Assembly (NCBI GenBank): GCA_004375715.1
Contig: SOKP01000187.1
Coordinates: 1 to 39,176 of the forward strand
Direction of reading: 5' to 3'
Source of the DNA: Promethearchaeota archaeon
GTDB taxonomy: Archaea; Asgardarchaeota; Lokiarchaeia; Sigyniarchaeales; SOKP01
Length of the DNA: 39,176 bases
Shown: positions 1 to 39,176 of the stretch, in pieces
How the letters are laid out: each line of letters starts with the position of its first letter
Numbering within the stretch: position 1 is the first letter of the stretch
Made by a program: the position numbers and the translations under genes
Notes under the pieces: generated by a model
What the model saw: only the letters and a program-made list of their open reading frames with translations
The model's database searches: none
Told to the model about the DNA's origin: nothing

Positions 1-97
1 TAAAGATTTCTGGATAAAATTTATAAGGTAGCCACTGAAATTGTTGAAAATTAATAATAACCTAGCTATTCTCCTAAAATATAGTCAGTGATTAATA

Positions 98-667
98 TTG
101 TCAGAAAAATCAAAAAATGAAGAAGTAAATTATTCATTCAAATGTCCTACATGTAATAAAGGTATGATAAAAATTCTTAAAACTACTTACGATGTCCCTG
201 ACGGAGATAAAATGTTACTTATCAAATTTGAATGTAACATTTGTAATTTTTCTAATAATGATGTAATTCCTTTGACTACAAACAATACTCCAGGAATTAT
301 GACTTTGAAAGTTACAAACGAAAATGATTTAAAATCAAAAATTTATCGTTCACCCGTTGGAAAATTAGAAATTCCAGAGATGGAATTATTCGTCGTGCCT
401 GGTCCAAGAGCCGATTTTTATTACACCAATGTTGAAGGGATATTGTTTAGGTTTGAGAATGCCGTATCCATATATCGTAAAAATCTCGAAAAAGACGATG
501 ATGAAATAGAAGAAATTGATAAAATATTACACGATCTACATAATGCGATGAATGGTGAATTCAAATTTACTTTAATAATAACTGACACAGGAGGAGGAAG
601 TTATATCATCCCTGAAGATGAATCAAAATACTCGTTTCAAAAATTAGAACAAAAAGAATTAAATTAA
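98..667 (+). CDS. ZPR1-type zinc-finger protein
   Basis: A 189-aa protein with one ZPR1 unit. A four-cysteine zinc finger occupies about residues 16-50 (CPTC, then CNIC about 30 residues later). A beta-rich domain follows with the family signature around TNVEGILFRFENA (about residues 110-122). Eukaryotic ZPR1 has two such units and assists folding of elongation factor eEF1A; archaeal homologues have a single unit of about this length, and their role is less clear. The start is TTG at 98; no better in-frame start lies between the upstream stop and the zinc finger. The gene precedes the phosphofructokinase on the same strand with a 76-bp gap, so co-transcription is possible but not shown. Family assignment is firm; function is inferred. 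Confidence 0.85.
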   Translation: MSEKSKNEEVNYSFKCPTCNKGMIKILKTTYDVPDGDKMLLIKFECNICNFSNNDVIPLTTNNTPGIMTLKVTNENDLKSKIYRSPVGKLEIPEMELFVVPGPRADFYYTNVEGILFRFENAVSIYRKNLEKDDDEIEEIDKILHDLHNAMNGEFKFTLIITDTGGGSYIIPEDESKYSFQKLEQKELN

Positions 668-743
668 AAGTAATAAGTGAAATTATCATAATTGCTAATT
701 AGATATTTATTTATTAAAATTGAATTTTGTAGAGTGAAATCAA

Positions 744-1892
744 ATGGCGATTAAAAAAATAGGAATCCTCACAGGAGGTGGAGATTGCCCGGGTTTAAAC
801 TCCGTAATTTATGGAATTATGTTAAAAGCTTACGATGCGGGTGTAGAATGTGTTGGAATTCTTAAAGGTTGGAAAGGTCTTATGGAAAATCTAACAATTC
901 CTCTTAAGATAGCAGAACACGATGATTTACACACTGTTGGAGGAACAATTTTATATACAAGCAGAACCAATCCGTTCAGAGGAGCTGAATCTAAAGAAAA
1001 AGTTGCTCAAAATTTGGTAGCAAAATTAGATGAGTTAGGTATTGACGCATTGATTGCAATCGGAGGAGATGACACTTTAAGCGTTGCCGAATCTATGTGT
1101 AAATATGCAAAAGCAAAGGTAATTGGTTGTCCAAAAACGATTGACAACGATCTGGCTGGAACTCATTACACGTTCGGGTTTTGGAGTGCGGTACAACTAG
1201 CTTCAAATGCTATGGATAATTTAACCACGACTGCAAGATCTCATCAAAGAGTATTTGTAGTAGAGGTTATGGGTAGAGATGCAGGATTCTTAACGATGTA
1301 TAGTGGACTTTCCGCTGGTGCTGACATAATATTAATTCCTGAAACACCATTTGATTTTGAAAAGGATATTGTTGATGTCCTTAGGAAGAGAGTAAATGCA
1401 GGGTATAAGTATCACATAATTGCCACCTCAGAAGGAGCATATCCAAATCCAGAGTCGTTGGATAAGGATTTTAAAACAATCTCAAAAGAAACGATAGATA
1501 AATTACCTAAAGATACATATGGAAATCCTTTGCTTGTAAAATTGAACATATCCAAAATAATTGTTGACGAATTAAACTTAAGAGAAGATTTGAAAAAGGA
1601 ATTTCAGAATAATGGAGTGGATTTTGAGTGTAGAAGCGTAGTCTTGGGACACACAATGCGAGCAGGAACTCCTAATTCGTTTGATAGAATCTTAGGATTG
1701 AGATTTGGATTAGCAGCTATGAATCTTGTTTTGAAATCTAAATTTGGGAACATGGTTTCGCTTCAAGGAAATAAGATTGAAACTATACCACTTTCAGAAG
1801 GGGTAAAAAAGAAATACATTACCTCGGATAGCGATAAAATGGAATTACGAGACCTATTAGTAAAAATTAGATACTTATCGAAACAAACTTAA
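744..1892 (+). CDS. pfp: 6-phosphofructokinase, predicted PPi-dependent
   Basis: A 382-aa PfkA-fold enzyme that phosphorylates fructose 6-phosphate to the 1,6-bisphosphate. Visible motifs: GGGDCPGLN near the N-terminus, GGDDT at 107-111, PKTIDND at 130-136, VMGRDAGF, and the substrate-binding RAGTPNSFDR near residue 304. Two positions decide the phosphate donor in this family. The residue after the GGD aspartate is Gly in ATP enzymes and Asp in PPi enzymes (here D110). The residue after the Pro of P-x-TIDND is Gly in ATP enzymes and Lys in PPi enzymes (here K131). Both match the pyrophosphate type, so the reaction is probably reversible and could serve glycolysis and gluconeogenesis. The donor call is inference from residues. 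Confidence 0.9.
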   Translation: MAIKKIGILTGGGDCPGLNSVIYGIMLKAYDAGVECVGILKGWKGLMENLTIPLKIAEHDDLHTVGGTILYTSRTNPFRGAESKEKVAQNLVAKLDELGIDALIAIGGDDTLSVAESMCKYAKAKVIGCPKTIDNDLAGTHYTFGFWSAVQLASNAMDNLTTTARSHQRVFVVEVMGRDAGFLTMYSGLSAGADIILIPETPFDFEKDIVDVLRKRVNAGYKYHIIATSEGAYPNPESLDKDFKTISKETIDKLPKDTYGNPLLVKLNISKIIVDELNLREDLKKEFQNNGVDFECRSVVLGHTMRAGTPNSFDRILGLRFGLAAMNLVLKSKFGNMVSLQGNKIETIPLSEGVKKKYITSDSDKMELRDLLVKIRYLSKQT

Positions 1893-1939
1893 TTTCAGTG
1901 TTATTTTATTTGTATTGCTTTTAAAAAAAGAGAGATAAA

Positions 1940-3178
1940 TTATCCATAGTGTTTTTCTTCCTCGTGTTCAGCGTCTAAAGCATCTAGTTCCACATCACGA
2001 CCGATCCATTTTTCGCTTAATAGTTCCTTGTAATATTCGTGCTGGATAATTAAATTCATTATTTCTGTGGTACCCGTCCAGATTTCGCCTAAACGGGCGT
2101 CCCTCATTAATCTTTCTATAGGATAGACGGTTGTGTATCCAATTCCCCCCATGATTTGCATCGATTTATTGACTACTTTCCAGCATGCTTTAGTCGAAAA
2201 TTTTTTAGATTCAGAAACTAATCTTCTTTGAAGAGCGGGTGGTGCTCCTGCATCTATAGATTTCGCAGTGTTAAATACGATTGCTCTTGCCGCATCTAAG
2301 TAAGTAATGCAATCCGCTAACATAAAGTTTACTGCTTGAAAGTTTTTAATTACCTGCCCAAACGCTTTTCTTTTGGTGCTATATTTGGTAGCAATGTGTA
2401 AACAAGCACGTGCTAATCCAATAAAGCCAGCAGCTGTAGACAACCTCTCTGGAACCATCATTTGATAGAATATTTTACCTCCCTCTCCCTCTCCCATTAT
2501 TAAATTTTCTTTGGGGACTTCTGCATTTTTAAAAATTAATCTTCCCGCTCCCCCACCTCTAGTACCTAATAAACCGTATATATATGCCGCTTCTACTGTT
2601 TCGCTTTTGTCGACTATAAACAAACTTAAAGCATCGCGGGGTTGTGCGTTTGGATTTGTTTTAGCGTAAACCAAAAAAAAATCAGCACCTTCAGCTCCGA
2701 CTACAAATCGCTTTTCTCCGTTTAAGATATAATATTCTCCTTCTTTCACAGCTGTAGATGTAGCTCCAAAAAAATCAGACCCGCCTCTTGGTTCAGTTAG
2801 CGCTTCAGCGGTAAATTTTTTGCCCTCACACATGGGTTTAAGGTAGTTAAGCTTTTGTTCTTCGGTTCCAAATTTATTAAGAGCTTCTCCACAGATGCTT
2901 GGTAATGAAAATAAACAAGATAAAGAACTTCCTAATACTCCTATTTCTTCTTGCGCAATTATTTCACTTTCCCAATTCAGGCCACGACCCCCATATTCTT
3001 TTGGAAACCGTATCCCTATTAAATTTTGTCTGGCTAGAGCGTGCAACCATTCGCTTGGGTATTGTATTTCGTCTTTATCCATTTTTTTTATTAAAGAAGG
3101 AGATACAGCGCTCTTTACAAACTCTCGAACTTCATCTCTAAATTTCATATTTTCTTCGCTTAATAAATAATCATACAA
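1940..3178 (-). CDS. Acyl-CoA dehydrogenase
   Basis: A 412-aa FAD-dependent acyl-CoA dehydrogenase, the usual family length, catalysing alpha,beta-desaturation of an acyl-CoA. The N-terminal helical domain, the middle beta domain (AEALTEPRGGSD at about 124-134) and the C-terminal helical domain (KRKAFGQ at 269-275, RLMRDARLGEIWTGTTEIM at 356-374) are all present. The medium-chain enzyme's catalytic Glu lies in the Y-E-G-T motif; here that position is Thr (T368). A Glu is present instead at E244 in VPERLSTAAG, where isovaleryl-CoA and long-chain enzymes carry their base. The start is TTG at 3178, seven bases after AAGGTGG. The substrate is unknown; a branched-chain acyl-CoA is one possibility. 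No electron-transfer flavoprotein gene is visible nearby. Confidence 0.9.
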   Translation of the reverse strand: MYDYLLSEENMKFRDEVREFVKSAVSPSLIKKMDKDEIQYPSEWLHALARQNLIGIRFPKEYGGRGLNWESEIIAQEEIGVLGSSLSCLFSLPSICGEALNKFGTEEQKLNYLKPMCEGKKFTAEALTEPRGGSDFFGATSTAVKEGEYYILNGEKRFVVGAEGADFFLVYAKTNPNAQPRDALSLFIVDKSETVEAAYIYGLLGTRGGGAGRLIFKNAEVPKENLIMGEGEGGKIFYQMMVPERLSTAAGFIGLARACLHIATKYSTKRKAFGQVIKNFQAVNFMLADCITYLDAARAIVFNTAKSIDAGAPPALQRRLVSESKKFSTKACWKVVNKSMQIMGGIGYTTVYPIERLMRDARLGEIWTGTTEIMNLIIQHEYYKELLSEKWIGRDVELDALDAEHEEEKHYG

Positions 3179-3261
3179 ATTTGTTCCACCTTAGTTGATT
3201 ATTACCATAAATAATTAATGATAGGTTTAATAAAAATGCTAAATATATCTAGGTTTATTAG

Positions 3262-3909
3262 TTGATAGGATATAAAGAGGTTTTTAGAGATTCAGTTTAT
3301 ATAATGTTTCTTGCTGTGTCTGTAATAACGGTGTTAGTTTACAAGCAATTGTGTATTACGTTATCGGTATTTCTACTGACGGTGTACAAGTTCCCATTAG
3401 AGAGTTTTGGTATATTGGTAAACATGAATGCGTTGATTGTAGTATTATTTCAATTCTGGATAACTAAACGAACTTCAAAGTACGCACCCATGAAAATGAT
3501 GGCTTTTGGAACGCTACTATATATGATTGGTTTTGGGATGTATGGCTTTATCTCCGAAGTATACCTGTTTTTCATAGCCATGTTTATCCTAACAATGGGG
3601 AAGATGATTGTAATACCCGTCTCACAAGCTGCAGTTGCATTATTTGCCCCTGAAGATAAACGAGGATGGTACATGGCTGTATATGGATTCCATTGGGCAA
3701 TACCTAACCTTTTTGGAGTTGTCGTCGCGGGTTTAGTCATGGATTATGTTGGACCGAATTAAATATAATATATATCAGGAATTTTAAGCTTGATTGCTAT
3801 TATTGGATTTTTGTTACTTCAGGGCGTTGCAAAAGTGCGGTTTTCAAAAGAAGAACCATTAAATGGAAAATAAGATAAAGACATAGTTGAGGAAATGCAG
3901 AAAATCTAA
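3262..3909 (+). pseudogene. Decayed C-terminal half of an MFS transporter
   Basis: The reading frame from 3262 encodes about six hydrophobic segments typical of helices 7-12 of a major facilitator transporter. The first six helices are missing: only 83 bp separate it from the divergent acyl-CoA dehydrogenase, and in-frame TAG codons sit at 3250 and 3259. After GPN the frame is stopped by TAA at 3760 and again at 3766, then continues as convincing membrane sequence (YISGILSLIAIIGFLLLQ). A third TAA occurs at 3871, followed by DKDIVEEMQKI and a final stop at 3907-3909. A 5' deletion plus three nonsense codons with no frameshift points to a fairly young pseudogene. The lost transporter's substrate cannot be told. 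Confidence 0.8.
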
Positions 3910-4010
3910 ATACGCTGAAGTACCTATCAAACTTTTATAAATCCCAACTTCTTTTATTAAAAAAAAAATTCTTCTTAAGGTAATATTCATATGCTACTCT
4001 GATATAGATG

Positions 4011-4036
4011 AAAAACCGTGAAAGTTCAGTTTCACG
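4011..4036 (-). terminator. Hairpin plus T-run after the nucleotidyltransferase gene
   Basis: A perfect 7-bp inverted repeat, CGTGAAA (4017-4023) and TTTCACG (4030-4036), with a 6-base loop. Read on the minus strand it is followed by GTTTTTC. It lies 37 bp past the stop codon of the reverse-strand gene ending at 4074, the position expected for its transcription terminator. Archaeal termination mostly depends on T-tracts, so the hairpin itself may be incidental. Confidence 0.45.
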
Positions 4037-4073
4037 ATCTGTAAAATTAGATTTTTATTTTATAATTTGAAAA

Positions 4074-5225
4074 TTAATGCTCAATTTCGAATGTAACCTT
4101 GAGATATTCGTATTTGGAATTAAGTAATTTTAGTATATTGTTCGCAAGCATTCTTAGGTTTTGAGCATGAATTGGTTTCTCATCTGCTTGTTCATCGTAA
4201 AAATCGCGAATCATCTTTCTTGTTTCATCTACTCCGTTAGCATCGTAAAATTTTTCCCAATGAGTAGAGATTCTACAGAGTGATTTTATCTTCTCGTCTG
4301 GATATTTAGATTTATCTAAAAGAAGATCTTTATATTTTTTAATAGCTTCGCTAACTTTTTCAAGGTGATCCGCAATAGCTAAAGAATAACGACAAATGCT
4401 TATTAGGTTAGATGTAGTTCTAGTATTTCGTGTATTGGCTGCCTGTTCAAAAGAACTCCATGTATCTAGCCATTCATTTTTGTGAATGCCATCAATGCCA
4501 TTGTTCATCATTGCTACATTAATAATATCGCTTAAATCTACATCGTGTCCTCTTTTAATTTTTTTATCAAAAATTTCTTTTAAACTTGAACCTTCGAGAT
4601 AGCTACCTGCTCCAAAATCAAGTAGTTGATTAAGATTGTTTGCAGCAAACAAAATTTCACGCCTATTTTCTTTAGTTTCAAATTTCTTCCATTCTACAGT
4701 TTTTTCCCATTCTCCTGTTTCTTTATTTTTTAAGAAACTGCACGCTTTTAAAGAAGAATCTAATAGATTCGTGTGAAACATCCAAAAATCTATATCGTCC
4801 GTAAATCTCTTTCTTCTCCAATCTCTTGTCGTGTATTTACCTAAATAGAGTTTTAGCGTCCCTCTTACTGACGAGAATTTACCCTTTTTTAACACTTCGC
4901 GAGCTTCTTGGCAATAATGATGATTAGGGTCTTGAGAACATAATTCTATTTTTTTCAGAACTTTTCTTGCTTCTTTAGCAACTATATCGCAGGGGATGCT
5001 ACCATCAGAAGGGTATGCTCTAGAACCGCCTTCTATAAAGTTTTCGAACAGTTTGAAATCCGCTTCTGGAATTGTATACCATGGATTAGAAAATTTAGCT
5101 TTGCTAAAAAGATAATGAATAAAACCTTCCTTGTCTTTCCTAGTTTTTTCGATAAGATGTGAGACATCTCTAAGGTTATCACCTTCCTTTATTGCGTCCG
5201 ATTTACTGTCCCAAATTCCGTTCAT
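4074..5225 (-). CDS. Nucleotidyltransferase-fold protein, AbiEii-like
   Basis: A 383-aa soluble protein. Residues 120-148 fit the nucleotidyltransferase signature used by AbiEii/MenT toxins: a glycine turn (VRGTLKLYLG, 120-129, in place of K-G-G-T), then RFTDDIDFW (140-148) with the metal-binding aspartates D144 and D146. Further on, NRREIL (188-192) and KKIKRGHDVDLSDI (221-234) resemble the C-terminal Lys/Asp block of that family. The N-terminal 115 residues are not recognised. AbiEii proteins transfer nucleotides to tRNA or other targets and usually pair with an AbiEi-type antitoxin; no partner gene is seen on either side. It could equally be a housekeeping nucleotidyltransferase relative. 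Fold assignment is by eye; toxin function is speculative. Confidence 0.5.
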   Translation of the reverse strand: MNGIWDSKSDAIKEGDNLRDVSHLIEKTRKDKEGFIHYLFSKAKFSNPWYTIPEADFKLFENFIEGGSRAYPSDGSIPCDIVAKEARKVLKKIELCSQDPNHHYCQEAREVLKKGKFSSVRGTLKLYLGKYTTRDWRRKRFTDDIDFWMFHTNLLDSSLKACSFLKNKETGEWEKTVEWKKFETKENRREILFAANNLNQLLDFGAGSYLEGSSLKEIFDKKIKRGHDVDLSDIINVAMMNNGIDGIHKNEWLDTWSSFEQAANTRNTRTTSNLISICRYSLAIADHLEKVSEAIKKYKDLLLDKSKYPDEKIKSLCRISTHWEKFYDANGVDETRKMIRDFYDEQADEKPIHAQNLRMLANNILKLLNSKYEYLKVTFEIEH

Positions 5226-5357
5226 TTCTTATTCTCTACAATTCTTTAATATGACTATAGCCGTTATGCTTCTTAAATCTTATTTTTATAATTTAAATCA
5301 TTAATAATCTAAGAAATAAAAAAGTTAAAAGGATAGTATATATTAGACTTAAAGATC

Positions 5358-6035
5358 ATGAGCAATTTCTTTTCACTTTTCACATATACACCATGGGATA
5401 ATCTTAACTCTGAAGTTTTATCTGAAGTTAAACTTTTATCCTTGAAAAGTGTAATAAAAACTTTTCCCGTAATTGAACCAGGATTTTTTGATGATTTACG
5501 CTCTAAAATGTATAAATTTAACCATTATTCCTGGGTGGAAAGTATTAAACGAATCGTTGGGCCTGATAACGAGGATTACGATATAAAACCATGGATTTTT
5601 ATTTGGGGGATGGACCATGAAAAGAGAATGTTCCAATTCCTCATTCAAAAAGTCGAATTGGAGTCAAAAGATTCGCAAGCTGTTTTAGTAGCTTTAGCCC
5701 CTCCAGAACTAGCTAAACTATTTGGGCAACATAAAGAAGGAGCCATTTTACGAACATTATCATTACTAAACAGCCCGAAAAAAATGAAATTTTTAATAGT
5801 TTTAGCTCCAAAAGGAAAATCTATTGCTGAAGAACAACAGTTGCTACAAATTAATAAGCAGGATCTAGATAGATTGAAATTCGTTAATACTTTAAAGTAT
5901 ATGCCCAATATTAAAGGTAAATGGTTTCCAACATTTGATGTGAAGTGTCCAATTTGTAATGGACCCCTTACCCAAGTATATAGTCCTAAAGTTGGATTAG
6001 TGTGTCAACAATGTGGGTTTAAAAAAGTGAAATAA
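5358..6035 (+). CDS. Unknown protein with C-terminal zinc ribbon
   Basis: A 225-aa protein I do not recognise. The first 190 residues are a mixed alpha/beta domain with no signal peptide or membrane segment. Residues about 196-225 form a zinc ribbon (CPIC, then CQQC about 19 residues later). The position is notable: it ends 28 bp before the left copy of the 248-bp repeat, so before the island arrived it was the direct upstream neighbour of glpK on the same strand. A TATA-like stretch (tatatatt) lies about 18-25 bp upstream of the ATG. Zinc ribbons of this kind bind nucleic acid or protein; no role can be assigned. Confidence 0.65.
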   Translation: MSNFFSLFTYTPWDNLNSEVLSEVKLLSLKSVIKTFPVIEPGFFDDLRSKMYKFNHYSWVESIKRIVGPDNEDYDIKPWIFIWGMDHEKRMFQFLIQKVELESKDSQAVLVALAPPELAKLFGQHKEGAILRTLSLLNSPKKMKFLIVLAPKGKSIAEEQQLLQINKQDLDRLKFVNTLKYMPNIKGKWFPTFDVKCPICNGPLTQVYSPKVGLVCQQCGFKKVK

Positions 6036-6063
6036 AATTAAGTATTTTCTTATAATTGTTAAT

Positions 6064-6311
6064 AATAGTTTTTATTTCATAGCACAATCTATACATTACT
6101 ACTAAAACTAATTATTCAAAGAGTTTTATTAACTATGTTTGTTGCCGCACTTGACCTAGGAACTACAGGATGTAGAACTTTTATTTTTGATATGACTGGT
6201 ACTATAATATCAAGCGCGTATCAGGAGTGGGAGAGTTTTTATCCAGTTCCTTCTTATGTGGAGCAAGACGCTAATTCTTGGTGGGAATCACTAAAGAATA
6301 CTATCGAAATA
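6064..6311 (+). repeat. 248-bp perfect direct repeat, left copy
   Basis: Identical by base-by-base reading to 14029-14276 (offset 7,965 bp). It spans 71 bp upstream of the glpK start and the first 59 codons. Identity stops abruptly at both ends: 6063 is T against C at 14028, and 6312 is T against G at 14277. The perfect match, silent positions included, implies a recent event or ongoing gene conversion. Confidence 0.95.
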
Positions 6312-6323
6312 TTTTTCAATTAG
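6135..6323 (+). pseudogene. Glycerol kinase 5' stub
   Basis: A 62-codon ORF whose first 59 residues equal the N-terminus of the intact glycerol kinase at 14100. It then runs into unrelated sequence (three residues, FFN, and a stop). It contains only the first ATP-binding loop (LDLGTTGCRT) and cannot be an active kinase. It keeps the native upstream region of the locus, so transcription from the old glpK promoter would now enter the island toward the protease gene at 6394. Confidence 0.9.
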
Positions 6324-6393
6324 TTTATAAACAAAGGTACATAATTAATTTTGGTATATCTTTTTTGACAAAAATGACAGCAGTGATTAAAAT

Positions 6394-8331
6394 ATGAGAA
6401 TTAAAGATAAAAAATTTAAAATTATATGTATAGTATTAATCACCTTAATAATAAATATTGCATCAATATCTTCGACTTTTGGATATCAAGAAAATCAATA
6501 TGTAGAAGTTATCGTTTTTTTTGAGCCGAACGAGAGTGTTGAAGTTTCTGGTGTTGAGTACATCTATCAATGGGAATCCTTAAATGCATTTAATGGAAGA
6601 ATGCTTTACTCTACATATGAGTTTTTAAAGAAATCACCTTCAGTGAAATTCATTACAACTGAAATAAAAGTAGACGGATTTATGCAACTTGATGAAAGTT
6701 GTCCTTCTGGCGTTATGCAGATTGAAGCTGATAGAGTTTGGGGAGGGGAAAGATCATATCCCGGTGTAGGGAATACAGATGTAATTCCCAGTAATCCATC
6801 TGGTCAAGGAATTAAAGTAGTTATTATTGATACTGGTGTAGATAATAACCATAATGATCTAGAAAGTAATTATGGAGGTGGAATAAATTATATAGATCTA
6901 GGATACCCTCAAGTGGATTATGACGGGCATGGTACGGGATGTGCTGGCATTATTGCTGCAGTAGATAACGAAATAGATGTTATAGGTGTAGCGCCACACA
7001 CTACAATTTATGCCGCTAAAGGAATTACATCTGGTGGAGGGTTTTTTTTAGCTTCTCTATTAAATTGTATTTGTTGGAGTATTGATAACAATATGGATGT
7101 CATATCAATGAGTTGGGGAGCTTACCCTAATTGGAATCCGGCATACATTGGTATAGCAATTGCTTTAGACATAGCATACGCAAATGACATAGTTCTTGTA
7201 GCTTCTACGGGAAATTATCCTGCTACTCAGGAAGATCATGTGCTCTTTCCTGCTAGTTTGCCTAGTGTAATAGCTGTAGGTGCATCAGATTCCAATGGAG
7301 AGAGAGTTGATATCCCTGGCTGGTGGTCAAGTTGTTATGGTCCTGAAGTTGATTTTATTGCTCCAGGATTATATATAAGAACTACTAAGTTAGGTGGTGG
7401 GGCTACTATTTATCCCCACTTTAGTGGTACTTCTGCAGCAGCCCCACATGTTGCAGGAATTTGCGCTTTATTGCTTTCTCAAGATCCAACTTTAACTCCA
7501 TCTGAAATAAAAACAATTTTACAGCTAACTGCTGAAGATGTTGGTGACCCTGGTCAAGATGACGAAACTGGTTTTGGTTTGGTCAATGCTTATGGAGCTC
7601 TCGATGCAGAAAATCCAATAGTAAGTATCACAAATCCATATTCATATGACGTATCAGGGATAGTATCGATTAGTGCTTCTGCTTCTGATAATTACAGATT
7701 GCATAAAGTTCAATTCAAAATTGATTCTGGGTCGTGGCATATAGATTACGATGCTACAAATGGGTGGTCATGGAATTGGAATACAAACAGTTATAGTGAT
7801 GGACTTCATACAATTTATTGTAGAGCGTATGATGCTCGAGGAAACTGGGTTCAAACTCAGAAAACAGTCAGAGTCCTAAATGGGGGTGGAGGTGGTGGAT
7901 GTCCAATTTTATCTGTTTATAACGGATCTGAGTTTATTGATGAAGGCTTATTAGATATCCATAACCCTGATGGTATTGATGTAGTTACTGTTCACGAACT
8001 TTTGACAGAACCAAAATTTGTTAAGAAAAGCTGTTTTCTTCGCCTTACTGAACATCCTTTAACCATTTCACATATTGATAAGGTAGAACTTTATGGTCGA
8101 CTCTCCAATGGATCATTAGTACCATTAGACCTTAAAACAGCGTTTCACTCTTCTCTAGGAAATGTATTACCTGAGTTAAAGTTTAGTGATGATAACCGGG
8201 TTGACGTACTGGGAGCCATTCACAATAACGGTACCTCTGAATTCATCGATATAGAATTTAAATCGCCTCCTAATCAGATTTTTTCTGGATTTACATTTAT
8301 TATTGAAGGGTACAATTATATCATAAAATAA
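6394..8331 (+). CDS. Secreted subtilisin-like serine protease
   Basis: A 645-aa exported S8 peptidase. A signal peptide covers about residues 1-30 (KKFK followed by a hydrophobic core). Residues 35-105 look like an inhibitor-type propeptide. The catalytic domain runs from about 110 to 410 with Asp146 (IIDTGVD), His179 (DGHGTGCAG), oxyanion Asn274 (STGNYP) and Ser347 (FSGTSAAAPHVAG), so it should be active. An Ig-like domain (about 413-496), a Gly linker (GGGGGG) and a C-terminal domain opening with CPILSVYNG follow, as in archaeal cell-surface proteins. No transmembrane anchor is seen at the C-terminus. It is the first complete gene of the island, 70 bp after the glpK stub. A role in peptide scavenging or interaction with other cells is possible; nothing here decides. 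Confidence 0.92.
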   Translation: MRIKDKKFKIICIVLITLIINIASISSTFGYQENQYVEVIVFFEPNESVEVSGVEYIYQWESLNAFNGRMLYSTYEFLKKSPSVKFITTEIKVDGFMQLDESCPSGVMQIEADRVWGGERSYPGVGNTDVIPSNPSGQGIKVVIIDTGVDNNHNDLESNYGGGINYIDLGYPQVDYDGHGTGCAGIIAAVDNEIDVIGVAPHTTIYAAKGITSGGGFFLASLLNCICWSIDNNMDVISMSWGAYPNWNPAYIGIAIALDIAYANDIVLVASTGNYPATQEDHVLFPASLPSVIAVGASDSNGERVDIPGWWSSCYGPEVDFIAPGLYIRTTKLGGGATIYPHFSGTSAAAPHVAGICALLLSQDPTLTPSEIKTILQLTAEDVGDPGQDDETGFGLVNAYGALDAENPIVSITNPYSYDVSGIVSISASASDNYRLHKVQFKIDSGSWHIDYDATNGWSWNWNTNSYSDGLHTIYCRAYDARGNWVQTQKTVRVLNGGGGGGCPILSVYNGSEFIDEGLLDIHNPDGIDVVTVHELLTEPKFVKKSCFLRLTEHPLTISHIDKVELYGRLSNGSLVPLDLKTAFHSSLGNVLPELKFSDDNRVDVLGAIHNNGTSEFIDIEFKSPPNQIFSGFTFIIEGYNYIIK

Positions 8332-8412
8332 GAAATATAACAATTAATTAAAAACATTTAAAAATTTTAATACCATTTTTTTTTAGTAAGAAAATCTTAT
8401 AGGTTTAATTAG

Positions 8413-9129
8413 ATGGAAAAAACAGAAAGATGGATATATGGATTTTGTTTTCTTCTTGGAGGGTTTTTCTTATTAATTTTTGCGGGAGTTTCCTTAATAG
8501 ATTTATTATCAAAAACAATCATCTATTTTCTATTTACATTTGCAATCATGATAATGCTGTATGGTGTTATTTTGATTCTAATTGGTACTTTTATTATGTC
8601 TTTTAACATTAGAGTTAAAAAAAGCGTTGCCCTTATTATTTTTTTAATAGGAATATTAATCATAATCTTATCTATTACTGTGATAATTATAGATTCTATT
8701 ACCATCGTTAATATTTTCGAAATTATTTCAGGTATAGGATTAATTTTTCTCGGAATTAAGTTGTTTTCCCACAAAATAAAGTTAAAATATGATGAGGAAA
8801 CAAAAAAAGAGGAAAAACAAAAAAAAGATAAAAAATTAATTGGGGTTATATCATTCGTAATAGGGTTAATTATTTCACTTTCATGTGGATTTTTAATCAT
8901 AATGACAATGGTTTTATATAACCCTGAATATTTACTCTATAATTTTCCTTTTTTAGTATTACCTTTTCTAATTGGAATTATTTTATTAATATATGGTGAA
9001 TATTCGATAAAAGAGAGAAAAAAAAATAAGGTTGTTTTACCAATTTTAAGAGGTTTATTTATCTTATTAATCTTTTTATATATCTTATCGATCTTTTTAT
9101 TTTCAAGAATAATTTTACTCTTCTATTAA
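8413..9129 (+). CDS. Polytopic membrane protein, unknown
   Basis: A 238-aa protein with about seven hydrophobic segments. A strongly charged cytoplasmic-type loop (about residues 125-142, rich in Lys and Glu) splits it into four plus three helices. No family is recognised. Codon use is extremely A/T-biased (mostly ATT, ATA, TTA), partly because of its hydrophobic composition. It follows the protease by 81 bp on the same strand and may be co-transcribed. A 6-bp inverted repeat (GGTTCA 9131-9136, TGAACC 9155-9160) lies just after the stop but lacks a T-run. Confidence 0.7.
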   Translation: MEKTERWIYGFCFLLGGFFLLIFAGVSLIDLLSKTIIYFLFTFAIMIMLYGVILILIGTFIMSFNIRVKKSVALIIFLIGILIIILSITVIIIDSITIVNIFEIISGIGLIFLGIKLFSHKIKLKYDEETKKEEKQKKDKKLIGVISFVIGLIISLSCGFLIIMTMVLYNPEYLLYNFPFLVLPFLIGIILLIYGEYSIKERKKNKVVLPILRGLFILLIFLYILSIFLFSRIILLFY

Positions 9130-9335
9130 GGGTTCAATTTTGAATTTGTAATTATGAACCTTAATAAGCCCACAATCGATCCGAGTACGATTAAATACTA
9201 AATATATTATATTACAATTAATTGTAAATCCGCATTCTTAAGGTAAGTTTTTCTGCTTTTCACAAGTTTGAACATCTTATAATCCAATTTTATTTAAAAA
9301 CCTATTAATTGTGCTTGCGTTCATAATCATAATTT

Positions 9336-9500
9336 TTAAATTATCGAGCCAATTAAACTCAATCCAATCAAAAATCTCTTATCATTAAGCATTTTTATTG
9401 GTTTAAAATAACATTTTTCTATTCTATTTCTAAATGCGTCAAGAACATTATCTTTATTTATCTCTTCCAATCTATATTTCGGCGAAAATTTAAAATCCAT
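9336..9500 (-). pseudogene. Short N-terminal gene fragment
   Basis: A 54-codon frame starting MDFKFSPKYRLEEINKDN and ending LIGLSLIGSII before a stop. Its composition looks like a true protein start: a charged helix, then the segment RNRIEKCYFKPIKML, then a hydrophobic helix. It stops abruptly where a longer protein would be expected to continue. Downstream on the same strand another frame gives MNASTINRFLNKIGL. I read it as the remnant of a larger gene of unknown family; a genuine small protein is the alternative. Confidence 0.35.
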
Positions 9501-9638
9501 TCATATCATCTTTCTTATTTTGGACAATTTACATTATTTGTCCCATGTATTGTAAATATTTCTAACTTACTTACAGATGACCTTTATTACTTAATTAAAA
9601 ATAAGAATAAATTTTTTTCTTATAGCTAATACTTGTTT

Positions 9639-9834
9639 TTAGTTAAACGCTTCTCTGTGAGCCGTCTTATTTCTCTCATCACCTATAACTTCACTTGGGC
9701 TTTTAATCGACTCTAGCTCAAAATTATTAAAAATAAATTTTAAACAGTTTTCGAGATTGTTTATATTTTTGGATTAGAGGTTTGAACTGTCTTGCATTTT
9801 GTTTTAAACAATAACCACTGAGCTTGTCTCTAAT
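9639..9834 (-). pseudogene. Remnant of a HEPN-domain protein
   Basis: Two overlapping minus-strand frames look like one frameshifted gene end. The upstream frame reads IRDKLSGYCLKQNARQFKPL. The next frame (about 9773-9639) ends with IGDERNKTAHREAFN and a stop. RNKTAH is an R-x4-H motif in the position typical of HEPN ribonuclease domains. No upstream portion with a start codon remains, so this is a decayed 3' end. A HEPN relic beside the intact Abi_C/HEPN-like gene at 9970 suggests repeated turnover of such genes in this island. Confidence 0.4.
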
Positions 9835-9969
9835 ATTTTTTTTTTTCCTAATCCTTTCTTTTTATTTTAAAATTCAATATAAATCTTAATAAAACTTATT
9901 TAGGTGTCTTTCCACTATTTATTTGAAGAAAAAAATCGAGGAAATTATTAGTGATAAGTGAATTAACGA

Positions 9970-11337
9970 ATGAAGTTTTCTCAGAATAAAAATAATTTGA
10001 CATATAGTTATAATACAATTGCTATCAAAGAAGCACTTACAAAATTTTCAAACCTTTTAATACTATTTCCATATCATCCTGGGAAATCTAAAATTGAGAA
10101 TATAGGATGGTTAACTCCTCAAAAATTCTTTCGTAAAAGTGATATTCCAAAAAAGCCCTTTTGCGACATTATTGAAATTTGCCATAGAAAAGGCTTTTCA
10201 GTGTTTGAAGATTGGCTTAGTTATATTGAAAATAATAATCCTATTAAAGGAAATATTATAGAAATTAGAAAAAAAGTGATAACTCATTTAACTGAGCTTA
10301 TACAAAATATTGGACATATAGAAGAAAATGAACGAATAATTCTCAATGATCAATTTAAGGAGTTGTATGTGTGGATTAAAACAATGTATGATAAAATTAA
10401 CTATCTTAAGAATAAGGAATGCTGGAGTTCTGAATTCTTACAACAATTAAGAAGAAGAAAAGAAATTGGGGATGCTTACACGCAATATCGGAAGATCAAG
10501 GCTAAAAAGAGGATAAAAGAAATTGAGCAATATAATCAAAGAATGGAAGAATTAACGAAAGATGATATATTTGATACTAATCTTTATAGATTATTTCCAA
10601 TGAGTTATAACCAATATAAGAAGAAAAGAAAACTTCCCAAAAGTCCTTCAGAAAAAGAAATCCTAAGATATAAATTATTAAAAATGGAATATAATTCAAA
10701 TGTTACAAATTCTCTTTATATTGATGAGCTTCCTTTAGAAATAATATTTACAGAAATTTTTTATTTCAAACATAACTTAAATGAATTTAATATCCTAACC
10801 CCACAAGAATTTGATAATTTGATTAATGAAATATTTCAATTAATGGGATATGATTGGGTATCATGTATTAATGGCGAATTAATGTTTATAGGATATAGCA
10901 TAGAGGAAAAAGAGGAAAGAGAAGTCTTTAGATATTTAAAGGAATATCGAAAAGTAATCGAGAATCTTGAAAAAGCCAAACAACATATCCTGGAAACAGA
11001 CTGGAATAGTGTCCCTTTGTATTGTTGCAAAGCTATTGAGCACTATTATAAAAATTTATTAGGACAAAAAAAAGAATTTGAAAAATACCCAATATCTATA
11101 TTAACTCAAAAAATAATAGAGGAAAAGAATATAAATTCTCTCTTTAAAAATTCAGATATTGGTATTACCGATGGAATTAAATATCTATTACGATCAGGGA
11201 TAAATTTAATTGGTGCTCTTAGGAATAGGAAGGATTCAGCTCATGGTAATCTCCTTGATGTAGAAGATTGGGAAGCTAGATTAAGTTATAGTTATACAAT
11301 TTTATTGCTGAGGACATTGGAGATAATTAAAAGTTAA
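9970..11337 (+). CDS. Abi_C/HEPN-like protein, putative defence effector
   Basis: A 455-aa soluble protein. Residues about 320-455 form an all-helical domain resembling the Abi_C (abortive infection C-terminus) group of HEPN domains. It contains a helix around YCCKAIEHYYKNLL (351-364) and the signature LRNRKDSAHG (417-426), which holds R420-x4-H425, the catalytic spacing of HEPN ribonucleases. Residues 1-320 are not recognised; 150-240 are very basic and coiled-coil-like (RRRK, KIKAKKRIKEIE), possibly for RNA or protein contacts. An in-frame TAA at 9964 fixes the start at the ATG at 9970 or later. In such proteins the N-terminal part usually senses the threat and the HEPN part cleaves RNA. 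Activity is inferred from motif and context. Confidence 0.6.
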   Translation: MKFSQNKNNLTYSYNTIAIKEALTKFSNLLILFPYHPGKSKIENIGWLTPQKFFRKSDIPKKPFCDIIEICHRKGFSVFEDWLSYIENNNPIKGNIIEIRKKVITHLTELIQNIGHIEENERIILNDQFKELYVWIKTMYDKINYLKNKECWSSEFLQQLRRRKEIGDAYTQYRKIKAKKRIKEIEQYNQRMEELTKDDIFDTNLYRLFPMSYNQYKKKRKLPKSPSEKEILRYKLLKMEYNSNVTNSLYIDELPLEIIFTEIFYFKHNLNEFNILTPQEFDNLINEIFQLMGYDWVSCINGELMFIGYSIEEKEEREVFRYLKEYRKVIENLEKAKQHILETDWNSVPLYCCKAIEHYYKNLLGQKKEFEKYPISILTQKIIEEKNINSLFKNSDIGITDGIKYLLRSGINLIGALRNRKDSAHGNLLDVEDWEARLSYSYTILLLRTLEIIKS

Positions 11338-11370
11338 TGCAAAAAAGAGCTTAAAATCAATTAAAAAATG

Positions 11371-11403
11371 TTTCAAAACATGATTTTGAAATAAATGTTT
11401 TTT
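11371..11403 (+). terminator. Hairpin plus T-run after the Abi_C-like gene
   Basis: A perfect 8-bp inverted repeat, TTTCAAAA (11371-11378) and TTTTGAAA (11384-11391), with a 5-base loop, then TTTTTT at 11398-11403. It lies 34 bp after the stop of the 455-aa gene, in the convergent gap before the reverse-strand nuclease operon. Confidence 0.45.
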
Positions 11404-11580
11404 ATCGAGCTTGATCAAAGAGATTTTTACATTAGAAGATAAACTTTTAGAATTAGTATTATCAATATTATCATAAGAGCAAATTCAAATAAAAACCTAT
11501 GATTGATTATGAAAGTTTATTTAATTAAATTATATTATTAGAGATACTCTTAAATGTAAAAGTCTAAAAATGTAACGTCT

Positions 11581-12567
11581 CTAATCCCCCAAAAACTTAG
11601 TTAAATTAATTTGCGTAGGTTTAGATTTTGTTTCTTCTTCTAAACCATTCTCTTCAATTTCTAATCTTGCTAATTTTTCACTTATTATTTCTGTAACATT
11701 CTTTTGAAGATTTAAGGTCTTAATTACTTTATAATTATTGTAACTTGTCTGTCTTATCCATTTAATTTTTGATAACTTACTAAAAGCCTTCCTCAACCAT
11801 TTTTTTCTAAAAAAAACAATATCGTGATCCCATCTACAATAATATTCCCTTATAATGCCTTGAACTTCATCAAATGAAAACTCTTGTTCTTTTTTATTTT
11901 GAATTATAGACGGAATTATTAATGACCACATTAAAGTTATGGTATATTGGACTGGGGGATCACTTGTAAAATAGAGTTGTTCTCCTTCCAGCAGTTTATC
12001 AATGCTAAATACCTTAGTTAACGAATTCAATAAATTATTATATTCTGTTAAGATTGTTCTATTATCTCTTAATTCAAATAAATAATATATCGTTCCTCTT
12101 TTAGGTATACTTTCTGAACGAGTAAATGTGGTTATAGAAAACTTATTTTTTTGATTTATATCAATTGCAGCTAAAAGATAATCACGTGTATCTTTATAAC
12201 TTTCAATATTTATTATAAGATTTAAAGAATAATCATTATGGGTAATAGGATTTCCGTCATCATCTAAAATAGATTCAATATTTAAATAATCAAGAATTTG
12301 TTCTAAAAAGCCTTTACTAGGACTTATAGAACTTTTTACCTCATTTATTACGAAATTATGGTCGGAATCATAAAGAATTATGTCAGGAGGTTTATTTATA
12401 GATTTTTTGGCTATATTGACTTTTCTTTCAGGAGGACAAATATTAATATTTAAATTATTGGATTTAATGAGAAATCTAATAGCTAAAATTATATCTAGAT
12501 TAATTCTATATCTATTGAATTCATCTAATAAACGTTCTATTATTTCTTCAATTTGATTTTCTAACAT
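11581..12567 (-). CDS. PD-(D/E)XK-type nuclease, putative
   Basis: A 328-aa protein. Residues 61-94 show a restriction-endonuclease-like core: PD (D62), a beta hairpin, then NEVKSS with E76 and K78 (the E-x-K pair), and QILDYL with Q90-x3-Y94, the Q-x3-Y motif of RecB-like nucleases. An N-terminal helix (IEEIIERLLDEF) precedes the core as expected. Residues about 205-300 look like a winged-helix or other small helical domain, and the tail is charged. It begins 15 bp after the stop of the 360-aa gene, so the two form an operon. With Abi_C/HEPN genes alongside, a DNA-targeting defence nuclease is plausible. The family beyond the fold is not recognised. Confidence 0.6.
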   Translation of the reverse strand: MLENQIEEIIERLLDEFNRYRINLDIILAIRFLIKSNNLNINICPPERKVNIAKKSINKPPDIILYDSDHNFVINEVKSSISPSKGFLEQILDYLNIESILDDDGNPITHNDYSLNLIINIESYKDTRDYLLAAIDINQKNKFSITTFTRSESIPKRGTIYYLFELRDNRTILTEYNNLLNSLTKVFSIDKLLEGEQLYFTSDPPVQYTITLMWSLIIPSIIQNKKEQEFSFDEVQGIIREYYCRWDHDIVFFRKKWLRKAFSKLSKIKWIRQTSYNNYKVIKTLNLQKNVTEIISEKLARLEIEENGLEEETKSKPTQINLTKFLGD

Positions 12568-12582
12568 TTTTGGATTTCTTGA

Positions 12583-13665
12583 TTACAATTTATTAGTATC
12601 GTGAAATTCTTTTCTATATTGGTCGTAATCAACTATTTCAAATTCAGAAATTCTTTCTGAAATTAAATCCAATATTCTAAACATTGACGAATTAGATCCT
12701 ATTATTTGAGGACATATCATTAAATCTCGATTACTTAGATTTTTTATTGAGTAAGTTGAATTATCTATCTGATCTCTCAGAATAATATGTAAAAAAGGAT
12801 TTCCTGAATGTAGAAGAGCATAATTACATTTTGGGAAATTTTCAATTTTATCTCTGAAATTGTTTGTTCTTTCTTTATCCGAAAAAATGGTAGAATTTAA
12901 TTTTAGTACAATTGGTCGAGATACATGATTTCTTGTAGATCTTCTTTCTCTATTATCTAATAAATTAAATTTTTGGATAACAATTGAATAAATCTTATCT
13001 AATAGTTCAATTAAATTTTTGAAATTTCCATAGTACCAAATTAGTCTATTGTATCTGTTATATTGAAACCTAAAATTTTCATTATTACTGGAGTTAAAAA
13101 GAAAAAGACCTATTGTATCAATATATTTTTTTTCATTCTCTAATTCTAAAATCTTTGAATTTACATCTTCCACAATATAATCTATTGCTCTTTCTATTGG
13201 GTTTTTTCTTGGTTTCTTTTTCTCACGTGCTTTTCGATATATTAGTACCTCTAATTCAATTCTATAAACTTCTCTTTTTAAATAAATTGATAATAAATCT
13301 TTTATCTCAGATTGGGACAAGAATGTTGCAGTAATATCGGGGAAAAATTCTTTAAAAAATGAACCGATACGACTCTTTAAAAATCTTGATTTTATATATC
13401 CTATTGTTAAAATGAATTTGTTTTCTTCTGAGATAATTAGATAAAAATAGTTTTTTTGAGGTATTGTTTGAAAATTAGATTTACTCTCCATGATGATTTT
13501 TTTAATAGAATTGCCAACATCATGTATTTGCCATTTGAACTCGTAATCTCTTGTTTTCATTTCTGAATTTATTAAAATCTCAGAAAGTACCGAGAAATTA
13601 CGTATTAAAAATAATTGACATTTCAATCCATATTTACTTATTGTTAGTAATCTCTTCTTCTTCAA
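12583..13665 (-). CDS. Unknown 360-aa partner of the PD-(D/E)XK nuclease
   Basis: A 360-aa basic protein with no signal peptide or clear membrane segment; I do not recognise it. Visible features: a very basic stretch at about 153-163 (KAREKKKPRKNP), a central helical region rich in Asn and Tyr, then RNHVSRPIVLKL and a C-terminal part with LLHSGNPFLHIILRDQ. The start is TTG at 13665, preceded by an in-frame TAA at 13675-13677. Tight spacing to the downstream nuclease implies a joint function, perhaps target recognition or scaffolding. It is rich in Lys, Asn and Ile with A/T third positions, like the other island genes. Confidence 0.55.
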   Translation of the reverse strand: MKKKRLLTISKYGLKCQLFLIRNFSVLSEILINSEMKTRDYEFKWQIHDVGNSIKKIIMESKSNFQTIPQKNYFYLIISEENKFILTIGYIKSRFLKSRIGSFFKEFFPDITATFLSQSEIKDLLSIYLKREVYRIELEVLIYRKAREKKKPRKNPIERAIDYIVEDVNSKILELENEKKYIDTIGLFLFNSSNNENFRFQYNRYNRLIWYYGNFKNLIELLDKIYSIVIQKFNLLDNRERRSTRNHVSRPIVLKLNSTIFSDKERTNNFRDKIENFPKCNYALLHSGNPFLHIILRDQIDNSTYSIKNLSNRDLMICPQIIGSNSSMFRILDLISERISEFEIVDYDQYRKEFHDTNKL

Positions 13666-13747
13666 TTTCTTCTCTTAATAGATGTTTTTGATTTATAAAG
13701 TGATCAAAAAACTTTCGATAGGTAAAAAAAATTGAATTTTCTAACAT
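13634..13747 (-). CDS. Possible 37-aa leader ORF of the nuclease operon
   Basis: A small frame starting ATG at 13747 (MLENSIFFTYRKFF...) and ending with an acidic tail (REEIEEEEITNNK). It overlaps the first codons of the 360-aa gene by 32 bp in another frame. Its start region (AAAATGTTAGAAAAT) equals the start region of the nuclease gene at 12567 over 15 bases. It could be a small antitoxin or leader peptide translationally coupled to the operon, a remnant of a duplicated gene start, or chance in AT-rich DNA. Confidence 0.25.
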   Translation of the reverse strand: MLENSIFFTYRKFFDHFINQKHLLREEIEEEEITNNK

Positions 13748-14099
13748 TTTATGATAAAATATTGATATTCTTAATTAAGTTATTCTCCAATCTTTTATGT
13801 ATAATTTATTCTGGATTGTTAACTAACATAGTAATATTTGGATAGTTTAAAAGAGTATCCTTCCAAATAAAAGACATGAATCGTTTATAATTTAGTAAAT
13901 TCTAAAATAATCTCAATTATTAATAAGTAATAGAGAAATTATTTAATTGGACAGTTAGTTCAATAATTTATTTGATTGTCTTTTCTTAATTCAAAAAGAA
14001 GTAATTTAAAGCTCTTTTAGATTCCAACAATAGTTTTTATTTCATAGCACAATCTATACATTACTACTAAAACTAATTATTCAAAGAGTTTTATTAACT
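13748..14099. other. Divergent intergenic region before glpK
   Basis: About 280 bp of AT-rich DNA up to the right repeat, then the 71 bp of the repeat that precede the glpK ATG. It must hold the promoter of the reverse nuclease operon. The AT palindrome ATTTTAT-G-ATAAAAT at 13746-13760, about 80 bp upstream of the TTG at 13665, could be a TATA region or operator, but such palindromes are common in DNA this AT-rich. Nothing else is recognised. Confidence 0.4.
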
Positions 14100-14276
14100 A
14101 TGTTTGTTGCCGCACTTGACCTAGGAACTACAGGATGTAGAACTTTTATTTTTGATATGACTGGTACTATAATATCAAGCGCGTATCAGGAGTGGGAGAG
14201 TTTTTATCCAGTTCCTTCTTATGTGGAGCAAGACGCTAATTCTTGGTGGGAATCACTAAAGAATACTATCGAAATA
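14029..14276 (+). repeat. 248-bp perfect direct repeat, right copy
   Basis: Right-hand partner of 6064-6311, same orientation, no differences found. It carries 71 bp of upstream sequence and codons 1-59 of the intact glycerol kinase, so the insertion left the gene whole. Recombination between the copies would release a 7,965-bp circle and restore a single glpK locus. Confidence 0.95.
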
Positions 14277-15638
14277 GCTATTAAAAAAAGCGGAATCGAT
14301 AAATCAGAAATTGTAAGTCTTTCTATTGCTAATCAACGCGAAACAATTGTTCCTGTAGATCGAGATGGTAACCCTCTACATAATGCGTTAGTGTGGCAAG
14401 ATAGAAGAACTACTAACCAGGTTGAGTTCATTAAGAAAAAAATAGGAGAAGATAAAATATATAACACTACGGGGTTAACAATTGATCCCTATTTTTCAGC
14501 GACAAAAATTTTATGGTTCAAAGATGAAAAACCAGAGATATATCAAAAAACCCATAAATTCTTGCTTGTTTCAGATTACATTATTTATAAATTAACCGGA
14601 CATTTTTATACAGACCACTCTAACGCATCAAGGACAATGCTTTTCGATATTAACAAATTTAAGTATTCAGATGAGATCGCCTCTGAACTCGAAATTGACT
14701 TGGATAAAATGCCGGAACCCGTAGAGAGTGGAATCGATATTGGCGAAATTTTAACTGAAGATACACTATTTGACAAAAAAACTTTAGTAATAACCGGAGC
14801 AGGTGATCAACAATCAGCGGCACTGGGTGTAGGAGTCGTCTCTCCCGGAAACATAAAAGTCACGACTGGAACGGGAAGTTTTATATTAGCTTATCTAGAA
14901 AAACCTAAACTTGATCCGAAAAGGCGTGTTTTATGTAGTTGCCATGCAATTCCTGGCGCATGGGTTCAAGAAGCTAGTATCTTTACTACCGGAGCCTTTT
15001 TAAGGTGGTTTAGGGACGAACTTGGGGCAGAAGAGTGTGAACAGGCTAAAAAACAAAACCAAGATCCATATGTTATTTTAACTGAAGAAGCTGAAAAGTC
15101 GCCCGTTGGAGCTAACTCACTATTAGCCATCCCGCATTTGGTTGGTGCTGGAGCACCTCATTGGAACCCGTATGCTCGAGGTTTAATATACGGTTTATCA
15201 TTAGGTCATAAAAGAAGAGATATTATACGTTCTATTATGGAAGGAGTAGCATTTGAAATAAGAAAGAATGTTGAAATCTTTAGAGAGTTAGGAATTGCTC
15301 CAAAAGAAATGAAGTTAACTGGAGGTGGATCTCGCTCGGATTTTTGGAATCAAATCTACTCAGATGTTATAGGTATAACTTGCGTAAGAAATGTGATTGA
15401 GGAAGCAACGTCTTTAGGGGCAGCAATTTTAGCAGCAGCGGGTGCTGGATTGTTTCCTGATGTTGTTAAAGCTGCTGAGAATATTTGTAAGGTGGATAAG
15501 AAATGGACTCCTAATGTTGATCATCAGATGATTTATAATGAAGTTTACAAAATGTCAAACAATTTATATTCACATTTAGAAGAAAAAAATTTCTTTAAAA
15601 CATTCGTCGAAACGCTTCAAAATAAAAAAACTAATTAA
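14100..15638 (+). CDS. glpK: Glycerol kinase
   Basis: A 512-aa FGGY-family kinase of normal length. It phosphorylates glycerol to sn-glycerol 3-phosphate with ATP. The six glycerol-contact residues known from the E. coli enzyme are all in place: R80 and E81 (NQRET), W99 (VWQDRRT), Y131 (DPYFS), D236 and Q237 (GAGDQQ). The second lobe has TTGTGSF and LTGGGSRSDFWNQ. The product feeds glycolysis, or lipid glycerol-phosphate in lineages using the G3P stereochemistry, a point of interest for Asgard archaea. The first 59 codons lie in the right repeat and are identical to the stub at 6135. The upstream gene at 5358 was its neighbour before the island inserted. Confidence 0.9.
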   Translation: MFVAALDLGTTGCRTFIFDMTGTIISSAYQEWESFYPVPSYVEQDANSWWESLKNTIEIAIKKSGIDKSEIVSLSIANQRETIVPVDRDGNPLHNALVWQDRRTTNQVEFIKKKIGEDKIYNTTGLTIDPYFSATKILWFKDEKPEIYQKTHKFLLVSDYIIYKLTGHFYTDHSNASRTMLFDINKFKYSDEIASELEIDLDKMPEPVESGIDIGEILTEDTLFDKKTLVITGAGDQQSAALGVGVVSPGNIKVTTGTGSFILAYLEKPKLDPKRRVLCSCHAIPGAWVQEASIFTTGAFLRWFRDELGAEECEQAKKQNQDPYVILTEEAEKSPVGANSLLAIPHLVGAGAPHWNPYARGLIYGLSLGHKRRDIIRSIMEGVAFEIRKNVEIFRELGIAPKEMKLTGGGSRSDFWNQIYSDVIGITCVRNVIEEATSLGAAILAAAGAGLFPDVVKAAENICKVDKKWTPNVDHQMIYNEVYKMSNNLYSHLEEKNFFKTFVETLQNKKTN

Positions 15639-15732
15639 ACCTTTCATTTCGAGTTCTTTTCTTTAATTTTAAGCAATAATAAACAATTTTATATACTTAA
15701 ATTGTTATAAATTTGTTAACTAAAATAGTATA

Positions 15733-16338
15733 GTGGTAAATATGGAAGAATCATACTCAAGTTCAAACGAAACTTATGCTTCAAAACAAAAAGTAGTAGG
15801 AGAATTATTTTATGTTTTTATCGTTGTCTCTTGCTTAATTTGCATTACTGGAGGTATTTGGTCCTTATTTGATTTTATCATGCCAACTGGGAAGTTAGAA
15901 TCTTTCTTGGGATTAACATTAGGATACCAAATAGCAATAATCGCTGGAATTTTAGCAGGGTTGTTTTTTCTCCTAATATTTTTCTTCGGATTATTCAAAA
16001 AAGGAAGAAAATGGGTGTTACACTTCATTTTCAAAGTAAGAGAAATTGAAGAAAAGTATAAAAATCGCATAGATGTTAAAATCGCAGCTGGGGGCTTGTT
16101 AATAAGCATAATGGCAATTATTATTGGTCTTGTAATCGCTATAATTCAAGAGATTTTGCTTGGTCCTACCCAAAGTTCACCTTTTTCTGCATTATTAGCC
16201 TCATTTTCAGCTGGTAATTGGATTTTATTCACAGGGATTTCATTATTTGCATTGCTGGGTGTTTCTCTATTCATGATTTACTTTTGGAAAAACGGGTACT
16301 ATGTAATATTAAGAATAATGGGAAAATTGGAGAGATAG
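15733..16338 (+). CDS. Four-helix membrane protein, unknown
   Basis: A 201-aa protein with a Ser/Thr-rich hydrophilic N-terminus (about 20 residues) and four long hydrophobic segments at about 22-47, 64-90, 115-145 and 160-187. A charged loop between segments 2 and 3 (KVREIEEKYKNRID) is probably cytoplasmic. No family is recognised. The start could be GTG at 15733 or ATG at 15742; no strong Shine-Dalgarno separates them. It follows glpK by 94 bp on the same strand, but no glycerol-facilitator signature (NPA motifs) is present. Confidence 0.7.
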   Translation: MVNMEESYSSSNETYASKQKVVGELFYVFIVVSCLICITGGIWSLFDFIMPTGKLESFLGLTLGYQIAIIAGILAGLFFLLIFFFGLFKKGRKWVLHFIFKVREIEEKYKNRIDVKIAAGGLLISIMAIIIGLVIAIIQEILLGPTQSSPFSALLASFSAGNWILFTGISLFALLGVSLFMIYFWKNGYYVILRIMGKLER

Positions 16339-16450
16339 AGCCTAAATTTTAATTCATCCATATTTTTTTTTTACTAATTTGCTTTCTTTTTAAATCAGTA
16401 AATTCTGTCTCTTATCTATATTTATTAATATTTTTACCTATCTAAATTCA

Positions 16451-17968
16451 ATGTCTTTAAAGCTTGGTATAGTTTTTAATTTTCTTCAATTACCTGATGT
16501 TTCAAATTATCCTTTTGTTATAAATAAGAGGAGTGGTGGATTACTCGTTAAAAAGGGCTTGTTTGTATATACTAAATCTATCGAAGGTTATTTAATAGGC
16601 AAAATTGAAAAAATTGTGCTATTAAACGAATATTTCTCTGATGCTCTTACAATCAAGGCTTATAACAGCGAAACTAACCCAAATATTCTAAAAGGACTCT
16701 TTCCTAGTGACGATTTTGAATATGCTATTGCAATTGTAAGAAACTTAGGAATAGTAGAATTCAGTGACCTTAACGAAACTGAGTTTAACAGGATAAAAAG
16801 GATGATGTATCCAGCAAGTCCAGGCAAAGAAGTTTTTTTAGTTGAAGAAGAAACCCTAGATGATTTTATTGGTATTAATCGTAAGCACGGATTAAATGTT
16901 GGAAAAGTTAAAGTATCTAACATCGAAGCTCTTATCGACATGGATCGATTGCTAAACAAACATTTTGCAATTCTTTCAATCTCGGGAGGAGGCAAAAGTT
17001 ATCTTACTTCAGTATTGATAGAAGAACTATTAACAAGAGAGAATAGCTATGGAACACCAGCGATCATTATGGTTGATGTTCACGGTGAATATACGTATCT
17101 TAAAAACATTCCCTCGTTAAAGAGTAAAGTTAAAGTCGTAGACACTTCGTACTTCCAAATTTCAACCCCTAGCTTAAGTGCTTATATTTTTAAAAAATAT
17201 CAAGAACAAATTTCTTATGTTCAAATAAGAGAGTTAGCTAAATACATTAAGAAATTGAGAAAAAACAAAAAAAAATACGCACTTAATGAAATTATTGAAG
17301 AAATTGAGAATGATCCAGAGGGTAGTAAAAATACTAAACAAGCTTTGATAGGGTGGTTATCTGAATTAAACTGGTTAAACTTATTCGGACCGCAAGAAAA
17401 TCCAGTTATAAGTAATTTTGTGAATCAAGGAGAAATATCTATTTTTAATCTCCAAAATGAAATTTCAATCCGGAAAAAACAGATAATTGTCGATTATATA
17501 TGTACTCGTTTGTTTTATCTAAGAAGAATGAATAAGATTCCTCCGTTTCTATTGATAATTGAGGAATCACACCAATTCTGCCCAGAAGCAGCTCATTCAA
17601 AAGCAATTTCAAAACATATAATTGAAACAATTGCAAGAGAAGGAAGGAAATTTATGGCATGTTTATGTTTAATAAGCCAAAGACCTAAAAAGTTAAGTAC
17701 TACTGCTTTATCGCAAACAAATTCGAAATTAATTCTTAATATTAAAAATCCTTACGATTTAAAGCATCTAATGGACAGTTCCGAAGCAATCACAAAAGAT
17801 TTTGCTAATATGATTTCAAGCCTTGGCGTTGGTGAAATGTTATTAATGGGGAATGCCGTAAATTATCCAATATTTGTAGATATACGAGAAAGAAAATTTA
17901 AATCTCCAACTGAACACGCAACTTTAGCTCAAGAATGCATCAACTGGAAAAAGATCCACTCAATTTAA
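16451..17968 (+). CDS. herA: HerA-like DNA translocase/helicase
   Basis: A 505-aa FtsK/HerA-class ATPase. An N-terminal HAS-barrel-like beta domain (about 1-130) is followed by the ATPase: Walker A at 176-183 (SISGGGKS), the HerA-typical MVDVHGEY at 207-214, a Walker B in LLIIEESHQFCP, AREGRKF, and the arginine-finger strand ISQRPKKL. HerA forms a hexameric DNA pump that works with the NurA nuclease in archaeal end resection. NurA and Mre11-Rad50 are not in the window, so the partner must lie elsewhere. The Walker A has the compact S-G-G-G-K-S form seen in HerA proteins. Family assignment is firm; a variant serving another process cannot be excluded. Confidence 0.85.
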   Translation: MSLKLGIVFNFLQLPDVSNYPFVINKRSGGLLVKKGLFVYTKSIEGYLIGKIEKIVLLNEYFSDALTIKAYNSETNPNILKGLFPSDDFEYAIAIVRNLGIVEFSDLNETEFNRIKRMMYPASPGKEVFLVEEETLDDFIGINRKHGLNVGKVKVSNIEALIDMDRLLNKHFAILSISGGGKSYLTSVLIEELLTRENSYGTPAIIMVDVHGEYTYLKNIPSLKSKVKVVDTSYFQISTPSLSAYIFKKYQEQISYVQIRELAKYIKKLRKNKKKYALNEIIEEIENDPEGSKNTKQALIGWLSELNWLNLFGPQENPVISNFVNQGEISIFNLQNEISIRKKQIIVDYICTRLFYLRRMNKIPPFLLIIEESHQFCPEAAHSKAISKHIIETIAREGRKFMACLCLISQRPKKLSTTALSQTNSKLILNIKNPYDLKHLMDSSEAITKDFANMISSLGVGEMLLMGNAVNYPIFVDIRERKFKSPTEHATLAQECINWKKIHSI

Positions 17969-18178
17969 CTGGTCCATTATTTCACTTCTAATATGCTGGT
18001 TTCTTTTGTTCAGTACAATCATTTTTTTTGTCTTTGAAACCCTAAAAACATTAATTATACTTCGACTTTCCAACTTCATTAGGAGCTCTTCTAACATTAG
18101 TGTTTGAATAAAAGAGAATTCTTTCTTAAGTAATTCTTCTAAACGCTTATCTAAAATTTCGCCTTTATTTTTTATCAA
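17960..18178 (-). CDS. Small helix-rich protein, possible winged helix
   Basis: A 72-aa ORF from TTG at 18178. The same frame stays open about 55 bp further upstream (ending NQKPVVNSLIDI) without another clear start. The sequence alternates charged helices (EILDKRLEELLKKEF, LMLEELLMKLE) with a basic beta-hairpin-like segment (INVFRVSKTKKMIVL), a pattern compatible with a winged-helix fold. It overlaps the 3' end of the convergent HerA gene by 9 bp and lies just downstream of the reverse-strand cdc48. Similar small wHTH proteins are common in archaea, but I cannot assign a family, and expression is uncertain. Confidence 0.45.
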   Translation of the reverse strand: MIKNKGEILDKRLEELLKKEFSFIQTLMLEELLMKLESRSIINVFRVSKTKKMIVLNKRNQHIRSEIMDQLN

Positions 18179-18311
18179 AATATCTATTAAAGAATTTACA
18201 ACAGGTTTTTGATTCCATCTGTGACTTTCGATGATAAATCACCTTTAACTAATTATAATTTAAAATTTGTTACTAAGTAAAATAATATCCAACAAATTAA
18301 TTTTATGAATA

Positions 18312-20537
18312 TTACACAACCATCTGATCTTCTTTTGATTGTTGAATGATTCTACTTTTTAATTTTTTTCCAAAATCTTCATACCACTTAATTATTTCTG
18401 GTGTAATGCTGGGGTAAACCGATTCTAGTGCCATGTTAAAATGTTCCTCGGTAATTTTCCTTGCTCTCAAATTTTCTCTTAAAGCAATCATGCCAGCTTC
18501 ACGACATAAAGTTTCTACATCTGCTCCAGTGAAACCGTCTAGCATCTTATTTAACTTATTTAAATCAATATTAGCAGCTAAAGGCATGTCTTTGGTAAAA
18601 ATGTTTAGTATTTGTTGTCTTCCATCTTCATCAGGACCGGGAACGAGGAGTATTCTATCAATTCTCCCCGGTCTTATTAAGGCAGGGTCTAAAATGTCGG
18701 GGCGATTTGTAGCAGCAATCACTATAATATCTTTTTTTACTTCTATCCCATCCAACTCAGTTAAAAATTGCGAGAGAACTTTTTCTGAAACTCCTGAATC
18801 GGTAGTGTGTCTACCTCTACTTGGAGCTATCGAATCAAATTCATCAAAAAAGATGATACATGGCGCTGCCATTTTAGCTTTTCGAAATACTTCACGAATT
18901 GCTTTTTCGCTTTCTCCAACATATTTTGATAGCAATTCAGGTCCTTTAATTGATATAAAATTTGCTTTAGTTTCCGTTGCTACTGCACGAGCTAATAACG
19001 TCTTTCCACATCCAGGAGGTCCGTAAAGTAGGATTCCTCTTGGAGGACTTATTCCCATTCGCTTGAATATTTTAGGATGAGATAAAGGCCAATCAACAGA
19101 TTCTATCAACTTTTGCTTTAAATCTTCCAATCCACCTATTTGATCCCAAGTAACATTTGGTATTTCAACGAACACTTCTCTTATTCCAGATGGCATTACT
19201 TCTTTTAAAGCTTCCTCAAAATCTGCTTGGGTAACTTCTATTTGTTCCAATAACTCAGGATCAATAATTTCTGAATCCAAATCAATTTGTGGTAGATATC
19301 TTCTAAGAGCGGCCATTGCTGCTTCTCGGCAGACTGCAGAAATATCTGCTCCTACAAATCCATGAGTTATATTTGCAAACTCTTTTAATGATATTTTTTT
19401 ATCGAGGGGCATGTTCCTCGTGTGAATTTGAAAAACTTCTCTCCTTCCTTTTTCATTTGGTACTTTTATCTCTATTTCGCGATCAAATCTACCTGGGCGC
19501 CTTAATGCAGGGTCTAAACTATTTGGTCTATTTGTTGCGCCTATAACGATTACTTTACCTCTACTATGCAACCCATCCATTAATGCTAATAATTGAGCGA
19601 CAACCCTTCTTTCAACTTCCCCTGTAACAGTTTCTCTTTTAGGAGCGATAGCGTCAATTTCATCAATAAAAATTATTGAAGGGCTTTTTTCTTCAGCCTC
19701 AATGAATATTTTGCGTAATTTTTTTTCTGACTCACCATAAAACTTACTCATTATTTCGGGACCATTTATTGAGATAAAGTAGGCTTCACTTTCGTTTGCT
19801 ACGGCTTTAGCTAATAGAGTTTTTCCACACCCTGGAGGTCCTCTTAATAAAACACCTTTTGGAGGGTCAATACCTAAACGCTTAAATAATGAAGGATGTC
19901 TTAATGGGAGCTCAACCATTTCTCTAACTCTTTGTATTTCACGATCTAAACCTCCAACATCTTCGTACGTAACATAATCGGTCCCCCGCTCTTCATCTTC
20001 AGTAATATGTTCGCTAATGTGGAGAGATGTTTCTGGCTTAATAGTACAAATACCACTCGGTCTCATACTTATGACCTTAAAAGTAATTTCCCGGCTGATC
20101 CCTATTGATATAAATATGAAATCATCAATAGTAACGGGATAATTACTCAATTTTCGTTTAACGAAGGTTTCAAACCTTGGGTTTGATTTTATTTTAACGC
20201 TAATTGGTGCTAGAACGATATTTTGAGCGGAATGAATTTTTACTTTTTTGATTTGAATCGTTTCGTCTATATTCGTTCCGATATTCTTTTTCAATCTAGA
20301 ATCAATACGTATGATCCCTAAACCACTATCTTGCGGATAACTGGGCCAAGCTATTCCAGCACTCTCTTTCTTTCCAACAAGGGCGATAACGTCGCCGGTT
20401 TTTATATCTAACCTCTCCATGGTTTCCTGATCAATTCTAGCTATATTTCGACCAATATCCCTTTTTTTTGCTTCTTGTACTCGTAAAGATACTTTGAGAT
20501 TAGCCTTGCTATTTGAGTTGTTTTCTTTTGTTGACAT
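18312..20537 (-). CDS. cdc48: CDC48/VAT AAA+ unfoldase
   Basis: A 741-aa archaeal p97 homologue. The N-domain (about 1-185, double-psi barrel plus beta clam) binds substrates. D1 has Walker A GPPGCGKT at 233-240, Walker [15 protein letters not shown] and arginine fingers in [10 protein letters not shown]2 repeats the layout with GPPGCGKT and [12 protein letters not shown]. All catalytic motifs are intact. The hexamer extracts and unfolds proteins, in archaea partly to feed the proteasome. The C-terminus (KEDQMVV) lacks the hydrophobic-Tyr-X motif that docks ATPases on the proteasome. An SD-like AAAGGTCC precedes the ATG. It lies downstream of fen1, nob1, nadK and aIF5A on the same strand. Confidence 0.95.
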
Positions 20538-20624
20538 ATTAGGACCTTTAATACTATTTTGAGTATTCTAAAAATATAAAAGAATAATTTTGTAAAAATT
20601 TTTGCTTTTTTTTGAAGATAAATT

Positions 20625-21680
20625 TTAATTTTTTTTGAAGAAACTATCTAATGAAACTTGTGTTTTGGAAGAATTCTGTTTTTTTAAGCGTTCAATCGCG
20701 TTTTCAACCCTTTGTCTTGAAAAATTGTGTTGTTCTATAAGAAGTTCTTCGACTTTTTCGTATTTACTTTTTTCCCAGGTTATCTTTGGATAGTCTTTTT
20801 TTATATTTGGGTATAAAAAGATCTCTTTTATTTGTTCAATAGTACTTCTATCAACTTGAATTTCAATATTCCCCACTTTAACTTGATTATTTATTATATT
20901 GTCTAATGAACCGTGCTTTCTAATAAGTTCGAGAGCTTTATGTTGCCCAATCCCTTTAATACCGGGATAGAAATCCGTTCCTATTAATATTCCCATTTCT
21001 ACTAACTGTTCGCGCGTTATGTGTAAATTTTCAAGAAATTTTGATAGGGAGATGTACTCGATATCAAGTGTAACAGTTGTGTTTTTAAGTTTCTTACTCC
21101 GGCTCACAGCAAAATTTCGTATTAGCCTCTCTCCTCCAAAGAGTAATGTATCGTAATCTTGAGAGGCGCATGCCCAAGCATCTCCATTTTCGACTAAAAA
21201 AGCGGATTGAGCTTCACCTTCAGAAGTAGCATCAACGATGGGTATTCCAAGATATTTTAATAATTTCTTACTTTCCTCAATCATGGTAGTATCCAATTTG
21301 GAAGTCATCTGAGCATATTTTTTAGCTTCTCTATAATCCCCCTCCTCTTGTGCTTTGATCATCTTATTCTTTGCATCTTCTTTGATTCTTCTTCTTTCTT
21401 TTATAGTCTCCATTTTTAACTCAGAAGGAATTCCATCAAACACATAAATAGGTTTTATGCTATGCTCTAAAAAATTAATTGTTCTATAGAATAATCCTGA
21501 TAGATGGGAAGTGATATTTCCATTGTAGTCTTTTAGTGGTGTTCCATCTCTTTGCCGGATAATAGCTAAGAACTGGTATATCGTGTTAAAGGCGTCGATA
21601 GCAATTTGTTTATTTAATAAATTATCAAAAGTTATAGTTCTCCTTACTTCTTTTACTAGTTCGTTTATTTTAGTGCCCAT
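20625..21680 (-). CDS. fen: Flap endonuclease FEN1
   Basis: A 351-aa structure-specific nuclease that removes 5' flaps during Okazaki-fragment maturation and repair. N-region (IAIDAFNTIYQFL) and I-region (EGEAQSAFLVENGDAWACAS) acidic residues are present, and the helix-hairpin-helix is GTDFYPGIKGIGQHKAL. The C-terminal TQVSLDSFF (about 340-348) is a canonical PCNA-binding PIP box (Q-x2-L-x2-F-F). Length is normal for the archaeal enzyme. The start ATG at 21680 lies 57 bp downstream of the nob1 stop. Confidence 0.95.
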   Translation of the reverse strand: MGTKINELVKEVRRTITFDNLLNKQIAIDAFNTIYQFLAIIRQRDGTPLKDYNGNITSHLSGLFYRTINFLEHSIKPIYVFDGIPSELKMETIKERRRIKEDAKNKMIKAQEEGDYREAKKYAQMTSKLDTTMIEESKKLLKYLGIPIVDATSEGEAQSAFLVENGDAWACASQDYDTLLFGGERLIRNFAVSRSKKLKNTTVTLDIEYISLSKFLENLHITREQLVEMGILIGTDFYPGIKGIGQHKALELIRKHGSLDNIINNQVKVGNIEIQVDRSTIEQIKEIFLYPNIKKDYPKITWEKSKYEKVEELLIEQHNFSRQRVENAIERLKKQNSSKTQVSLDSFFKKN

Positions 21681-21737
21681 GGTTTATCTCTATTTTATAT
21701 CCAATAATTATCTAAGTTTTATTCTATATATTTTCCA

Positions 21738-22292
21738 CTATATTTTTTCCTTTTTTAACAAACGCTTCTTGAGTTGCAATCCACACCTTTCACATTTTTT
21801 GTCTAAATCTTCTGGTTTGTGCAGGGTTTTGCAATAAGGGCAATATACTTCGAAGTACATTTTTTCCTCTATTCCTTTTTTATATAGAGGTTTGAACCTA
21901 ATTTTTAACATAGTACATAAATTTTCCATGGAATAATCATTAGTATATAGTATGATATCTTCCGGGTATGTGTCCATTAATTCTAATACTAAACCCATTA
22001 AGTTGATGTCGTTCTTAGATAAAACCTTCGTAGTACCAGTTGATTTGGATTTTTCCTCAACTACATTTGAGTATTTATCCTGACTTCTCTTAACGACTAG
22101 TTTTCCAGTCTCAATTGCTAATTCTATTCTAAATAAAATATTTCTGTTTCGATTGATGTATTTTCGTACTTTTAACTCATTCACAATCTCTGGTGTTGTG
22201 AAAATTCTTTCTGGAAAGTAATTAAAATCTACGCCAGTTAAAAATATATTTGTATCAAAAACTAAAATTGATTTCTTCTTCTGGACTGTCGT
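21738..22292 (-). CDS. nob1: NOB1-like rRNA endonuclease with non-standard start
   Basis: PIN-domain endonuclease for 3' maturation of 16S rRNA, with a C-terminal zinc ribbon (CPYC...CERC). The first ATG (22184) would give 148 aa and remove the first catalytic strand. The same frame continues upstream with SILVFDTNIFLTG and TTPEIVNEL, which supply the first catalytic Asp and a conserved Glu. The frame is open back to a TAG at 22293-22295, and none of the codons between it and the PIN strand is ATG, GTG or TTG. The first codon after the TAG is ACG (22290-22292), seven bases after AAGGTG, giving 184 aa. A start at ATT (in SIL), or a +1 shift from nadK, are alternatives. It overlaps the nadK 3' end by 38 bp. 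Confidence 0.8.
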   Translation of the reverse strand, partial: TTVQKKKSILVFDTNIFLTGVDFNYFPERIFTTPEIVNELKVRKYINRNRNILFRIELAIETGKLVVKRSQDKYSNVVEEKSKSTGTTKVLSKNDINLMGLVLELMDTYPEDIILYTNDYSMENLCTMLKIRFKPLYKKGIEEKMYFEVYCPYCKTLHKPEDLDKKCERCGLQLKKRLLKKEKI

Positions 22293-23181
22293 CTAACGGC
22301 ACCTTTATAGTTCCAATTATCTTTTTCCTTAATCTTCTAATATAGTTATCGCTAATACTTTTAGAAAGACGAATAAAACTTGTATGAGAATTGGCTTTAC
22401 GAACTCTAACTATTGATTTTGGTTGGACATCTTTTAAAGTTTTTTGACCATCAATAATAATCTTAGCGCTTAATCTCGGTCTTAAAAGTTGGATTTCAAC
22501 TTCGCTTTCTATTGGTAGTACGATAGGTTTCAAGCCTGATCGAGCAAAACTATTTAACGGTGTAATTTGCATTATATCCATCGTTGATTTAACAATCGCT
22601 CCACCTGCGCTAAGGTTATATGCAGTAGAACCAACAGAAGTAGATACAATAATTCCATCTAGATAACTACGATTGAGATAACAACCGTCTATTTTTATGG
22701 ATGCCAAAAGAACTTTTGAACTCTTTGATGAGATTATTAAAATTTCGTTTAGAGCATTACTCAATCGAATTTCTTCAGAATCCTTTAATAAAAAAGCAGC
22801 TAATTTAGAGCATTTTTCAATTAAAAATTCGCCTTTTAAAACACGATTTATATCGTTAAAAACATTCCTTTCATTTGTTTCATCTAGGAATCCTAGGGAC
22901 CCAATATTAACGCCTAGTAGGGGAGGTGCGTTTCTAGGTGGCAAACCACCTGCTACTCGTAATATAGTTCCATCTCCCCCTATAGAGATTAAAAATTTTG
23001 TGTTATCTTTCGTCATTTCCTTTAAATCTTTTCCACTATGAGGAAAGATTTTAGGTGCGATTCTAGTCTCCATTTGAACAATCTCACCCTTTTTTACTAA
23101 AAATTCGAAAATCTTTTTTGTTAAGTTAATCGCTCTCTCTGAGTCCATTCTGCAAGCTAAAGAAATTGGTTTTTTTTCCAT
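22255..23181 (-). CDS. nadK: NAD kinase
   Basis: A 308-aa ATP- or polyphosphate-dependent NAD kinase making NADP. Diagnostic motifs: SIGGDGTIL (66-74, catalytic Asp in GGDG), NIGSLGFL, NALNEILI (NE motif) and DGIIVSTSVGSTAYNLSAGG. The C-terminal about 25 residues after LRKK extend a little past the usual end. The ATG is preceded by GGAGTGAT. The stop (TGA at 22255-22257) sits in GTTTTTGAT, where the overlapping nob1 frame continues, so the two genes are translationally linked. Confidence 0.93.
   Translation of the reverse strand: MEKKPISLACRMDSERAINLTKKIFEFLVKKGEIVQMETRIAPKIFPHSGKDLKEMTKDNTKFLISIGGDGTILRVAGGLPPRNAPPLLGVNIGSLGFLDETNERNVFNDINRVLKGEFLIEKCSKLAAFLLKDSEEIRLSNALNEILIISSKSSKVLLASIKIDGCYLNRSYLDGIIVSTSVGSTAYNLSAGGAIVKSTMDIMQITPLNSFARSGLKPIVLPIESEVEIQLLRPRLSAKIIIDGQKTLKDVQPKSIVRVRKANSHTSFIRLSKSISDNYIRRLRKKIIGTIKVPLDDSPEEEINFSF
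22300..22305 (-). promoter_or_regulatory. Shine-Dalgarno candidate for nob1
   Basis: AAGGTG on the minus strand, inside the nadK coding sequence, seven bases before the ACG at 22292-22290. It fits the archaeal 16S anti-SD well and has ideal spacing. This is the main reason for proposing ACG as the nob1 start. Confidence 0.4.
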
Positions 23182-23291
23182 ATCACTCCGCCTCTTTTAA
23201 GCGTTTTTCTTGAATAGTAATACACAATAAGAAATATTAAAATTTGGGAAATTAATTCTATTATTATGCTTTATTCTGTTCTAATAGCTTA

Positions 23292-23720
23292 TTAGGTAAT
23301 AATAACTCTGTTTATCAAAGTTTTTCCTGCAAGTTGCCAATATTCTACTTGTGCTAAAGACATTTTACCGGGATCCTTTTGTAAATCTTTTATTTTTTGT
23401 TTTAATTCTTCATCTGCAGGCCAATTAACATCCACAGATTCATAAGATTCAAGATCCATTATGTTAATTGATGTATCTTCAATAAAATTAATTTGAGCTG
23501 TGCCTTTGAGGATCTCTGGAATTTCAACCATGTGACCAGAGGGTATGGTGAGAGATCTCTTGTTATTATCAAATACTCCGACACATACAACCCGAACTTT
23601 TGCATGTCCATGCTTTCCTGACTTACTTCTTTCAGTTGCTTTAATTTGGCACGGTTCTTCTTCAACCATGATATATTGTCCGGTTTTTAACTTCTGAATT
23701 TCAGTTCTTCTAATACTCAT
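23292..23720 (-). CDS. eif5a: Translation factor aIF5A
   Basis: A 142-aa archaeal IF5A: an N-terminal SH3-like domain and a C-terminal OB fold. The hypusination loop SKSGKHGHAK (32-41) is intact, with the modified Lys at K36. The factor promotes peptide-bond formation at stalled, Pro-rich sites. AAGGAGAT lies upstream of the ATG at an ordinary spacing. It is the first gene of the reverse-strand block and diverges from srp54 across a 153-bp AT-rich promoter region. The gene for deoxyhypusine synthase is not in the window. Confidence 0.95.
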   Translation of the reverse strand: MSIRRTEIQKLKTGQYIMVEEEPCQIKATERSKSGKHGHAKVRVVCVGVFDNNKRSLTIPSGHMVEIPEILKGTAQINFIEDTSINIMDLESYESVDVNWPADEELKQKIKDLQKDPGKMSLAQVEYWQLAGKTLINRVIIT

Positions 23721-23873
23721 ATTCTAAAATCTCCTTTTTTTCTGTATTGTTAATAAGTAATGTTTATTATTTTCACATATCTTTTTTTATATTATAATTA
23801 TAATCATTTAAAAAAAAATATTAGTTTTTGTTTATTTTAATTACTAAAACATAAATAAAATTTCATTTATACT

Positions 23874-25217
23874 ATGGCGTTTAATAAATTAGGGAAAGAT
23901 CTAGAATCGATAATGCGAAAATTGCGAGGTTTACCAAAAATCGATAAGGATGCAATTAACATGGCAATAAAGGAGCTACAAAAAAGTCTTTTGGGAGCAG
24001 ATGTGAAAGTAGAATTAGTCTTCCAGATGACTGAAAATATCAAAAAAGAAGCAATGAACACAGATTTAAAACGAGCGAGAAGGAAAGACTTCATAATTAA
24101 GCTCGTTCATGATGAGTTAGTGAAAACAATTGGAGGGAAATCTGCCCCATTAAGAATAAAGCCAGGAAAGAGCAATGTTATTCTACTTGTTGGAATCCAA
24201 GGTTCAGGTAAAACTACTTCTATCGGCAAGCTAGCGCGATTTTATAAGAATAAAGGATACAAAGTAGCCGCAGTTACTACTGATACATGGCGTCCTGGGG
24301 CTTATGAACAACTAGTACAGTTAACAGACCAAATTGGAGTTAAATGTTATGGTAACCCAAATGAAAAAAATGCGATCAAACTTGCTGTTAGAGAAACTAA
24401 AAAAGCAATAAATGACGAGCATGACATAATAATTGTAGATACTGCTGGCCGACATAAAGAAGAAAAAGAATTAATGAGAGAGATGGAAAAAATCGAATCA
24501 AGTTTAAAACCTAACGAAGTTATCTTAGTAATTGATGGAACATTAGGGCAACAAGCTTATTCACAAGCAGAAGAATTTGCTAAATCTACAAATATTGGTA
24601 GTATAATCGTTACCAAACTAGATGGAACAGCTAAAGGAGGTGGAGCACTTTCTGCTTGTGCTGCCACTAATCAATCCATTAGATTCATTGGAGTTGGTGA
24701 AAAATTAGAGGATTTGGAAGAATTTAATCCAACAACATTTGTAGGTTCTCTATTAGGCATTCCTGATATAGAAGGATTGGTCAAAAAGGTACAAGAGGCT
24801 GAGATTGATGTTGATTCTGATTTGGTTAAAAGAATGATGAAAGGAAAATTTACTCTCGACGATCTTTATAATCAATTGAAATCTATTAAAAAAGTTGGTA
24901 AAATGAAAAATATATTAGCAATGATGGGAGGAGGTAATATTCCTGAAGCGCTAACTGATGACGCTGAAAAAAATTTAGAGAAATGGGAAGTTGTTTTGAA
25001 TTCTTTAACTCAAGCAGAAAAAGACGATCCAAAAATTATCAAAAAAACACGAAAAAGAAGAATTGCTCTTGGGAGTGGCACTGATTACACTACAATAAAT
25101 AAAATGCTTGATCAATATAATCAAATGAAAAAGTTCATGAAAAAAGCTCTTCAAATGCAAAAAAAGGGAAAAGGAATGCCGGGTCTTCCAGGATTAGGAA
25201 AAGACTTTAAATTTTAA
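23874..25217 (+). CDS. srp54: Signal recognition particle protein SRP54
   Basis: A 447-aa SRP GTPase. The N domain (about 1-90) is followed by the G domain with [32 protein letters not shown] and [14 protein letters not shown]. The M domain (about 300-447) has Met-rich helices ([30 protein letters not shown]) for signal peptides and 7S RNA. It targets nascent membrane and secreted proteins to the translocon. Length is normal. The 7S RNA gene is not recognised in the window. Confidence 0.96.
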
Positions 25218-25241
25218 CATGTATATTTTAATCTGATCAAG

Positions 25242-25874
25242 TTGGATTTCTTAATATTTTTGGAATGCGTTACTCAATATACCAAAAGCGATATTGATAA
25301 AGGAAAAACTCCCCTCGATGTATATACGCTCTGCGCTATTATAAGAGAATCTTTTTGTATATCTTATACAATAAGAAAAAATAATAATTTATACTTATAT
25401 ATTGAAACAGATCACCTTTTTATAAAGATTGAAGGTAAATCTGTGAGATATTTAGGTTCTGATGAGAGATCCCAAGCTTTACTTTTATTGAGAGCTATTA
25501 TGAAAATAGAAACCAATGAAAATTATAACGATCGAGAATGGATAAAGTCAACTCCAGGGATATACATCAAAAAGTTGCCTAGCTCAGAATTTATTTTGGA
25601 AAACATTAACGGCAACTTTAATGATAATAGGATATTTATTACTGACATTTCTAAAGAAAAAGTTAAACAAAATGTGAAGTATGGAGAGAACATTGATGAA
25701 AATAGCTCAGATTGCTATCTTTTTTCATTTTCTCAAGAATCAATCACTTTTCTTAAGTTTATACAAAAAGTTAATGAAGAGTGTAGTTTAAAAAATATAG
25801 ATCTTTCAAAAATAAGAGGAATTGAAAATAAAATATTATATATAAATTTCTTAGACGATCACAGAAATTACTGA
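25242..25874 (+). CDS. trmY: TrmY-like tRNA pseudouridine-54 N1-methyltransferase, divergent
   Basis: A 210-aa protein that lines up by eye with the archaeal SPOUT methyltransferase TrmY (DUF358), which methylates pseudouridine 54 in the tRNA T-loop. Shared landmarks: an early hydrophobic strand (FLIFLECV), a central helix with SYTIRKNNNLYLYI, then GKSVRYLGSDERSQA (86-100; the family has G-x-V-R-x-L-S-P-D-E-R-S) and STPGIYIKKL. The C-terminal SAM-binding region is recognisable but diverged (FSFSQESITFLK, where TrmY has a conserved DH). The TTG start at 25242 has only a weak RBS. It sits 24 bp after srp54 and 17 bp before dihydroorotase, suggesting one operon. Activity is unproven given the divergence. 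Confidence 0.55.
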   Translation: MDFLIFLECVTQYTKSDIDKGKTPLDVYTLCAIIRESFCISYTIRKNNNLYLYIETDHLFIKIEGKSVRYLGSDERSQALLLLRAIMKIETNENYNDREWIKSTPGIYIKKLPSSEFILENINGNFNDNRIFITDISKEKVKQNVKYGENIDENSSDCYLFSFSQESITFLKFIQKVNEECSLKNIDLSKIRGIENKILYINFLDDHRNY

Positions 25875-25891
25875 AAAACTGATAGGAAACG

Positions 25892-27286
25892 ATGATCTTA
25901 AAAAATGGGCTCATATATAGTGACAGTTTGCTTCGCAATGGCGTTATTTTAATTCTTGAAGGTTTTATAAGATCAGTAATATACGATATAACCGAAGAGA
26001 GTCTACAATCAATAAGGGATCAAAACACGGACGGAATTGAAATTGATTGTGAAAAGAGAACGATTATACCAGGAATAATTGATATTCATTCCCACTTGAG
26101 GGATATGGAACAGAGTGAGAAAGAAACATTTTTAACAGGAACTTTAGCAGCAGCGTTCTCCGGAATAACAACTGTTTTCAATATGCCGAACACAAAACCT
26201 CCAGCTATAAGTGCAAGCCAGGTTAAAGGATGGATGGAAAAAGCACACAATAATATACATGTAGATGTAGGGTTTATAGCGGCGATTCCAAGGGATTTCG
26301 ACTTCGAAGAAATAATTTCTATTATTGATTTAGGTGTTGTAGGTTTTAAAATCTACCCATTAAATTCTTTAAACGGTATTGATTGGACAGATCACTTAAA
26401 TATTCAAAAACTTCTTAGTACATCCTCAAAACTCCAAGTTCCGATTTTTATTCATCCCGATTGGCCTTTGAACGCCGAAGAAAAAGAAAAGATATTTCAA
26501 AAAGGTGTTGAAGAAAAATTACCGTTTTTGAAACTGCACAATAAATTATACCCAACCTACATGGAAGCTAAATATGTGAATTTTATTCTTGAAAATTATT
26601 ATAAAGTTGTTGTGGATTTAGATTTAATCCCTGAAGATTATCCTATTATCCATTTCTGTCATATTAGTTGTCGGGATAGCCACTCTTTGATTAAAAAAGC
26701 GTTAAGTACGAGTAAATTCTTAAAAATTACATTTGAGATAACGCCCCATCATCTATTATTAAATGATTCTATTCGGATTGAAAATCCTAATTACGCTAAA
26801 GTTCTCCCTCCTTTAAGGGACGAAACGCACGCTTCTTATCTATTTCAGGAGCTTAAACAAGGTAATGTGAAATTACTGGGCACGGATCATGCACCACATA
26901 CATCTGAAGAGAAAAACAAAGTGTTTCACGACGCACCCTCAGGATTTCCGGGATTTGAGTCATACCCTTTTGTAGTACTAGACCAAGTTTCTAAAAATGA
27001 AATTTCTTTAGAAACATTCGTTAAAATTACTTCAGAAAATCCAGCAAAGACTTTTAAGTTAAATAATAAAGGTTTTATTAAAGCGGGATACGATGCTGAT
27101 TTAATTATTGTAGATCGTGGAGATGTTTATCCTATTGAATCAAAAAAATTCAAATCAAAAGCAAAGTTTTCACCTTACCAAAATTATCAAACAAGTGTTC
27201 ACATATGGAAAGTATTTTTAAGAGGCATAGAAGTAAATATTGATGAATCTAATCCTATGGGAAACATAATTAAAGGAGTAATTTAA
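25892..27286 (+). CDS. pyrC: Dihydroorotase
   Basis: A 464-aa amidohydrolase-fold enzyme closing the pyrimidine ring in de novo UMP synthesis. Metal ligands are visible: H66 and H68 (DIHSHLRD), the carboxylated Lys in VVGFKIYPL, later His residues in IHFCHIS, and the catalytic Asp in GTDHAPHTSEEK. The MPNTKPP loop is typical of class I dihydroorotases. Allantoinase is the main alternative, but archaeal context and overall motifs favour PyrC. AGGAAA lies just before the ATG. No other pyr gene is present in the window. Confidence 0.85.
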   Translation: MILKNGLIYSDSLLRNGVILILEGFIRSVIYDITEESLQSIRDQNTDGIEIDCEKRTIIPGIIDIHSHLRDMEQSEKETFLTGTLAAAFSGITTVFNMPNTKPPAISASQVKGWMEKAHNNIHVDVGFIAAIPRDFDFEEIISIIDLGVVGFKIYPLNSLNGIDWTDHLNIQKLLSTSSKLQVPIFIHPDWPLNAEEKEKIFQKGVEEKLPFLKLHNKLYPTYMEAKYVNFILENYYKVVVDLDLIPEDYPIIHFCHISCRDSHSLIKKALSTSKFLKITFEITPHHLLLNDSIRIENPNYAKVLPPLRDETHASYLFQELKQGNVKLLGTDHAPHTSEEKNKVFHDAPSGFPGFESYPFVVLDQVSKNEISLETFVKITSENPAKTFKLNNKGFIKAGYDADLIIVDRGDVYPIESKKFKSKAKFSPYQNYQTSVHIWKVFLRGIEVNIDESNPMGNIIKGVI

Positions 27287-27347
27287 GTAATTATTATAAT
27301 TTGTCATCTCATATATTAAATTGAATGCAAAATCTTAAAGTGAAAAT

Positions 27348-27983
27348 ATGGTAGATAAAGAAATCTTTACCGTAGCGGACGGAAAAGAGCTAATCCAATT
27401 TGCAAGAGATAATATCGAGTATTATCTTAAGAATGGTGAAGGTATCATGATACCTGAGGTTATAAAAGAAAAATTTAAGGAAAATTATGGAGCATTTGTC
27501 ACTTTAAATACTCATAATGTAAAAGGTAATCCTTTAAGAGGTTGTATAGGATATATAGAACCAAAATTTGCATTATACGATGTTATTCATAAAGTTTCAG
27601 TCAGTTCAGCAACTGAAGATACTCGTTTCTCATCCGTATCTAGTGACGAAATGGATAATATTACTATTGAAATTTCAATATTAACTCCTCCAAAGATACT
27701 AGAAGTTAGCTCTCCGAATGAATATCTTGAAAAAATTGTGATAGGGAGGGATGGACTTATAGCGGAGAGAGGAATGCGAAGAGGATTGCTTCTTCCACAA
27801 GTTCCAATAGATCACGATAGGAATTGGGATGTAGAGACTTTCCTTAATCATACATGTAGTAAAGCGTGGCTTTCTTCTGACGCTTGGAAAGATATAAAAG
27901 GAACTAAAATATCTTCATTTCAAGCAATTATATTTGAAGAAAAAACTCCGTTGGGAGAGGTTGTTCGTAAATATTTTTCTTAG
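27348..27983 (+). CDS. AMMECR1-domain protein
   Basis: A 211-aa protein of the AMMECR1 family (normal length), found in nearly all archaea and in eukaryotes. The invariant motif LRGCIGYIEP is present at about 64-73, with GAFVTLNTHN before it and LPQVPIDHDRNWDVETFLNH toward the C-terminus. The biochemical role is unsettled; in archaea it often neighbours MEMO1-like or radical-SAM genes, none of which is seen here. It is followed by the FGGY kinase after 16 bp, so the two are probably co-transcribed. Confidence 0.92.
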   Translation: MVDKEIFTVADGKELIQFARDNIEYYLKNGEGIMIPEVIKEKFKENYGAFVTLNTHNVKGNPLRGCIGYIEPKFALYDVIHKVSVSSATEDTRFSSVSSDEMDNITIEISILTPPKILEVSSPNEYLEKIVIGRDGLIAERGMRRGLLLPQVPIDHDRNWDVETFLNHTCSKAWLSSDAWKDIKGTKISSFQAIIFEEKTPLGEVVRKYFS

Positions 27984-27999
27984 ATCTAAATAACTTAGC

Positions 28000-29523
28000 A
28001 TGTTCTTGAGAATTATGGAAAAAGATGAAAATTTAATTTTAACGATAGATATTTCTTCTAATTCAATAAAAGTAGGGTTAGTATCCGAACAATTAAAAAT
28101 TAAAGTCTATAACTCTCAAGAATTAAAAATATATAACGAAGATTTAGATGGTTTTGCTAAACGCTTTGACATGGATGACCTTTGGAAAAAGGTTATTATA
28201 GGAATGGATTTTGTTCTTTCCAAATCTAAAAACAATAGGATAGTAGGTTTATCAAGCTGTACTCAACGAATTGCCTCCGTTTTTCTAGACGAAAAAGGAA
28301 ACGCCTTGTATGGAGGACCTAATATCGATATTCGCGGTATTGATTCAGCCTATCTTATAGACGATGCATTTTCAGAAAAGGATCTATTTGAAATAACTGG
28401 ACATAGTCCGTCTCTGCTATTTTGTCTAGCAAGATTATTGTGGTTTAAAGAAGAAGCTGAAGAAGTTTATGAAAAAATAAAAAAAGTATTGACATTAGAT
28501 GATTGGTTAGTCTACAAACTTACGGGAAATTTTTATTCTGACCTATCCTCTGCAGCTGAGTCCCAAATACTGGATATTAAAAAAGGAGAATGGAGTTCTG
28601 AAATAATAGACACTTTCAATTTTGATCCCGATTTTTTTCCAGATATTGTTGATTCAGGAACTGTTGTGGGCGAAATAAAAGAAAATTTAAACAAAAGATT
28701 TGATACTGTCCTTAAAGGAATTCCTTTTGTAAAATCGGGGGGAGATACGCAAGCAACTTTATTAGGTATGGGTGTAATCGAAGAAGGTAATATAGGCATT
28801 AGTTTAGGTACTACATCACCGCTTCATCTCGTTGTAAATAAACCCATTTTTGATCCTAATTGTAATTTCTGGACCTCATGCCATTCAATAAAAGGAAAAT
28901 GGTTAATTGAAAGCAATGCGGGCAACACGGGCGCGTCCTACAATTGGTTTAAAGAAGCATTTTTATCAAGCTTTACTGACAATCCAGATTCTTTAGTAGA
29001 AGAATATCTAAAAAGAACAACGCCAGGAGCATTTTCGACTTACACCTACTTGGGTCCTGAAAAGATGAATATAATAAATACTACTTCTATTAAGAGAGGT
29101 GCTTTTGTTTTTCAACCACCTATTATGGTGTCTGAGGATGTCCCCAAAATTGAAAATTTTGCCAGGAGCGTTCTTGAAAACATAGCATTCGGAATACTTG
29201 AAAATCATCAAGTGTTACGCAATCAAACTGAGCTTAGCACAAAAACTTATGTTGCAGGTGGGATGGCTAAATCGAATGAGTTTTGCAAATTGTTAGCTAA
29301 TATATTAGATAATCAAATTTCTGTTGCCTGTATTAGAGATTCAGCATTTATTGGAGCTGCAATAAATACTCTAATAGGTTTAAAGTACTATTCCAATTAC
29401 AAATCGATCATTAGTAAGTTATTAGCATTTGAAGACGTAAAAAACGATCCTGGTGTCTCTGATAAATTCAAAACAATTTATCTTGAGTGGAAAAACCTAA
29501 AATCAAAAATTGATAGTTTATGA
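28000..29523 (+). CDS. Divergent FGGY-family carbohydrate kinase
   Basis: A 507-aa two-lobed ATP-dependent sugar kinase. Lobe 1 opens with LTIDISSNSIKVGLV (phosphate loop) and carries WLVYKLTGNFYSDLSSAAES. Lobe 2 has GGDTQATLLGMGV with the catalytic Asp, ISLGTTSPL, and VAGGMAKSNEFCKLLAN. The glycerol-contact residues of glpK are absent (SCTQRIASVFLD replaces NQRET), so it is not a second glycerol kinase. Related kinases act on xylulose, rhamnulose or autoinducer-2-like compounds. It stands upstream of a hydroxyacid dehydrogenase-aldolase fusion, which suggests a shared pathway. The start may be ATG 28000 or ATG 28015 (Met6); Met6 gives the more usual N-terminus. Confidence 0.82.
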   Translation: MFLRIMEKDENLILTIDISSNSIKVGLVSEQLKIKVYNSQELKIYNEDLDGFAKRFDMDDLWKKVIIGMDFVLSKSKNNRIVGLSSCTQRIASVFLDEKGNALYGGPNIDIRGIDSAYLIDDAFSEKDLFEITGHSPSLLFCLARLLWFKEEAEEVYEKIKKVLTLDDWLVYKLTGNFYSDLSSAAESQILDIKKGEWSSEIIDTFNFDPDFFPDIVDSGTVVGEIKENLNKRFDTVLKGIPFVKSGGDTQATLLGMGVIEEGNIGISLGTTSPLHLVVNKPIFDPNCNFWTSCHSIKGKWLIESNAGNTGASYNWFKEAFLSSFTDNPDSLVEEYLKRTTPGAFSTYTYLGPEKMNIINTTSIKRGAFVFQPPIMVSEDVPKIENFARSVLENIAFGILENHQVLRNQTELSTKTYVAGGMAKSNEFCKLLANILDNQISVACIRDSAFIGAAINTLIGLKYYSNYKSIISKLLAFEDVKNDPGVSDKFKTIYLEWKNLKSKIDSL

Positions 29524-29624
29524 TTTCTTCTGGTTTTTAATTTTAATATTTTTATAAACGATAGTAAATTACTAACATTAAAAATAATAATAATCTTGTT
29601 TTCGTATTTTAAGGGTGAATAGAA

Positions 29625-29975
29625 TTGTCAAATTTTGAAAGTTTTGAATCTTGTTTAAAGGAAATTGAAAATCGTTATGTTAATACAGAAAAAGTAAGAA
29701 AAAAATTAGCAAACTATAATGAACCGATACAAATTTCATTTTTAGACACTAATCGTAGCGTTATGATCTACGTTAATATGGACCAAGGAATAGAGGTAAA
29801 GGATAACGCTAGCGACGAAACTGCTACAGTTAAAATCGAGTTTACATCAGAAAAGATATTGTTAGATCTTTTTAACAAAGAGCTCGGAGCAGTGAAAGCG
29901 TATTCTTCAGGAAAAATAAAGGTCATTGAAGGAAACATTAGAAATTTAATGAAACTGAAGAGCTTGATGTTTTAA
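29625..29975 (+). CDS. SCP2 sterol-carrier-like domain protein
   Basis: A 116-aa single-domain SCP2-fold protein. The family pattern is visible: an N-terminal helix, a five-stranded sheet (ISFLDTNRSVMIYVNMDQ, TVKIEFTSEKILLDLFN), then GAVKAYSSGKIKVIEG, the usual G-K-I-K-V ending. SCP2 domains bind lipids or acyl-CoA in a hydrophobic tunnel. The start is TTG at 29625, eleven bases after AAGGGTGAA. Why it sits among sugar-metabolism genes is unclear; it may bind a hydrophobic substrate or act in an unrelated process. Confidence 0.75.
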   Translation: MSNFESFESCLKEIENRYVNTEKVRKKLANYNEPIQISFLDTNRSVMIYVNMDQGIEVKDNASDETATVKIEFTSEKILLDLFNKELGAVKAYSSGKIKVIEGNIRNLMKLKSLMF

Positions 29976-29996
29976 CTAAATTCAGTTGTTTTAATC

Positions 29997-30034
29997 ATAT
30001 AATCTAAATATAATTGCGTGATTATATAATCTAA
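29997..30034 (+). promoter_or_regulatory. Tandem 11-bp direct repeat before the dehydrogenase-aldolase gene
   Basis: ATATAATCTAA occurs at 29997-30007 and again at 30024-30034, 27 bp apart, about 42-79 bp upstream of the ATG at 30076. One copy could be the TATA element and the pair could form an operator for a dimeric regulator. AT-rich background makes this tentative. Confidence 0.3.
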
Positions 30035-30075
30035 TACTTAAAGAATGGATAATCTTTTAGTTGGGTTGAGAAATT

Positions 30076-31758
30076 ATGAGAGCATTTATAACAGCAAGTA
30101 TAACTGATGATGTTTTAGAAGAATTGCGAAAGAGTATGGATGTAACCTATGAGAGTTGGAGGGATACTGGAAATATATATTTTGACATGAAAGAGATGAT
30201 TGAAAAATTAAGGAATTACGATGTCTTCATAACTGTAGCGGATGATTTAAAAAAAGCAGAACTTTTTGAACAGACAAACTTGAAGCTGATTGCGTCTTGT
30301 CGTGGGGATCCTTTTAACATCAATTTAGACGCTGCTACCAAAAAAAATATACCTATTATTTACACGCCAAACAGGAATGTCGTTGCAGTTGCTGAATTAA
30401 CGGTTGGTTTAATAATATCTATGGCAAGAAATCTTACTAAACTAGACCGGTTCTTACATTCGGAGGATTTTGAGATTATAGAGTTTGAAGATTGGATTAA
30501 TTGTTATAATAAATTCATGGGAAGCGAATTAGAAGATAAAACAATAGGCATAGTTGGTTTTGGTCAAATTGGGCAAAGAGTAGCCGAACGATTAAAACCA
30601 TTTGGTGTTAAATTTCTAATATATGATCCATATGTTTCCGAAGAAAAAATTAAAGAGTACGGGAACAAGACAGATATCGACTTTTTAATGAAAGAATCTG
30701 ATTTTATTACCTTACATGCAGTAGCAACTGATGAAAATGATAATCTTATTAACGAAGAACGGATAAAAATGATGAAAAGCTCGGGATATTTAATAAACTT
30801 GGCTAAAGGAAGCCTCGTTGATTACGATTATTTATACAAAGCTTTAAAGAAAAAAGAAATCGCTGGAGCTGCTTTAGATGTATTCCCTTTAGAGCCTATT
30901 GATGAAGATAATGAGTTTTTAGAATTAGATAATGTTATCGTAATGCCCCATATTGGTGGAAATACAAATGAAGTAGTTAAGAGACAATCTAAAATGCTCC
31001 TTAAAGATATTAACATTTGGTTAAACAATGGGATTCCTTCTCATATATTAAATCCCGAAGTATTTGGAGTAAGAGATGTTAAACAATATAATAATAGGGA
31101 ATCTGCCCAAAGTTATAAAGAAGAAATTGTTTGTGTTTGTAAAAAATTATTAAGCGACGGTCATGTTATTGGATCAGCCGGAAATGTAAGTATGAGAGTT
31201 AAAAAGGGTGATGAAGAATTCGTTTTAATCACCCCGAGTAATGTTAACTATAAAGATATGGAACCTAAGGATGTTTTAATTATTGATCTTGAGGGCAAAG
31301 TAATCGAGGGAGAAAGAAATCCCTCAGTAGAAAAACACCTACACTTAGGAATATACAAAGAACGAGAAGACGTTAATGCGATTATTCACTCACACGGAAT
31401 GTACTCAACAATACTCAGTACGCTGAATTTGTCTTTACCTCCAATTATGGAAGAACTTGTGCCCTATTTAGGTGGAGAGGTTTTATGTTCGGATTACGGT
31501 GAGGCTGGAAGTGAAGAATTAGCCGATAATGTAAAGGCAAGTTTAGAAGATAGAAGCGCAGTAATCCTTGCCAACCATGGGAGTTTATGTTGTGGAAGCC
31601 ATTTAGAAGGAGCTTACACCGTACTGCAATATTTAGAGAGAGGATCAAAAACATATTATCTTGCTAAATTAATTAAGGAGCCAAATCTATTACCTGAAGA
31701 TACAATAGATTATGAAATGGATATCTTTGACCTATTTAAGGATTCTAAGAAAATATAA
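30076..31758 (+). CDS. Fused D-2-hydroxyacid dehydrogenase and class II aldolase
   Basis: A 560-aa two-domain protein. Residues 1-330 are a D-isomer 2-hydroxyacid dehydrogenase: GFGQIGQ at 161-167 and D184 for NAD, E273 (PLEP) and H292 (PHIGG) of the active site. The position normally held by the substrate Arg (A-R-G) is Lys here (NLAKG, K244). A short linker (330-345) leads to a class II (Zn) aldolase/epimerase domain: SAGNVS (367-372), general acid/base E419, zinc ligands H438 and H440 (HSHG) and H501 (NHG). FucA-like aldolases split ketose 1-phosphates into DHAP and an aldehyde. The dehydrogenase may reduce or oxidise a product or precursor. No frameshift or stop lies at the junction, so the fusion looks real. 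The substrate is unknown. Confidence 0.85.
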   Translation: MRAFITASITDDVLEELRKSMDVTYESWRDTGNIYFDMKEMIEKLRNYDVFITVADDLKKAELFEQTNLKLIASCRGDPFNINLDAATKKNIPIIYTPNRNVVAVAELTVGLIISMARNLTKLDRFLHSEDFEIIEFEDWINCYNKFMGSELEDKTIGIVGFGQIGQRVAERLKPFGVKFLIYDPYVSEEKIKEYGNKTDIDFLMKESDFITLHAVATDENDNLINEERIKMMKSSGYLINLAKGSLVDYDYLYKALKKKEIAGAALDVFPLEPIDEDNEFLELDNVIVMPHIGGNTNEVVKRQSKMLLKDINIWLNNGIPSHILNPEVFGVRDVKQYNNRESAQSYKEEIVCVCKKLLSDGHVIGSAGNVSMRVKKGDEEFVLITPSNVNYKDMEPKDVLIIDLEGKVIEGERNPSVEKHLHLGIYKEREDVNAIIHSHGMYSTILSTLNLSLPPIMEELVPYLGGEVLCSDYGEAGSEELADNVKASLEDRSAVILANHGSLCCGSHLEGAYTVLQYLERGSKTYYLAKLIKEPNLLPEDTIDYEMDIFDLFKDSKKI

Positions 31759-31802
31759 GATGAGATATAAATAGTATAATAGCATTAATTTTTAAGGAGG
31801 AT

Positions 31803-32744
31803 GTGATTTATTTGGTAGGTTACCATAAAGAATTATCCTTAGCAGTTGATTTAGTTAAACATGCTACAAAAATTACAGAATGGTTTAGATCTAAAAAATC
31901 TTTGTTTTTTATAAAGAAGGACGATTCTCCAGTTACTTTAGCGGATTTTGCTTCTCAAATTTTTATAATATCGACTATTAAAAAATATTTTCCCGAAGAT
32001 CAAATCATCGCCGAAGAGGAAAGTAGCGTTTTTATAAACTCAGATGCTGAAAACATAATTAAAAGATGTTATACATCATTAAATATAACTTTTGAAGAAA
32101 ATCTGAAAGAAACTCTAAACTATCGTGGTTTTAGGTCTAAACGCCAATGGACAGTTGATCCCATTGATGGTACTAAAGGTTTCCAAAAGGGTTTAGCATA
32201 CGCTATTGGGATGGGATTTATGGTTCAAGCCGAACCAACAATATGTGCTATAGGTGTGCCTAATTATAAAAATACAAGCTTAACGATCTTTTCAGCTGAA
32301 AAGAACCATGGGGCTAAAGTATCGTATGGAGACCAAAACTTTACTAAGATAAGTGTTAGTAATAAAAACGAAATTAAGAAATTTCGAATTTGTCATTCTC
32401 TACACTACAATGAACCTTGGGTTTTGAAATTTGCCCGATCACTCGGTGTATCAAACTTCATTCCATTAGACAGCATGGCAAAGCTATGTATGGTTGCTGA
32501 TGGTTCGTCTGAGCTATATATTAAACCTATGAATATGCAACGCTCGTTTACGTGGGATTTTTTACCAGGTGAATTGTTAGTTAAAGAAGCTGGAGGAATG
32601 ATTACAGATATTAGAGGCAATCCAATTCAATATGTAAACGATAGGTGTAAGATTACTGCGCCTGGCTTAATTGCCTCAAATGGAATTAGGCACGATGAAT
32701 TATTAAGTGCTCTAAAATCGAATGATATTCTTAAAAATAGTTAA
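31803..32744 (+). CDS. 3'(2'),5'-bisphosphate nucleotidase-like phosphatase
   Basis: A 313-aa member of the Mg-dependent inositol-monophosphatase superfamily. The order of motifs (IIAEEES, WTVDPIDGTKGF, IGVPN, then TWDFLPGELLVKEAGG) matches HAL2/BPNT enzymes that convert PAP to AMP; GTKGF in particular is typical of that subgroup. The last motif reads WDFLPGE where relatives have WDHAAG, so substrate preference could differ, and a sugar phosphate is possible. AAGGAGG at 31797-31799 and just before precedes GTG 31803 by only about 3 bases and TTG 31812 by 12; the start is undecided. The ATG at 31801 is followed directly by TGA and is not a start. It is the last gene of the forward cluster before dinB. 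Confidence 0.8.
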   Translation: MIYLVGYHKELSLAVDLVKHATKITEWFRSKKSLFFIKKDDSPVTLADFASQIFIISTIKKYFPEDQIIAEEESSVFINSDAENIIKRCYTSLNITFEENLKETLNYRGFRSKRQWTVDPIDGTKGFQKGLAYAIGMGFMVQAEPTICAIGVPNYKNTSLTIFSAEKNHGAKVSYGDQNFTKISVSNKNEIKKFRICHSLHYNEPWVLKFARSLGVSNFIPLDSMAKLCMVADGSSELYIKPMNMQRSFTWDFLPGELLVKEAGGMITDIRGNPIQYVNDRCKITAPGLIASNGIRHDELLSALKSNDILKNS

Positions 32745-32759
32745 AAAAAACAAAGTGAA

Positions 32760-33848
32760 TTATGCTTCTAAATAATTAATCAATGTAGTTTGTGCTACAT
32801 TTGGAGCTTTTTCCAAATTTGATAACCTTATTCCAACTAGTCTAACTTTTTTATTCACTGTAGAAAATTGTTTCAATAACTCATTAATTACTTTTAATAC
32901 CTTATTCTTATCTTGAATATGATGCGTAAAGGATTTTGAACGAGTATATGTTATATATCCCTCAAGCCTTATTTTAAGAGTTACCGTCTTATAATGTATC
33001 TTATTTTTAATTACATTTTTATGAATTCTATTGTTTATTTCTTCAAGTTTAGACAATATTACATTGAAATCATCAGTGTCCTCGTAAAAAGTTCGTTCCT
33101 TACTAATAGATTTTCTATCGCCTTGAAATTCTTTTACTTCTCTAGTATCAAAACCGTTCGCAACATTCCATACCCATTCTCCGTTTTTTCCAAACAACTG
33201 AACCATTTTTGGAAGTGTAAGATTAATGATATCACCAATAGTTTTAATCCCTTTTCTATTATAATATATTTTTGATTTCTTACCAATTCCCGAGATTTTA
33301 GTAATATCCATAGGACTCAGGAATTTTTTAATATATTCTGGTTTTACGACCGTAACGCCATTAGGTTTATTATGATCTGAAGCGATCTTAGCTATCGATT
33401 TAGTTGGAGCACACCCGATTGAGATTGTAATGCCAACTTTTTTTTTTACTTCGTTTTTTAATTTTTCAGCTAAATCTCTAACTTCTTTATAATTAATACA
33501 CTTATCTGATATGTCTATGTAAGCCTCGTCAATACTTACTTGTTGAAACATATCTGAATAGGAATTCACAATCTCCATTACTTCTTTTGAGGCTTTATGG
33601 TATTTCTCAAAATTAGGGTTAAGATAGATACCATGAGGACATCTTTTATAAGCCTGGGATATAGGCATCGCAGAATGAAGTCCGAACTTTCGAGCCTCAT
33701 AGTTACAAGTACTGACTACACCTCGTCCTTTTCCATCTTTTGGGTCGGCTCCTATTATTACAGGTTTTCCTATATATTTTGGGTTATCTCGTGCCTCAAC
33801 AGCGGCAAAAAAACAATCTAAGTCGCAATGTAAGATAAAACGGCTCAT
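32760..33848 (-). CDS. dinB: Y-family translesion DNA polymerase (Pol IV/Dpo4 type)
   Basis: A 362-aa DinB-class polymerase. The palm acidic residues are in HCDLDCFFAAVEARD (first Asp) and SIDEAYIDIS (Asp-Glu pair). KSIAKIASDHNKPNG is the usual fingers/thumb motif, GIGKKSKIYYNRKGIKTIGD is the helix-hairpin-helix, and the little-finger domain ends with VRLVGIRLSNLE. The extreme C-terminus QTTLINYL resembles a PCNA-binding PIP box. It synthesises past damaged bases. The gene is convergent with the phosphatase gene (15-bp gap) and divergent from the aldolase at 34029. Confidence 0.95.
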   Translation of the reverse strand: MSRFILHCDLDCFFAAVEARDNPKYIGKPVIIGADPKDGKGRGVVSTCNYEARKFGLHSAMPISQAYKRCPHGIYLNPNFEKYHKASKEVMEIVNSYSDMFQQVSIDEAYIDISDKCINYKEVRDLAEKLKNEVKKKVGITISIGCAPTKSIAKIASDHNKPNGVTVVKPEYIKKFLSPMDITKISGIGKKSKIYYNRKGIKTIGDIINLTLPKMVQLFGKNGEWVWNVANGFDTREVKEFQGDRKSISKERTFYEDTDDFNVILSKLEEINNRIHKNVIKNKIHYKTVTLKIRLEGYITYTRSKSFTHHIQDKNKVLKVINELLKQFSTVNKKVRLVGIRLSNLEKAPNVAQTTLINYLEA

Positions 33849-34028
33849 TTTTAATCGTTTTTATTAAAAAGTATTAATTTAGACAATGATAGTATTTCCA
33901 AATAAAATAAAAGAAGTTAGACTATATTGAATTATTAATTTTAAAAATGCAAAATCCAATAATTCGTCTCTAATGAATATCTAATATTGTGAAAATACAT
34001 TTTTAATCAATCTTTAATTAAAAATAAT

Positions 34029-34721
34029 ATGGAAATAGATAAATTAGAACAACTTCGAAAAACGGTTGTAAGAGGAGCTCAAGAGATTTATAGTAAAGGT
34101 TTAGTTGAAGACGGTGAAGGCAATGTTAGTGTTAGGGTTAATAAAAATGAAATATTAGTTACTCCAACTTCCACTAAATATCTTCTATTAAATCCAGATT
34201 TAATTGTTCATATGGATTTAGATGGGAATATCATTGGATCTGGAAGAATTCCATCTACAGAAGTAAAAATGCATTTAGCAGTTTATAAAGATAGACCAAA
34301 AGTAAAATGTGTCATCCACAATCACTCTTCTTATGTTTCTATGCTTTCTATTCTTAGAAAAAATATTCCAATTATTATGGAACAACAATTAATTTTTCTT
34401 GGTGGATTAATTCAATGTACAGAGATTACAGAAGCTCATACAGAGGAAATGGGACTTAGTGCTTTAAAAGCGTTAGGAAGAAATAACGCTGCTATATTAG
34501 CTAACCATGGAGCTATAATATGTGGCAAGTCGTTAGATCATGCAGTTCGTTTTTCTGTGATCCTTGAAAAATTAGCAAAAGTGTATTGGGGAGCACTACA
34601 GATCGGAGAACCTCATGTCATCCCTCAAGAAAATCTTGAAGAACATGAAAAAATGTTCAATAGCTTATTTGCCTGCTATCCAAAAAGACTAAGAGTTAAA
34701 CGAAAAACGGGGCGGGATTGA
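34029..34721 (+). CDS. Class II aldolase/epimerase (FucA family)
   Basis: A 230-aa Zn-dependent aldolase, normal length. Phosphate loop GEGNVSVRV (29-37), general acid/base E78 (STEVKMH), zinc ligands H97 and H99 (IHNHSS) and H160 (ANHGAI). Family members include L-fuculose-phosphate, L-rhamnulose-phosphate and 5-deoxyribulose-phosphate aldolases and L-ribulose-5-phosphate epimerase. It is a paralogue of the aldolase domain fused at 30076. The stop codon abuts the ATG of the next gene (0-bp gap), so it is translationally coupled to the TIM-barrel isomerase-like protein. Confidence 0.9.
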   Translation: MEIDKLEQLRKTVVRGAQEIYSKGLVEDGEGNVSVRVNKNEILVTPTSTKYLLLNPDLIVHMDLDGNIIGSGRIPSTEVKMHLAVYKDRPKVKCVIHNHSSYVSMLSILRKNIPIIMEQQLIFLGGLIQCTEITEAHTEEMGLSALKALGRNNAAILANHGAIICGKSLDHAVRFSVILEKLAKVYWGALQIGEPHVIPQENLEEHEKMFNSLFACYPKRLRVKRKTGRD

Positions 34722-35552
34722 ATGAAGTTAGGTATTAGTTCACTAGGAAATATCATGGAAAATGCGTTTAAAAACAAATTTCCTAATATTTCTAGTATGC
34801 TTTACCACTCTACAGAAGAATGTTTTAAATCTGCGGAAGAACAAGGTATTGAGGTTGTAGAAATAGTTGTGGATCCCCAAGATATGTTTATAGGTGAGAT
34901 GAAACAAGAATATCTTGATCTTTTTAAATCGTATTCAATGGTAATGCAGGTTCATGGCCCTTTTATAGATATTAACCTATGTTCTCACAATAAAGGAATC
35001 TCTCAAGCCTCAATAGATGCATATTTAGAAACGGCTCAATTTTGTAGCGAATTTAAAGCCAAAATATTAACTATACATCCAGGTTTGGCTAATTTTTTGT
35101 TAGAATCTCTTAGAGATTATAATAGAATCCAATTAACTAAAGCAATTAATAGTATAATAGACCTAACAAATAATCTTGATATATCGATTTGCTTAGAAAA
35201 TATGCCCAAAAATACACATATAATGTTAGACCAAGATAACATCGAAGAAAATTTGAAGTCTATTAATAGAAGCGAATTATTCCTCACATATGACACTAGC
35301 CACTTTTATACCAATAATGGAGATGTGAATTTACTTTGGGAAAAGTATCACAAAATTATTAAAAATGTACACCTTGTCGAAAACTTCACAACCGAGTCAG
35401 ACACTCATCCGAACCTTGGTTCTGGGAAAGTTAACTTTAAAGAGATTTTAGAAACTATAAGAAATTATCAGTATAAAGGGTCTTTAATTATTGAGTTATC
35501 CTCTAATGAGGGTTTAGAAAACAGTATTGACTATATTCATAAATTTTTATGA
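34722..35552 (+). CDS. Xylose-isomerase-like TIM-barrel protein
   Basis: A 276-aa protein of the AP endonuclease family 2 (sugar phosphate isomerase/epimerase) superfamily. Metal-ligand positions of the endonuclease IV-like fold are all visible: H78 (QVHGP), H119 (TIHPGL), E159 (CLENMP), D191 and H194 (YDTSH), H217 (NVHLVEN), H229 (DTHPNLGSG) and a C-terminal Glu (LIIELS). Members isomerise or epimerise sugars or act as AP endonucleases; coupling to an aldolase gene favours a sugar substrate. The length matches both groups, so a DNA-repair role is not excluded. Confidence 0.8.
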   Translation: MKLGISSLGNIMENAFKNKFPNISSMLYHSTEECFKSAEEQGIEVVEIVVDPQDMFIGEMKQEYLDLFKSYSMVMQVHGPFIDINLCSHNKGISQASIDAYLETAQFCSEFKAKILTIHPGLANFLLESLRDYNRIQLTKAINSIIDLTNNLDISICLENMPKNTHIMLDQDNIEENLKSINRSELFLTYDTSHFYTNNGDVNLLWEKYHKIIKNVHLVENFTTESDTHPNLGSGKVNFKEILETIRNYQYKGSLIIELSSNEGLENSIDYIHKFL

Positions 35553-35608
35553 AATAGTTTGGCTATTATTACTACACTTATTTAAGAACCATTTTTATAA
35601 TCCATATA

Positions 35609-36001
35609 ATGAAAATTATTTCCCTCCAAGTTAGCGAAGACTTGCTAGAGAGGTTTGAAAAAGTTCGAAAACAGAGCGGGTTTAGTTCCAAAAGCGAAGC
35701 TTTAAGAGATTCAATAATTAAATTTATGGAAAGCCATGAGAAATTCGAAAATTTAGAAGGATACAGAATCATGACAATTAATCTAGTATATCCTGTTAAG
35801 GAACCTATTGCTGATGAAATTTCTGAGCTTTATTATAAATTCCAGACTATAATAAAGGCTGTAAGCGATTGGAGAATTGCCGAAAAAAAAATCGAAATGG
35901 TTTTAGTAGTAGGAGAATTCGGATTTATTAAGGATCTTTACCATTCTATCGCAAAAATTAAGGATGTGATAAGTTCAATTCACGAAATAATATTAGATTA
36001 A
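35609..36001 (+). CDS. NikR-like ribbon-helix-helix regulator without Ni ligands
   Basis: A 130-aa protein with the NikR layout. An N-terminal RHH DNA-binding domain (IISLQVSEDLLERFEKVRKQ, then SSKSEALRDSIIKFM) is followed by an ACT-like C-terminal domain (YRIMTINLVYP, IEMVLVVGEFGFIKDLYHSIAKI). In NikR the strand before the valine-rich one carries H-x-H and then Cys for nickel; here the matching stretch reads SDWRIAEKKIE, with no His or Cys. It therefore cannot sense nickel in the known way and may bind another ligand or act constitutively. It follows the isomerase gene by 56 bp and precedes the convergent nadC; its target is unknown. Confidence 0.75.
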   Translation: MKIISLQVSEDLLERFEKVRKQSGFSSKSEALRDSIIKFMESHEKFENLEGYRIMTINLVYPVKEPIADEISELYYKFQTIIKAVSDWRIAEKKIEMVLVVGEFGFIKDLYHSIAKIKDVISSIHEIILD

Positions 36002-36012
36002 CTGTTATACCT

Positions 36013-36873
36013 TTAATCAAATCGAAGTGAATAATCTACGAATTCAGTAGGCTTTTGAGTAAGAACACTCGTACTTATTACATCAGGCTCTGAAATTAGA
36101 TAGTCAAAAATATTTTCCGGGGTAATATTCCCAGATACTTCTATAATGACTTGATTACGTAATTTCTCTTGTTTTAATAAGTTTATGGCGTCCTGTACTT
36201 TATGTGGATTCATGTTATCCAGCATAATTATATCTGCTTTGTTTTTAACGGCAATAAGGACATTATTTACATTTTCAATCTCAATTTCTATCTTTTTTGT
36301 GAAACTAACTCGAGATCTTACATCATTGAGAAGTTTTACGATGTTTCCTTTGTAAAACCTTAAATGAGTTGATTTTAAAAGCACCATATCGTCCAAATTA
36401 AAACGGTGAGTATCTCCTCCACCCAAGTTTACGGCTTTCTTTTCGAATAACCTTAACCCTGGAAGAGTTTTTCGTGTACAAGCTATTTTCACATTTTTAC
36501 CAGAATCCTCAATTATTTTTACAAATTTTCGAGTAGTTGTAGTAATTGCACTCATGTGACTCATAAGATTTAGACCTACCCGCTCACCAAGCAATATATT
36601 TCTGGAACTTCCGTCTATTTTCGCGACGATATCACCTTTATTGATTTGATCTCCATCTACTTTGTTGCTGATAACATTTACCTCTAAAAGTTGATATAAT
36701 ATACCCAACTCTTCTAAACCAGACAAATATCCATCGCTTTTGGCGATGATTGTGGCTGAGGATACAGATTCTTTGGGAATGGCATTTGAACTTACATCGA
36801 TGAAAGAGTTATCTTCAATTAAGAACTTTTTTAGTTTTTCTTTGATTAAAATACGATTATAACTCATTTTCAC
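36013..36873 (-). CDS. nadC: Nicotinate-nucleotide pyrophosphorylase, carboxylating
   Basis: A 286-aa quinolinate phosphoribosyltransferase, normal length, forming nicotinate mononucleotide from quinolinate and PRPP in de novo NAD synthesis. Motifs: GERVGLNLMSHMSAITTTTR, CTRKTLPGLRLFEKKAVNLGGG, THRFNLDDMVLLK, and IMLDNM near the C-terminal barrel end. The usual D-N-H or E-N-H after the Lys reads S-T-H here, a mild deviation. nadA and nadB are not in the window. It is convergent with the NikR-like gene (11-bp gap). Confidence 0.92.
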   Translation of the reverse strand: MKMSYNRILIKEKLKKFLIEDNSFIDVSSNAIPKESVSSATIIAKSDGYLSGLEELGILYQLLEVNVISNKVDGDQINKGDIVAKIDGSSRNILLGERVGLNLMSHMSAITTTTRKFVKIIEDSGKNVKIACTRKTLPGLRLFEKKAVNLGGGDTHRFNLDDMVLLKSTHLRFYKGNIVKLLNDVRSRVSFTKKIEIEIENVNNVLIAVKNKADIIMLDNMNPHKVQDAINLLKQEKLRNQVIIEVSGNITPENIFDYLISEPDVISTSVLTQKPTEFVDYSLRFD

Positions 36874-36923
36874 TAAAGAATTTTGATAGTATTATTATTA
36901 TAGAGTAAATACTAATTAAAATT

Positions 36924-37598
36924 ATGCATAGCGTTGAAAAATTGTTTATTCTTAATAATGAAGTAAAACTTGAAGCTGAAGTTTTTCAGACAGAAAAAGA
37001 AACACCTAGTTGCGTTGCATTAATGTGCCATCCACATCCTCAATTTTTTAGGGTTTGAATCCCAAGAAAGGGAAAGTATGGCGGGGACATGTATAATAAT
37101 GTTGTATCCAGTGTTTTTAATTCTTTCGTTAAAAAGGATATTTCGTGCATGCGCTTCAATTTTAGAGGGGCTGGTAATTCAACAGGGAATCATACAAGCG
37201 GTAAAGGCGAATTAAGCGATGTTAAGTCGTGTATTGACTATTTAACGGAGAGTTTATATTTTGATAGAGTATTTATATGCGGGTACTCCTACGGTGCAGC
37301 CATAGGATGCTCTGCTATCAATCATTCTGAAAAAATAATTGGATATTGTGCAATTTCTTTTCCTTGGGACTTTATAAGCGTCAAATATAAAGAGTTATCT
37401 CAATCGATAAAACCAAAATTATTCATTCAAGGGGACATGGATACAGTAGCACCTTATGAAAACTTTATGATACACTTTAATTATTATTCAGAGCCAAAAA
37501 AATTCAAGATTATAAAAGGGGCTGACCATTTTTATCAAGGGTTTGAAATTGCGATTAGTAGAATAGTAATGAACTTTTATGAATCAATAATGACCTGA
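36924..37598 (+). pseudogene. Alpha/beta hydrolase interrupted by a 33-bp insertion
   Basis: From ATG 36924 the frame encodes MHSVEKLFILNN... to CHPHPQ, meets a TGA at 37056-37058, and resumes in the same frame at TAT 37077 with YGGDMYNNVV. CHPHPQ joined to YGGDMYNNVV is the normal continuous motif of this hydrolase family (COG2945-like). So 37044-37076 is a 33-bp insertion, and it carries the stop. Downstream the catalytic residues are intact: GYSYG nucleophile elbow, QGDMDTVAP (Asp) and GADHFYQG (His). Internal initiation at ATG 37089 would lose the first strands and the HPHP oxyanion region. Everything outside the insertion looks undecayed, so the event is recent, or the insert is tolerated by an unknown mechanism. 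Confidence 0.75.
37044..37076 (+). other. 33-bp hairpin-forming insertion with in-frame TGA
   Basis: The inserted block can fold: TTTTTTAGGG (37044-37053), loop TTTGAAT, CCCAAGAAAG (37061-37070), with three G-C pairs, one A-A mismatch and six A-T or G-T pairs. Its length is a multiple of three. No target-site duplication longer than one base is seen. Confidence 0.6.
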
Positions 37599-37662
37599 AT
37601 TATGCATTATATTTTTAGTAAGACTTTCCCAAATTGATGAGGATCGAATAAATACAATTTAT

Positions 37663-38061
37663 TTAAATTGAAGAGAGTTTTTCTAAATCGGGAGTTGCGT
37701 TATCAACAGCCCAATCTAGTAATTGATCGTAATAAGCTTCAATTTCAGATGATTCGGGACTATTGGATAACACTGCTAATATAAATTGTGTGTTTTTATC
37801 AGGCATAATTATATTTCTACAGACAATATAATCCCCCTCGTATTTGATCTTTATACTCGAAAGAACGGACAAATTCATTTCCTCAGAAGCTTTATATGCC
37901 GCATCGCTCAATAAGGAACTCATGGCGGCAACAACCCGATCATCAACAACTTCAGCTTTTTGGGAAGCTAAAACTAATCCTGTTGAAGTAGAGAACAAAG
38001 ACGCTCTAAAATTCCCATTTTCATTTAATTCTTTAAGTACAAGTTCAAGCCGGCTAACCAC
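37663..38061 (-). CDS. Roadblock/LC7-domain protein
   Basis: A 132-aa single-domain Roadblock/LC7 protein. It has an N-terminal helix (LELVLKELNENG), the two-strand signature around ASLFSTSTGLVLAS, the long central helix with VVAAMSSLLSDAAYKASEEM, and later strands (YIVCRNIIM, FILAVLS). In bacteria and eukaryotes such proteins regulate small GTPases (MglB, Ragulator, dynein light chains). Asgard archaea encode many together with small GTPases; none of the latter is nearby. The start is GTG at 38061, with GGAG eight bases upstream. Confidence 0.85.
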   Translation of the reverse strand: MVSRLELVLKELNENGNFRASLFSTSTGLVLASQKAEVVDDRVVAAMSSLLSDAAYKASEEMNLSVLSSIKIKYEGDYIVCRNIIMPDKNTQFILAVLSNSPESSEIEAYYDQLLDWAVDNATPDLEKLSSI

Positions 38062-38159
38062 AGTTATTACTCCATTAAATTCTTTTATAATATTACTTAT
38101 AAAAAAAAATTATTGCAAGATGTATATATATTATGAACTATATAGTATTTAATTTTACT

Positions 38160-38684
38160 TTATCTTAAATTCAGATTTATAAGAAAAGTCGATAGAATAT
38201 TATCATTATCAATCTTCAAGGTAATAACACTTGGTCTCGCAATGGGTTGCTCAAACCCTTTTTTAGGAAGTGGTGCTATAGGTTTAATTGGGCTGCCCGG
38301 ATTTATTAATAGCGTATTGTAAGGAGTTCCTTTAATAAGTGGTTGATGAGTATGCCCAAAAATTAGAATGTGGATGTTATGCTCTTTAAAAAAATCTTCT
38401 GTATTCTCAGGTTTCTTGTGTATTATTCCAAGGGTGTATTTACCAACTTCAAAATTTATAAAATTCTCTAATCCATGTATATTATCTGACTCTCCTCGTA
38501 CGCATCGGACTGGAGCGATGTTTTCTAGATCGTCAAGAAAAAATGATTCACTAACATCTCCAGCATGAATTATTTCGTCAACATCGTTAAAAGTTTCCTC
38601 TAATTGTTTCAATAATTTATAATATAATTTGTTTTTATCAATTGGGGAAAAATGTGTGTCAGAAATGATTCCAAATTTAGCCAT
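38160..38684 (-). CDS. YfcE/Vps29-like metallophosphoesterase
   Basis: A 174-aa calcineurin-like phosphoesterase. Motifs in order: D9 and H11 (ISDTH), D43 (HAGDV), GESD at 64-67, IIHKKP, GHTH and NPGS. In YfcE/MJ0936 enzymes the GN-x-D motif supplies a metal-bridging Asn; here that residue is Glu (E65), and the usual H-G-H strand reads IIHKKP. Vps29 also departs at this motif (G-D) and acts as a scaffold, so this protein may have altered or weak activity. Length is typical. It is 98 bp upstream of the Roadblock gene on the same strand. Confidence 0.82.
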   Translation of the reverse strand: MAKFGIISDTHFSPIDKNKLYYKLLKQLEETFNDVDEIIHAGDVSESFFLDDLENIAPVRCVRGESDNIHGLENFINFEVGKYTLGIIHKKPENTEDFFKEHNIHILIFGHTHQPLIKGTPYNTLLINPGSPIKPIAPLPKKGFEQPIARPSVITLKIDNDNILSTFLINLNLR

Positions 38685-38700
38685 TTCTTTTTATTACTCG

Positions 38701-39176
38701 CTATAATATTATTACTCCAATTATAAAAATGAGTAATCCAAATAAAAAATCCATCATAATTCTAACAACAGTTTCTAGCGTACCTTCTCTGATAGTTTCA
38801 TCAGGGGTAAAGTAACTTTTGAACTCTTGCCAACCTATAAACAAACTCTCTTTAATTCGAGAAAATTGCCAAATAAAGAGTATTATACCAATTATCAATA
38901 AAGGAATGTAAACATAAAATGTCATAAAAGAAAAATCAATATGGTTTATATAATTCCAAATCGAGAAAGCGGAGATAACATTATTTAGAGTATGTGCGAA
39001 GATCACTGGAAATATCCAATGCTTTCTTAAAACTACCATAGAAAGAACAATTCCCACTAAGAAAGTTTGTAAAAACCAAATAATCGGAAAACTAATTGGA
39101 AATCCAATTGAGGGTGCTGTAAATATATAACTAAAATGGCCCAAACCGAAGAAAAAGGAAGTAATAATCACCGCCG
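38701..39176 (-). CDS. CPBP-family intramembrane protease, 5' end outside window
   Basis: The visible C-terminal about 158 residues contain the second and third CPBP (CAAX protease/bacteriocin-processing) motifs: SFFFGLGHF (F-x3-H) and FAHTLNN (H-x3-N). They are set among about five hydrophobic segments, with a soluble loop before the last one (ESLFIGWQEFKSYFTPDE). The first motif, E-E-x3-R, would lie upstream, beyond 39176. A GTG at 39171 opens the longest complete frame, but it begins just before motif 2 and the frame continues to the window edge, so it is not the real start. These proteases cleave prenylated or membrane peptides. Confidence 0.7.
   Translation of the reverse strand, partial: AVIITSFFFGLGHFSYIFTAPSIGFPISFPIIWFLQTFLVGIVLSMVVLRKHWIFPVIFAHTLNNVISAFSIWNYINHIDFSFMTFYVYIPLLIIGIILFIWQFSRIKESLFIGWQEFKSYFTPDETIREGTLETVVRIMMDFLFGLLIFIIGVIIL

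Follow-up and report, generated by a model that had tools for sequence, protein, structure and literature searches.

A two-gene module of archaea and bacteria joining a protein of predicted RdgC/CENP-L fold to a PD-(D/E)XK protein with a putative clamp-docking tail

Two adjoining genes of an Asgard archaeon form a module that recurs in several phyla of archaea and bacteria: the first protein (A) has the RdgC/CENP-L fold, to judge from the model of a family member, and the second (B) is a PD-(D/E)XK protein whose C-terminus looks like a sliding-clamp docking peptide matched to the host's own domain. On balance, and with modest confidence, we regard A-B as a defense-type conflict module whose action on DNA would take place at the replication fork or behind it. 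That function is inferred, and no defense phenotype is known. In two haloarchaeal lineages the active site of B has been lost and a membrane-protein gene lies alongside, a pattern suggestive of an exchange of effectors.

The locus and its island

The window (the whole stretch of DNA analyzed, 39,176 nucleotides, from a contig of a Lokiarchaeota-like Asgard MAG) carries the pair on a 5-kb island with 24.8% GC, against 32.3% in the rest of the window, with a membrane-protein gene on one side and an FGGY kinase gene on the other (Table 1). A first inspection made without database searches (the sequence-only reading) had described a basic protein of no recognized family followed, after 15 bp, by a nuclease. 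The ORF coordinates bear out order and gap, the pI of A agrees, and neither A nor B has a family in Pfam, NCBIfam, PHROGs, or PADLOC, the sole PHROG match below 0.01 for the pair having E 0.005 over 31 residues. The same reading allowed for a third gene and ended the operon at 13747, which is where a 37-aa ORF overlapping A begins. This ORF, the sole basis for such a gene, has no support as a gene of its own and is likelier to be a piece of A's 5' end that has been displaced, or a product of chance; the N-terminus of window A is shortened, and the missing piece may sit in that other frame. A 26-nt direct repeat (85%) at 12550-12575 and 13730-13755 spans the start codon of B in one copy and that of this ORF in the other, and represents either a common translation-start context or a duplication scar.

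An Abi_C/HEPN-like neighbor and HEPN debris had also been proposed. The 455-aa gene does have a HEPN-like R..H string, but its matches to Abi_C (E 0.05) and Hypoth_Ymh are both sub-threshold; the debris is supported by a HEPN-like remnant interrupted by many stops at 9130-9970 (-) (SEVIGDERNKTAHREAFN; ERNKTAHRE), which separates the 455-aa gene from the gene for the membrane protein. Membership of the 455-aa gene in the module was rejected, as it is not found beside A-B at other loci. HEPN-type companions nonetheless adjoin A-B in two Asgard loci, the window and L095: in L009/L095 the gene 105 bp upstream of A (7091-8443 in L095, contig C3 of the distant Asgard genome G178) is a different one, with a HEPN-like R-x4-H string, R-N-D-V-V-H.

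Table 1. Features of the A-B locus, in positions of the window
Feature	Position	Strand	Basis or remark
Gene A	12583..13665	(-)	360 aa, TTG start, pI 9.5; ORF list, family HMM E 1e-104
Gene B	11581..12567	(-)	328 aa, ATG start; ORF list, AlphaFold2, Foldseek, active-site columns
A-B intergenic gap, 15 bp	12568..12582	(-)	Order and near-zero spacing shared with homologous loci
B active-site region, P61-D62 (beta2) to E76-x-K78 (beta3)	12334..12387	(-)	DSSP; invariant in intact group
B Q90-x3-Y94, RecB-type motif, helix alphaB	12286..12300	(-)	AlphaFold2 model/DSSP and active-site columns
B C-terminal PIP-box-like peptide QINLTKF (QxxLxxF), predicted PCNA-docking tail	11593..11613	(-)	Motif pattern
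37-aa ORF overlapping A start, other frame	13634..13747	(-)	Possibly displaced A N-terminus
455-aa neighbor gene, weak Abi_C/HEPN-like C-terminus	9970..11337	(+)	Island companion, outside conserved module

Pairing and distribution of the module

A weak match to A in another Asgard genome sat immediately before an unrecognized B. From this locus tblastn led to plasmids of four haloarchaea and two Arthrobacter, and a genome scan gave 25 loci in Lokiarchaeota, Nanoarchaeota, haloarchaea, Actinomycetota, and Planctomycetota; Blastococcus is another of the actinobacteria with a pair. At every locus with A (about 33), B lies immediately 3', with gaps mostly of -4 to +23 bp. When profiles of A and B were run independently against 394 haloarchaeal genomes, both matched the identical 15, at adjoining coordinates (chance of such agreement, about 2e-27); among about 220 Asgard genomes, the B search matches the four with a convincing A (G000, G031, G144, and G178). 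The pairing proposed by the sequence-only reading is thus recovered from either side, A-first and B-first searches agreeing that the homologs always adjoin, and chance is excluded by conservation of the adjacency across phyla. A and B do not appear to be two halves of one family, an idea for which hhalign finds nothing.

The module is present in about 2% of Asgard genomes, 4% of haloarchaea, and 0.3% of the actinobacterial class sampled, and A is absent from all 23 congeners with which the window genome was compared. Copies of A-B occur on several haloarchaeal and Arthrobacter plasmids, and many others on multi-megabase chromosomal contigs. So sporadic a distribution is that of an accessory module which moves horizontally. 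A viral origin is unsupported: three scans of viral contigs with A profiles found no relatives, and the phage collection also lacks A. As a separate observation, a fifth Asgard genome (G139, locus L006, contig C1, 4620-5252) has a C-terminal remnant of B with one internal stop and without A; the remnant retains the PIP-like end QTDLLKY.

Pfam annotation of 103 neighboring proteins at homologous loci includes integrases (4), HNH nucleases (4), transposases, C5-, N6-, and N4-methylases, and type III helicases, and methylases dominate the PADLOC tallies. Such surroundings are like those of mobile or defense islands, a comparison made without a control set and with most neighbors unannotated.

Protein B: a PD-(D/E)XK core in several active-site states

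The sequence-only reading had recognized a RecB-like nuclease in B from D62, E76-x-K78, and Q90-x3-Y94, and the structure prediction agrees. An AlphaFold2 model (window protein with 22 homologs; pLDDT 82, pTM 0.81) has an N-terminal PD-(D/E)XK domain, then a winged helix, then a long terminal helix. DSSP assigns to the first of these H2-36, E42-44, E63-66, E72-78, H85-95, and E113-120, the alpha-beta-beta-beta-alpha-beta core of the superfamily, with D62 opening strand beta2, E76 and K78 on beta3, and Q90 and Y94 in the following helix. Foldseek comparison of the model with the PDB gives only weak matches, the best at E 0.016, to the Shedu protein SduA, to DpnI and SfsA, and to winged-helix domains; the matches to SduA, DpnI, and SfsA are supportive of the predicted core, not decisive alone. 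Searching solved structures by sequence gave nothing of use.

Conservation separates three states of the site. At ten of ten intact-type loci, the window included, the five residues D, E, K, Q, and Y are invariant within the motifs P61-D62, E76-x-K78, and Q90-x3-Y94. The actinobacterial proteins (ten loci) keep D, E, Q, and Y and have alanine or serine at position 78, and eight of them have a lysine one helix later, in alphaB; lysine migration is a known phenomenon in the PD-(D/E)XK superfamily. At fifteen haloarchaeal loci E and K are wholly gone and Q nearly always so. Halorarius/Natronomonas have the intact type, and Haloferax marinum and Haloarcula the inactive one. The inactive proteins are not decaying and are under purifying selection: in close haloarchaeal pairs their dN/dS is about 0.04-0.08, and that of A is 0.02-0.07.

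Loss of the active site in company with membrane-protein genes

All fifteen inactive-B loci, and none of the ten intact loci, have an adjacent membrane-protein gene on the same strand (Fisher p 3e-7, kinship ignored). Two families are involved, one downstream by 4-9 bp at ten loci (210-240 aa, 2-4 hydrophobic segments), the other upstream by 3-102 bp at five (440-461 aa, one or two C-terminal segments). On the A tree the inactive-B loci form two separate lineages, with support of 100/99 each, and so represent two independent events involving two unrelated membrane genes. Two events on a tree cannot reach significance (sign test p 0.5), and coupling between loss of the site and presence of a membrane gene, as in an effector swap, is therefore suggestive and not statistically proven on the tree.

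The downstream family gives weak matches to the PADLOC profile of PycTM (three of seven members, best E 3.4e-5), in which a bias from membrane composition is possible. In Pycsar, PycTM is the effector that disrupts the membrane (PMC11224242). The simplest reading of these variants is that A and B together are the recognition part of a system in which one output can be exchanged for another, nuclease for membrane damage.

The tail of B: a putative clamp-docking peptide

Window B ends in TQINLTKFLGD. The usual archaeal ending of B is QxxLxxF/Y (among others QSSLDDF, QTSLGQF, and QPTIGEF), the form of a PCNA-interacting PIP box, while bacterial ends (QLSLF, QPSLF, QDTLF, QGSLF, QESLF, QLPLF) take the form of the beta-clamp motif QxxLF. 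Within the last 20 residues the PIP pattern is present in 14 of 22 archaeal tails and QxxLF in 9 of 11 bacterial tails, where shuffled tails lead one to expect 0.19 in each case; none of 20,000 shuffles equalled either count. There are no crossovers among these 22 and 11 tails: no archaeal B has the bacterial form, and no bacterial B the PIP form. Related rows mean that the counts are not phylogenetically independent. A change of motif with the host's clamp is nonetheless hard to explain by descent alone, and the tail looks like a docking peptide for the clamp of the host's own domain, binding itself being an inference from these motifs.

The assembly to which the window belongs yielded neither PCNA_N nor PCNA_C, an absence that we take as a gap because this assembly is 84% complete and a search of 18 congeners found PCNA_C in 17.

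Acidic-aromatic ends also occur on haloarchaeal A proteins (DFDDYF, YSLTDFVA, QTMADFF), and actinobacterial A proteins have VSLDDLV (examples of these ends are L024, L037, L038, L036, and L048). Such tails are possibly a second interaction peptide. In two haloarchaea, EQTMADFF and DYTMGDFF of A are PIP-like, fail the strict pattern, and were left uncounted.

Protein A: fold, signature, and the divergent window copy

The fold of A was modeled on the family member at L033 rather than on the window protein (pLDDT 88, pTM 0.87). In the PDB, Foldseek ranks RdgC of E. coli (E 1.4e-4) and CENP-L of humans (E 1.6e-4) highest, each with probability 1.0 but with low TM-scores of 0.3-0.37; in BFVD, a viral library, phage RdgC-type proteins match, likewise at probability 1.0. 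The mutual resemblance of RdgC and CENP-L/CENP-N, and their resemblance to TBP, were already known (PMC4080450), and the title of PDB entry 2owy gives RdgC a toroidal DNA-binding architecture. As sequences, A and RdgC have no detectable similarity in an hhalign profile comparison (probability 0.1), and Pfam RdgC (PF04381) matches none of 23 A family members; A as an RdgC at the sequence level is rejected accordingly. On the strength of the model we assign A the RdgC/CENP-L fold, without claiming membership in either family.

Conservation in A is strongest in a C-terminal domain with the signature HxNPYxHxxxxDxxDGSxxD, perhaps a surface for binding or for catalysis. In the window copy the signature has diverged (HSGNPFLH, with an inserted G; D..DNSTYS, with the last aspartate lost), and its branch is the longest in the whole A tree, at 4.9 changes per column. 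With B intact and A divergent, the window module may be fast-evolving or beginning to decay.

Proposed function and alternatives

The sequence-only reading was correct on the pair, yet missed the clamp tail, the fold of A, the variants with inactive B and membrane genes, and the divergence of window A. Its proposal of a defense module gains strength from the sporadic distribution, from carriage on plasmids, and from the swapping of effectors, although PADLOC, Pfam, and neighborhood data give no proof. As we picture such a module, A would bind DNA via its RdgC-like body and B via its winged helix, the two proteins being inferred to form a complex. The C-terminal peptide of B would dock on the sliding clamp (PCNA in archaea, the beta clamp in bacteria), and the PIP or QxxLF tail would place A-B on newly replicated or clamp-loaded DNA. 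The trigger might be a feature by which foreign or disturbed replication differs. At intact loci, the window among them, the PD-(D/E)XK site of B would then cut the flagged foreign or abnormal DNA, such as that of a plasmid or virus in replication; in the two haloarchaeal lineages, where B has stayed in place under purifying selection without its catalytic site, the added membrane protein would fire as effector, probably by membrane damage as in abortive infection. The bolder proposition, an undescribed cross-domain immune module in which an RdgC/CENP-L-like DNA-ring protein and a clamp-docked PD-(D/E)XK protein sense foreign replication and respond with DNA cleavage or a membrane effector, is put forward tentatively; we would not yet call it probable.

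The alternative that survives best, though we think it unlikely, is a clamp-coupled nuclease of repair or replication surveillance, resembling EndoMS/NucS and serving genome maintenance, with A as its DNA-binding specificity factor. NucS is RecB-like, has the same archaeal and actinobacterial distribution, and makes the same tail switch, from PIP in archaea to xxxLF in actinobacteria, the clamp activating its cleavage (PMC8228993); the description of RdgC as a recombination-associated protein and the strength of purifying selection on A-B point the same way. A maintenance nuclease would however hardly be confined to 0.3-4% of genomes, missing from all sampled congeners, and in part plasmid-borne, NucS itself is not matched, and a role in repair offers no rationale for a loss of catalysis that goes with a membrane gene.

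Less likely again is a part in the upkeep of plasmids or other mobile elements, in which A would be a CENP-L/RdgC-like DNA clamp for segregation, copy control, or DNA protection and B would handle replication intermediates. Carriage on several haloarchaeal and Arthrobacter plasmids fits this idea, as do ParA beside A-B in Natrinema and ParB in Arthrobacter, integrases nearby, and the CENP-L similarity of A; but many copies are on multi-megabase chromosomal contigs, the module has no fixed replication or partition gene, and the variants with a membrane protein are not easily accounted for. We think it very improbable that A-B is a pair of the toxin-antitoxin kind, with A holding a toxic nuclease B in check and the two retained for addiction rather than invader sensing: the tight operon with the partner first, the nuclease second, and the two never separate would suit it, but A and B are both large, one would not expect a toxin to have a clamp-docking tail, and fifteen B proteins lack the active site while both genes remain under strong purifying selection.

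Should the bolder proposition hold, A-B would be the first defense system known to us that docks on a sliding clamp, and clamp docking would be a route by which prokaryotic immunity locates invading DNA. The exchange of nuclease for membrane protein would be a natural experiment on the separation of sensor and output. A CENP-L-fold protein would also be placed in Asgard archaea, and the fold in such a genome bears on the origins of inner-kinetochore proteins, with the caveat that the likeness is one of structure alone. Because the module is small and isolates of haloarchaea and actinobacteria carry it, these ideas are testable now.

Relation to known systems

The sequence-only reading could match the pair to no named system, and no PADLOC model of a known anti-phage system matches A or B. 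A text search of a 2026 survey of archaeal immunity (PMC12988326) finds neither RdgC nor a two-gene system mentioned. Among the known systems that come close, EndoMS/NucS resembles B as a RecB-like nuclease of the PD-(D/E)XK type that bears a clamp peptide at its C-terminus. It is however a single widespread gene with an N-terminal DNA-binding and a C-terminal catalytic domain, whereas B has the reversed domain order, a winged helix, an obligate partner, a sporadic distribution, and inactive membrane-linked variants; no NucS domain is matched in B by Pfam or NCBIfam. SduA of Shedu, B's best though weak structural match, is likewise a PD-(D/E)XK defense nuclease. Type I Shedu is one protein whose own N-terminal clamp senses DNA ends (PMC12904381), and no SduA/DUF4263 match to B is given by Pfam or PADLOC.

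For A the comparison is with RdgC and CENP-L/CENP-N (Iml3/Chl4), which share its predicted fold and supply its best Foldseek matches in the PDB and BFVD; A differs in its own HxNPYxH..DxxDGSxxD signature, its linked nuclease, a low global TM-score, and the lack of sequence similarity. The haloarchaeal variants invite two further comparisons. Pycsar, with other abortive-infection systems whose effectors can be exchanged, follows a similar logic, and its PycTM is weakly resembled by the downstream membrane family, but no cyclase was recognized at the loci examined, and A and B are without PADLOC models. Kiwa combines a membrane protein (KwaA) with a DNA-binding partner that does not cleave (KwaB), as the haloarchaeal variants appear to do (PMC12904381), whereas intact-type A-B loci encode nucleases without a membrane gene, and PADLOC reports no KwaA or KwaB match.

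Each fold is thus known by itself, and exchangeable effectors follow a known logic. We found no described system in which a protein of RdgC/CENP-L fold is coupled with a PD-(D/E)XK protein bearing a clamp tag, and it is this combination that appears to be new.

Follow-up and report, generated by a model that had tools for sequence, protein, structure and literature searches.

Nob1 of archaea is an endonuclease composed of a PIN domain and a zinc ribbon, predicted here to act in the 3' end maturation of 16S rRNA. Initiation at ACG is known from eukaryotic and viral genes such as yeast ALA1, AAV VP2 and Sendai C'. Among bacteria, AUU is a known rare start codon that is used by infC, the autoregulated gene for IF3, and prfB is expressed through a programmed +1 frameshift; plastids offer the precedent of C-to-U editing that turns ACG into AUG. 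In full-text searches of the open-licence literature, judged mostly from the lists of results, nothing turned up on ACG starts in archaea or on near-cognate starts in Lokiarchaeota. Here we describe a nob1 gene of a Lokiarchaeal lineage that is, as the best reading of the sequence comparisons, very probably translated from ACG. It lies within the window (the whole stretch of 39,176 nucleotides that was analysed), which is contig C121 of the draft MAG G000 (3.07 Mb, 320 contigs, 84% complete). This genome belongs to a Lokiarchaeal genus, its relatives in protein searches being MAGs of Candidatus Lokiarchaeota/Lokiarchaeia.

The Nob1 protein matches PIN_6 (PF17146) at 5.2e-13, which passes the cut-off, and PDB 2lcq at 1.9e-12 over residues 6-175, an entry titled 'Putative toxin VapC6' that we take to be the Nob1 of Pyrococcus. 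The zinc-ribbon match is weak (PF13248, 3e-5, scoring 23.8 bits where the cut-off is 27), and the cysteines CPYC...CERC are visible in the sequence. The PIN_6 domain, the strand with the catalytic Asp and a similar length before the first strand are shared with archaeal Nob1 as represented by 2lcq, and so, putatively, is the zinc ribbon, whereas the proposed ACG start codon, found in six species of the genus, is not. The frame and the PIN domain are intact in all six ACG genomes. On the minus strand, nadK and nob1 are followed by a presumably FEN1-like gene (20625-21680) and by a gene for what we assume to be a CDC48-type ATPase (18312-20537).

The preliminary description of this DNA had claimed that nob1 begins inside nadK without an ATG, GTG or TTG, and the claim held when the frame was checked, with the same TAG-ACG junction present in six congeneric genomes. 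The frame ends with the stop at 21740-21738 on the minus strand and opens after the TAG at 22295-22293, and between that TAG and the catalytic strand there is no ATG, GTG or TTG, either here or in any other of the six ACG genomes. The first in-frame canonical start is a GTG at 22184-22182, 24 codons beyond the catalytic Asp (GAT, 22256-22254). It had also been noted that the first PIN strand lies 5' of the first ATG with the TAG 10 codons ahead of it, and VFDTN indeed starts at codon 11 from the ACG (GTT, 22262-22260). Both the Shine-Dalgarno (SD) word and the ACG sit inside nadK in another frame, where they contribute GTG (Val) and GAC (Asp). A sense reading of the TAG was rejected; it would not help, because the frame 5' of it holds more stop codons (TAA, with first letters at 22307, 22319 and 22331) and the stretch from the nearest of them, at 22307, to the TAG has no start. 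The features of the locus are collected in the table.

Table. Features of the nob1 locus in the window, with the aIF1 loci of the genus
Feature	Position	Strand	Remarks
nob1 coding region, ACG to stop	21738..22292	-	184 aa; predicted N-terminus M(acg)TVQKKKSILVFDTN; start by comparison
ACG, proposed nob1 start codon	22290..22292	-	ATG in 15/21, ACG in 6/21 same-overlap congeners
TAG closing the nob1 frame, directly 5' of ACG	22293..22295	-	sequence
AAGGTG, Shine-Dalgarno-like	22300..22305	-	7 nt before ACG; AGGTG pairs with CACCT of the 16S 3' end GGATCACCTCCT
nadK (NAD kinase)	22255..23181	-	NAD_kinase_C 4.5e-24, NAD_kinase 1e-15; overlaps nob1 by 38 nt
TTT-TGA, nadK end, suggested +1 slip site	22255..22260	-	present in ATG-start relatives too
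ATT, alternative start considered	22266..22268	-	ACT in G008
PIN domain; its first strand, ILVFDTN, holds the catalytic Asp	21978..22265	-	PF17146 residues 10-105; 2lcq alignment
Nob1 zinc ribbon	21774..21851	-	PF13248 residues 148-173, 3e-5, under curated cut-off
aIF1 loci	L120:18611-18958 (G002 C84); L161, L163, L164, L166, L167, L174, L176-L184, L187, L188, L192, L136		

The PF17146 profile was sought in 58 genomes, 53 of which matched, and in all 24 genomes of the genus, where 22 matched. Two congeners, G007 and G017, gave no PF17146 match, and one of the two is 98% complete; loss, divergence or a gap could each account for this. In 21 of the 22 matched genus genomes the overlap of nob1 with nadK is exactly 38 nt long; G004 is left out, since its nob1 lies away from nadK and its ATG is preceded by a chance ACG. 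At the column of window 22292-22290 these 21 congeners read ATG in 15 cases and ACG in six (G000, G002, G008, G013, G016 and G021), each ACG standing directly after a TAG. By this comparison the proposed ACG start is column-exact with the ATG start of the relatives in six species that offer no other canonical start. The non-canonical option of the preliminary description, an ACG right after the TAG and seven nucleotides after AAGGTG, is thereby backed. Its proposal to compare the junction in relatives gave a divided answer, as a normal ATG is found in 15 of them and the ACG has been kept in six species.

Since GAT and GAC both encode Asp, ATG and ACG are silent alternatives in nadK, which does not demand the T-to-C change. 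The ACG genomes fall into two groups that are strongly diverged (57-61% identity at nadK third positions, 64-66% in Nob1), so the ACG state is old and not a recent slip. A FastTree phylogeny of nadK and Nob1, a single method, unites G000, G002, G013, G016, G006, G008 and G021 in a clade with a support of 0.975, and within it the ATG genome G006 groups with G008 and G021 at 0.98, the pair G008 and G021 itself being weak (0.55). ACG has either a single origin, followed by a return to ATG in G006, or more than one origin; the codon changed between ACG and ATG at least twice on this tree, so the six ACG species are not six independent events. Nor does the persistence of ACG alone prove selection, because the six ACG genomes agree at 48 of the 85 two-fold degenerate columns of nadK, and another nadK Asp codon (alignment column 4) is GAC in exactly the same six.

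The 16S tail GGATCACCTCCT was found in the seven genus genomes read, G000, G002 and G008 included. All six ACG genomes have an AGGTG whose end lies 7 nt 5' of the start. In none of the 15 ATG genomes do the 18 nt 5' of the start contain this word; they have AGGTT or weaker words there. G006, which the tree puts with the ACG genomes, has ATG and lacks AGGTG. The change from GTT to GTG that completes the word is silent in nadK, and this Val column is the only one of 11 fully conserved nadK Val columns with GTG in all six. By duplex energy the gain is small and there is no clean separation of ACG from ATG genomes, RNAduplex giving -7.5 to -8.0 in the former and down to -8.0 in one of the latter. 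A pattern search found a CAU tRNA-Met with the GGGCTCATAACCC arm, presumably of the initiator type, in two ACG genomes (G002 and G013); the same pattern did not find it in G000, whose MAG is 84% complete. A special initiator tRNA with a CGU anticodon was considered and rejected: a pattern search allowing CGU gave GGGATCGTAACCC matches in G000, G002, G013 and G017, and at the loci of G000 and G013 ARAGORN and Rfam returned only a neighbouring tRNA-Leu and no tRNA at the match.

Initiation directed by the SD word to a near-cognate codon is most likely. The AAGGTG inside nadK would position the ribosome, its spacing would put the ACG into the P site at the usual distance, and the ordinary CAU initiator tRNA would pair near-cognately with ACG, giving a protein that starts with Met. 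The weaker codon probably lowers the output of Nob1 and may tie it to the stringency of initiation. As in ALA1, AAV VP2 and Sendai C', an ACG would be read as a start; those genes, however, use scanning and context, whereas the archaeal nob1 would use SD positioning.

Four other explanations of the junction were weighed. Translation could start instead at the ATT (AUU) at 22268-22266 to give Met-LVFDTN, an option raised in the preliminary description, and AUU is seemingly used by other genes in this genus. It is nevertheless improbable, with no SD word at the proper distance and an ATT that is equally present in ATG-start relatives and is hence a plain Ile codon there; G008 reads ACT at this position, so ATT cannot be the common start and the option fails. 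The same description had suggested that a programmed +1 slip at TTT-TGA joins NadK to Nob1 and links NADP synthesis with rRNA processing. The two frames stand in the right relation for this, re-pairing of UUU on UUU is possible, and the nadK end resembles prfB in its U-rich codon before UGA, but in contrast to prfB the site has no need of a slip, has no stimulator and is common to relatives with a normal start. TTTTTGA is found in all six ACG genomes and in 11 of the 15 ATG genomes, where a fusion is not needed (the other four have TTATTGA), and it is the Phe-Asp of the PIN motif that imposes TTT-GAT. Moreover, conservation of the NadK tail stops at PEE, where the protein ends in G024, G030 and G034, the sequence before TTT is CAGAAGAAGAAATCAATTTTAG, without an SD-like stimulator, and the six ACG genomes keep an SD before the ACG instead. 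The slip is accordingly given very little probability, and a fusion coupling NADP synthesis to rRNA processing, which falls with it, is not supported, as the slip site is common to ATG-start relatives.

Editing of the nob1 mRNA from C to U, which would turn ACG into AUG as in plastids, fits a start codon in which a C stands exactly where the relatives have a T. We consider it highly improbable, for the other near-cognate starts of the genus include CTG, ATT and ATA, which cannot become ATG in this way. A mistake in assembly or base calling at the ACG, or decay of nob1, has a probability of next to nil even for a draft MAG of 320 contigs: the junction recurs in six genomes from different assemblies, all with an intact frame and PIN domain, and error is out because the ACG species are distinct and three of them correspond to public MAGs that were assembled separately.

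The preferred reading, an ACG start of nob1 placed by the SD word, can be set beside the starts of other genes in the genus. Shadow ORFs and conserved upstream DNA made the first orthologue scans noisy. Start columns were compared in orthologous, mostly syntenic stretches of G002 (ACG) and G009 (ATG) with 288 de-shadowed pairs. A canonical start column was shared by 245 pairs (in G002 183 ATG, 41 TTG and 21 GTG), in 17 only one of the two genomes had a canonical start, in 14 both lacked it, and 12 made up the rest. Judged by eye, about nine of 31 odd pairs are near-cognate starts. Two genes have ACG in G002 against ATG in G009 without another canonical start, namely nob1 and a glyoxalase-family gene. 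The latter reads GGTGA-ATTCTAA-ACG in G000 and G002 and also has ACG in G016, there with an in-frame ATT two codons ahead; in the other ten of 13 matched genomes (24 searched) its start is ATG (seven) or TTG (three). The gene for ScpB (L116:11952-12824 in G002; L290-L306) has CTG after GGTGA in G002, G007, G008 and G021, a TTG two codons before the same CTG in G013, TTG in G006, and ATG at the CTG column in G003, G005, G009 and G014, the remaining three of 13 genomes read (17 matched, 24 searched) having other N-termini with ATG. Two more start codons are known from G002, G008 and G009 only: a DeoC/LacD-family aldolase has an ATT start after GGTGA in all three, and the Pop5/Rpp14 gene (L208:17479-17805 on contig C222 of G008) has GGTGA, six nucleotides and then ATA (G008), GTG (G009) or GTC (G002). 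GTC as a start of Pop5/Rpp14 would be very unusual.

Several further observations concern this subject. Response-regulator proteins with charged N-termini seemingly start with ATC or ATT after AAGGTGA or AGGTG (L205:15453-16451, L127:2050-3081, L142:52-798 and L108:1071-2021). Beyond the CDC48 gene, on the minus strand of the window at 17960-18238, a gene of 90-92 aa without a Pfam match reads AAAGGTGA and then TTT ATC ATC GAA, with no canonical start, and has none in G002, G008 and G009 either (ATA/ATT/ATC). On the plus strand at 37059-37595, a gene conserved with G009 shows homology that begins right after the upstream stop and ten codons before the first canonical start, which is an ATG in the window, G009 having CTG at that place.

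A scan anchored on the SD word took ORFs of at least 90 codons in which the codon 5-8 nt after AGGTG or GGTGA comes soon after an upstream stop, and counted non-canonical ORFs only when no canonical start was nearby, reading 0.2 to 0.55 Mb per genome. Canonical, near-cognate and other starts numbered 11/5/1 in G002, 5/6/0 in G008, 14/4/1 in G009 and 2/1/0 in the window, compared with 7/3/1 in G034 (same family), 18/3/1 in G042 (same order) and 57/1/3 in G056 (other class). Near-cognate codons thus stand at about a third of the strong SD sites in the genus against 1/58 in the outgroup G056, with Fisher p values for near-cognate versus canonical starts of 0.0014 (G002), 2.5e-5 (G008) and 0.010 (G009), although the genus counts are not independent since orthologues recur among its genomes; about ten distinct genes are behind the near-cognate matches. 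Thirteen non-SD control words summed to 23/5/5 in G002, 15/0/1 in G008, 33/0/3 in G009, 4/0/0 in the window, 19/3/2 in G034, 25/0/4 in G042 and 49/1/3 in G056, so that G002, G008 and G009 together have 71 canonical and five near-cognate matches, all five in G002. As the G002 and G034 controls show, the scan has some background of false matches. SD strength was also put to a Fisher test for eight near-cognate genes chosen by hand; since the SD had played a part in the choice, this test is circular and was not relied on.

The gene for aIF1 (SUI1) was found in 51 of 58 genomes. All 20 main copies of the genus in which the start was read have the block AAAGGTTGTGA-N9-ATT AAA, with an in-frame TGA nine nucleotides before the ATT and without any canonical start ahead of the zinc knuckle. 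At the same position, other genera of the family have ATT in G024, G025, G029, G030, G033, G034 and G035 and ATC in G026; G028 and G036 have an in-frame GTG, and the copy of G027 is cut by the contig end. The second copies that G003, G012 and G018 carry contain a GTG in frame, which could just as well belong to an SD. AUU is a possible start of aIF1, a start-fidelity factor, the alternative being a +1 shift from an out-of-frame GTG in the genus. There is a parallel to infC in that a conserved translation gene, nob1, has a near-cognate start and the aIF1 of the same archaea an ATT; unlike infC, nob1 would use ACG, Nob1 is a ribosome maturation enzyme and not a fidelity factor, and regulation is hypothetical. 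According to PMC6237735, aIF1 of Sulfolobus is reported to favour discrimination against non-canonical starts, and eIF1 autoregulates through the poor context of its AUG (Ivanov et al., as described in PMC3434475). The two cases are alike in that aIF1, too, is a start-fidelity factor encoded with a poor start, and differ in that for aIF1 the codon itself (ATT) is poor and autoregulation is only hypothetical. By analogy, the AUU at aIF1 may represent a third version of the IF3/eIF1 circuit.

Near-cognate initiation at nob1 appears to be part of a habit of the lineage, and the gene would be one case of a wider use, in the genus, of SD-anchored initiation at ACG, CUG, AUU, AUA and AUC. We suggest, tentatively and with the balance somewhat against it, that the position of the SD more than the codon defines the start in this lineage (ACG, CUG, AUU, AUA, AUC and perhaps GUC, with aIF1 on AUU across the family), and that the near-cognate genes, nob1 included, form a regulon tuned by aIF1, which would autoregulate like IF3 and eIF1, with maturation by Nob1 tracking the stringency of initiation. 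Gene callers limited to ATG, GTG and TTG would drop or truncate such genes: with canonical starts only, the catalytic Asp would be cut from Nob1, and aIF1 would either be overlooked or be left without its N-terminal zinc knuckle. Near-cognate starts that several species retain, in archaea close to the eukaryotes, bear on the evolution of start-codon stringency.
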